A DNA stretch of 64,000 nucleotides, taken from assembly GCF_947623445.1 (NCBI RefSeq), contig NC_135241.1, forward strand, positions 22,570,501 to 22,634,500, written 5' to 3'. Position 1 is the first letter of the stretch, and every line of letters begins with the position of its first letter. Position numbers and translations under genes: made by a program. This document shows, in pieces, positions 1-64,000 of this stretch. The stretch comes from Clavelina lepadiformis. Its lineage: Eukaryota > Chordata > Ascidiacea > Aplousobranchia > Clavelinidae. The notes beneath the pieces were generated by a model that saw nothing but the letters and a program-made list of their open reading frames with translations, ran no database searches and was not told the DNA's origin.

Positions 1-1584
1 GCTTTTAGTAACTGGTTGATTATATTAAAGCACCAACAGCATAGCAGTCCATTTATAAAGAGCAGCAGGATAAGTTTGTAATATTTCAGATCATTTGAAA
101 TATATATATTTTTATATTGCATTTCTACAGTGAAGTCGTGATCAAAACATTTTTTAAGGTTTATAGTAAACCCATACGGCTCTTTAAGAAAGCAAATTGT
201 GACCCGATTATGTCCTATCTAACACTGCGCGTAATTTCTTATTAATCTATTGCTTATGTATAAGCATATTGAATTTTGCCCCCTTTTAATACCTGTAACC
301 TGGTATCTAAGCTCTGTAAAAGTGGAAATTAAATCAATTTGGTAGCTGGTTTGGTGGCCATTATAACACAATTCTATTATTGCTATCTTGCATGTTTTAA
401 ACCCTGAGGCTTTACCACATTTTCGTGCTCGTTAACTGCTCGTGAGAATGTGTTTTATTGTGCTATAACTGCAACGGTGAGTATCGAAATTTTCACTTCG
501 CACAGTTAATGGTGAAAAATAAACAATACAAATACAAAAAATTACGATGTCAACAAAATAAACATGTATGAAGGCTTGACAGCGAGTGCAGTAATATTAC
601 AACTCTACCCTCGAAAGATTTCACGACCAATAGATGTGAGATCAATGCCATATGGTCACTACTAACCTACTGCTAACTCTGACCTTGTAATTATGAAGTA
701 TAGTCAATTGCGTATGCGCTGGCCATGAACAACCAATACTGTAGTTACATAACAATTTCGTGACGTTACAATAAGGTGACGTCGGAATATTTTTAAAGCT
801 GAAGGCGTTGACTTGAGCTGGTTCGAGTCATAGGTTACATTGACTCAGATCAACTTGAACTTAACCGCTCACAAGTTAAGACTAGGCTGGTATTGAAGAA
901 TTGTAACTGGCACAAAGATTGTATTAACTTTTCATTCGTTCCATTTCCTATTTTGTTGAGCTATATCGGTCCTCAGGACGATAACCGCTTAAAATTCTTA
1001 CGTCACGTCATAACCACGATATCTTAACGTCATTTTTCACCACAATCAGGCAATTTTTCAACCTTGTTTTATTGATGTCATTTCCTTTCAAATCAATGAC
1101 ATCATTTCACACGCCACAGCGAATGTGGAATAGTGACGTAATTAGCGGAACAATCAGAGAGCTAACATGCTCTGATATAATCTAAAGTGTAACAAGAGAG
1201 AACTTTGGCGTTTTATTTTATAAAATCACGCTTTAGAATAACTACAAACAAGTGAAAGACGTCAGTTTGTAGTTCTGTGCACGGTAAGTGTGATTATTAT
1301 TGATTTTTGCAATTATAATGCTGAATTAAACCGGTGCATATACAGTATGTATGGCATGGCAAATTACTCAACAAGACTATTTCCTTCGATTTCAAATATT
1401 GAAATAACATAAAATAAAAACATTTTTCAGAAAATATTATGAATTATTTAGTATAAGTTTGTGAGTTGAGTTCTGGCGGTTTTAATCATAATAGGCATTG
1501 AAAGTTCAAGGAACAAGTTTATTAAAACCTGAACAATTATCGATAAAAAAACATCACAATTAATGTAAATTTTGGCCCGTTTGG
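1..1584. other. Intergenic, no gene seen
   Basis: No open frame with recognisable domains was found on either strand. The right part is the 3' flank of the minus-strand CID-BTB-zinc finger gene. Two good plus-strand splice-donor look-alikes occur (near 475 and 1284), which could belong to non-coding first exons of a gene to the left, but nothing confirms this. Confidence 0.5.
1518..1523 (-). terminator. Poly(A) signal of the long isoform
   Basis: The minus strand reads AATAAA about 60 bases after the stop codon of the long last exon (1585-2093). The position fits a cleavage and polyadenylation signal for that isoform. It is a six-base match in AT-rich DNA, so the support is positional only. 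Confidence 0.45.
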
Positions 1585-4500
1585 TTAAGCTGTATCTCCG
1601 TTCCTCTTATGTTCGGCCATGTGAGCCTTATAAAAACACTGCACAGAGAAGATCTCTTCACAAACCTCGCATTGATAGAGTTTAAGTTTTACGTTCGAAT
1701 CGTCGTTGAGTGCATTCGATTGGTCGAGTTTCGAAGGAAAGAGAGAGTCTTGCGTAAGAGTGATTACAGCATCCGGAGATTTCTCCTCTTCTTCCGGAGA
1801 CTGCTCTTTAGTTTTTGAAGATGTTGAAGTGTTTTGAGTCGTTGTGATCTTCTCCACAGAAGTGGAGTCCAGTTCCTGCTCATTCTTCTTCAAATCTGGA
1901 ACTTTAGTCGTCTCTCTACGCTCCCTGGATGAGCGCTTCCTCCTAGAAGTATCGCGATGGAGTTTCCGGATGTGGGAATTCAGTGCAGTTGTGTTGTTAA
2001 ACGACTCAGCGCATTCTTTGCACTTATAGTCCCTTTTTAAATTGGGCTTCGGCTCATCAACTTTCTTGATGCTGCAGGTCAAGCTGGGATCTGCTGTTGA
2101 ACAATAAATTACATTTCTGTGAGGCCCCGCGATCTATGATTATTTGTTTAATTCTTTAAAGCATGCGGAAAAACTTTACACATTTTCCAAAAACAATAAG
2201 TTGCAGCTGCCATGTATTTGAAACCATGAGACTAAAGCACTTGTTGGAGTTTTTACAAAATTATGAAACATTCTTGCCAGTTTCGTCGGCTTCAATATTG
2301 TCAAAATGAGACTTCTCCTGATGAGCAACGAGTGTCTTCTTCTTCCAGAAAGACTTCTTGCAAAAATTGCACGGATAAGGTTTGGTTGGTTCTGCTAAAA
2401 AATAGCAGTGTGTCTTATTTCATTTAGTAAAAGCAAAACCTTTACCCGTGGACATGTAGAGTGAAACAACGACATCATGTGTCCCTTTAATTTGTACTTT
2501 GCCCTTGATAAAATGGAGTTAGTTTGTTCAAAATGATCAGAAGAGCTATTTACCATCAGGTTCTTTTCTCTGTTTCTTATTGGGAAGTTCGACCAATGAC
2601 AGGCTTCTGCTCTTCCTCCTTTTTAAATTCTCCTTTAAATTACTTTTAACATCGGATTTGCTTCTTTTTATTGGTTGCTCTAAAAACACGATCTCGTTGA
2701 TAACCTCATTGCTTGTGACATCACAAGTACACGTGGAAGTGTAGAAAACATCAGTTATACTTACTGTGCGAGGACGATGATGGGACATTGGGAGAGGTAT
2801 TTGTGTTCACTTCAACGAGAGATCTGCCGCTGTAAAAACAATTTGTCTGCTTAGGAATCCCGTAACAACTCATTGTGTGTCCAAAGTGAACCCAACAATG
2901 ACAAACAACAACAACAGCAGCAACAAACCCATGAAGTTAACAACAACAATGAACCCGGCATTTGGGAAAATACCTCGATGTATCTGACTCCTCTTCCGCT
3001 GGTCGATCATCTTCGGAAAAGTGGGACTGTGGTTCTTCGAGGGAGGCAGGATTGGATGAGGAGACTTCTTGGGTGGGATCAGTATTAGGAGCAAGCAATT
3101 CTGTATTTGAAATAACCCAACCTATAGCAGCAAATGGAATTAGGATAAGAAAATACAACAAATTCCAGCAGGAATTGTCTTGATCGGTTTTCCACAACCA
3201 GTTTCGTTTCTAGTGCGTAAAATAATCTTACAAGGTTCAGACCAGCATTTTCTATCAATACATTTACATCTGTTTACTCCGGCATAAAAAAATGAGGTGA
3301 AACCGTCAACCAACAAATTAAACTTGCAGTCTAAATTCTGCTCCCACTCACCAGTGAGATCTTGATCGGATGCAAGAGCTTCTTCCAGTACAGAGCACAC
3401 AGGAGACAAACTGTTAATTTTTAATCTTTTTGTAGCGGAAATAATCTCATGAACTGTTTTCACGTTGCCGTCAACCGATATCTCGGAAGTGTATATGTAC
3501 TCCAGTATTCGATTCAACGCTGATGCTGAAAAAGTAAATTTCAAACAAATTGTTCAACTCCAATTATTCACTTGAAATCTTTAGTGACATGGAATAACCG
3601 TGAGCATACACTTTGTAATTCTAGTCTTTTTAGCTCTCTGACGTCTGTGTAGGATTCGACAAGCAATGTAAATTATAACTTAGAAAAGTATTGAGACAAC
3701 TTTACCTCCAAATGTGGAATAGGTTATGTGATAGAAAGCTTACCGGTGATCCCTTGCAGTTCTATGTAGCTCAGAGGAGATTGTTTCAAAGCATCTGATG
3801 CAAAGAGAGTGTGAAAGAACTCACTGCACGAAGCCAGTATCACTTTGTGAGCCTTAAAATTCTGACCTGGAGGTAAAAACAAGCAGTTTCAGGAGATAGT
3901 CGCACAAGTACCAAGAAGAAATTATTACATCAATCCAAGCAACAGCTAATTAAGCGTTAGATAGTTCTGACAACCTTGAGCAGAGAGTGTTATGTCACAT
4001 AACATCCCTGCCTCCTGCTGCCTGCGCAGGGAGTGAAGTAAGTTGATGGAATGGAGCCTCCGGGTTTCCTTCGGAGTGTTCATGGCTTGGGTGGAGGAAA
4101 GATCATCATCTAGTGGCAAACACGTGCTGTCCGCTGCTGTGTCTGAAAAAATGTGTTTGAGAGAGACAAGTCAGAAGTTAAACCCGAGGTGATTTCACAC
4201 CAAGCAGTAACATTTTTAAAATGAGTACAAAAACAATTTAAAATGAGCATTCATGTAGGTGAGTTTATACCGTAGTTATAATTAACCGGCAGCATGTTAA
4301 CTACGTTTTGTAGTAGAAACACTAAAACCGAACAATGTTTTTAAGGTATTTTTGGGGGCCGAAGCGGTCTCTTCAATTGCTCCAACAAATTTATTCTTTT
4401 GCAACTGCAGCAGAAAATTAGCAGTTGGTCTTTAAAAATAGCGGTCTCTTAAAAGATTTTAGCAGTCTACAAGGTCAAACCTGAATCCAACATATCAGAA

Positions 4501-7500
4501 TAACTAATGCGTAGCGATACCTTGAGCAGTGACAGGCGGTTCGTACTGTGTTGACATATCTTTCGTTTTTATCTTGAAATAAGTTCCAATGGATTTGGTG
4601 ACGGGTCGATATTGAGACATAAAGTTCTTTGTCTTTCTTCTGTACCTGTACTGGGTACTTTCATCCTGTTAAGCAAGGACTTATGTCAAGCAAAGCTAGA
4701 ATCTTAAATACCGGGGAACTTCGATGGTAAAGAGTTGAATAATTCGTATAACGTTGCATTGAGGTTTGAAAAAAAAACAATATTACAAATAAAAAATTGC
4801 GTTGTCCAAGCAACAGCCAAACAAACCTGTGTTTCAATGGTGACTTGAGTGGAGGATTCATTTTTTTCTTGGATGTTGGTTTGAGAAGATTGGTCACATG
4901 TGATGAGTTGAGGGATTTCTGACTTAACTTCTGCTGTTGGTGATGTTGTTTCAATCTTTGCTTCAATTGGTTCAACTGCAAGCAATGATATTTTTAAAGC
5001 TACGGTTAAATTTAACTTTGTATCTAATGCAGCTTGTGACTCTTTTGTGAAGGTTTTATGGTAGTTAGAGTCTAGAGAATGCAACTAATTGTGCGGATAA
5101 TCAGGTAACAACGAAAAGTGAGAAAAGCAGCTAAAGCATGAAAAAGAAACCTTTCACTTCAGGTTCTTTCTCGACTTTTTCTCCTTTTGCATCAGAGAAG
5201 TGCGAAATAACCCGATTGGTGGTCATGCCGTCAAAGCTGTGAGACTTCACATGGTCAGTGTTAGGCTCGAAGTTACTCTGACTCGATATCCAATGTTTCG
5301 TGTCGCTTAAATCATCGTCTAGGCTGTTGTATGCCGAGCTGCAGAAAATATCATCGATGATCTTGTAATTATGGTTACATAATTTTAATACTTGCATTTT
5401 TAAGCACACAGATTAGGAATTACTTCTCGGTCGACTGATCTTTCGCGTCTTCCACGGGATCCTGCTCCATGGAGTAACTTCCATTTTCTATCGGGATTAC
5501 TGGATACTCGTTTAGGTCGATCTTCAAAGTGTCATCATCGCTGTCCGACTTCTCTGCCTCTACTAAAGTTACTCACTTTAAGGTAAATGACTTTCGGAAT
5601 AGAGTTCACTCTTAATCATTTGAGAGGGAAAACCTTTGGTCTGAGGTGCGGTGAACGTGGGAGTGACGTTCTTAGATTCGAGAAATTCAAGGCGGCTAAG
5701 CTCTGCTTGCCGCTTGCGCAATTTTTCCTCTAACATTTCCAAAACTTCCAAACTCTCAGCATCCTAAAATACAAGGTTGTGACGATTTTACTCATTCTTA
5801 AAAATTCTATTTTAATCAGCCATGAAAAATAATATTGCAATCAGGTATTATTTTCATTTATTTTTCAGTCACGTGATGACGTGAATGCTATAAAATCTCA
5901 CCATCTCAATCTCTTCTTCCTCAATGACTTCTTCCACGGCCTGTTCGGTTGACGCCCTCTGATTCTCGTATTCAGATGATTGGGAAGAATTACGCCTGAT
6001 AGCACTAAGATATTTATTACATTTATCGAAGTCATTCATGCATGATGGCAGCTATGTGAGCAGCATAAACACACGTTTTACCTCTTGTAATGTGAACTGT
6101 GATCAACTGATGTTCTCTTGTGCTGGCCGTACTTCGCATCCGATTCTTCTTCTGAAAACTTTGGAGAAGTGGGAAGACCCTGACGAAGAAAACGGAGTAA
6201 GTAATGGCACCAAATCCGCATCCAGGAGGCAAGATGCATCTGTGTAACTCACAAGAGAGAGCGGGTTTCGTGAACGTTGTTTCTTCTTCGATCTCATTGG
6301 CCAGTTATGATCGATATTCTTCACTGACAAGTCCAACTCTTTCAGTAATGTCGATGAGAACACGGAATCCCAAGTTGATCGAAGTTTGTATAAGTCTCCT
6401 CTGGTTTTGCCATCACCCTGCATAAAATTAGAAAGAATTATATCATGTGAACTAAATTGTGACATAAACACAAGGTAAATCCATTACAAATGGAATTTGA
6501 AGTGCCATGATTCTACATTAACAATACATTCATATACACCCCGTTGCTTTCCCTTTTCAGAATACGTAATGCGTTATATAATTGTCACCTGTGGGTTACA
6601 TATTTATGCATGCATTTACCTTTTGAAAAATGCACATAAACGTTGACACAAGTTTGTGACTGAAAAGTTTCTTATACTGTCCACCAAAGTTTTTAACAAT
6701 GGAATCGATCAGATAAAGAACGGGCATCTTTTTCTTCGGTGCAGCCTGCAAGTAAAAACATTTTAGTTCTCTATTTTATTGAGACTTTATTAGTGTAGTT
6801 TCAGTTCGAAAAAAAATGAAGGTCAATCAACATGATTATAAACAAGCTATACCAAAAAACACTGTAAGCTATAACACTGACAGAGCAAAGTGAAATTATG
6901 ATGCAAAAAAGTTATGCACAAAAAATCATTGTTATACCAGACAAGAATTACGTGGTACATTAGAGAAGTGGACTATCAGAAAGTTCGATATGAGTGGCTA
7001 CATTCATTTTCATCGCCATATAATATCTGAACCACACCAGCAGCCACATTTTGGAGCATGGCTAAAACTTGAGTTCTAAAAATACCCATGTACCTACGTG
7101 ACCTGCACGACACACACTACATGAGAGCGATGTGGACATTTTATTCACTCTATATATTCTATTGGTTACAGTAGGTACAAGTTGGACAGGTAATTGCAAT
7201 GAAAAGCTGTGCTGTGTTAATACCACACAGACTCACATAGTGTACCGTTATATATGTTTTTGTGGGCAGTTCGGATCTTTTCAGTTTGGGGGCAGTGGAG
7301 AGAATGAATTTATGACATCACAATTATCAATAAAAAACCTGGTATGACACGCAAGTTGTGTAAAAAAACACGGCAAAAATGTTACAACAAGCAAGGTAAT
7401 TTAAATTTAACATTATACCTGAAACACTTGTGTTTGAATTATTCTGACAATATCCGAGGCAAAATTGGCATTCTCTTCTGCAAGAACGGTTAACATATTG

Positions 7501-7568
7501 ATGTGTGGCTTGCTATTGAAAGTTAGCTCGGCCAAAGATGCTTTGTATTCCGAAAGCACTGATTGCAT
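1585..7568 (-). CDS. CID-BTB/POZ-C2H2 zinc finger protein, 17 exons
   Basis: Exons, 5' to 3': 7419-7568, 6620-6745, 6253-6417, 6082-6179, 5902-6004, 5634-5763, 5424-5559, 5151-5338, 4827-4975, 4521-4665, 3975-4142, 3744-3866, 3352-3525, 2974-3100, 2765-2829, 2554-2679, 1585-2093. All junctions are GT-AG and keep one frame, giving 893 residues. Residues 1-147 match the PCF11 CID domain (FNSKPHINMLTVLAEEN, YLIDSIVKNFG, YKLRSTWD), which binds the phosphorylated RNA polymerase II tail. Residues 148-463 are acidic, Ser/Thr-rich linker. Residues about 492-600 form a BTB/POZ dimerisation domain (LCDITLSAQ, FKAHKVILASCSEFFHTLF). The last exon has two C2H2 fingers (C-X2-C-X12-H-X4-H and C-X2-C-X12-H-X3-H). 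A nuclear role in transcription or RNA processing is inferred. An in-frame ATG at 4555-4557 could start a separate BTB protein, so two genes remain possible. Confidence 0.72.
2147..2152 (-). terminator. Possible poly(A) signal, short isoform
   Basis: ATTAAA on the minus strand, about 110 bases after the stop codon of the alternative zinc finger exon at 2261-2391. It would allow that exon to act as a terminal exon. Positional evidence only. Confidence 0.3.
2261..2391 (-). CDS. Alternative last exon with one C2H2 finger
   Basis: This exon follows an AG acceptor at 2392 and enters in the same phase as the 1585-2093 exon, so exon 2554-2679 can splice to either. It encodes 43 residues with one clean finger (YPCNFC, then H-X4-H in VAHQEKSHF) and its own stop codon; using it gives a 767-residue protein. 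Choosing between terminal zinc finger exons is a known device in BTB-zinc finger genes such as lola and tramtrack of Drosophila. A GC donor late in this exon (after GAAACTG) would also be phase-compatible with the next exon, so inclusion as an internal exon cannot be excluded. Confidence 0.6.
2894..2950. repeat. CAA/CAG-type simple repeat in an intron
   Basis: Imperfect run of CAA and CAG triplets between exons 2974-3100 and 2765-2829 of the CID-BTB gene. On the minus strand it is a TTG/CTG run. It makes spurious glutamine- or leucine-rich open frames that are not coding. Confidence 0.7.
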
Positions 7569-8733
7569 TTTGCTAGACTGTTACAGTACACAGAGCTTTG
7601 CATAAAGCTTCCTACATCTGTTGAATACCAGTAGATAGAGTTAATGCAGGTAAACAGTAATACATGAACAAATATTAACAAGACATAATTAGCATTAACA
7701 GATTGTGTTGTTTAAGATAGGCAAATAGAACCATCCAATGCACATGCCGGCATTAAATAAACCTATGCTGCAAAATTTTGACATCACATTCTTGTTGACT
7801 TTTTGTGCACTTTGGCACTAAACTCAAATTTTATTCATATAGGATACAGTAAGATTAAGTTAGTTCAAATATCAAATTAAATTTAAGTTTGGATAAGGTT
7901 GGCAGCCGTTATGATAACGTTTCAATAGGTAAAAATTGAGAAAGAAACAAACTGTGTTCTGCATTGAAATATTTTGCAGCTGAAAGAAATGCAGCTTTTT
8001 TGCACTAAGACCTGACTGGAAAGTATGGCAGTTTTTACTGAGAAGTTGTGCATAAAAAAATGTTAAATTTTGGCATGATGGCGTGCACTGAAGCTACAGT
8101 TCTTTATTTATTAGAAATTGGTGTTCAAGGGTTGCATGTGCCACACTTTCCACTATGACTAACAGACTAATAAATCTTAGAAAAAACGAAAATGAGCACG
8201 CATATATACACAACCAAAGCCAGCCAACTTTGCAGCTAGGATTTATCTGGTTTCTTGAGTATTGTGGACAACTGACATGAATTTGCGGGTCTTTTTGCAT
8301 TCTGGCATAAAAGAAGTTGTTTTAAAAATAACGGTAGCCTATATATGGAAACCGAAGATGTCACAATTTACCGTATAGTGATATAAGCTTAGCGTCAGAC
8401 TGCATTACACCTATACAGCCTACTATACTGTCTGACTGTATATATATGCATGCTAACAATACCGGTATACTCACTAGCTTACGTAGACTATGCTATCTGA
8501 CTAAATTCGAGTCCTATAACCTAGCCTCATAATCTACTAGCCTACAGCATCATACAATTGGCTTACAAACATATAAAACACTAATCTAGGTAGTTTTCAA
8601 CAGAGCTATACAAAAAGTGAACGAACCTTGACATGTTCTATACCGCTACGCTAATTCAGAAACTACCATGTCGAACAAAATACGGCAGTAATGTCAGCAT
8701 ACGGTACCGGTACTAGCCTATAGCGTATTTAAG
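7569..8733. other. Upstream flank of the CID-BTB gene
   Basis: AT-rich, no supported coding region. A pyrimidine-poor acceptor-like AG lies just upstream of the start codon (minus strand CTGTAACAG, about 7 bases before the ATG's exon context), so an upstream 5' non-coding exon or a spliced-leader site is possible. No TATA-type promoter could be assigned with confidence. Confidence 0.4.
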
Positions 8734-9214
8734 CCTAAGATGTTTACCATCATATCGTAGCCAAGGCAGGCACTGCAAGGTTCCGTAGTGAAATCTCGAT
8801 CGTTCACTGATTAATTGATTAGTTTACGTTTTTTGACTTCATCAGCAATTCCAGGAACAATGCATATAAACAAAAGAAATAAATCGTTCCACACACATAT
8901 AGTCTCCAAAACCGACCAACAACAGCTACCGCCGCTACGACGCACATTGCTCTGCGAAGTGCTGAATTCACATCGGATAACGAAGAAAAGCGCCAAGAAT
9001 TTTTACACAGAAGTCATGGTGGCACCATTTTTCTTACTGTGGCGTCTGCAGTAGGTTAAACAACACTTCATATTACAATCTTTACTGTCTGTGGTGAAAA
9101 TTGATAATTAATTTTCCGGGTGATAATTGAGATGCTGTAGTAAGAAAACTCCACAGAATTCACAAAATCTGGCAAAACAATAATTTCTTACATTGACATC
9201 AGTTTTGGTGTGTC
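8734..9214. repeat. Orphan copy of the MGAT4-like promoter block
   Basis: About 480 bases closely match 17071-17550, the stretch immediately upstream of the anchor exon of MGAT4-like copy 1. Here the block is not followed by any MGAT4-like exon on its left, so it looks like the leftover upstream region of a lost copy, or simply the left duplication end. Open frames in it are not conserved between the two copies. Confidence 0.7.
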
Positions 9215-10059
9215 TTACTCTACTCTTTGTCATATTGTAGATCTGCTCTTGATGAGGTTATCCTGGTTTCGCGTGAATCCAAGGATGCAACACTTAATTC
9301 AGATGATGGCTTGGCGAACCCATCGTAAGGTTAATGTAATCAAGCAGAGCTGCTTGATTAGCTCTAGTCTAAATATTTTTATAAAATACTTAAAGTACTA
9401 TGTTTGAAGTTCATTTGCGGCGCAAAATATCAACTTTTGTCGCGGGGCGGATGCGGGTGTACTCATTGGAATTATTGCAGGTTTTATCTATAAGAAAATT
9501 GCGTTAACTACAATGACATCAATCAATTGCTTTTGTTTAATTCACGATGATAAACTTATACGTAACTAAATGAAGTGAAGCGTTTCCTCCCTCCTTTCGT
9601 TACATAGTGACAGACTTGTAGTCTAATCGCAACAGTGATCATCATAAAAAGCAAACAGTTATTGTAGCAACTTTTATTACAAAATGCGCAAGTAGGCTAC
9701 GTAGCAAATTTGCTTTCATTTTTCCGAAAAGTTGATTTCATTTTACGAAATAATGGTAACAACTAACAAGGACCAGTAGGAAATTAAAAATGTTGTACCC
9801 GCAGGCAAATGAGTGAACGTGGGCGCGAGGAGATCTTTGCTGGGCTTTTGCTGCTGCTTTGCGAGCCCAAGCAGAGCTCTAATGCACGTGACATAGCGTA
9901 CACAATTTAATACGACATAAGGCTATATTTGCGCTTTTATCAGAACATGACATGCGTTGATTTAATGAACAACAAACGTGTGTTCAAGAAATGGTTTCGT
10001 TTAAAATGTTATTTTGTCAAAAAAAAAAAAAAATTGAGGGACGATAAGTGAACAAGATT
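9215..10059. other. Segment unique to unit 1, no gene seen
   Basis: This stretch separates the duplicated promoter block from the inverted-repeat element in unit 1 and is missing at the matching place in unit 2, where position 17550 joins directly to sequence equivalent to 10097. A run of about 14 A lies near 10020. No coding or RNA feature could be supported. Confidence 0.5.
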
Positions 10060-10641
10060 CCCAGATAGCACGTCGTTCGAGGGCCGACGTCGGGCCGATA
10101 GCTTGCTTCTAGCGGCCCACGAACGATAATCGCTGAAGGGCCTGTAGGCCCATCTGAAGCCCTATCTAAAACAATGCAAAGTACAATTTTTCAATTTGAA
10201 TTTGCTTCTAAACAAGCCCGGTCACCTCGCTGAGTTTTTGTATCCGCCGAGATGTAGGACAAAAGGACTTAATGCAGTATTTTGAGAAAATTCTCGTATC
10301 TGGAATTCTCGCACCAAATGCTTCAACTTTTTAACAACTTTTTTTCTTGTATTTTTCCAAAAAATCAGCCAAAAAGCCTTAACTTTGAACCAACACAAAA
10401 CGTCAACTTTAGCCTGAACCTACACTCCGCACACGCCATAACAACAGCAAACTTTCACAGATTAAGGTCACGTGCGCACTGGACCGGAATCATTTATAGT
10501 TTTTATATAGTGACGTCTTGCATGCGACCTTCGTCACAATCCCCGGGTTGCTGTTTTAAAACTGCTGAAAATGGTACTACAGGCCCTATAGCGAGAATAG
10601 CTCGTTGTAGCCGTCGGGCCGACAACTACGTGCTATCTGGG
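10060..10641. mobile_element. Complete inverted-repeat (foldback/MITE-type) element
   Basis: Ends are CCCAGATAGCACGT on the left and ACGTGCTATCTGGG on the right, with further GC-rich inverted matches inward (GGGCCGACGTCGGGCC region on the left, GTCGGGCCGAC on the right). About 580 bases, no coding capacity. No target duplication could be seen with certainty. This is the only copy in the window with its left end; all amplified units keep just the right-hand part. Confidence 0.65.
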
Positions 10642-10748
10642 TTGTAAGATTAAGGATCAGCATCAACTCGTTTTCAATTACTTCCCCGCTACCTGGCATT
10701 TTTTTTTAACTAACTTACCTCAAATTTTCTGACGCATCGTAATGATTA

Positions 10749-12811
10749 CACAGGCCAACAAAAAAAAATTTTTTTCAAAAGGCATGATATGTTAGATCGA
10801 TTTAGGGGTATATCAGGGGCGCTGAGTCCGAAAATGCCATTACTTTTGCTGAATTGGCTCTAGTTTTTGAGATATTGCTTTTTCCTAAATACGCCGTGAA
10901 AAGTTAAAAATGTATGCTAGTGAGTAACGTAGGTCAACAAAAACTGAAGCCATGTGAAGCAGCTATTTAGTTTTGCCCAAATGTTGAGTTGTCTGGCACA
11001 AATTTCTCGCTTGAGAGGTAAATAAGACCTTAGATTAGTTTATATCATCTCCCATCAAGCACTAACATAAGCCTTAACATCAACACATAGCATAACATTC
11101 TTGATTCGGCAACAAAAATAACGTTTTACCGGGACAGAGAAGAAATGTTAATGCAATTTTTCTCTCAAGAAGATAATTTTTTGTACTGTAAAAACATCGA
11201 AGGACTTCTTTCATCTATGGGTCTACTAGAGTATAAACCAGAAGAATGGAGGTCATTCATTGACAGCTCCAAAAAAGGCTTGAAATGTGTGCTACTTCAC
11301 AACGAAAATAAGTTTGCCTGTGTTCCAATTGGCCACCCAGTCGTTTTAAAGGAACACTACCAAAGTGTAAAGATGATCTTGAAGAAACTTTCTTATACTG
11401 AGCATAACTGGGAGATATGCGTTGATTTGAAAATGTTCAACTTTCTCTTAGGACAACAAGGCGGCTACACCAAGTATCCCTGCTTTATTTGTTACTGGGA
11501 TAGTCGGACCACTGATCAACGCTGGATTAAAAAGGAATGGCCCATACGTGAACAGCTTGTGCACGAAGATAAAAACATTGTAAATGAACCTTTGGTCATT
11601 TGTAATCGCATCATTTTACCCACATTGCACATCAAACTGGGTTTGATGAAACAATTTGTCAAGGCTTTAGATTAGATAAAGATGGTGCTTGTCTTGATCA
11701 CCTGTGCAACGTATTTCCTGGTCTTAGTATTGAAACGCTGATAGCAGGAATTTTTGATGGGCCACAAATACGAAAATTAATTCAATATTAAGTTTTTCCG
11801 TCACATATGACTGAAGTTGAGTAGGCAGCCTGGCACTCTTTCGTTGCAGTTGTAAAAGGATTTCTTGGAAGCACAAAAGCAAGCAACTATGTGGATCTCA
11901 TAGAAGTAAAGCTTACAAACTTTCAAGCTCTTGGATCAAGGATGAACATAAAAGTTCACTATCTATTTAGTCACTTGGATCGCTTCCCTGAAAACATTGG
12001 AAATATGAGTGAGGAACAAGGTGAAAGGTTTCATCAAGATATCAAATTAATAGATGAGGATATCAAGGTAGATGTGATACTCACATGATGGCAGATTACT
12101 GCTGGTGCCTAATGCGAAGCTGTCCACAACCAAACTACAGGCGAAAGTCGTACAAGAGAATTTTCCTGCAGATGACTTTAAGCTAATTTGAGTAATTAAC
12201 TAGAGTGCATCTAAGAACTTCACTAATGCACATCCTGAGATGGGTATATTTTTTCGTATAGTGTTTTGTTTTGAATACTCCGTGGCAAATAAAAAAATTG
12301 ATTGCTTGTTTATTTCGTCTGTTTTTACAAGTTGTCGTCTTTCTTGTGCTGGCTTAGGCATACTTGGTTTGTTATTACCAAATTACTGCTATTTATTGTT
12401 CACTTCAAGCAAGTTTTAATGTGGTATTGGAAGCTTAGTCTCACACATTGCAATATGTTAAGAGAATCTGAAAAGACGAATAAATGGGGCATTTTCTGTG
12501 TTGAATATACGGAAAAGAATAGACTTATGCAGCACCTCTTCTTTTAGTTAATCTCATTGTGTCTTTAGCTTTTGCTCATTCTTGTGGTTTTAGTGCAGAT
12601 ACACTTACAACAACATTTAATATAGGCTGTTCCTTAAGATAAAATGCAACCTACTTTCAAAATTAAAAGGTATCAAAAATATCAAAATTCGCTAATATCT
12701 TAAAAACTAGAGCCAATTTGCAAAAACTAATGGCATTCTCGAGCTCAGCGCCCCTGATATACCCTAAAATCGTTCTTACCTTCCATGCCAAAATTTTTTT
12801 GTTGGCCAGTG
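10749..12811 (+). mobile_element. DNA transposon with long inverted repeats, decayed
   Basis: Inserted in unit 1 only. Termini are CACAGGCCAAC and GTTGGCCAGTG, flanked by TTA at 10746-10748 and 12812-12814; the matching site in unit 2 (near 18206) is empty. Inverted similarity extends about 120-130 bases inward and includes a shared GGTATATCAGGGGCGCTGAG-like core. The interior holds the remains of a transposase. The terminal CAC and short target duplication recall CACTA-type elements, but the superfamily is not established here. Confidence 0.8.
11091..12188 (+). pseudogene. Degenerate transposase remnant
   Basis: The longest open stretch (11145-11675, 176 codons) has motifs I recognise from an animal transposon-borne protein usually annotated only as uncharacterized: FIDSSKKGLKCVLLHN, GGYTKYPCFICYWDSR and LHIKLGLMKQFVKALD. 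Similarity resumes after it in pieces, including AGIFDGPQIRKLI, an open stretch at 11891-12088 with YLFSHLDRFPEN and EEQGERFHQDI, and then MMADYCWCLMR. In-frame stops at about 11673 and 11789 and a stop near 11822 interrupt it, and the N-terminal part is missing. A C-X2-C pair sits after the presumed catalytic Asp region. Confidence 0.7.
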
Positions 12812-12814
12812 TTA

Positions 12815-14250
12815 TTTTTTGTCATTGCTTGTGGAACGAAAAATGAAATGGTAACCATTATAACGAGATGACTCGGCAAACAAACAATAAACGACGAAAA
12901 GAAGCTAAGTCCAATAGCTTAAAACCTGCATGGTTTAAAACGGAATTAATAACAATGAATAATACTGGTTAGCACAACCGCTAATCCAAGCATAGCCTAC
13001 ATATGGTACAAACATATAGACGTAAAAATAAAGTAATGTCGGTAAGTATAAAAATACGCAATATTGATAGGTTATTTTTAATTGCATGGGCACTCAGGCG
13101 ATGTAGTGATTAGAACCTTTGATAATGATGATGGGATGAAAATGCGAGTCCTTATGTCTTGTCGAAACGTAATTGGACTGCGGACACAAAACTAAAATGA
13201 TCTTCAAGCAGCTTATTTCCAAACCCTGTATTGTTAAATGGAATACTTTGATCTTTGTTTCCAGGATATCCTACAGCCTGTGTAGATGTTTGGCATCAGA
13301 GACAACTTAACCCTTTGAATCACCGTAATTCAAAAAAATAACAATAACTTAAGTCTACGTAAAAAGACTTTTGTATTTGTTCCCGAAATTGGGTGAATTA
13401 AACAAAAAGAATAATCGGTCCAAGAGAACCCATATAATTTAAAGGGACCCAACAAAAATTGATGTTTCCTTGTAAGTTACTGTATTTTTGATTTCTCTGC
13501 TGTTATGCTGTTTGGGTAAACGCACGCAGGCGAATTAGTGTACTAGTATGATTCTATCTACGTCCTCTCCATAACCAAATCACACTCAAACAATGGCAAA
13601 GTTTTTCTTTTTTCACACCACGATGGTTAGGCTGAAGTACAACAAAACGAAACAATTTTAAGAAAAAAGCTGCAACGCTGAGTGTAATATTGCATTTAAA
13701 TGGAATAACAAATTGCACAAAAGATTCAAAATCAAAATGGATACATATACTCTCTCTACCCAACAACAAAAAGGATTGGAGTGAATGCAGTAGCTAGGGC
13801 TGCTAGGCTCACAATATAGGCGGGGATTATACAGTTGTCGATTTATCATCGCTCAACAGTTAGTAAATCTGGACAAACGTATCTGGCGCTTTGGTATAGG
13901 TTAAACAGCAGGTTATATGTTTACTATTGCAACAAAAATTATAAATACTATAAACAGGTAAAGAGCAAGTACTAGGTTGACGACTAAGTACTAGTATGAC
14001 GACTACAACGTATTCAAGATGACGAAAAGTTTGCTCTGAAAGAAAACAAAAATCTTACACTTTGAGTAACAAATCGGAAAAAATGCAAAATTAACTGCTG
14101 CTTGAACTGAACACTCCGCCCCATTCACAAGATTGTCGTGGACAAAAGTAAACACGAAGCAGCGTCAGCTTTCATTTTAACTCTGCTTCGAAGCGACGAC
14201 TTTTTTTAGGCTTAACCTTGACCTGAAGTAACCCCCTGACGGGCCTGAGC
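12815..14250. other. 3' flank of MGAT4-like copy 1
   Basis: Collinear with the corresponding part of units 2-9 except that the TA-flanked 790 bp element is absent: TA at 13283-13284 is the uninterrupted target. No exon or RNA gene was recognised. Short open frames here, including one of 71 codons at 13554-13769, drift between units and have no domain. Confidence 0.5.
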
Positions 14251-17059
14251 TCAGATGGCGTCGCTTTTAAATAAATTGTCCTTGAGATTTTGCGTCTTTC
14301 CTTGCAATGACGAAACACTGAAATAACAGATAAAGTTGAACACGGATTCGATTTTTCAGAAAAACTTTAGCAGCAAAGCAATGTACCTTCCAATGTGTTG
14401 AAACAGCGATGGTTTGTGAGGAGGCATTTTTAGCTCTCTCCTTTTATTGCATTGTTGGGCGTTCTCGTCATAACTGCAGACCGCTGACGCAACGTAGTCC
14501 AGCTGGAAAAATGAACGATAAAGGTTCAATGAGGTTCAGACAATAATAAAACCCCCATCGACCAGTCCATAAATGGATCGTAAGGTATGAGCACATCAAA
14601 GGAAAACACAGTTGCTGTCGTTTCTAAATTACTTTTTCATCCCATCAAATGTTTTAAACTTAACAAATCGAAGCACAGCTTAAAAAATACAAGTGCAGAA
14701 AGGTTATAGGTTAACATAGAAAAACTATATAGCTGACACCTTATAGGGTGCACGTCAAATTCCTAATAACCACATAACACTTGACGAATTTCGGTAGTTT
14801 GTTTTGGACACATTGGCTCGGCTTAGGCCTACTCAGCAAAAGTCGTTATGCTCGAAGCGTATACGGCGGAAAAACAAAAATGCGTAACAAAGAATCTTTT
14901 CATTCGTGTAAGCTGCCAACATACCTGGAGCCAGTCGAGCGGTTTTTTATTCCAGAACGTGTGGATGAACGAAGCATATGATGGAAGAGTTTCGGCGCGG
15001 AAAAGTTTTCCAATCGCTCCCAAATTACAAAAAGAAATATAAAAGTAATTTTCCATCGATCTTCGGTTAGCCTCCTGCATAGAAATCATATTACTCAACC
15101 TGTGTCACACATTGAGCATAAGGTATAGTTAACTTTTCTTAAAATGACGACGACTTAATTAGCAAGCAGAAGTGACCTTTAAAAACCAAATTGGGGGTCT
15201 TATTATCCTACAGTCACCCACAACGCAGCAACTATTACGTCACCTTCATTATCGCTCCGATGTACCCATGGCTGGCTATGACGTCATCTTCCATCATGAG
15301 GTAATATTTAGGTGAAAGGTTATAGATGTACATCATGAGGAAGATCTGGTCCAGATTCTGTTTCGATCTCCACTTCACTCGGTCCAGCGCGTCGTTAAAA
15401 CTGGACTGAAGCACTTTTTCCCATGGGGGGTAGTAACTTTTAGGTGGACTAATTAGCTGCAATAGAAATTTGTGAGATTGGCGGGGGTAAAAACAATCGC
15501 TAAAAACAAACATATCAAAATGGCCGGCTATTACTCAACAAACTCACAAAAATAGGAACAATACAGTTTGACAGCGTAGTCTAAAAGCAAATATAGTTTC
15601 CTTTCGGGATGAGCGATAATCGTGATGTCACTGAAGTAGTACTAAATAATTCAACTCTAAACTTTCAGTTTTCATTCATAAACTTATGTATAGTTACTTA
15701 GCCTGTGGTTGTGTAATTTATTGTTGAAGAACTGGATGCTTTAAACGTATACTTTGCTTTGTGGGGCGTTTGACCCGGCCGTTAAAACGTTTTAAAATTA
15801 AATTGTAATGATACGGCTGTAAAGGGAATTAATTTCCTTTTTACTTTCTCAGCCGCTTCTGAATTATTAAAGCTCTTCGCTGTTCTCACGATTGATATCG
15901 ATACAAGTATTGGGCTTGTTTGGGAATAAACACTGAAGTGAAACCTGTAATATCCCATCTTCAATGTGCTTCTGATAGCTGCTTTGCAATGAGTGCGAAA
16001 GATCACGTAAAAACTCTTCGTCAGTCTCGCCGACGTAAACAAGGATTCTAGAATCAACGGAACGATCAACCTGATTCTTCAGAAGGGAATCGATTGTTTG
16101 CGAAAGATAGGATACTCCCTGCCTCTGCCAGATAGAAAATACAACAAAGATTGAATTGAAATTGAAATCGTTTGTATTGATTTTGAATGCAAACAAATTG
16201 CAAAAACACGGCAAATCGTGGTCGTATTGCGCAAACCGCTCGTAGGAGTGAGTGACACTTATTTTAACTGAATGATTGTTTCCAATTTCAATCACGGTCG
16301 GTTATAATTAGAACTGATGTACAAATTGTGTGAAATGAAAACATCTTATGACATAACAATAACAATCACATTTGCATCATAAACATACCTTCACTGTGGG
16401 TATTCCTATTACGACGTCGGCGTTTTTCGGTATCTGACCCAACTCAAAGCCTGGGCTGGGTGCTTTTAGGTCCCCTGAGAGGGGAAATACCGGATCTAAG
16501 GGGTGAAAATAGACTTTTTCACCGGGTACAATTGGTTCATCTTTTACGTTTGCAACGAAGCTCTTTGATTCTAACGACTGCAAAAAAGCACATCAAAAAA
16601 ATTGTTAACCGTAAATGGATGAGACATATTTGTTTTTAAAGAAAACAAACGTTTGTCAGGAGACCATACTCCATAGGAATAGTCAGTATGTTTTATGGCC
16701 ACAGTAACATGATCCTGTATAAATTTTAAACTCTGTCTAAGTAACTTTTAGGATGAAGGTTTATATCGCAATAAAACTTTAACAAGAAACTGAGAAAAAT
16801 AGCTTGGAACGCACGATTTTTTCAGGTAAAATACCACCAGCTTAACTTAAATTGTAGCACTGACCGTGATAATCGCAGCCGCTTCGGTTTCAACATCGAC
16901 ATCTTCTTGTGCTTGTATATCTTCTTGTACCGGTTCTGCTTTTCGAACTTCTTTCGAACCGCCGGTCGACAAGAAGTCAAAGTAATAGACAAATACAAAC
17001 ACATAGAACAATGCCGCGGCCAGCCATATGTTGCGCTTACGTAGTAACACGGCTGGCAT
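14251..17059 (-). CDS. MGAT4-like glycosyltransferase, copy 1 (complete)
   Basis: Exons 5' to 3': 16865-17059, 16389-16577, 15945-16124, 15244-15456, 14925-15074, 14387-14502, 14251-14317; 369 residues. The first five exons are all multiples of three and in phase 0. A short cytoplasmic tail (MPAVLLRKRN) and a hydrophobic segment at about residues 12-30 give a type II Golgi-type signal anchor. GT54 family marks follow: VVIGIPTVK (120-128), VGETDEEFL, ISPPKSYYP, WRSKQNLDQIFLMM, YYLMMEDD with the EDD metal site at 244-246, LGAIGKLF, and PSLFQHIG (340-347). MGAT4 enzymes add beta-1,4-GlcNAc to the alpha-1,3 mannose arm of N-glycans. The protein stops where the C-terminal lectin domain of MGAT4A/B would begin, so its length resembles MGAT4D (GnT1IP), a regulator of MGAT1. 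Enzyme versus regulator cannot be decided here. Confidence 0.87.
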
Positions 17060-17070
17060 CGTTTGCTACA

Positions 17071-17550
17071 CCTAAGATGTTTACCGTCATATCGTAGCCT
17101 AGGCAGGCGCTGCAAGATTCCGTAGTGAAATCTCGATCGTTCACTGATTAATTAATTAGTTTAGGTTTTTGCGACTTCATTATCAATTCCAGCAACAATG
17201 CATATAAACAAAAGAAATAAATCGTTCCACACACATAGTCTCCAAAACCGACAAACAACAGTTACCGTCGCTACGACGCACATTGCTCCGCGAAGTGCTG
17301 AATTCACATCGCATAACGAAGAAAAGCGCCAAGAATTTTTGCATAGAAGTCATGGTGGCACCATTTTTCTTACTGTGGCGTCTGCAGTAGGTTAAACAAC
17401 ACTTCATATTACATTTTTTACTGTCTGTGGTGAAAATTGATAATTAATTTTCCGGGTGATAATTGAGATGCTGTAGTAAGAAAACTCCAGAGAATTCACA
17501 AAATCTGGCAAAACGATAATTTCTTACATTGACATCAGTTTTGGTGTGTC
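17071..17550 (-). promoter_or_regulatory. Upstream (promoter-side) block of copy 1
   Basis: Lies directly 5' of the anchor exon of MGAT4-like copy 1 and matches 8734-9214. It is the only intact anchor-exon upstream region in the window; units 3-9 lack it. No core promoter motif stands out. A 74-codon minus-strand open frame (17183-17407) is not kept in the other copy. Confidence 0.4.
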
Positions 17551-18103
17551 GATAGCTTGCTTCTAGCGGCCCACCAACGATAATCGCTGAAGGGCCTGTA
17601 GGCCCATCTGAAGCCCTATCTAAAACAATGCAAAGTACAATTTTTCAATTTGAATTTGCTTCTAAACAAGCCCGGTCACCTCGCTGAGTTTTTGTATCCG
17701 CCGAGATGTAGGACAAAAGGACTTAATGCAGTATTTTGAGAAAATTCTCGTATCTGGAATTCTCGCACCAAATGCTTCAACTTTTTAACAACTTTTTTTC
17801 TTGTATTTTTCCAAAAAATCAGCCAAAAAGCCTTAACTTTGAACCAACACAAAACGTCAACTTTAGCCTGAACCTACACTCCGCACACGCCATAACAACA
17901 GCAAACTTTCACAGATTAAGGTCACGTGCATGCGCACTGGACCGGAATCATTTATAGTTTTTATATAGTGACGTCTTGCATGCGACCTTCGTCACAATCC
18001 CCGGGTTGCCGTTTTAAAACTGCTGAAAATGGTACTACAGGCCCTATAGCGAGAATAGCTCGTTGTAGCCGTCGGGCCGACAACTACGTACGTGCTATCT
18101 GGG
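17551..18103. mobile_element. Truncated inverted-repeat element, unit 2
   Basis: Right-hand part of the element seen whole at 10060-10641; the left end is cut 37 bases in. It ends in the TGCTATCTGGG terminus. Confidence 0.65.
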
Positions 18104-18683
18104 TTGTAAGATTAAGGATCAGCATCAACTCGTTTTCAATTACTTCCCCGCTACCTGGCATTTTTTTTAACTAACTTACCTCAAATTCTCTGACGCATCG
18201 TAATGATTATTTTTGTCATTGCTTGTGGAACGAAAAATGAAATGGTAACCATTATAACGAGATGACTCGGCAAACTAACAATAAACGACGAAAAGAAGCT
18301 AAGTCCAATAGCTTAAAACCTGCATGGTTTAAAACGGAATTAATAACAATGAATAATACTGGTTAGCACGACCGCTAATCCAAGCATAGCCTACATATGG
18401 TACAAACATATAGACGTAAAAATAAAGTAATGTCGGTAAGTATAAAAATACGCAATATTGATAGGTTATTTTTAATTGCATGGGCACTCAGGCGATGTAG
18501 TGATTAGAACCTTTGATAATGATGATGGGATGAAAATGCGAGTCCTTATGTCTTGTCGAAACGTAATTGGACTGCGGACACAAAACTAAAATGATCTTCA
18601 AGCAGCTTATTTCCAAACCCTGGATTGTTAAATGGAATACTTTGATCTTTCTTTGTTTTTCAGGATAGCCTACAGCCTGTGTA

Positions 18684-19474
18684 AGGTACCTGTACCAATT
18701 AAGGCCCACCTAACACTTTTGTGAAAATAACTCAAGAACCACAAATGAGAATAGGCTGAAAAATCGTATTCTATTAGTAAGGGTATATGACTACAACATA
18801 TTAAAACCACAATACCTGAAAACGCCCCAAAAAAATTTTATAAAGAAATTAAAAATTCCAAAAAATGGGCCTTATTAGGAGCATAGGCTCCTAATAAGGC
18901 CTACCAATTTTGTGAGTATTTTGATTCAAAACATAGCTGAAAAATCGTATTAAGTAAATAAAGCAAGACAGCAACCACCAATTTGTGTAAGACAACGACC
19001 AACAAACGTGGGTTGAAAAAAAAAAGTAACTGCAACAACTTGCCAACTGATGACTGGAACCACTCTTGAAGTCTGGAAATCAATTAACCAAGCATCTTGA
19101 ATGGGCCTTATTAGGCGCATGTGGCATCTACGAAAAAAATGTCACATTTTTATTATCAGAAAAATTTTAGCAAAAAAAGTGTATTATCCTTTTCAATACT
19201 AAGTTGGTTGTTACATGAAAACTTCAGCCGGCTGACAACAGTTCATTTAACCGGCCAAATTCTCACTTACTTTTTTTCTAAATTAACAAAACCACCATAA
19301 CTGCAAATATCAAATTTTTCTTGTGCTCTAGCGAATCGGTTGATCACGTGGCAAGGATGAAATCTGGTAAACCATCATGAATTTATATTATTTTTTATAT
19401 AGGGTTAAAATTTTTCATTTATTTGCACGGGTTTGCGAAATATGAGCAATGGGCCTTATTAGACACAGGTACCT
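18684..19474. mobile_element. TA-flanked miniature transposon, unit 2
   Basis: Ends are AGGTACCTGT and its inverse ACAGGTACCT, flanked by TA (18682-18683 and 19475-19476). The unit 1 site at 13283 has a single TA, which fixes the boundaries. The body of 791 bases has no transposase. GGGCCTTATTAG recurs near both ends, in a central palindrome (about 18866-18900) and at about 19104. TA duplication suggests mobilisation by a Tc1/mariner-like source, which is inference. Confidence 0.8.
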
Positions 19475-20427
19475 TAGATGTTTGGCATCAGAGACAACTT
19501 AACCCTTTGAATCACCGTAATTCAAAAAAATAACAATAACTTAAGTCTACGTAAAAAGACTTTTGTATTTGTTCCCGAAATTGGGTGAATTAAACAAAAA
19601 GAATAATCGGTCCAAGAGAACCCATATAATTTAAAGGGACCCAACGAAAATTGATGTTTCTTTGTAAGTTACTGTATTTTTTATTTCTCTGCTGTTATGC
19701 TGTTTGGGTAAACGCACGCAGGCGAATTAGTGTACTAGTATGATTCTATCTACGTCCTTTCCACAACCAAATCACACTCAAACAATGGCAAAGTTTTTCT
19801 TTTTTCACACCACGATGGTTAGGCTGAAGTACAACAAAACGAAACAATTTTAAGAAAAAAGCTGCAACGCTTAGTGTAATATTGCATTTAAATGGCATAA
19901 CAAATTGCACAAAAGATTCAAAATAATAAATCAAAATGGGCACATATACTGTACCCAACAACAAAAAGGATTGGAGTGAATGCAGTAGCTAGGGCTGCTA
20001 GGCTCACAATATAGGCGGGGATTATACAGTTGTCGATTTATCATCGCTCATCAGTTAGTAAATCTGGACAAACGTATCTGGCGCTTTGGTATAGGTTAAA
20101 CAGCAGGTTATATGTTTACTATTGCAACATAAATTGTAAATACTATAAACAGGTAAAGAGTAAGTACTAGGTTATGACGACTACAACGTATTCAAGATGA
20201 CGAAAAGTTTGCTCTGAAAGAAAACAAAAATCTTACACTTTGAGTAACAAATCGGAAAAAATGCAAAATTAACTTCTGCTTGAACTGAACACTCCGCCCC
20301 ATTCACAAGATTGTCGTGGACAAAAGTAAACACGAAGCAGCGTCAGCTTTCATTTTAACTCTGCTTCGAAGCGACGACTTTTTTTAGGCTTAACCTTGAC
20401 CTGAAGTAACCTCTAACGGACCTGAGC

Positions 20428-22756
20428 TCAGATGGCGTCGCTTTTGAATGAATTGTCCTTGAGATTTTGCGTCTTTCCTTGCAATGACGAAACACTGAAA
20501 GAAAAGATGAAGTCGAAGATGGATTCGATTTTTCAGAAAAACTTTAGCAGCAAAGCAATGTACCTTCCAATGTGTTGAAACAGCGACGGTTTGTGAGGAG
20601 GCATTTTTAGCTCTCTCCTTTTATTGCATTGTTGGGCGTTCTCGTCATAGCTGCAGACCGCTGACGCAACGTAGTCCAGCTGGAAAAATGAACGATAAAG
20701 GTTCAATAAGGTGCAGGCAATAACAAAACCCCCATCAACCAGTCCATGAATGGATCGTAAGGTATGAGCACACCAAAGGAAAACACATGCTGTCGTTTCT
20801 AAATTGCTTTTTCATCCCATCAAATGTTTGAAACTTAACAAATCGAAGCACAGCTTAAAAAAATAATTGCAGAAAGGTTATAGGTTAACATAGAAAAACT
20901 ATATAGCTGACACCTTATAGGGTGTACGTTAAATTCCGAATAACCACATAACACTTGACGAATTTCGGTAGTTTTTTTTGGACACATTGGCTCGGCCTAG
21001 GCCTACTCAGCAAAAGTCGTTATGCTCGAAGCGTATACGGCGGAAAAACAAAAATGCTCAACAAAGAATCTTTTCATTCGTGTAAGCTGCCAACATACCT
21101 GCAGCCAGTCGAGCGGTTTTTTATTCCAGAACGTGTGGATGAACGAAGCATATGATGGAAGAGTTTCGGCGCGGAAAAGTTTTCCAATCGCTCCCAAATT
21201 ACAAAAAGAAATATAAAAGTAATTTTCCATCGATCTTCGGTTAGCCTCCTGCATAGAAATCATATTATTCAACCCATGGCACACATTGAGCATAAGGTAT
21301 AGTTAACTTTTCTTAAAATGACGAAGACTTAATTAGAAAGCAGAAGTGACCTTTAAAAACCAAATTGGGGGTCTTATTATCCTACCGTCACCCACAACGC
21401 AGCAACTATTACGTCACCTTCATTATCGCTCCGATGTACCCATGGCTGGCTATGACGTCATCTTCCATCATGAGGTAATATTTAGGTGAAAGGTTATAGA
21501 TGTACATCATGAGGAAGATTTGATCCAGATTCTGTTTCGATCTCCACTTCACTCGCTCCAGCGCGTCGTTAAAACTGGACTGAAGCACTTTTTCCCATGA
21601 GGGGTAGTAACTTTTAGGTGGACTAATTAGCTGCAAGAGAAATTTGTGAGATTGGCGGGGGTAAAAACAATCGCTAAAAACAAACATATCAAAATGGCCA
21701 GCTATTACTCAACAAACTCACAAAAATAGGAATAATACAGTTTGACAGCGTAGTCTAAAAGCAAATATAGTTTCCTTTCGGGATGAGCGATAATCGTGAT
21801 GTCACTGAAGTAGTACTAAATAATTCAACTCTAAACTTTCAGTTTTCATTCATAAACTTATGTATAGTTACTTAGCCTGTGGTTGTGTAATTTATTGTTG
21901 AAGAACTGGATGCTTTAAACGTATACTTTGCTTTGTGGGGCGTTTGACCCGGCCGTTAAAACGTTTTAAAATTAAATTGTAATGATACGGCTGTAAAGGG
22001 AATTAATTTCCTTTTTACTTTCTCAGCCGCTTCTGAATTATTAAAGCTCTTCGCTGTTCTCACGATTGATATCGATACAAGTATTGGGCTTGTTTGGGAA
22101 TAAACACTGAAGTGAAACCTGTAATATCCCATCTTCAATGTGCTTCCGATAACTGCTTTGCAATGAGCGCGAAAGATCACGTAAAAACTCTTCGTCGGTC
22201 TCGCCGACGTAAACAAGGATTCTAGAATCAACAGAACGATCAACCTGATTCTTCAGAAGGGAATCGATTGTTTGCGAGAGATAGGATACTCCCTGCCTCT
22301 GCCAGACAAAAAATAGAACAAAGATTGAATTGAAAGCAAATTGAAATCGTTTGTATTGATTTTGAATGCAAACAAATTGCAAAAACACCGCAAATAGCGG
22401 TCGTATTGCGCAAATCGCTCGTAGGAGTGAGTAACACTTTTTTTAACTGAATGATTGTTTCCAATTTCAATCACGGTCGGTTATAATTAGAACTGATGTA
22501 CAAATTGTGTGAAATGAAAACATCTTATGACATAACAATAACAATCACATTTGCATCATAAACATACCTTCACTGTGGGTATTCCTATTACGACGTCGGC
22601 GTTTTTCGGTATCCGACCCAACTCAAAGCCTGGGCTGGGTGCTTTTAGGTCCCCTGAGAGGGGAAATACCGGATCTAAGGGGTGAAAATAGACTTTTTCA
22701 CCGGGTACAATTGGTTCATCTTTTACGTTTGTAACGAAGCTCTTTGATTCTAACGA
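20428..22756 (-). CDS. MGAT4-like copy 2, anchor exon not found
   Basis: Exons 5' to 3': 22568-22756, 22119-22298, 21418-21630, 21099-21248, 20564-20679, 20428-20494. All splice sites and frames are intact from exon 2 to the stop codon, coding 304 residues of GT54 domain with EDD. Differences from copy 1 include Thr for Ala and Arg for Gln in exon 2, Ser-Tyr-Arg for Ser-Tyr-Gln in exon 3, a private PSWEK (others PPWEK), ALERVKW, and Ser for Leu in the last exon. Instead of the signal-anchor exon the upstream DNA is the 289 bp spacer. An in-frame ATG at 22880-22882 would give a 42-residue extension ahead of exon 2 if intron sequence were read. Without an anchor the product would not be Golgi-targeted in the usual way. 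Confidence 0.75.
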
Positions 22757-22960
22757 CTGCAAAAAAGCACAACAAAAAAAATTGTTAACCGTAAACGGAT
22801 GAGACATATTTGTTTTTAAAGAAAACAAACGTTTGTCAGGAGACCATACTCCATAGGAATAGTCAGTATGTTTTATGGCCACAGTAACACGATCCTGTAT
22901 TAATTTTAAACTCTGTCTAAGTAACTTTTAGGATGAAGGTTTATATCGCAATAAAACTTT

Positions 22961-23249
22961 GTTTAATTTGTCTGTTTGGCGGTCGGTTGAGTCAGTGTCG
23001 AAAACTTGTATTATTATCAAGTCCAAACTGCAAATAGAAGCAACATCGTTTTTGTTTTTATGACGTAAGAAGAGACCATTGTCAATTGATGTACAGTGTA
23101 CTCACATATAAAAAAGCGACCTAGCATTTCATATCGGTATATAGCACCGGAAAATGACGCTTGTTTACCTCGCAGAAAATAAAGCACTTACCAGAATAAC
23201 TTAAATGAAGCGATCATTTCACCGTATGTAGGTCACGCAGCCTGGGGTT
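22961..23249 (-). other. 289 bp spacer replacing the anchor exon, unit 2
   Basis: The match to unit 1 stops at 22960, inside intron 1, and this unrelated sequence follows until the next unit begins. The same 289 bases close every amplified unit (28616, 34276, 39941, 45601, 51256, 57473, 63133). On the minus strand it has a strong donor (GTAAGT, 23186-23191) eight codons after an ATG at 23215-23217, but joining that to exon 2 of the gene makes an immediate stop. A non-coding first exon or a new promoter is possible; no hydrophobic anchor is encoded. Confidence 0.6.
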
Positions 23250-23763
23250 AAGGGCCTGTAGGCCCATCTGAAGCCCTATCTAAAACAATGCAAAGTACAA
23301 TTTTTCAATTTGAATTTGCTTCTAAACAAGTCCGGTCACCTCGCTGAGTTTTTGTATCCGCCGAGATGTAGGACAAAAGGACTTAATGCAGTATTTTGAG
23401 AAAATTCTCGTATCTGGAATTCTCGCACCAAATGCTTCAACTTTTTAACAACTTTTTTTCTTGTATTTTTCCAAAAAATCAGCCAAAAAGCCTTAACTTT
23501 GAACCAACACAAAACGTCAACTTTAGCCTGAACCTACACTCCGCACACGCCATAACAACAGCAAACTTTCACAGATTAAGGTCACGTGCATGCGCACTGG
23601 ACCGGAATCATTTATAGTTTTTATATAGTGACGTCTTGCATGCGACCTTCGTCACAATCCCCGGGTTGCCGTTTTAAAACTGCTGAAAATGGTACTACAG
23701 GCCCTATAGCGAGAATAGCTCGTTGTAGCCGTCGGGCCGACAACTACGTACGTGCTATCTGGG
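23250..23763. mobile_element. Truncated inverted-repeat element, unit 3
   Basis: Begins at AAGGGCCTGT, about 40 bases further in than in unit 2, and keeps the right terminus. This start is the unit junction in units 3-10. Confidence 0.65.
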
Positions 23764-24343
23764 TTGTAAGATTAAGGATCAGCATCAACTCGTTTTCAAT
23801 TACTTCCCCGCTACCTGGCATTTTTTTTAACTAACTTACCTCAAATTCTCTGACGCATCGTAATGATTATTTTTGTCATTGCTTGTGGAACGAAAAATGA
23901 AATGGTAACCATTATAACGAGATGACTCGGCAAACTAACAATAAACGACGAAAAGAAGCTAAGTCCAATAGCTTAAAACCTGCATGGTTTAAAACGGAAT
24001 TAATAACAATGAATAATACTGGTTAGCACGACCGCTAATCCAAGCATAGCCTACATATGGTACAAACATATAGACGTAAAAATAAAGTAATGTCGGTAAG
24101 TATAAAAATACGCAATATTGATAGGTTATTTTTAATTGCATGGGCACTCAGGCGATGTAGTGATTAGAACCTTTGATAATGATGATGGGATGAAAATGCG
24201 AGTCCTTATGTCTTGTCGAAACGTAATTGGACTGCGGACACAAAACTAAAATGATCTTCAAGCAGCTTATTTCCAAACCCTGGATTGTTAAATGGAATAC
24301 TTTGATCTTTCTTTGTTTTTCAGGATAGCCTACAGCCTGTGTA

Positions 24344-25133
24344 AGGTACCTGTACCAATTAAGGCCCACCTAACACTTTTTTGAAAATAACTCAAGAACC
24401 ACAAATGAGAATAGGCTGAAAAATCGTATTCTATTAGTAAGGGTATATGACTACAACATATTAAAACCACAATACCTGACAACTCCCCAAAAAATTTTTA
24501 TAAAGAAATTAAAAATTCCAAAAAATGGGCCTTATTAGGAGCATAGGCTCCTAATAAGGCCCACCAATTTTGTGAGTATTTTGATTCAAAACATAGCTGA
24601 AAAATCGTATTAAGCAAATAAAGCAAGACAGCAACCACCAATTTGTGTAAGACAACGACCAACAAACGTGGGTTGAAAAAAAAAGTAACTGCAACAACTT
24701 TCCAACTCATGACTGGAACCACTCTTGAAGTCTGGAAATCAATTAACCAAGCATCTTGAATGGGCCTTATTAGGCGCATGTGGCATCCACGAAAAAAATG
24801 TCACATTTTTATTATCAGAAAAATTTTAGCAAAAAAAGTGTATTATCCTTTTCAATACTAAGTTGGTTGTTACATGAAAACTTCAGCCGGCTGACAACAG
24901 TTCATTTAACCGGCCAAATTCTCACTTACTTTTTTTCTAAATTAACAAAACCACCATAACTGCAAATATCAAATTTTTCTTGTGCTCTAGCGAATCGGTT
25001 GATCACGTGGCAAGGATGAAATCTGGTAAACCACCATGAATTTATATTAGTTTTTATATAGGGTTAAAATTTTTCATTTATTTGCACGGGTTTGCGAAAT
25101 ATGAGCAATGGGCCTTATTAGACACAGGTACCT
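24344..25133. mobile_element. TA-flanked miniature transposon, unit 3
   Basis: Variant b: differs from the unit 2 copy at several shared sites (for example ACAACTCCCC for AAAACGCCCC near 24478). Same termini and TA flanks. Confidence 0.8.
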
Positions 25134-26086
25134 TAGATGTTTGGCATCAGAGACAACTTAACCCTTTGAATCACCGTAATTCAAAAAAATAACAATAACT
25201 TAAGTCTACGTAAAAAGACTTTTGTATTTGTTCCCGAAATTGGGTGAATTAAACAAAAAGAATAATCGGTCCAAGAGAACCCATATAATTTAAAGGCATC
25301 CAACGAAAATTGATGTTTCCTTGTAAGTTACTGTATTTTTGATTTCTCTGCTGTTATGCTGTTTGGGTAAACGCACGCAGGCGAATTAGTGTACTAGTAT
25401 GATTCTATCTACGTCCTTTCCACAACCAAATCACACTCAAACAATGGCAAAGTTTTTCTTTTTTCACACCACGATGGTTAGGCTGAAGTACAACAAAACG
25501 AAACAATTTTAAGAAAAAAGCTGCAACGCTTAGTGTAATATTGCATTTAAATGGCATAACAAATTGCACAAAAGATTCAAAATAATAAATCAAAATGGGC
25601 ACATATACTGTACCCAACAACAAAAAGGATTGGAGTGAATGCAGTAGCTAGGGCTGCTAGGCTCACAATATAGGCGGGGATTATACAGTTGTCGATTTAT
25701 CATCGCTCATCAGTTAGTAAATCTGGACAAACGTATCTGGCGCTTTGGTATAGGTTAAACAGCAGGTTATATGTTTACTATTGCAACATAAATTGTAAAT
25801 ACTATAAACAGGTAAAGAGTAAGTACTAGGTTATGACGACTACAACGTATTCAAGATGACGAAAAGTTTGCTCTGAAAGAAAACAAAAATCTTACACTTT
25901 GAGTAACAAATCGGAAAAAATGCAAAATTAACTGCTGCTTGAACTGAACACTCCGCCCCATTCACAAGATTGTCGTGGACAAAAGTAAACACGACGCAGC
26001 GTCAGCTTTCATTTTAACTCTGCTTCGAAGCGACGACTTTTTTTAGGCTTAACCATGACCTGAAGTAACCTCTAACGGACCTGAGC

Positions 26087-28411
26087 TCAGATGGCGTCGC
26101 TTTTGAATGAATTGTCCTTGAGATTTTGCGTCTTTCCTTGCAATGACGAAACACTGAAAGAAAAGATGAAGTCGAAGATGGATTCGATTTTTCAGAAAAA
26201 CTTTAGCAGCAAAGCAACGTACCTTCCAATGTGTTGAAACAGCGACGGTTTGTGAGGAGGCATTTTTAGCTCTCTCCTTTTATTGCATTGTTGGGCGTTC
26301 TCGTCATAGCTGCAGACCGCTGACGCAACGTAGTCCAGCTGGAAAAATGAACGATAAAGGTTCAATAAGGTGCAGGCAATAACAAAACCCCCATCAACCA
26401 GTCCATGAATGGATCGTAAGGTATGAGCACACCAAAGGAAAACACATGCTGTCGTTTCTAAATTGCTTTTTCATCCCATCAAATGTTTGAAACTTAACAA
26501 ATCGAAGCACAGCTTAAAAAAATAATTGCAGAAAGGTTATAGGTTAACATAGAAAAACTATATAGCTGACACCTTATAGGGTGCACGTTAAATTCCGAAT
26601 AACCACATAACACTCGACGAATTTCGGTAGTTTTTTTTGGACACATTGGCTCGGCCTAGGCCTACTCAGCAAAAGTCGTTATGCTCGAAGCGTATACGGC
26701 GGAAAAACAAAAATGCTCAACAAAGAATCTTTTCATTCGTGTAAGCTGCCAACATACCTGCAGCCAGTCGAGCGGTTTTTTATTCCAGAACGTGTGGATG
26801 AACGAAGCATATGATGGAAGAGTTTCGGCGCGGAAAAGTTTTCCAATCGCTCCCAAATTACAAAAAGAAATATAAAAGTAATTTTCCATCGATCTTCGGT
26901 TAGCCTCCTGCATAGAAATCATATTATTCAACCCATGGCACACATTGAGCATAAGGTATAGTTAACTTTTCTTAAAATGACGAAGACTTAATTAGAAAGC
27001 AGAAGTGACCTTTAAAAACCAAATTGGGGGTCTTATTATCCTACCGTCACCCACAACGCAGCAACTATTACGTCACCTTCATTATCGCTCCGATGTACCC
27101 ATGGCTGGCTATGACGTCATCTTCCATCATGAGGTAATATTTAGGTGAAAGGTTATAGATGTACATCATGAGGAAGATTTGATCCAGATTCTGTTTCGAT
27201 CTCCACTTCACTCGGTCCAGCGCGTCGTTAAAACTGGACTGAAGCACTTTTTCCCAAGGGGGGTAGTAACTTTTAGGTGGACTAATTAGCTGCAAGAGAA
27301 ATTTGTGAGATTGGCGGGGGTAAAAACAATCGCTAAAAACAAACATATCAAAATGGCCGGCTATTACTCAACAAACTCACAAAAATAGGAACAATACAGT
27401 TTGACAGCGTAGTCTAAAAGCAAATATAGTTTTCTTTCGGGATGAGCGATAATCGTGATGTCACCGAAGTAGTACTAAATAATTCAACTCTAAACTTTCA
27501 GTTTTCATTCATAAACTTATGTATAGTTACTTAGCCCGTGGTTGTGTAATTTATTGTTGAAGAACTGGATGCTTTAAACGTATACTTTGCTTTGTGGGGC
27601 GTTTGACCCAGCCGTTAAAACGTTTTAAAATTAAAATTTAATGATACGGCTGTAAAGGGAATTTATTTCCTTTTTACTTTCTCAGCCGCTTCTGAATTAT
27701 TAAAGCTCTTCGCTGTTCTCACGATTGATATCGATACAAGTATTGGGCTTGTTTGGGAATAAACACTGAAGTGAAACCTGTAATATCCCATCTTCAATGT
27801 GCTTCTGATAACTGCTTTGCAATGAGCGCGAAAGATCACGTAAAAACTCTTTGTCGGTCTCGCCGACGTAAACAAGGATTCTAGAATCAATGGAAAGATC
27901 AACCTGATTCTTCAGAAGGGAATCGATTGTTTGCGAAAGATAGGATACTCCCTGCCTCTGCCAGATAGAAAATACAACAAAGATTGAATTGAAATTGAAA
28001 TCGTTTGTATTGATTTTGAATGCAAACAAATTGCAAAAACACGGCAAATCGTGGTCGTATTGCGCAAACCGCTCGTAGGAGTGAGTAACACTTTTTTTTA
28101 ACTGAATGATTGTTTCCAATTTCAATCACGGTCGGTTATAATTAGAACTGATGTACAAATTGTGTGAAATGAAAACATCTTATGACATAACAATAACAAT
28201 CACATTTGCATCATAAACATACCTTCACTGTGGGTATTCCTATTACGACGTCGGCGTTTTTCGGTATCCGACCCAACTCAAAGCCTGGGCTGGGTGCTTT
28301 TAGGTCCCCTGAGAGGGGAAATACCGGATCTAAGGGGTGAAAATAGACTTTTTCACCGGGTACAATTGGTTCATCTTTTACGTTTGTAACGAAGCTCTTT
28401 GATTCTAACGA
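26087..28411 (-). CDS. MGAT4-like copy 3, anchor exon not found
   Basis: Exons 5' to 3': 28223-28411, 27778-27957, 27077-27289, 26758-26907, 26223-26338, 26087-26153. Open through all six. It carries the exon 3 variant DLSIDSR and GETDKEFL, shared only with copy 4, and the Gln of copy 1 in SSYQKH; exon 4 has PPWEK, ALDRVKW and DVIAS as in copy 1. The intron beside exon 3 also has the copy 1 version. So this copy is a mosaic of copy 1-like and amplified-type sequence. In-frame upstream ATG at 28535-28537. Confidence 0.75.
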
Positions 28412-28904
28412 CTGCAAAAAAGCACAACAAAAAAAATTGTTAACCGTAAACGGATGAGACATATTTGTTTTTAAAGAAAACAAACGTTTGTCAGGAGACC
28501 ATACTCCATAGGAATAGTCAGTATGTTTTATGGCCACAGTAACACGATCCTGTATAAATTTTAAACTCTGTCTAAGTAACTTTTAGGATGAAGGTTTATA
28601 TCGCAATAAAACTTTGTTTAATTTGTCTGTTTGGCGGTCGGTTGAGTCAGTGTCGAAAACTTGTATTATTATCAAGTCCAAACTGCAAATAGAAGCAACA
28701 TCGTTTTTGTTTTTATGACGTAAGAAGAGACCATTGTCAATTGATGTACAGTGTACTCACATATAAAAAAGCGACCTAGCATTTCATATCGGTATATAGC
28801 ACCGGAAAATGACGCTTGTTTACCTCGCAGAAAATAAAGCACTTACCAGAATAACTTAAATGAAGCGATCATTTCACCGTATGTAGGTCACGCAGCCTGG
28901 GGTT

Positions 28905-29418
28905 AAGGGCCTGTAGGCCCATCTGAAGCCCTATCTAAAACAATGCAAAGTACAATTTTTCAATTTGAATTTGCTTCTAAACAAGTCCGGTCACCTCGCT
29001 GAGTTTTTGTATCCGCCGAGATGTAGGACAAAAGGACTTAATGCAGTATTTTGAGAAAATTCTCGTATCTGGAATTCTCGCACCAAATGCTTCAACTTTT
29101 TAACAACTTTTTTTCTTGTATTTTTCCAAAAAATCAGCCAAAAAGCCTTAACTTTGAACCAACACAAAACGTCAACTTTAGCCTGAACCTACACTCCGCA
29201 CACGCCATAACAACAGCAAACTTTCACAGATTAAGGTCACGTGCATGCGCACTGGACCGGAATCATTTATAGTTTTTATATAGTGACGTCTTGCATGCGA
29301 CCTTCGTCACAATCCCCGGGTTGCCGTTTTAAAACTGCTGAAAATGGTACTACAGGCCCTATAGCGAGAATAGCTCGTTGTAGCCGTCGGGCCGACAACT
29401 ACGTACGTGCTATCTGGG
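28905..29418. mobile_element. Truncated inverted-repeat element, unit 4
   Basis: Same left cut point and right terminus as in unit 3. Confidence 0.65.
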
Positions 29419-30003
29419 TTGTAAGATTAAGGATCAGCATCAACTCGTTTTCAATTACTTCCCCGCTACCTGGCATTTTTTTTAACTAACTTACCTCAAA
29501 TTCTCTGACGCATCGTAATGATTATTTTTGTCATTGCTTGTGGAACGAAAAATGAAATGGTAACCATTATAACGAGATGACTCGGCAAACTAACAATAAA
29601 CGACGAAAAGAAGCTAAGTCCAATAGCTTAAAACCTGCATGGTTTAAAACGGAATTAATAACAATGAATAATAGCCTACTGGTTAGCACGACCGCTAATC
29701 CAAGCATAGCCTACATATGGTACAAACATATAGACGTAAAAATAAAGTAATGTCGGTAAGTATAAAAATACGCAATATTGATAGGTTATTTTTAATTGCA
29801 TGGGCACTCAGGCGATGTAGTGATTAGAACCTTTGATAATGATGATGGGATGAAAATGCGAGTCCTTATGTCTTGTCGAAACGTAATTGGACTGCGGACA
29901 CAAAACTAAAATGATCTTCAAGCAGCTTATTTCCAAACCCTGGATTGTTAAATGGAATACTTTGATCTTTCTTTGTTTTTCAGGATAGCCTACAGCCTGT
30001 GTA

Positions 30004-30793
30004 AGGTACCTGTACCAATTAAGGCCCACCTAACACTTTTTTGAAAATAACTCAAGAACCACAAATGAGAATAGGCTGAAAAATCGTATTCTATTAGTAA
30101 GGGTATATGACTACAACATATTAAAACCACAATACCTGACAACTCCCCAAAAAATTTTTATAAAGAAATTAAAAATTCCAAAAAATGGGCCTTATTAGGA
30201 GCATAGGCTCCTAATAAGGCCCACCAATTTTGTGAGTATTTTGATTCAAAACATAGCTGAAAAATCGTATTAAGCAAATAAAGCAAGACAGCAACCACCA
30301 ATTTGTGTAAGACAACGACCAACAAACGTGGGTTGAAAAAAAAAGTAACTGCAACAACTTTCCAACTCATGACTGGAACCACTCTTGAAGTCTGGAAATC
30401 AATTAACCAAGCATCTTGAATGGGCCTTATTAGGCGCATGTGGCATCCACGAAAAAAATGTCACATTTTTATTATCAGAAAAATTTTAGCAAAAAAAGTG
30501 TATTATCCTTTTCAATACTAAGTTGGTTGTTACATGAAAACTTCAGCCGGCTGACAACAGTTCATTTAACCGGCCAAATTCTCACTTACTTTTTTTCTAA
30601 ATTAACAAAACCACCATAACTGCAAATATCAAATTTTTCTTGTGCTCTAGCGAATCGGTTGATCACGTGGCAAGGATGAAATCTGGTAAACCACCATGAA
30701 TTTATATTAGTTTTTATATAGGGTTAAAATTTTTCATTTATTTGCACGGGTTTGCGAAATATGAGCAATGGGCCTTATTAGACACAGGTACCT
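30004..30793. mobile_element. TA-flanked miniature transposon, unit 4
   Basis: Variant b, like unit 3. Confidence 0.8.
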
Positions 30794-31746
30794 TAGATGT
30801 TTGGCATCAGAGACAACTTAACCCTTTGAATCACCGTAATTCAAAAAAATAACAATAACTTAAGTCTACGTAAAAAGACTTTTGTATTTGTTCCCGAAAT
30901 TGGGTGAATTAAACAAAAAGAATAATCGGTCCAAGAGAACCCATATAATTTAAAGGCATCCAACGAAAATTGATGTTTCCTTGTAAGTTACTGTATTTTT
31001 GATTTCTCTGCTGTTATGCTGTTTGGGTAAACGCACGCAGGCGAATTAGTGTACTAGTATGATTCTATCTACGTCCTTTCCACAACCAAATCACACTCAA
31101 ACAATGGCAAAGTTTTTCTTTTTTCACACCACGATGGTTAGGCTGAAGTACAACAAAACGAAACAATTTTAAGAAAAAAGCTGCAACGCTTAGTGTAATA
31201 TTGCATTTAAATGGCATAACAAATTGCACAAAAGATTCAAAATAATAAATCAAAATGGGCACATATACTGTACCCAACAACAAAAAGGATTGGAGTGAAT
31301 GCAGTAGCTAGGGCTGCTAGGCTCACAATATAGGCGGGGATTATACAGTTGTCGATTTATCATCGCTCATCAGTTAGTAAATCTGGACAAACGTATCTGG
31401 CGCTTTGGTATAGGTTAAACAGCAGGTTATATGTTTACTATTGCAACATAAATTGTAAATACTATAAACAGGTAAAGAGTAAGTACTAGGTTATGACGAC
31501 TACAACGTATTCAAGATGACGAAAAGTTTGCTCTGAAAGAAAACAAAAATCTTACACTTTGAGTAACAAATCAGAAAAAATGCAAAATTAACTGCTGCTT
31601 GAACTGAACACTCCGCCCCATTCACAAGATTGTCGTGGACAAAAGTAAACACGACGCAGCGTCAGCTTTCATTTTAACTCTGCTTCGAAGCGACGACTTT
31701 TTTTAGGCTTAACCATGACCTGAAGTAACCTCTAACGGACCTGAGC

Positions 31747-34071
31747 TCAGATGGCGTCGCTTTTGAATGAATTGTCCTTGAGATTTTGCGTCTTTCCTTG
31801 CAATGACGAAACACTGAAAGAAAAGATGAAGTCGAAGATGGATTCGATTTTTCAGAAAAACTTTAGCAGCAAAGCAACGTACCTTCCAATGTGTTGAAAC
31901 AGCGACGGTTTGTGAGGAGGCATTTTTAGCTCTCTCCTTTTATTGCATTGTTGGGCGTTCTCGTCATAGCTGCAGACCGCTGACGCAACGTAGTCCAGCT
32001 GGAAAAATGAACGATAAAGGTTCAATAAGGTGCAGGCAATAACAAAACCCCCATCAACCAGTCCATGAATGGATCGTAAGGTATGAGCACACCAAAGGAA
32101 AACACATGCTGTCGTTTCTAAATTGCTTTTTCATCCCATCAAATGTTTGAAACTTAACAAATCGAAGCACAGCTTAAAAAAATAATTGCAGAAAGGTTAT
32201 AGGTTAACATAGAAAAACTATATAGCTGACACCTTATAGGGTGCACGTTAAATTCCGAATAACCACATAACACTCGACGAATTTCGGTAGTTTTTTTTGG
32301 ACACATTGGCTCGGCCTAGGCCTACTCAGCAAAAGTCGTTATGCTCGAAGCGTATACGGCGGAAAAACAAAAATGCTCAACAAAGAATCTTTTCATTCGT
32401 GTAAGCTGCCAACATACCTGCAGCCAGTCGAGCGGTTTTTTATTCCAGAACGTGTGGATGAACGAAGCATATGATGGAAGAGTTTCGGCGCGGAAAAGTT
32501 TTCCAATCGCTCCCAAATTACAAAAAGAAATATAAAAGTAATTTTCCATCGATCTTCGGTTAGCCTCCTGCATAGAAATCATATTATTCAACCCATGGCA
32601 CACATTGAGCATAAGGTATAGTTAACTTTTCTTAAAATGACGAAGACTTAATTAGAAAGCAGAAGTGACCTTTAAAAACCAAATTGGGGGTCTTATTATC
32701 CTACCGTCACCCACAACGCAGCAACTATTACGTCACCTTCATTATCGCTCCGATGTACCCATGGCTGGCTATGACGTCATCTTCCATCATGAGGTAATAT
32801 TTAGGTGAAAGGTTATAGATGTACATCATGAGGAAGATTTGATCCAGATTCTGTTTCGATCTCCACTTCACTCGGTCCAGCGCGTCGTTAAAACTGGACT
32901 GAAGCACTTTTTCCCAAGGGGGGTAGTAACTTTTAGGTGGACTAATTAGCTGCAAGAGAAATTTGTGAGATTGGCGGGGGTAAAAACAATCGCTAAAAAC
33001 AAACATATCAAAATGGCCGGCTATTACTCAACAAACTCACAAAAATAGGAACAATACAGTTTGACAGCGTAGTCTAAAAGCAAATATAGTTTTCTTTCGG
33101 GATGAGCGATAATCGTGATGTCACCGAAGTAGTACTAAATAATTCAACTCTAAACTTTCAGTTTTCATTCATAAACTTATGTATAGTTACTTAGCCCGTG
33201 GTTGTGTAATTTATTGTTGAAGAACTGGATGCTTTAAACGTATACTTTGCTTTGTGGGGCGTTTGACCCAGCCGTTAAAACGTTTTAAAATTAAAATTTA
33301 ATGATACGGCTGTAAAGGGAATTTATTTCCTTTTTACTTTCTCAGCCGCTTCTGAATTATTAAAGCTCTTCGCTGTTCTCACGATTGATATCGATACAAG
33401 TATTGGGCTTGTTTGGGAATAAACACTGAAGTGAAACCTGTAATATCCCATCTTCAATGTGCTTCTGATAACTGCTTTGCAATGAGCGCGAAAGATCACG
33501 TAAAAACTCTTTGTCGGTCTCGCCGACGTAAACAAGGATTCTAGAATCAATGGAAAGATCAACCTGATTCTTCAGAAGGGAATCGATTGTTTGCGAAAGA
33601 TAGGATACTCCCTGCCTCTGCCAGATAGAAAATACAACAAAGATTGAATTGAAATTGAAATCGTTTGTATTGATTTTGAATGCAAACAAATTGCAAAAAC
33701 ACGGCAAATCGTGGTCGTATTGCGCAAACCGCTCGTAGGAGTGAGTAACACTTTTTTTTAACTGAATGATTGTTTCCAATTTCAATCACGGTCGGTTATA
33801 ATTAGAACTGATGTACAAATTGTGTGAAATGAAAACATCTTATGACATAACAATAACAATCACATTTGCATCATAAACATACCTTCACTGTGGGTATTCC
33901 TATTACGACGTCGGCGTTTTTCGGTATCCGACCCAACTCAAAGCCTGGGCTGGGTGCTTTTAGGTCCCCTGAGAGGGGAAATACCGGATCTAAGGGGTGA
34001 AAATAGACTTTTTCACCGGGTACAATTGGTTCATCTTTTACGTTTGTAACGAAGCTCTTTGATTCTAACGA
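31747..34071 (-). CDS. MGAT4-like copy 4, anchor exon not found
   Basis: Exons 5' to 3': 33883-34071, 33438-33617, 32737-32949, 32418-32567, 31883-31998, 31747-31813. The predicted residues are identical to copy 3, including DLSIDSR and GETDKEFL, which points to a very recent duplication or conversion between the two. In-frame upstream ATG at 34195-34197. Confidence 0.75.
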
Positions 34072-34564
34072 CTGCAAAAAAGCACAACAAAAAAAATTGT
34101 TAACCGTAAACGGATGAGACATATTTGTTTTTAAAGAAAACAAACGTTTGTCAGGAGACCATACTCCATAGGAATAGTCAGTATGTTTTATGGCCACAGT
34201 AACACGATCCTGTATAAATTTTAAACTCTGTCTAAGTAACTTTTAGGATGAAGGTTTATATCGCAATAAAACTTTGTTTAATTTGTCTGTTTGGCGGTCG
34301 GTTGAGTCAGTGTCGAAAACTTGTATTATTATCAAGTCCAAACTGCAAATAGAAGCAACATCGTTTTTGTTTTTATGACGTAAGAAGAGACCATTGTCAA
34401 TTGATGTACAGTGTACTCACATATAAAAAAGCGACCTAGCATTTCATATCGGTATATAGCACCGGAAAATGACGCTTGTTTACCTCGCAGAAAATAAAGC
34501 ACTTACCAGAATAACTTAAATGAAGCGATCATTTCACCGTATGTAGGTCACGCAGCCTGGGGTT

Positions 34565-35078
34565 AAGGGCCTGTAGGCCCATCTGAAGCCCTATCTAAAA
34601 CAATGCAAAGTACAATTTTTCAATTTGAATTTGCTTCTAAACAAGTCCGGTCACCTCGCTGAGTTTTTGTATCCGCCGAGATGTAGGACAAAAGGACTTA
34701 ATGCAGTATTTTGAGAAAATTCTCGTATCTGGAATTCTCGCACCAAATGCTTCAACTTTTTAACAACTTTTTTTCTTGTATTTTTCCAAAAAATCAGCCA
34801 AAAAGCCTTAACTTTGAACCAACACAAAACGTCAACTTTAGCCTGAACCTACACTCCGCACACGCCATAACAACAGCAAACTTTCACAGATTAAGGTCAC
34901 GTGCATGCGCACTGGACCGGAATCATTTATAGTTTTTATATAGTGACGTCTTGCATGCGACCTTCGTCACAATCCCCGGGTTGCCGTTTTAAAACTGCTG
35001 AAAATGGTACTACAGGCCCTATAGCGAGAATAGCTCGTTGTAGCCGTCGGGCCGACAACTACGTACGTGCTATCTGGG
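34565..35078. mobile_element. Truncated inverted-repeat element, unit 5
   Basis: Same cut point and terminus as the other shortened units. Confidence 0.65.
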
Positions 35079-35663
35079 TTGTAAGATTAAGGATCAGCAT
35101 CAACTCGTTTTCAATTACTTCCCCGCTACCTGGCATTTTTTTTAACTAACTTACCTCAAATTCTCTGACGCATCGTAATGATTATTTTTGTCATTGCTTG
35201 TGGAACGAAAAATGAAATGGTAACCATTATAACGAGATGACTCGGCAAACTAACAATAAACGACGAAAAGAAGCTAAGTCCAATAGCTTAAAACCTGCAT
35301 GGTTTAAAACGGAATTAATAACAATGAATAATAGCCTACTGGTTAGCACGACCGCTAATCCAAGCATAGCCTACATATGGTACAAACATATAGACGTAAA
35401 AATAAAGTAATGTCGGTAAGTATAAAAATACGCAATATTGATAGGTTATTTTTAATTGCATGGGCACTCAGGCGATGTAGTGATTAGAACCTTTGATAAT
35501 GATGATGGGATGAAAATGCGAGTCCTTATGTCTTGTCGAAACGTAATTGGACTGCGGACACAAAACTAAAATGATCTTCAAGCAGCTTATTTCCAAACCC
35601 TGGATTGTTAAATGGAATACTTTGATCTTTCTTTGTTTTTCAGGATAGCCTACAGCCTGTGTA

Positions 35664-36454
35664 AGGTACCTGTACCAATTAAGGCCCACCTAACACTTTT
35701 TTGAAAATAACTCAAGAACCACAAATGAGAATAGGCTGAAAAATCGTATTCTATTAGTAAGGGTATATGACTACAACATATTAAAACCACAATACCTGAA
35801 AACGCCCCAAAAAAATTTTATAAAGAAATTAAAAATTCCAAAAAATGGGCCTTATTAGGAGCATAGGCTCCTAATAAGGCCCACCAATTTTGTGAGTATT
35901 TTGATTCAAAACATAGCTGAAAAATCGTATTAAGCAAATAAAGCAAGACAGCAACCACCAATTTGTGTAAGACAACGACCAACAAACGTGGGTTGAAAAA
36001 AAAAAGTAACTGCAACAACTTGCCAACTGATGACTGGAACCACTCTTGAAGTCTGGAAATCAATTAACCAAGCATCTTGAATGGGCCTTATTAGGCGCAT
36101 GTGGCATCCACGAAAAAAATGTCACATTTTTATTATCAGAAAAATTTTAGCAAAAAAAGTGTATTATCCTTTTCAATACTAAGTTGGTTGTTACATGAAA
36201 ATTTCAGCCGGCTGACAACAGTTCATTTAACCGGCCAAATTCTCACTTACTTTTTTTCTAAATTAACAAAACCACCATAACTGCAAATATCAAATTTTTC
36301 TTGTGCTCTAGCGAATCGGTTGATCACGTGGCAAGGATGAAATCTGGTAAACCATCATGAATTTATATTAGTTTTTATATAGGGTTAAAATTTTTCATTT
36401 ATTTGCACGGGTTTGCGAAATATGAACAATGGGCCTTATTAGACACAGGTACCT
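35664..36454. mobile_element. TA-flanked miniature transposon, unit 5
   Basis: Recombinant form: variant a at AAAACGCCCC and at the poly-A stretch near 36000, variant b at GGCCCACC after the central palindrome and at the AAGCAAAT site. Confidence 0.8.
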
Positions 36455-37407
36455 TAGATGTTTGGCATCAGAGACAACTTAAACCTTTGAATCACCGTAA
36501 TTCAAAAAAATAACAATAACTTAAGTCTACGTAAAAAGACTTTTGTATTTGTTCCCGAAATTGGGTGAATTAAACAAAAAGAATAATCGGTCCAAGAGAA
36601 CCCATATAATTTAAAGGCATCCAACGAAAATTGATGTTTCCTTGTAAGTTACTGTATTTTTGATTTCTCTGCTGTTATGCTGTTTGGGTAAACGCACGCA
36701 GGCGAATTAGTGTACTAGTATGATTCTATCTACGTCCTCTCCACAACCAAATCACACTCAAACAATGGCAAAGTTTTTCTTTTTTCACACCACGATGGTT
36801 AGGCTGAAGTACAACAAAACGAAACAATTTTAAGAAAAAAGCTGCAACGCTTAGTGTAATATTGCATTTAAATGGCATAACAAATTGCACAAAAGATTCA
36901 AAATAATAAATCAAAATGGGCACATATACTGTACCCAACAACAAAAAGGATTGGAGTGAATGCAGTAGCTAGGGCTGCTAGGCTCACAATATAGGCGGGG
37001 ATTATACAGTTGTCGATTTATCATCGCTCATCAGTTAGTAAATCTGGACAAACGTATCTGGCGCTTTGGTATAGGTTAAACAGCAGGTTATATGTTTACT
37101 ATTGCAACATAAATTGTAAATACTATAAACAGGTAAAGAGCAAGTACTAGGTTATGACGACTACAACGTATTCAAGATGACGAAAAGTTTGCTCTGAAAG
37201 AAAACAAAAATCTTACACTTTGAGTAACAAATCGGAAAAAATGCAAAATTAACTGCTGCTTGAACTGAACACTCCGCCCCATTCACAAGATTGTCGTGGA
37301 CAAAAGTAAACACGAAGCAGCGTCAGCTTTCATTTTAACTCTGCTTCGAAGCGACGACTTTTTTTAGGCTTAACCATGACCTGAAGTAACCTCTAACGGA
37401 CCTGAGC

Positions 37408-39736
37408 TCAGATGGCGTCGCTTTTGAATGAATTGTCCTTGAGATTTTGCGTCTTTCCTTGCAATGACGAAACACTGAAAGAAAAGATGAAGTCGAAGAT
37501 GGATTCGATTTTTCAGAAAAACTTTAGCAGCAAAGCAACGTACCTTCCAATGTGTTGAAACAGCGACGGTTTGTGAGGAGGCATTTTTAGCTCTCTCCTT
37601 TTATTGCATTGTTGGGCGTTCTCGTCATAGCTGCAGACCGCTGACGCAACGTAGTCCAGCTGGAAAAATGAACGATAAAGGTTCAATAAGGTGCAGGCAA
37701 TAACAAAACCCCCATCAACCAGTCCATGAATGGATCGTAAGGTATGAGCACACCAAAGGAAAACACATGCTGTCGTTTCTAAATTGCTTTTTCATCCCAT
37801 CAAATGTTTGAAACTTAACAAATCGAAGCACAGCTTAAAAAAATAATTGCAGAAAGGTTATAGGTTAACATAGAAAAACTATATAGCTGACACCTTATAG
37901 GGTGCACGTTAAATTCCGAATAACCACATAACACTCGACGAATTTCGGTAGTTTTTTTTGGACACATTGGCTCGGCCTAGGCCTACTCAGCAAAAGTCGT
38001 TATGCTCGAAGCGTATACGGCGGAAAAACAAAAATGCTCAACAAAGAATCTTTTCATTCGTGTAAGCTGCCAACATACCTGCAGCCAGTCGAGCGGTTTT
38101 TTATTCCAGAACGTGTGGATGAACGAAGCATATGATGGAAGAGTTTCGGCGCGGAAAAGTTTTCCAATCGCTCCCAAATTACAAAAAGAAATATAAAAGT
38201 AATTTTCCATCGATCTTCGGTTAGCCTCCTGCATAGAAATCATATTATTCAACCCATGGCACACATTGAGCATAAGGTATAGTTAACTTTTCTTAAAATG
38301 ACGAAGACTTAATTAGAAAGCAGAAGTGACCTTTAAAAACCAAATTGGGGGTCTTATTATCCTACCGTCACCCACAACGCAGCAACTATTACGTCACCTT
38401 CATTATCGCTCCGATGTACCCATGGCTGGCTATGACGTCATCTTCCATCATGAGGTAATATTTAGGTGAAAGGTTATAGATGTACATCATGAGGAAGATT
38501 TGATCCAGATTCTGTTTCGATCTCCACTTCACTCGGTCCAGCGCGTCGTTAAAACTGGACTGAAGCACTTTTTCCCAAGGGGGGTAGTAACTTTTAGGTG
38601 GACTAATTAGCTGCAAGAGAAATTTGTGAGATTGGCGGGGGTAAAAACAATCGCTAAAAACAAACATATCAAAATGGCCGGCTATTACTCAACAAACTCA
38701 CAAAAATAGGAACAATACAGTTTGACAGCGTAGTCTAAAAGCAAATATAGTTTTCTTTCGGGATGAGCGATAATCGTGATGTCACCGAAGTAGTACTAAA
38801 TAATTCAACTCTAAACTTTCAGTTTTCATTCATAAACTTATGTATAGTTACTTAGCCCGTGGTTGTGTAATTTATTGTTGAAGAACTGGATGCTTTAAAC
38901 GTATACTTTGCTTTGTGGGGCGTTTGACCCAGCCGTTAAAACGTTTTAAAATTAAAATTTAATGATACGGCTGTAAAGGGAATTTATTTCCTTTTTACTT
39001 TCTCAGCCGCTTCTGAATTATTAAAGCTCTTCGCTGTTCTCACGATTGATATCGATACAAGTATTGGGCTTGTTTGGGAATAAACACTGAAGTGAAACCT
39101 GTAATATCCCATCTTCAATGTGCTTCCGATAACTGCTTTGCAATGAGCGCGAAAGATCACGTAAAAACTCTTCGTCAGTCTCGCCGACGTAAACAAGGAT
39201 TCTAGAATCAACAGAACGATCAACCTGATTCTTCAGAAGGGAATCGATTGTTTGCGAGAGATAGGATACTCCCTGCCTCTGCCAGACAAAAAATAGAACA
39301 AAGATTGAATTGAAAGCAAATTGAAATCGTTTGTATTGATTTTGAATGCAAACAAATTGCAAAAACACCGCAAATAGCGGTCGTATTGCGCAAATCGCTC
39401 GTAGGAGTGAGTAACACTTTTTTTAACTGAATGATTGTTTCCAATTTCAATCACGGTCGGTTATAATTAGAACTGATGTACAAATTGTGTGAAATGAAAA
39501 CATCTTATGACATAACAATAACAATCACATTTGCATCATAAACATACCTTCACTGTGGGTATTCCTATTACGACGTCGGCGTTTTTCGGTATCCGACCCA
39601 ACTCAAAGCCTGGGCTGGGTGCTTTTAGGTCCCCTGAGAGGGGAAATACCGGATCTAAGGGGTGAAAATAGACTTTTTCACCGGGTACAATTGGTTCATC
39701 TTTTACGTTTGTAACGAAGCTCTTTGATTCTAACGA
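37408..39736 (-). CDS. MGAT4-like copy 5, anchor exon not found
   Basis: Exons 5' to 3': 39548-39736, 39099-39278, 38398-38610, 38079-38228, 37544-37659, 37408-37474. Exon 3 is the copy 2 type (DRSVDSR, DEEFL, SSYRKH) while exon 4 is the copy 3/4 type (PPWEK, ALDRVKW, DQIFL, DVIAS). The switch lies between 38610 and 39099. In-frame upstream ATG at 39860-39862. Confidence 0.75.
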
Positions 39737-40229
39737 CTGCAAAAAAGCACAACAAAAAAAATTGTTAACCGTAAACGGATGAGACATATTTGTTTTTAAA
39801 GAAAACAAACGTTTGTCAGGAGACCATACTCCATAGGAATAGTCAGTATGTTTTATGGCCACAGTAACACGATCCTGTATAAATTTTAAACTCTGTCTAA
39901 GTAACTTTTAGGATGAAGGTTTATATCGCAATAAAACTTTGTTTAATTTGTCTGTTTGGCGGTCGGTTGAGTCAGTGTCGAAAACTTGTATTATTATCAA
40001 GTCCAAACTGCAAATAGAAGCAACATCGTTTTTGTTTTTATGACGTAAGAAGAGACCATTGTCAATTGATGTACAGTGTACTCACATATAAAAAAGCGAC
40101 CTAGCATTTCATATCGGTATATAGCACCGGAAAATGACGCTTGTTTACCTCGCAGAAAATAAAGCACTTACCAGAATAACTTAAATGAAGCGATCATTTC
40201 ACCGTATGTAGGTCACGCAGCCTGGGGTT

Positions 40230-40743
40230 AAGGGCCTGTAGGCCCATCTGAAGCCCTATCTAAAACAATGCAAAGTACAATTTTTCAATTTGAATTTGCT
40301 TCTAAACAAGCCCGGTCACCTCGCTGAGTTTTTGTATCCGCCGAGATGTAGGACAAAAGGACTTAATGCAGTATTTTGAGAAAATTCTCGTATCTGGAAT
40401 TCTCGCACCAAATGCTTCAACTTTTTAACAACTTTTTTTCTTGTATTTTTCCAAAAAATCAGCCAAAAAGCCTTAACTTTGAACCAACACAAAACGTCAA
40501 CTTTAGCCTGAACCTACACTCCGCACACGCCATAACAACAGCAAACTTTCACAGATTAAGGTCACGTGCATGCGCACTGGACCGGAATCATTTATAGTTT
40601 TTATATAGTGACGTCTTGCATGCGACCTTCGTCACAATCCCCGGGTTGCCGTTTTAAAACTGCTGAAAATGGTACTACAGGCCCTATAGCGAGAATAGCT
40701 CGTTGTAGCCGTCGGGCCGACAACTACGTACGTGCTATCTGGG
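40230..40743. mobile_element. Truncated inverted-repeat element, unit 6
   Basis: As in the other shortened units. Confidence 0.65.
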
Positions 40744-41323
40744 TTGTAAGATTAAGGATCAGCATCAACTCGTTTTCAATTACTTCCCCGCTACCTGGCA
40801 TTTTTTTTAACTAACTTACCTCAAATTCTCTGACGCATCGTAATGATTATTTTTGTCATTGCTTGTGGAACGAAAAATGAAATGGTAACCATTATAACGA
40901 GATGACTCGGCAAACTAACAATAAACGACGAAAAGAAGCTAAGTCCAATAGCTTAAAACCTGCATGGTTTAAAACGGAATTAATAACAATGAATAATACT
41001 GGTTAGCACGACCGCTAATCCAAGCATAGCCTACATATGGTACAAACATATAGACGTAAAAATAAAGTAATGTCGGTAAGTATAAAAATACGCAATATTG
41101 ATAGGTTATTTTTAATTGCATGGGCACTCAGGCGATGTAGTGATTAGAACCTTTGATAATGATGATGGGATGAAAATGCGAGTCCTTATGTCTTGTCGAA
41201 ACGTAATTGGACTGCGGACACAAAACTAAAATGATCTTCAAGCAGCTTATTTCCAAACCCTGGATTGTTAAATGGAATACTTTGATCTTTCTTTGTTTTT
41301 CAGGATAGCCTACAGCCTGTGTA

Positions 41324-42114
41324 AGGTACCTGTACCAATTAAGGCCCACCTAACACTTTTGTGAAAATAACTCAAGAACCACAAATGAGAATAGGCTGAA
41401 AAATCGTATTCTATTAGTAAGGGTATATGACTACAACATATTAAAACCACAATACCTGAAAACGCCCCAAAAAAATTTTATAAAGAAATTAAAAATTCCA
41501 AAAAATGGGCCTTATTAGGAGCATAGGCTCCTAATAAGGCCTACCAATTTTGTGAGTATTTTGATTCAAAACATAGCTGAAAAATCGTATTAAGTAAATA
41601 AAGCAAGACAGCAACCACCAATTTGTGTAAGACAACGACCAACAAACGTGGGTTGAAAAAAAAAAGTAACTGCAACAACTTGCCAACTGATGACTGGAAC
41701 CACTCTTGAAGTCTGGAAATCAATTAACCAAGCATCTTGAATGGGCCTTATTAGGCGCATGTGGCATCTACGAAAAAAATGTCACATTTTTATTATCAGA
41801 AAAATTTTAGCAAAAAAAGTGTATTATCCTTTTCAATACTAAGTTGGTTGTTACATGAAAACTTCAGCCGGCTGACAACAGTTCATTTAACCGGCCAAAT
41901 TCTCACTTACTTTTTTTCTAAATTAACAAAACCACCATAACTGCAAATATCAAATTTTTCTTGTGCTCTAGCGAATCGGTTGATCACGTGGCAAGGATGA
42001 AATCTGGTAAACCATCATGAATTTATATTATTTTTTATATAGGGTTAAAATTTTTCATTTATTTGCACGGGTTTGCGAAATATGAGCAATGGGCCTTATT
42101 AGACACAGGTACCT
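41324..42114. mobile_element. TA-flanked miniature transposon, unit 6
   Basis: Variant a, like units 2, 7 and 9. Confidence 0.8.
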
Positions 42115-43067
42115 TAGATGTTTGGCATCAGAGACAACTTAACCCTTTGAATCACCGTAATTCAAAAAAATAACAATAACTTAAGTCTACGTAAAAAGAC
42201 TTTTGTATTTGTTCCCGAAATTGGGTGAATTAAACAAAAAGAATAATCGGTCCAAGAGAACCCATATAATTTAAAGGCATCCAACGAAAATTGATGTTTC
42301 CTTGTAAGTTACTGTATTTTTGATTTCTCTGCTGTTATGCTGTTTGGGTAAACGCACGCAGGCGAATTAGTGTACTAGTATGATTCTATCTACGTCCTCT
42401 CCACAACCAAATCACACTCAAACAATGGCAAAGTTTTTCTTTTTTCACACCACGATGGTTAGGCTGAAGTACAACAAAACGAAACAATTTTAAGAAAAAA
42501 GCTGCAACGCTTAGTGTAATATTGCATTTAAATGGCATAACAAATTGCACAAAAGATTCAAAATAATAAATCAAAATGGGCACATATACTGTACCCAACA
42601 ACAAAAAGGATTGGAGTGAATGCAGTAGCTAGGGCTGCTAGGCTCACAATATAGGCGGGGATTATACAGTTGTCGATTTATCATCGCACATCAGTTAGTA
42701 AATCTGGACAAACGTATCTGGCGCTTTGGTATAGGTTAAACAGCAGGTTATATGTTTACTATTGCAACATAAATTGTAAATACTATAAACAGGTAAAGAG
42801 CAAGTACTAGGTTATGACGACTACAACGTATTCAAGATGACGAAAAGTTTGCTCTGAAAGAAAACAAAAATCTTACACTTTGAGTAACAAATCAGAAAAA
42901 ATGCAAAATTAACTGCTGCTTGAACTGAACACTCCGCCCCATTCACAAGATTGTCGTGGACAAAAGTAAACACGACGCAGCGTCAGCTTTCATTTTAACT
43001 CTGCTTCGAAGCGACGACTTTTTTTAGGCTTAACCATGACCTGAAGTAACCTCTAACGGACCTGAGC

Positions 43068-45396
43068 TCAGATGGCGTCGCTTTTGAATGAATTGTCCTT
43101 GAGATTTTGCGTCTTTCCTTGCAATGACGAAACACTGAAAGAAAAGATGAAGTCGAAGATGGATTCGATTTTTCAGAAAAACTTTAGCAGCAAAGCAATG
43201 TACCTTCCAATGTGTTGAAACAGCGACGGTTTGTGAGGAGGCATTTTTAGCTCTCTCCTTTTATTGCATTGTTGGGCGTTCTCGTCATAGCTGCAGACCG
43301 CTGACGCAACGTAGTCCAGCTGGAAAAATGAACGATAAAGGTTCAATAAGGTGCAGGCAATAACAAAACCCCCATCAACCAGTCCATGAATGGATCGTAA
43401 GGTATGAGCACACCAAAGGAAAACACATGCTGTCGTTTCTAAATTGCTTTTTCATCCCATCAAATGTTTTAAACTTAACAAATCGAAGCACAGCTTAAAA
43501 AATACAAGTGCAGAAAGGTTATAGGTTAACATAGAAAAACTATATAGCTGACACCTTATAGGGTGCACGTTAAATTCCTAATAACCACATAACACTTGAC
43601 GAATTTCGGTAGTTTTTTTTGGACACATTGGCTCGGCTTAGGCCAATTCAGCAAAAGTCGTTATGCTCGAAGCGTATACGGCGGAAAAACAAAAATGCGT
43701 AACAAAGAATCTTTTCATTCGTGTAAGCTGCCAACATACCTGCAGCCAGTCGAGCGGCTTTTTATTCCAGAACGTGTGGATGAACGAAGCATATGATGGA
43801 AGAGTTTCGGCGCGGAAAAGTTTTCCAATCGCTCCCAAATTACAAAAAGAAATATAAAAGTAATTTTCCATCGATCTTCGGTTAGCCTCCTGCATAGAAA
43901 TCATATTAATCAACCTGTGTCACACATTGAGCATAAGGTGTGGTTAACTTTTCTTAAAATGACGACGACTTAATTAGCAAGCAGAAGTGACCTTTGAAAA
44001 CCAAATGGGTTTCTTATCATCCTGCGGTCACCCACAACGCAGCAACTATTACGTCACCTTCATTATCGCTCCGATGTACCCATGGCTGGCTACGACGTCA
44101 TCTTCCATCATGAGGTAATATTTAGGTGAAAGGTTATAGATGTACATCATGAGGAAGACTTGATCCAGATTCTGTTTCGATCTCCACTTCACTCGCTCCA
44201 GCGCGTCGTTAAAACTGGACTGAAGCACTTTTTCCCATGGCGGGTAGTAACTTTTAGGTGGACTAATTAGCTGCAACAGAAATTTGTGAGATTGGCGGGG
44301 GTAAAAACAATCGCTAAAAACAAACATATCAAAATGGCCGGCTATTACTCAACAAACTCACAAAAATAGGAACAATACAGTTTGACAGCGTAGTCTAAAA
44401 GCAAATATAGTTTCCTTTCGGGATGAGCGATAATTGTGATGTCACTGAAGTAGTACTAAATAATTCAACTCTAAACTTTCAGTTTTTATTCACAAACTTA
44501 TGTATAGTTACTTAGCCTGTGGTTGTGTAATTTATTGTTGAAGAACTAGATGCTTTAAACGTATACTTTGCTTTGTGGGGCGTTTGACCCAGCCGTTAAA
44601 ACGTTTTAAAATTAAATTTTAATGATACGGCTGTAAAGGGAATTTATTTCCTTTTTACTTTCTCAGCCGCTTCTGAATTATTAAAGCTCTTCGCTGTTCT
44701 CAGGATTGATATCGATACAAGTATTGGGCTTGTTTGGGAATAAACACTGAAGTGAAACCTGTAATATCCCATCTTCAATGTGCTTCTGATAACTGCTTTG
44801 CAATGAGCGCGAAAGATCACGTAAAAACTCTTCGTCAGTCTCGCCGACGTAAACAAGGATTCTAGAATCAACAGAACGATCAACCTGATTCTTCAGAAGG
44901 GAATCGATTGTTTGCGAGAGATAGGATACTCCCTGCCTCTGCCAGACAAAAAATAGAACAAAGATTGAATTGAAAGCAAATTGAAATCGTTTGTATTGAT
45001 TTTGAATGCAAACAAATTGCAAAAACACCGCAAATAGCGGTCGTATTGCGCAAACCGCTCGTAGTAGTGAGTGACACTTTTTTTAACTGAATGATTGTTT
45101 CCAATTTCAATCACGGTCGGTTATAATTAGAACTGATGTACAAATTGTGTGAAATGAAAACATCTTATGACATAACAATAACAATCACATTTGCATCATA
45201 AACATACCTTCACTGTGGGTATTCCTATTACGACGTCGGCGTTTTTCGGTATCCGACCCAACTCAAAGCCTGGGCTGGGTGCTTTTAGGTCCCCTGAGAG
45301 GGGAAATACCGGATCTAAGGGGTGAAAATAGACTTTTTCACCGGGTACAATTGGTTCATCTTTTACGTTTGTAACGAAGCTCTTTGATTCTAACGA
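43068..45396 (-). CDS. MGAT4-like copy 6, anchor exon not found
   Basis: Exons 5' to 3': 45208-45396, 44759-44938, 44058-44270, 43740-43889, 43204-43319, 43068-43134. Exon 4 has the variant shared by copies 6-9: ALERVKW, DQVFLMM and EDDVVAS, conservative changes next to the metal site. Exon 3 differs from copies 7-9 by keeping Gln in SSYQKH. In-frame upstream ATG at 45520-45522. Confidence 0.75.
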
Positions 45397-45889
45397 CTGC
45401 AAAAAAGCACAACAAAAAAAATTGTTAACCGTAAACGGATGAGACATATTTGTTTTTAAAGAAAACAAACGTTTGTCAGGAGACCATACTCCATAGGAAT
45501 AGTCAGTATGTTTTATGGCCACAGTAACACGATCCTGTATAAATTTTAAACTCTGTCTAAGTAACTTTTAGGATGAAGGTTTATATCGCAATAAAACTTT
45601 GTTTAATTTGTCTGTTTGGCGGTCGGTTGAGTCAGTGTCGAAAACTTGTATTATTATCAAGTCCAAACTGCAAATAGAAGCAACATCGTTTTTGTTTTTA
45701 TGACGTAAGAAGAGACCATTGTCAATTGATGTACAGTGTACTCACATATAAAAAAGCGACCTAGCATTTCATATCGGTATATAGCACCGGAAAATGACGC
45801 TTGTTTACCTCGCAGAAAATAAAGCACTTACCAGAATAACTTAAATGAAGCGATCATTTCACCGTATGTAGGTCACGCAGCCTGGGGTT

Positions 45890-46403
45890 AAGGGCCTGTA
45901 GGCCCATCTGAAGCCCTATCTAAAACAATGCAAAGTACAATTTTTCAATTTGAATTTGCTTCTAAACAAGCCCGGTCACCTCGCTGAGTTTTTGTATCCG
46001 CCGAGATGTAGGACAAAAGGACTTAATGCAGTATTTTGAGAAAATTCTCGTATCTGGAATTCTCGCACCAAATGCTTCAACTTTTTAACAACTTTTTTTC
46101 TTGTATTTTTCCAAAAAATCAGCCAAAAAGCCTTAACTTTGAACCAACACAAAACGTCAACTTTAGCCTGAACCTACACTCCGCACACGCCATAACAACA
46201 GCAAACTTTCACAGATTAAGGTCACGTGCATGCGCACTGGACCGGAATCATTTATAGTTTTTATATAGTGACGTCTTGCATGCGACCTTCGTCACAATCC
46301 CCGGGTTGCCGTTTTAAAACTGCTGAAAATGGTACTACAGGCCCTATAGCGAGAATAGCTCGTTGTAGCCGTCGGGCCGACAACTACGTACGTGCTATCT
46401 GGG
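45890..46403. mobile_element. Truncated inverted-repeat element, unit 7
   Basis: As in the other shortened units. Confidence 0.65.
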
Positions 46404-46983
46404 TTGTAAGATTAAGGATCAGCATCAACTCGTTTTCAATTACTTCCCCGCTACCTGGCATTTTTTTTAACTAACTTACCTCAAATTCTCTGACGCATCG
46501 TAATGATTATTTTTGTCATTGCTTGTGGAACGAAAAATGAAATGGTAACCATTATAACGAGATGACTCGGCAAACTAACAATAAACGACGAAAAGAAGCT
46601 AAGTCCAATAGCTTAAAACCTGCATGGTTTAAAACGGAATTAATAACAATGAATAATACTGGTTAGCACGACCGCTAATCCAAGCATAGCCTACATATGG
46701 TACAAACATATAGACGTAAAAATAAAGTAATGTCGGTAAGTATAAAAATACGCAATATTGATAGGTTATTTTTAATTGCATGGGCACTCAGGCGATGTAG
46801 TGATTAGAACCTTTGATAATGATGATGGGATGAAAATGCGAGTCCTTATGTCTTGTCGAAACGTAATTGGACTGCGGACACAAAACTAAAATGATCTTCA
46901 AGCAGCTTATTTCCAAACCCTGGATTGTTAAATGGAATACTTTGATCTTTCTTTGTTTTTCAGGATAGCCTACAGCCTGTGTA

Positions 46984-47774
46984 AGGTACCTGTACCAATT
47001 AAGGCCCACCTAACACTTTTGTGAAAATAACTCAAGAACCACAAATGAGAATAGGCTGAAAAATCGTATTCTATTAGTAAGGGTATATGACTACAACATA
47101 TTAAAACCACAATACCTGAAAACGCCCCAAAAAAATTTTATAAAGAAATTAAAAATTCCAAAAAATGGGCCTTATTAGGAGCATAGGCTCCTAATAAGGC
47201 CTACCAATTTTGTGAGTATTTTGATTCAAAACATAGCTGAAAAATCGTATTAAGTAAATAAAGCAAGACAGCAACCACCAATTTGTGTAAGACAACGACC
47301 AACAAACGTGGGTTGAAAAAAAAAAGTAACTGCAACAACTTGCCAACTGATGACTGGAACCACTCTTGAAGTCTGGAAATCAATTAACCAAGCATCTTGA
47401 ATGGGCCTTATTAGGCGCATGTGGCATCTACGAAAAAAATGTCACATTTTTATTATCAGAAAAATTTTAGCAAAAAAAGTGTATTATCCTTTTCAATACT
47501 AAGTTGGTTGTTACATGAAAACTTCAGCCGGCTGACAACAGTTCATTTAACCGGCCAAATTCTCACTTACTTTTTTTCTAAATTAACAAAACCACCATAA
47601 CTGCAAATATCAAATTTTTCTTGTGCTCTAGCGAATCGGTTGATCACGTGGCAAGGATGAAATCTGGTAAACCATCATGAATTTATATTATTTTTTATAT
47701 AGGGTTAAAATTTTTCATTTATTTGCACGGGTTTGCGAAATATGAGCAATGGGCCTTATTAGACACAGGTACCT
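46984..47774. mobile_element. TA-flanked miniature transposon, unit 7
   Basis: Variant a. Confidence 0.8.
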
Positions 47775-48727
47775 TAGATGTTTGGCATCAGAGACAACTT
47801 AACCCTTTGAATCACCGTAATTCAAAAAAATAACAATAACTTAAGTCTACGTAAAAAGACTTTTGTATTTGTTCCCGAAATTGGGTGAATTAAACAAAAA
47901 GAATAATCGGTCCAAGAGAACCCATATAATTTAAAGGCATCCAACGAAAATTGATGTTTCCTTGTAAGTTACTGTATTTTTGATTTCTCTGCTGTTATGC
48001 TGTTTGGGTAAACGCACGCAGGCGAATTAGTGTACTAGTATGATTCTATCTACGTCCTCTCCACAACCAAATCACACTCAAACAATGGCAAAGTTTTTCT
48101 TTTTTCACACCACGATGGTTAGGCTGAAGTACAACAAAACGAAACAATTTTAAGAAAAAAGCTGCAACGCTTAGTGTAATATTGCATTTAAATGGCATAA
48201 CAAATTGCACAAAAGATTCAAAATAATAAATCAAAATGGGCACATATACTGTACCCAACAACAAAAAGGATTGGAGTGAATGCAGTAGCTAGGGCTGCTA
48301 GGCTCACAATATAGGCGGGGATTATACAGTTGTCGATTTATCATCGCACATCAGTTAGTAAATCTGGACAAACGTATCTGGCGCTTTGGTATAGGTTAAA
48401 CAGCAGGTTATATGTTTACTATTGCAACATAAATTGTAAATACTATAAACAGGTAAAGAGCAAGTACTAGGTTATGACGACTACAACGTATTCAAGATGA
48501 CGAAAAGTTTGCTCTGAAAGAAAACAAAAATCTTACACTTTGAGTAACAAATCAGAAAAAATGCAAAATTAACTGCTGCTTGAACTGAACACTCCGCCCC
48601 ATTCACAAGATTGTCGTGGACAAAAGTAAACACGACGCAGCGTCAGCTTTCATTTTAACTCTGCTTCGAAGCGACGACTTTTTTTAGGCTTAACCATGAC
48701 CTGAAGTAACCTCTAACGGACCTGAGC

Positions 48728-51051
48728 TCAGATGGCGTCGCTTTTGAATGAATTGTCCTTGAGATTTTGCGTCTTTCCTTGCAATGACGAAACACTGAAA
48801 GAAAAGATGAAGTCGAAGATGGATTCGATTTTTCAGAAAAACTTTAGCAGCAAAGCAATGTACCTTCCAATGTGTTGAAACAGCGACGGTTTGTGAGGAG
48901 GCATTTTTAGCTCTCTCCTTTTATTGCATTGTTGGGCGTTCTCGTCATAGCTGCAGACCGCTGACGCAACGTAGTCCAGCTGGAAAAATGAACGATAAAG
49001 GTTCAATAAGGTGCAGGCAATAACAAAACCCCCATCAACCAGTCCATGAATGGATCGTAAGGTATGAGCACACCAAAGGAAAACACATGCTGTCGTTTCT
49101 AAATTGCTTTTTCATCCCATCAAATGTTTTAAACTTAACAAATCGAAGCACAGCTTAAAAAATACAAGTGCAGAAAGGTTATAGGTTAACATAGAAAAAC
49201 TATATAGCTGACACCTTATAGGGTGCACGTTAAATTCCTAATAACCACATAACACTTGACGAATTTCGGTAGTTTTTTTTGGACACATTGGCTCGGCTTA
49301 GGCCAATTCAGCAAAAGTCGTTATGCTCGAAGCGTATACGGCGGAAAAACAAAAATGCGTAACAAAGAATCTTTTCATTCGTGTAAGCTGCCAACATACC
49401 TGCAGCCAGTCGAGCGGCTTTTTATTCCAGAACGTGTGGATGAACGAAGCATATGATGGAAGAGTTTCGGCGCGGAAAAGTTTTCCAATCGCTCCCAAAT
49501 TACAAAAAGAAATATAAAAGTAATTTTCCATCGATCTTCGGTTAGCCTCCTGCATAGAAATCATATTAATCAACCTGTGTCACACATTGAGCATAAGGTG
49601 TGGTTAACTTTTCTTAAAATGACGACGACTTAATTAGCAAGCAGAAGTGACCTTTGAAAACCAAATGGGTTTCTTATCATCCTGCGGTCACCCACAACGC
49701 AGCAACTATTACGTCACCTTCATTATCGCTCCGATGTACCCATGGCTGGCTACGACGTCATCTTCCATCATGAGGTAATATTTAGGTGAAAGGTTATAGA
49801 TGTACATCATGAGGAAGACTTGATCCAGATTCTGTTTCGATCTCCACTTCACTCGCTCCAGCGCGTCGTTAAAACTGGACTGAAGCACTTTTTCCCATGG
49901 CGGGTAGTAACTTTTAGGTGGACTAATTAGCTGCAACAGAAATTTGTGAGATTGGCGGGGGTAAAAACAATCGCTAAAAACAAACATATCAAAATGGCCG
50001 GCTATTACTCAACAAACTCACAAAAATAGGAACAATACAGTTTGACAGCGTAGTCTAAAAGCAAATATAGTTTCCTTTCGGGATGAGCGATAATTGTGAT
50101 GTCACTGAAGTAGTACTAAATAATTCAACTCTAAACTTTCAGTTTTTATTCACAAACTTATGTATAGTTACTTAGCCTGTGGTTGTGTAATTTATTGTTG
50201 AAGAACTAGATGCTTTAAACGTATACTTTGCTTTGTGGGGCGTTTGACCCAGCCGTTAAAACGTTTTAAAATTAAATTTTAATGATACGGCTGTAAAGGG
50301 AATTTATTTCCTTTTTACTTTCTCAGCCGCTTCTGAATTATTAAAGCTCTTCGCTGTTCTCAGGATTGATATCGATACAAGTATTGGGCTTGTTTGGGAA
50401 TAAACACTGAAGTGAAACCTGTAATATCCCATCTTCAATGTGCTTCCGATAACTGCTTTGCAATGAGCGCGAAAGATCACGTAAAAACTCTTCGTCGGTC
50501 TCGCCGACGTAAACAAGGATTCTAGAATCAACAGAACGATCAACCTGATTCTTCAGAAGGGAATCGATTGTTTGCGAGAGATAGGATACTCCCTGCCTCT
50601 GCCAGACAAAAAATAGAACAAAGATTGAATTGAAATTGAAATCGTTTGTATTGATTTTGAATGCAAACAAATTGCAAAAACACCGCAAATCGTGGTCGTA
50701 TTGCGCAAATCGCTCGTAGGAGTGAGTAACACTTTTTTTAACTGAATGATTGTTTCCAATTTCAATCACGGTCGGTTATAATTAGAACTGATGTACAAAT
50801 TGTGTGAAATGAAAACATCTTATGACATAACAATAACAATCACATTTGCATCATAAACATACCTTCACTGTGGGTATTCCTATTACGACGTCGGCGTTTT
50901 TCGGTATCCGACCCAACTCAAAGCCTGGGCTGGGTGCTTTTAGGTCCCCTGAGAGGGGAAATACCGGATCTAAGGGGTGAAAATAGACTTTTTCACCGGG
51001 TACAATTGGTTCATCTTTTACGTTTGTAACGAAGCTCTTTGATTCTAACGA
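48728..51051 (-). CDS. MGAT4-like copy 7, anchor exon not found
   Basis: Exons 5' to 3': 50863-51051, 50419-50598, 49718-49930, 49400-49549, 48864-48979, 48728-48794. Catalytic exons as in copies 8 and 9 (SSYRKH, DQVFLMM, EDDVVAS). The intron between exons 2 and 3 is five bases shorter, the state otherwise seen in copies 1, 3 and 4. In-frame upstream ATG at 51175-51177. Confidence 0.75.
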
Positions 51052-51544
51052 CTGCAAAAAAGCACAACAAAAAAAATTGTTAACCGTAAACGGATGAGAC
51101 ATATTTGTTTTTAAAGAAAACAAACGTTTGTCAGGAGACCATACTCCATAGGAATAGTCAGTATGTTTTATGGCCACAGTAACACGATCCTGTATAAATT
51201 TTAAACTCTGTCTAAGTAACTTTTAGGATGAAGGTTTATATCGCAATAAAACTTTGTTTAATTTGTCTGTTTGGCGGTCGGTTGAGTCAGTGTCGAAAAC
51301 TTGTATTATTATCAAGTCCAAACTGCAAATAGAAGCAACATCGTTTTTGTTTTTATGACGTAAGAAGAGACCATTGTCAATTGATGTACAGTGTACTCAC
51401 ATATAAAAAAGCGACCTAGCATTTCATATCGGTATATAGCACCGGAAAATGACGCTTGTTTACCTCGCAGAAAATAAAGCACTTACCAGAATAACTTAAA
51501 TGAAGCGATCATTTCACCGTATGTAGGTCACGCAGCCTGGGGTT

Positions 51545-52058
51545 AAGGGCCTGTAGGCCCATCTGAAGCCCTATCTAAAACAATGCAAAGTACAATTTTT
51601 CAATTTGAATTTGCTTCTAAACAAGCCCGGTCACCTCGCTGAGTTTTTGTATCCGCCGAGATGTAGGACAAAAGGACTTAATGCAGTATTTTGAGAAAAT
51701 TCTCGTATCTGGAATTCTCGCACCAAATGCTTCAACTTTTTAACAACTTTTTTTCTTGTATTTTTCCAAAAAATCAGCCAAAAAGCCTTAACTTTGAACC
51801 AACACAAAACGTCAACTTTAGCCTGAACCTACACTCCGCACACGCCATAACAACAGCAAACTTTCACAGATTAAGGTCACGTGCATGCGCACTGGACCGG
51901 AATCATTTATAGTTTTTATATAGTGACGTCTTGCATGCGACCTTCGTCACAATCCCCGGGTTGCCGTTTTAAAACTGCTGAAAATGGTACTACAGGCCCT
52001 ATAGCGAGAATAGCTCGTTGTAGCCGTCGGGCCGACAACTACGTACGTGCTATCTGGG
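51545..52058. mobile_element. Truncated inverted-repeat element, unit 8
   Basis: As in the other shortened units. Confidence 0.65.
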
Positions 52059-52638
52059 TTGTAAGATTAAGGATCAGCATCAACTCGTTTTCAATTACTT
52101 CCCCGCTACCTGGCATTTTTTTTAACTAACTTACCTCAAATTCTCTGACGCATCGTAATGATTATTTTTGTCATTGCTTGTGGAACGAAAAATGAAATGG
52201 TAACCATTATAACGAGATGACTCGGCAAACTAACAATAAACGACGAAAAGAAGCTAAGTCCAATAGCTTAAAACCTGCATGGTTTAAAACGGAATTAATA
52301 ACAATGAATAATACTGGTTAGCACGACCGCTAATCCAAGCATAGCCTACATATGGTACAAACATATAGACGTAAAAATAAAGTAATGTCGGTAAGTATAA
52401 AAATACGCAATATTGATAGGTTATTTTTAATTGCATGGGCACTCAGGCGATGTAGTGATTAGAACCTTTGATAATGATGATGGGATGAAAATGCGAGTCC
52501 TTATGTCTTGTCGAAACGTAATTGGACTGCGGACACAAAACTAAAATGATCTTCAAGCAGCTTATTTCCAAACCCTGGATTGTTAAATGGAATACTTTGA
52601 TCTTTCTTTGTTTTTCAGGATAGCCTACAGCCTGTGTA

Positions 52639-53428
52639 AGGTACCTGTACCAATTAAGGCCCACCTAACACTTTTTTGAAAATAACTCAAGAACCACAAA
52701 TGAGAATAGGCTGAAAAATCGTATTGTATTAGTAAGGGTATATGACTACAACATATTAAAACCACAATACCTGACAACTCCCCAAAAAATTTTTATAAAG
52801 AAATTAAAAATTCCAAAAAATGGGCCTTATTAGGAGCATAGGCTCCTAATAAGGCCCACCAATTTTGTGAGTATTTTGATTCAAAACATAGCTGAAAAAT
52901 CGTATTAAGCAAATAAAGCAAGACAGCAACCACCAATTTGTGTAAGACAACGACCAACAAACGTGGGTTGAAAAAAAAAGTAACTGCAACAACTTTCCAA
53001 CTCATGACTGGAACCACTCTTGAAGTCTGGAAATCAATTAACCAAGCATCTTGAATGGGCCTTATTAGGCGCATGTGGCATCCACGAAAAAAATGTCACA
53101 TTTTTATTATCAGAAAAATTTTAGCAAAAAAAGTGTATTATCCTTTTCAATACTAAGTTGGTTGTTACATGAAAACTTCAGCCGGCTGACAACAGTTCAT
53201 TTAACCGGCCAAATTCTCACTTACTTTTTTTCTAAATTAACAAAACCACCATAACTGCAAATATCAAATTTTTCTTGTGCTCTAGCGAATCGGTTGATCA
53301 CGTGGCAAGGATGAAATCTGGTAAACCACCATGAATTTATATTAGTTTTTATATAGGGTTAAAATTTTTCATTTATTTGCACGGGTTTGCGAAATATGAG
53401 CAATGGGCCTTATTAGACACAGGTACCT
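52639..53428. mobile_element. TA-flanked miniature transposon, unit 8
   Basis: Variant b, as in units 3 and 4, with one private base near 52726 (GTATTGTATT). Confidence 0.8.
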
Positions 53429-53807
53429 TAGATGTTTGGCATCAGAGACAACTTAACCCTTTGAATCACCGTAATTCAAAAAAATAACAATAACTTAAGT
53501 CTACGTAAAAAGACTTTTGTATTTGTTCCCGAAATTGGGTGAATTAAACAAAAAGAATAATCGGTCCAAGAGAACCCATATAATTTAAAGGCATCCAACG
53601 AAAATTGATGTTTCCTTGTAAGTTACTGTATTTTTGATTTCTCTGCTGTTATGCTGTTTGGGTAAACGCACGCAGGCGAATTAGTGTACTAGTATGATTC
53701 TATCTACGTCCTCTCCACAACCAAATCACACTCAAACAATGGCAAAGTTTTTCTTTTTTCACACCACGATGGTTAGGCTGAAGTACAACAAAACGAAACA
53801 ATTTTAA

Positions 53808-54361
53808 CCCTATTCTAACTAGGCTTGGCTTCTCCCGCACACTGTCATAGCAAAACGTGGCGTACAGTTGCATTGTTTGCTGTAGAAACTTGAAATTTGG
53901 TGACTTTTCCTAAAAAATGTTCAGCTATCTGTCCATGTTTGTTTGATAAAGTTGGATTTTGTAATTTTTAAGATATTGTGATATTTTCATAATTTTCCTC
54001 TGCTTTGCTCTGCTCTCCGCATTGAAGCGTATTACTCATTTACGCACCAATAACTCGACTAACTATTCTCTTTCGTTCTCTTCTCGCGGTCAGCTGGTTT
54101 TCCGCACAGCGGGGACGCGGCGTAACAAGAAGAATTTCTAGAAATGTGTCACTTTTAGAAATACTTAATTTACACTAAATTCACTTTCTTTAGTTTTACA
54201 ATTATGATGTATACAGGAAGCCAGATGAATTTTCTACTAACCTGTCAAAATCCGATCAGTTTACGACGTATAGTTTTCTAGTAATTAACGATTGAAAATG
54301 TGTGTGCGGGGTCGGCCACACCTAGTTTTTTAGTAAACTCGCGAGCCTGGTTAGGATAGGG
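53808..54361. mobile_element. piggyBac-like miniature element
   Basis: 554 bases flanked by TTAA at 53804-53807 and 54362-54365; unit 9 and all others have a single TTAA at the same place. Ends are CCCTATTCTAAC on the left and, read inward from the right, CCCTATCCTAAC, an imperfect inverted repeat of about 20 bases. TTAA target duplication and a CCC-starting terminus are marks of the piggyBac superfamily. No transposase is encoded, so it must have been moved by an element elsewhere. Confidence 0.85.
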
Positions 54362-54939
54362 TTAAGAAAAAAGCTGCAACGCTTAGTGTAATATTGCATT
54401 TAAATGGCATAACAAATTGCACAAAAGATTCAAAATAATAAATCAAAATGGGCACATATACTGTACCCAACAACAAAAAGGATTGGAGTGAATGCAGTAG
54501 CTAGGGCTGCTAGGCTCACAATATAGGCGGGGATTATACAGTTGTCGATTTATCATCGCTCATCAGTTAGTAAATCTGGACAAACGTATCTGGCGCTTTG
54601 GTATAGGTTAAACAGCAGGTTATATGTTTACTATTGCAACATAAATTGTAAATACTATAAACAGGTAAAGAGTAAGTACTAGGTTATGACGACTACAACG
54701 TATTCAAGATGACGAAAAGTTTGCTCTGAAAGAAAACAAAAATCTTACACTTTGAGTAACAAATCGGAAAAAATGCAAAATTAACTTCTGCTTGAACTGA
54801 ACACTCCGCCCCATTCACAAGATTGTCGTGGACAAAAGTAAACACGACGCAGCGTCAGCTTTCATTTTAACTCTGCTTCGAAGCGACGACTTTTTTTAGG
54901 CTTAACCTTGACCTGAAGTAACCTCTAACGGACCTGAGC

Positions 54940-57268
54940 TCAGATGGCGTCGCTTTTGAATGAATTGTCCTTGAGATTTTGCGTCTTTCCTTGCAATGAC
55001 GAAACACTGAAAGAAAAGATGAAGTCGAAGATGGATTCGATTTTTCAGAAAAACTTTAGCAGCAAAGCAATGTACCTTCCAATGTGTTGAAACAGCGACG
55101 GTTTGTGAGGAGGCATTTTTAGCTCTCTCCTTTTATTGCATTGTTGGGCGTTCTCGTCATAGCTGCAGACCGCTGACGCAACGTAGTCCAGCTGGAAAAA
55201 TGAACGATAAAGGTTCAATAAGGTGCAGGCAATAACAAAACCCCCATCAACCAGTCCATGAATGGATCGTAAGGTATGAGCACACCAAAGGAAAACACAT
55301 GCTGTCGTTTCTAAATTGCTTTTTCATCCCATCAAATGTTTTAAACTTAACAAATCGAAGCACAGCTTAAAAAATACAAGTGCAGAAAGGTTATAGGTTA
55401 ACATAGAAAAACTATATAGCTGACACCTTATAGGGTGCACGTTAAATTCCTAATAACCACATAACACTTGACGAATTTCGGTAGTTTTTTTTGGACACAT
55501 TGGCTCGGCTTAGGCCAATTCAGCAAAAGTCGTTATGCTCGAAGCGTATACGGCGGAAAAACAAAAATGCGTAACAAAGAATCTTTTCATTCGTGTAAGC
55601 TGCCAACATACCTGCAGCCAGTCGAGCGGCTTTTTATTCCAGAACGTGTGGATGAACGAAGCATATGATGGAAGAGTTTCGGCGCGGAAAAGTTTTCCAA
55701 TCGCTCCCAAATTACAAAAAGAAATATAAAAGTAATTTTCCATCGATCTTCGGTTAGCCTCCTGCATAGAAATCATATTAATCAACCTGTGTCACACATT
55801 GAGCATAAGGTGTGGTTAACTTTTCTTAAAATGACGACGACTTAATTAGCAAGCAGAAGTGACCTTTGAAAACCAAATGGGTTTCTTATCATCCTGCGGT
55901 CACCCACAACGCAGCAACTATTACGTCACCTTCATTATCGCTCCGATGTACCCATGGCTGGCTACGACGTCATCTTCCATCATGAGGTAATATTTAGGTG
56001 AAAGGTTATAGATGTACATCATGAGGAAGACTTGATCCAGATTCTGTTTCGATCTCCACTTCACTCGCTCCAGCGCGTCGTTAAAACTGGACTGAAGCAC
56101 TTTTTCCCATGGCGGGTAGTAACTTTTAGGTGGACTAATTAGCTGCAACAGAAATTTGTGAGATTGGCGGGGGTAAAAACAATCGCTAAAAACAAACATA
56201 TCAAAATGGCCGGCTATTACTCAACAAACTCACAAAAATAGGAACAATACAGTTTGACAGCGTAGTCTAAAAGCAAATATAGTTTCCTTTCGGGATGAGC
56301 GATAATTGTGATGTCACTGAAGTAGTACTAAATAATTCAACTCTAAACTTTCAGTTTTTATTCACAAACTTATGTATAGTTACTTAGCCTGTGGTTGTGT
56401 AATTTATTGTTGAAGAACTGGCTGCTTTAAACGTATACTTTGCTTTGTGGGGCGTTTGACCCAGCCGTTAAAACGTTTTAAAATTAAATTTTAATGATAC
56501 GGCTGTAAAGGGAATTTATTTCCTTTTTACTTTCTCAGCCGCTTCTGAATTATTAAAGCTCTTCGCTGTTCTCAGGATTGATATCGATACAAGTATTGGG
56601 CTTGTTTGGGAATAAACACTGAAGTGAAACCTGTAATATCCCATCTTCAATGTGCTTCCGATAACTGCTTTGCAATGAGCGCGAAAGATCGCGTAAAAAC
56701 TCTTCGTCGGTCTCGCCGACGTAAACAAGGATTCTAGAATCAACAGAACGATCAACCTGATTCTTCAGAAGGGAATCGATTGTTTGCGAGAGATAGGATA
56801 CTCCCTGCCTCTGCCAGACAAAAAATAGAACAAAGATTGAATTGAAAGCAAATTGAAATCGTTTGTATTGATTTTGAATGCAAACAAATTGCAAAAACAC
56901 CGCAAATAGCGGTCGTATTGCGCAAATCGCTCGTAGGAGTGAGTAACACTTTTTTTAACTGAATGATTGTTTCCAATTTCAATCACGGTCGGTTATAATT
57001 AGAACTGATGTACAAATTGTGTGAAATGAAAACATCTTATGACATAACAATAACAATCACATTTGCATCATAAACATACCTTCACTGTGGGTATTCCTAT
57101 TACGACGTCGGCGTTTTTCGGTATCCGACCCAACTCAAAGCCTGGGCTGGGTGCTTTTAGGTCCCCTGAGAGGGGAAATACCGGATCTAAGGGGTGAAAA
57201 TAGACTTTTTCACCGGGTACAATTGGTTCATCTTTTACGTTTGTAACGAAGCTCTTTGATTCTAACGA
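54940..57268 (-). CDS. MGAT4-like copy 8, anchor exon not found
   Basis: Exons 5' to 3': 57080-57268, 56631-56810, 55930-56142, 55612-55761, 55076-55191, 54940-55006. Predicted residues equal copy 9. The piggyBac-like element lies about 580 bases beyond the stop codon, so it does not interrupt coding, though it may fall in the transcript's 3' region. In-frame upstream ATG at 57392-57394. Confidence 0.75.
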
Positions 57269-57761
57269 CTGCAAAAAAGCACAACAAAAAAAATTGTTAA
57301 CCGTAAACGGATGAGACATATTTGTTTTTAAAGAAAACAAACGTTTGTCAGGAGACCATACTCCATAGGAATAGTCAGTATGTTTTATGGCCACAGTAAC
57401 ACGATCCTGTATAAATTTTAAACTCTGTCTAAGTAACTTTTAGGATGAAGGTTTATATCGCAATAAAACTTTGTTTAATTTGTCTGTTTGGCGGTCGGTT
57501 GAGTCAGTGTCGAAAACTTGTATTATTATCAAGTCCAAACTGCAAATAGAAGCAACATCGTTTTTGTTTTTATGACGTAAGAAGAGACCATTGTCAATTG
57601 ATGTACAGTGTACTCACATATAAAAAAGCGACCTAGCATTTCATATCGGTATATAGCACCGGAAAATGACGCTTGTTTACCTCGCAGAAAATAAAGCACT
57701 TACCAGAATAACTTAAATGAAGCGATCATTTCACCGTATGTAGGTCACGCAGCCTGGGGTT

Positions 57762-58275
57762 AAGGGCCTGTAGGCCCATCTGAAGCCCTATCTAAAACAA
57801 TGCAAAGTACAATTTTTCAATTTGAATTTGCTTCTAAACAAGCCCGGTCACCTCGCTGAGTTTTTGTATCCGCCGAGATGTAGGACAAAAGGACTTAATG
57901 CAGTATTTTGAGAAAATTCTCGTATCTGGAATTCTCGCACCAAATGCTTCAACTTTTTAACAACTTTTTTTCTTGTATTTTTCCAAAAAATCAGCCAAAA
58001 AGCCTTAACTTTGAACCAACACAAAACGTCAACTTTAGCCTGAACCTACACTCCGCACACGCCATAACAACAGCAAACTTTCACAGATTAAGGTCACGTG
58101 CATGCGCACTGGACCGGAATCATTTATAGTTTTTATATAGTGACGTCTTGCATGCGACCTTCGTCACAATCCCCGGGTTGCCGTTTTAAAACTGCTGAAA
58201 ATGGTACTACAGGCCCTATAGCGAGAATAGCTCGTTGTAGCCGTCGGGCCGACAACTACGTACGTGCTATCTGGG
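57762..58275. mobile_element. Truncated inverted-repeat element, unit 9
   Basis: As in the other shortened units. Confidence 0.65.
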
Positions 58276-58855
58276 TTGTAAGATTAAGGATCAGCATCAA
58301 CTCGTTTTCAATTACTTCCCCGCTACCTGGCATTTTTTTTAACTAACTTACCTCAAATTCTCTGACGCATCGTAATGATTATTTTTGTCATTGCTTGTGG
58401 AACGAAAAATGAAATGGTAACCATTATAACGAGATGACTCGGCAAACTAACAATAAACGACGAAAAGAAGCTAAGTCCAATAGCTTAAAACCTGCATGGT
58501 TTAAAACGGAATTAATAACAATGAATAATACTGGTTAGCACGACCGCTAATCCAAGCATAGCCTACATATGGTACAAACATATAGACGTAAAAATAAAGT
58601 AATGTCGGTAAGTATAAAAATACGCAATATTGATAGGTTATTTTTAATTGCATGGGCACTCAGGCGATGTAGTGATTAGAACCTTTGATAATGATGATGG
58701 GATGAAAATGCGAGTCCTTATGTCTTGTCGAAACGTAATTGGACTGCGGACACAAAACTAAAATGATCTTCAAGCAGCTTATTTCCAAACCCTGGATTGT
58801 TAAATGGAATACTTTGATCTTTCTTTGTTTTTCAGGATAGCCTACAGCCTGTGTA

Positions 58856-59646
58856 AGGTACCTGTACCAATTAAGGCCCACCTAACACTTTTGTGAAAAT
58901 AACTCAAGAACCACAAATGAGAATAGGCTGAAAAATCGTATTCTATTAGTAAGGGTATATGACTACAACATATTAAAACCACAATACCTGAAAACGCCCC
59001 AAAAAAATTTTATAAAGAAATTAAAAATTCCAAAAAATGGGCCTTATTAGGAGCATAGGCTCCTAATAAGGCCTACCAATTTTGTGAGTATTTTGATTCA
59101 AAACATAGCTGAAAAATCGTATTAAGTAAATAAAGCAAGACAGCAACCACCAATTTGTGTAAGACAACGACCAACAAACGTGGGTTGAAAAAAAAAAGTA
59201 ACTGCAACAACTTGCCAACTGATGACTGGAACCACTCTTGAAGTCTGGAAATCAATTAACCAAGCATCTTGAATGGGCCTTATTAGGCGCATGTGGCATC
59301 TACGAAAAAAATGTCACATTTTTATTATCAGAAAAATTTTAGCAAAAAAAGTGTATTATCCTTTTCAATACTAAGTTGGTTGTTACATGAAAACTTCAGC
59401 CGGCTGACAACAGTTCATTTAACCGGCCAAATTCTCACTTACTTTTTTTCTAAATTAACAAAACCACCATAACTGCAAATATCAAATTTTTCTTGTGCTC
59501 TAGCGAATCGGTTGATCACGTGGCAAGGATGAAATCTGGTAAACCATCATGAATTTATATTATTTTTTATATAGGGTTAAAATTTTTCATTTATTTGCAC
59601 GGGTTTGCGAAATATGAGCAATGGGCCTTATTAGACACAGGTACCT
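58856..59646. mobile_element. TA-flanked miniature transposon, unit 9
   Basis: Variant a. Confidence 0.8.
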
Positions 59647-60599
59647 TAGATGTTTGGCATCAGAGACAACTTAACCCTTTGAATCACCGTAATTCAAAAA
59701 AATAACAATAACTTAAGTCTACGTAAAAAGACTTTTGTATTTGTTCCCGAAATTGGGTGAATTAAACAAAAAGAATAATCGGTCCAAGAGAACCCATATA
59801 ATTTAAAGGCATCCAACGAAAATTGATGTTTCCTTGTAAGTTACTGTATTTTTGATTTCTCTGCTGTTATGCTGTTTGGGTAAACGCACGCAGGCGAATT
59901 AGTGTACTAGTATGATTCTATCTACGTCCTCTCCACAACCAAATCACACTCAAACAATGGCAAAGTTTTTCTTTTTTCACACCACGATGGTTAGGCTGAA
60001 GTACAACAAAACGAAACAATTTTAAGAAAAAAGCTGCAACGCTTAGTGTAATATTGCATTTAAATGGCATAACAAATTGCACAAAAGATTCAAAATAATA
60101 AATCAAAATGGGCACATATACTGTACCCAACAACAAAAAGGATTGGAGTGAATGCAGTAGCTAGGGCTGCTAGGCTCACAATATAGGCGGGGATTATACA
60201 GTTGTCGATTTATCATCGCACATCAGTTAGTAAATCTGGACAAACGTATCTGGCGCTTTGGTATAGGTTAAACAGCAGGTTATATGTTTACTATTGCAAC
60301 ATAAATTGTAAATACTATAAACAGGTAAAGAGCAAGTACTAGGTTATGACGACTACAACGTATTCAAGATGACGAAAAGTTTGCTCTGAAAGAAAACAAA
60401 AATCTTACACTTTGAGTAACAAATCAGAAAAAATGCAAAATTAACTGCTGCTTGAACTGAACACTCCGCCCCATTCACAAGATTGTCGTGGACAAAAGTA
60501 AACACGACGCAGCGTCAGCTTTCATTTTAACTCTGCTTCGAAGCGACGACTTTTTTTAGGCTTAACCATGACCTGAAGTAACCTCTAACGGACCTGAGC

Positions 60600-62928
60600 T
60601 CAGATGGCGTCGCTTTTGAATGAATTGTCCTTGAGATTTTGCGTCTTTCCTTGCAATGACGAAACACTGAAAGAAAAGATGAAGTCGAAGATGGATTCGA
60701 TTTTTCAGAAAAACTTTAGCAGCAAAGCAATGTACCTTCCAATGTGTTGAAACAGCGACGGTTTGTGAGGAGGCATTTTTAGCTCTCTCCTTTTATTGCA
60801 TTGTTGGGCGTTCTCGTCATAGCTGCAGACCGCTGACGCAACGTAGTCCAGCTGGAAAAATGAACGATAAAGGTTCAATAAGGTGCAGGCAATAACAAAA
60901 CCCCCATCAACCAGTCCATGAATGGATCGTAAGGTATGAGCACACCAAAGGAAAACACATGCTGTCGTTTCTAAATTGCTTTTTCATCCCATCAAATGTT
61001 TTAAACTTAACAAATCGAAGCACAGCTTAAAAAATACAAGTGCAGAAAGGTTATAGGTTAACATAGAAAAACTATATAGCTGACACCTTATAGGGTGCAC
61101 GTTAAATTCCTAATAACCACATAACACTTGACGAATTTCGGTAGTTTTTTTTGGACACATTGGCTCGGCTTAGGCCAATTCAGCAAAAGTCGTTATGCTC
61201 GAAGCGTATACGGCGGAAAAACAAAAATGCGTAACAAAGAATCTTTTCATTCGTGTAAGCTGCCAACATACCTGCAGCCAGTCGAGCGGCTTTTTATTCC
61301 AGAACGTGTGGATGAACGAAGCATATGATGGAAGAGTTTCGGCGCGGAAAAGTTTTCCAATCGCTCCCAAATTACAAAAAGAAATATAAAAGTAATTTTC
61401 CATCGATCTTCGGTTAGCCTCCTGCATAGAAATCATATTAATCAACCTGTGTCACACATTGAGCATAAGGTGTGGTTAACTTTTCTTAAAATGACGACGA
61501 CTTAATTAGCAAGCAGAAGTGACCTTTGAAAACCAAATGGGTTTCTTATCATCCTGCGGTCACCCACAACGCAGCAACTATTACGTCACCTTCATTATCG
61601 CTCCGATGTACCCATGGCTGGCTACGACGTCATCTTCCATCATGAGGTAATATTTAGGTGAAAGGTTATAGATGTACATCATGAGGAAGACTTGATCCAG
61701 ATTCTGTTTCGATCTCCACTTCACTCGCTCCAGCGCGTCGTTAAAACTGGACTGAAGCACTTTTTCCCATGGCGGGTAGTAACTTTTAGGTGGACTAATT
61801 AGCTGCAACAGAAATTTGTGAGATTGGCGGGGGTAAAAACAATCGCTAAAAACAAACATATCAAAATGGCCGGCTATTACTCAACAAACTCACAAAAATA
61901 GGAACAATACAGTTTGACAGCGTAGTCTAAAAGCAAATATAGTTTCCTTTCGGGATGAGCGATAATTGTGATGTCACTGAAGTAGTACTAAATAATTCAA
62001 CTCTAAACTTTCAGTTTTTATTCACAAACTTATGTATAGTTACTTAGCCTGTGGTTGTGTAATTTATTGTTGAAGAACTGGCTGCTTTAAACGTATACTT
62101 TGCTTTGTGGGGCGTTTGACCCAGCCGTTAAAACGTTTTAAAATTAAATTTTAATGATACGGCTGTAAAGGGAATTTATTTCCTTTTTACTTTCTCAGCC
62201 GCTTCTGAATTATTAAAGCTCTTCGCTGTTCTCAGGATTGATATCGATACAAGTATTGGGCTTGTTTGGGAATAAACACTGAAGTGAAACCTGTAATATC
62301 CCATCTTCAATGTGCTTCCGATAACTGCTTTGCAATGAGCGCGAAAGATCACGTAAAAACTCTTCGTCGGTCTCGCCGACGTAAACAAGGATTCTAGAAT
62401 CAACAGAACGATCAACCTGATTCTTCAGAAGGGAATCGATTGTTTGCGAGAGATAGGATACTCCCTGCCTCTGCCAGACAAAAAATAGAACAAAGATTGA
62501 ATTGAAAGCAAATTGAAATCGTTTGTATTGATTTTGAATGCAAACAAATTGCAAAAACACCGCAAATAGCGGTCGTATTGCGCAAATCGCTCGTAGGAGT
62601 GAGTAACACTTTTTTTAACTGAATGATTGTTTCCAATTTCAATCACGGTCGGTTATAATTAGAACTGATGTACAAATTGTGTGAAATGAAAACATCTTAT
62701 GACATAACAATAACAATCACATTTGCATCATAAACATACCTTCACTGTGGGTATTCCTATTACGACGTCGGCGTTTTTCGGTATCCGACCCAACTCAAAG
62801 CCTGGGCTGGGTGCTTTTAGGTCCCCTGAGAGGGGAAATACCGGATCTAAGGGGTGAAAATAGACTTTTTCACCGGGTACAATTGGTTCATCTTTTACGT
62901 TTGTAACGAAGCTCTTTGATTCTAACGA
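60600..62928 (-). CDS. MGAT4-like copy 9, anchor exon not found
   Basis: Exons 5' to 3': 62740-62928, 62291-62470, 61590-61802, 61272-61421, 60736-60851, 60600-60666. Open throughout, with DQVFLMM and EDDVVAS. Its upstream side is the last spacer and then unit 10, which leaves the window, so an anchor exon belonging to it would have to lie in the spacer or beyond 64000. In-frame upstream ATG at 63052-63054. Confidence 0.75.
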
Positions 62929-63421
62929 CTGCAAAAAAGCACAACAAAAAAAATTGTTAACCGTAAACGGATGAGACATATTTGTTTTTAAAGAAAACAA
63001 ACGTTTGTCAGGAGACCATACTCCATAGGAATAGTCAGTATGTTTTATGGCCACAGTAACACGATCCTGTATAAATTTTAAACTCTGTCTAAGTAACTTT
63101 TAGGATGAAGGTTTATATCGCAATAAAACTTTGTTTAATTTGTCTGTTTGGCGGTCGGTTGAGTCAGTGTCGAAAACTTGTATTATTATCAAGTCCAAAC
63201 TGCAAATAGAAGCAACATCGTTTTTGTTTTTATGACGTAAGAAGAGACCATTGTCAATTGATGTACAGTGTACTCACATATAAAAAAGCGACCTAGCATT
63301 TCATATCGGTATATAGCACCGGAAAATGACGCTTGTTTACCTCGCAGAAAATAAAGCACTTACCAGAATAACTTAAATGAAGCGATCATTTCACCGTATG
63401 TAGGTCACGCAGCCTGGGGTT

Positions 63422-64000
63422 AAGGGCCTGTAGGCCCATCTGAAGCCCTATCTAAAACAATGCAAAGTACAATTTTTCAATTTGAATTTGCTTCTAAACA
63501 AGCCCGGTCACCTCGCTGAGTTTTTGTATCCGCCGAGATGTAGGACAAAAGGACTTAATGCAGTATTTTGAGAAAATTCTCGTATCTGGAATTCTCGCAC
63601 CAAATGCTTCAACTTTTTAACAACTTTTTTTCTTGTATTTTTCCAAAAAATCAGCCAAAAAGCCTTAACTTTGAACCAACACAAAACGTCAACTTTAGCC
63701 TGAACCTACACTCCGCACACGCCATAACAACAGCAAACTTTCACAGATTAAGGTCACGTGCATGCGCACTGGACCGGAATCATTTATAGTTTTTATATAG
63801 TGACGTCTTGCATGCGACCTTCGTCACAATCCCCGGGTTGCCGTTTTAAAACTGCTGAAAATGGTACTACAGGCCCTATAGCGAGAATAGCTCGTTGTAG
63901 CCGTCGGGCCGACAACTACGTACGTGCTATCTGGGTTGTAAGATTAAGGATCAGCATCAACTCGTTTTCAATTACTTCCCCGCTACCTGGCATTTTTTTT
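63422..64000. repeat. Tandem unit 10, start only
   Basis: The array continues past the right edge. The visible part is the truncated inverted-repeat element (63422-63935) and the first bases after it, matching unit 9. Confidence 0.9.

Follow-up and report, generated by a model that had tools for sequence, protein, structure and literature searches.

PCF11 is a CID-bearing cleavage and termination factor, and in SCAF8 and RPRD1A/B the partners of the CID are RNA-binding or coiled-coil modules. BTB domains, for their part, usually open the proteins that contain them. To our knowledge, no family joins a CID to a BTB domain and zinc fingers, and no protein combining a CID or Pcf11 with BTB was found among the titles and abstract openings listed for the open literature, which these cover in part. 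The window analyzed here, a stretch of 64,000 nucleotides from the ascidian Clavelina lepadiformis, contains a chain of exons that quite probably represents one gene with one mRNA and a single fused product of 937 residues, in which an N-terminal PCF11-type CID would be followed by an acidic linker of 334 residues rich in SQ/TQ, then by a BTB/POZ domain for dimerisation and lastly by three C2H2 fingers that stand apart from one another.

The chain lies on the minus strand (7568-1585) and comprises 18 exons and 17 introns of compatible phases, with 937 codons and no internal stop (Table 1). It runs from an ATG at 7568 to a TAA at 1587-1585, and an AATAAA is found at 1523, 62 nt past the stop. 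The first-pass annotation had described seventeen GT-AG exons in one frame; the open, phase-matched chain stands, but the count does not, and only 16 of the 17 introns are GT-AG, intron 17 (2277-2094) being GC-AG. If intron 17 is left unspliced, the frame closes at a TAA at 2263-2261 and one finger is left. Among Ciona introns, 556 of 113,879 are GC-AG according to PMC2760879. Entry in frame from exon 4827-4975 into exon 4521-4665, also claimed at first reading, was confirmed in coordinates and phase in the spliced chain, and the ATG reported at 4555-4557 (minus strand 4557-4555) is present and in frame in exon 10. By codon score, every one of the 18 exons reads best in the claimed frame when the three sense frames are compared, and 16 of the 18 still do so when all six frames are considered, an antisense frame scoring higher in exons 12 and 15.

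Table 1. Features of the minus-strand exon chain and of two of its introns (window positions).
Feature	Positions	Strand	Basis
Exon 1: ATG and N-terminal portion of the CID, 50 aa, phase 0 end	7419..7568	-	length and phase as in C1 PCF11 exon 1
Exon 2: CID with DSIVKN stretch, phase 0	6620..6745	-	chain, Pfam, PDB match
Exon 3: last portion of CID, phase 0	6253..6417	-	chain, Pfam, PDB match
Exons 4-8 (6179-6082, 5995-5902, 5763-5634, 5562-5424, 5338-5151): acidic linker	5151..6179	-	chain, codon score
Exon 6: coil-like stretch in acidic linker	5763-5634	-	
Exon 9: linker with SQ/TQ cluster	4827..4975	-	
Intron 9: gene boundary suspected in the first-pass annotation; no AATAAA/ATTAAA	4666..4826	-	
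Exon 10: linker, SQ/TQ cluster continued, in-frame ATGs 4620 and 4557	4521..4665	-	
Intron 10: AATAAA at 4395, in-frame TAG 4506-4504	4143..4520	-	
Exon 11: last portion of linker, ATG 4083, beginning of BTB	3975..4142	-	
Exons 12-13 (3866-3744, 3525-3352): remaining BTB/POZ domain	3352..3866	-	chain, Pfam, PDB matches
Exons 14-16 (3121-2974, 2829-2765, 2679-2554): low-complexity, basic linker	2554..3121	-	chain, codon score
Exon 17: first C2H2 finger; GC donor	2278..2394	-	chain, Pfam
Exon 18: second and third C2H2 fingers, TAA stop	1585..2093	-	chain, Pfam

Elsewhere in the window, positions 15870-64000 of the minus strand are occupied by a tandem array whose units lie mostly about 5.66 kb apart, with two spacings of about 6.2 kb. 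An MGAT4-like piece (VGETD...) recurs in it at nine places and a second repeated ORF at eight; the single MGAT4-like copy tested (15870-16301) matched PF04666 with an E-value of 1.3e-8, below the Pfam cut-off. A tandem-repeat finder with a longest period of 500 returned nothing on this array. On the plus strand, an open frame of 194 residues (11091-11672) had no Pfam match.

Searched against Pfam, the spliced 937-aa product yielded a CID at residues 10-119 (E 7.3e-13), a BTB domain (PF00651) at residues 502-603 (E 8.2e-24, 84.3 bits) and a zf-C2H2 match at residues 791-814 (E 6.8e-9). All three domains named in the first-pass annotation were thus recovered above the Pfam cut-offs. Among the finger models, PF00096 exceeds its cut-off in a single stretch and PF13894 does so in two; the third finger was recognised by eye. 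Between the CID and the BTB domain lie the 334 residues of the linker, a probably flexible segment that might serve as a kinase target. The best PDB matches of the CID are yeast Pcf11 (2bf0/1sz9), with SCAF8/RBM16 and RPRD1A/B also matched, and those of the BTB domain are the ZBTB17-BCL6 (4u2m) and ZBTB17-NAC1 (4u2n) constructs, followed by ZBTB7A and ZBTB17. The DSI-KN stretch of yeast Pcf11, which we take to line the tail-binding groove, is kept in the window CID. When the CID family model was run against the whole genome, six matches were listed and the window gene was not among them, probably because introns cut its CID. The fingers are parted by 30 and 92 residues (hand count), and a sequence-specific DNA-binding array is therefore doubtful. 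Hence, the role in DNA-bound dimers that had been put forward for this protein is weakened, since its fingers are isolated and form no tandem TGEKP-linked array; they may instead contact nucleic acid or protein.

A genome search with the window CID located a second PCF11-type CID on contig C1. This locus matches Pcf11_helical (PF20845) with an E-value of 2e-10 and Pcf11_C weakly, below the cut-off (E 0.0011); finger sequences resembling those of PCF11 were also recognised there by eye. Of 130 aligned residues, 68 (52%) are identical between the two CIDs, exon 1 comprises 50 codons in both genes, and exons 1-3 join at phase 0 in both, the C1 boundaries having been set by eye. In the window protein, PF20845 gave no match at E-values up to 0.1, and no Pfam match was obtained for the Clp1-binding and C-terminal PCF11 regions, for which the models perform poorly here (Pcf11_C is weak even on C1). 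A whole-genome search with PF11526 (Clp1-binding) returned nothing, though its controls were also silent. The presence on C1 of a PCF11 with its helical domain rules out the window gene as the only PCF11 of this genome. Since an ordinary PCF11 remains on C1 and the helical domain finds no match in the window copy, the window holds a diverged, partial copy. The resemblance of exon 6 to the coil of PCF11 was set aside as evidence, 38% of shuffles being equally good.

When 756 of the 937 residues (the CID omitted) were searched against the genome, no second copy of the linker was listed among the 59 of 476 first-look candidates that were scored, which counts in favor of a single gene. A BTB relative on C1, picked for its identity (44% across 54 residues, other places giving stronger E-values), provided no parent gene; its frame is open across the place matching window intron 11.

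The evaluation of such a chain in an ascidian must take trans-splicing into account. The 16-base Ciona spliced leader, presumably ATTCTATTTGAATAAG, has 836 forward and 647 reverse exact matches in the 209-Mb genome (95 contigs), whereas the reversed control has none, and more than half of 100 matches listed sit in an array on contig C6. This array bears the ascidian spliced-leader 16-mer near 12.14-12.21 Mb, mostly at a spacing of 745 bp. The Clavelina lepadiformis genome has a spliced-leader system, and two abutting operon genes are therefore a serious rival to a single fused gene. According to PMC2760879, about 20% of Ciona genes are in operons, their genes abut without intergenic DNA, and gene prediction often wrongly fuses them. 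For this reason, the operon explanation was tested at every candidate boundary.

Intron 4 looks like the junction of an abutting operon pair: exon 5 is preceded at a distance of 23 nt by an AATAAA at 6018 (6018-5996), and an in-frame TAA is formed at the exon 4 donor. Exon 5, however, attains a codon score of 13.0 bits, against a maximum of 9.1 among open 31-codon pieces in 20,000 random draws, and in a second run its score was reached by fewer than 5 of 100,000 draws. It has no in-frame ATG ahead of its last codon and, being strongly coding, must be spliced to upstream coding sequence. An operon boundary at intron 4 is hence contradicted by the coding signal of exon 5, and a start at the last-codon ATG costs 33.0-34.4 bits.

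The chain was also examined with a simple gene parser, its splice matrices drawn from 14 introns of the chain (all except 9, 10 and 17) and a small number from PCF11. With these trained matrices, one 18-exon gene beats the best free split with a margin of 7.3 or 5.1 bits, according to the start rate chosen, and the parse reproduces the chain exons save for the end of exon 13 (3304 instead of 3352) and, at one start rate, a start at 7496. With generic matrices one 18-exon gene is ahead by 7.5 or 6.0 bits; the corresponding parse at a start rate of 1/1000 shifts boundaries of exons 6, 7, 13 and 17, ending exon 13 at 3232, and replaces exon 1. The significance of these margins was gauged on 48 chimeras joining the CID part to six unrelated loci, out of eight tried (L003 and L004 were dropped for having too little flank, and L005 contributed a 150-nt flank only). 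Fusion was preferred in 39 of the 48 (12/16, 13/16 and 14/16 per cut) and reached at least 7.3 bits in 11. Because the parser fuses unrelated genes this readily, its preference for one gene is weak evidence for fusion, and it was dropped as evidence on its own. Applied to the C1 loci, the parser separated PCF11 from the neighbouring gene with a margin of 8.1 bits and left the front of PCF11 undivided with one of 3.1 bits. In none of the 48 chimeras did the fused parse place a single exon across the downstream ATG with 45 nt or more of it lying upstream, as the window gene does with 59 nt, a limit that was chosen knowing this latter value; in three of the 48, all from L006, the downstream part opened with an exon that started 26 nt upstream.

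The remaining candidate boundaries are introns 9 and 10. The first-pass annotation had taken a split at intron 9, with a start at 4557, as the main alternative, yet of the real alternatives, which are two, this is the weaker one: dividing the chain at intron 10 fits better, given the in-frame TAG shortly past the exon 10 donor, the AATAAA at 4395 and a BTB domain that starts just after ATG 4083, as it does in ordinary BTB proteins. Under such an arrangement, a CID-plus-linker gene would end at this TAG, just inside the intron, and an abutting BTB-finger gene of the same operon would be trans-spliced to the leader at 4142 and start at ATG 4083, behind 481 residues of the chain. The leader array on C6, the share of Ciona genes found in operons (PMC2760879) and the parser, whose best two-gene split falls in intron 10 with trained matrices, all speak in its favor. 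Nonetheless, we regard it as unlikely. It demands that the 19 codons ahead of ATG 4083 be open, coding-like and in the right frame by chance, at a level reached by 1.4% of random against 42% of coding pieces, and that their likeness to the upstream linker in LDDDLS and STQ also be fortuitous. The hexamer LDDDLS occurs both in exon 8 and in exon 11 before this ATG (a six-residue word recurs in 1 of 3000 shuffles), and seven SQ/TQ motifs fall within the 118 residues that lead from exon 9 up to ATG 4083 in exons 9-11 (shuffle P 0.007), both features having been picked post hoc. Moreover, the AATAAA, the sole AATAAA/ATTAAA of the intron, is 253 nt ahead of exon 11, whereas Ciona operon genes abut (PMC2760879). 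With generic matrices the best split moves away to a stop at 2937 and a start at 2788, and a fixed start at 4083 is worse than one gene by 10.0-10.5 bits, though the parser is prone to fusion. Scored with the trained matrices, the donor of intron 10 ranks at the 75th percentile among GTs and the acceptor at the 93rd among AGs, a point that counts against a single gene.

A division at intron 9, with the second gene starting in exon 10 at ATG 4557 (or 4620), draws on the occurrence of these in-frame ATGs, on the existence of ascidian operons (PMC2760879) and on the intron 9 acceptor, which is the weakest of the 17 by a trained matrix that held this intron out (82nd percentile of AGs, the donor being at the 99th of GTs). 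We deem it highly improbable: the 161-nt intron holds neither AATAAA nor ATTAAA, the two canonical signals checked; the 36 codons ahead of ATG 4557 and the 15 ahead of ATG 4620 are open and coding-like, at levels reached by 1.9% of random pieces (against 82% of coding pieces) and 2.9% of random pieces, respectively; the SQ/TQ cluster spans the junction; and, with the same caveat about the parser, one gene is ahead of these starts by 12.0-15.5 bits. A locus with several putative products, comprising the fusion together with CID-only mRNAs (from retention of intron 3 or 6, or terminating beyond exon 10) and/or mRNAs for the BTB-finger part that begin at an internal leader site, is distinctly unlikely in our estimate; it is consistent with the stop met on retention of intron 3 or 6, with the stop and AATAAA of intron 10 and with a T-run and AG ahead of 4142. 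The points that argue against a single gene are the spliced-leader array, the frequency with which prediction wrongly fuses operon genes, a fusion-prone parser trained mostly on the same chain, the splice-site percentiles of introns 9 and 10, a BTB domain so far from the N-terminus, and the lack of significance of the exon 6 likeness to the PCF11 coil. Taken as a whole, continuity across introns 9 and 10 is favoured, and the single CID-BTB-finger product first proposed, from one putative mRNA, is the better-supported reading of the chain.

Assuming a single CID-BTB-finger protein, its origin would lie in a partial PCF11 duplicate (exons 1-3, encoding the CID) that became joined to a BTB zinc-finger gene. 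Judging from what is known of these families, the BTB domain would pair two molecules, enabling two CIDs to hold on to the Pol II tail in its phosphorylated form, and the fingers together with the BTB domain might bring corepressors or nucleic-acid contacts. Since no match to the helical, Clp1-binding or C-terminal regions of PCF11 was found in the window copy, the fusion protein should not itself assemble the cleavage machinery, and competition with PCF11, or its modulation, at chosen genes would be likelier than a direct role in termination. On balance, we lean towards a lineage-specific duplicate of the PCF11 CID captured by a BTB zinc-finger gene, the product of which would act as a dimeric holder of the Pol II tail that recruits BTB partners or contacts nucleic acid, and would thus antagonise or modulate PCF11-driven termination at selected genes. 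Such a protein would couple a Pol II-tail reader directly to a BTB/C2H2 regulator, provide a natural test of whether a CID fused to a gene-regulator module can steer termination at chosen genes, and represent a clear chordate case of a new domain combination arising through partial gene duplication. Should the chain comprise two genes, it would stand as a warning example of ascidian operon neighbours that mimic a perfect in-frame fusion.

The predicted fusion can finally be set against the described systems that it resembles. Like the BTB-C2H2 factors ZBTB7A, ZBTB17 and BCL6, it has a ZBTB-type BTB domain followed by C2H2 fingers, but in ZBTB factors the BTB domain is N-terminal and the fingers are tandem and TGEKP-linked, whereas in the window chain the BTB domain lies at residues 502-603 and the fingers are isolated; an N-terminal BTB domain of the ZBTB kind would be obtained here if the chain were two genes. 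With SCAF8 and RPRD1A/B it shares a CID fold joined to further modules, although the partners in those proteins are not a BTB domain and C2H2 fingers. It also resembles PCF11, which has its CID at the N-terminus and with which the window gene has identical boundaries and phases across exons 1-3; beyond the CID the two differ, the window protein lacking a match to Pcf11_helical or to the PCF11 C-terminus and carrying in their stead a BTB domain and C2H2 fingers.
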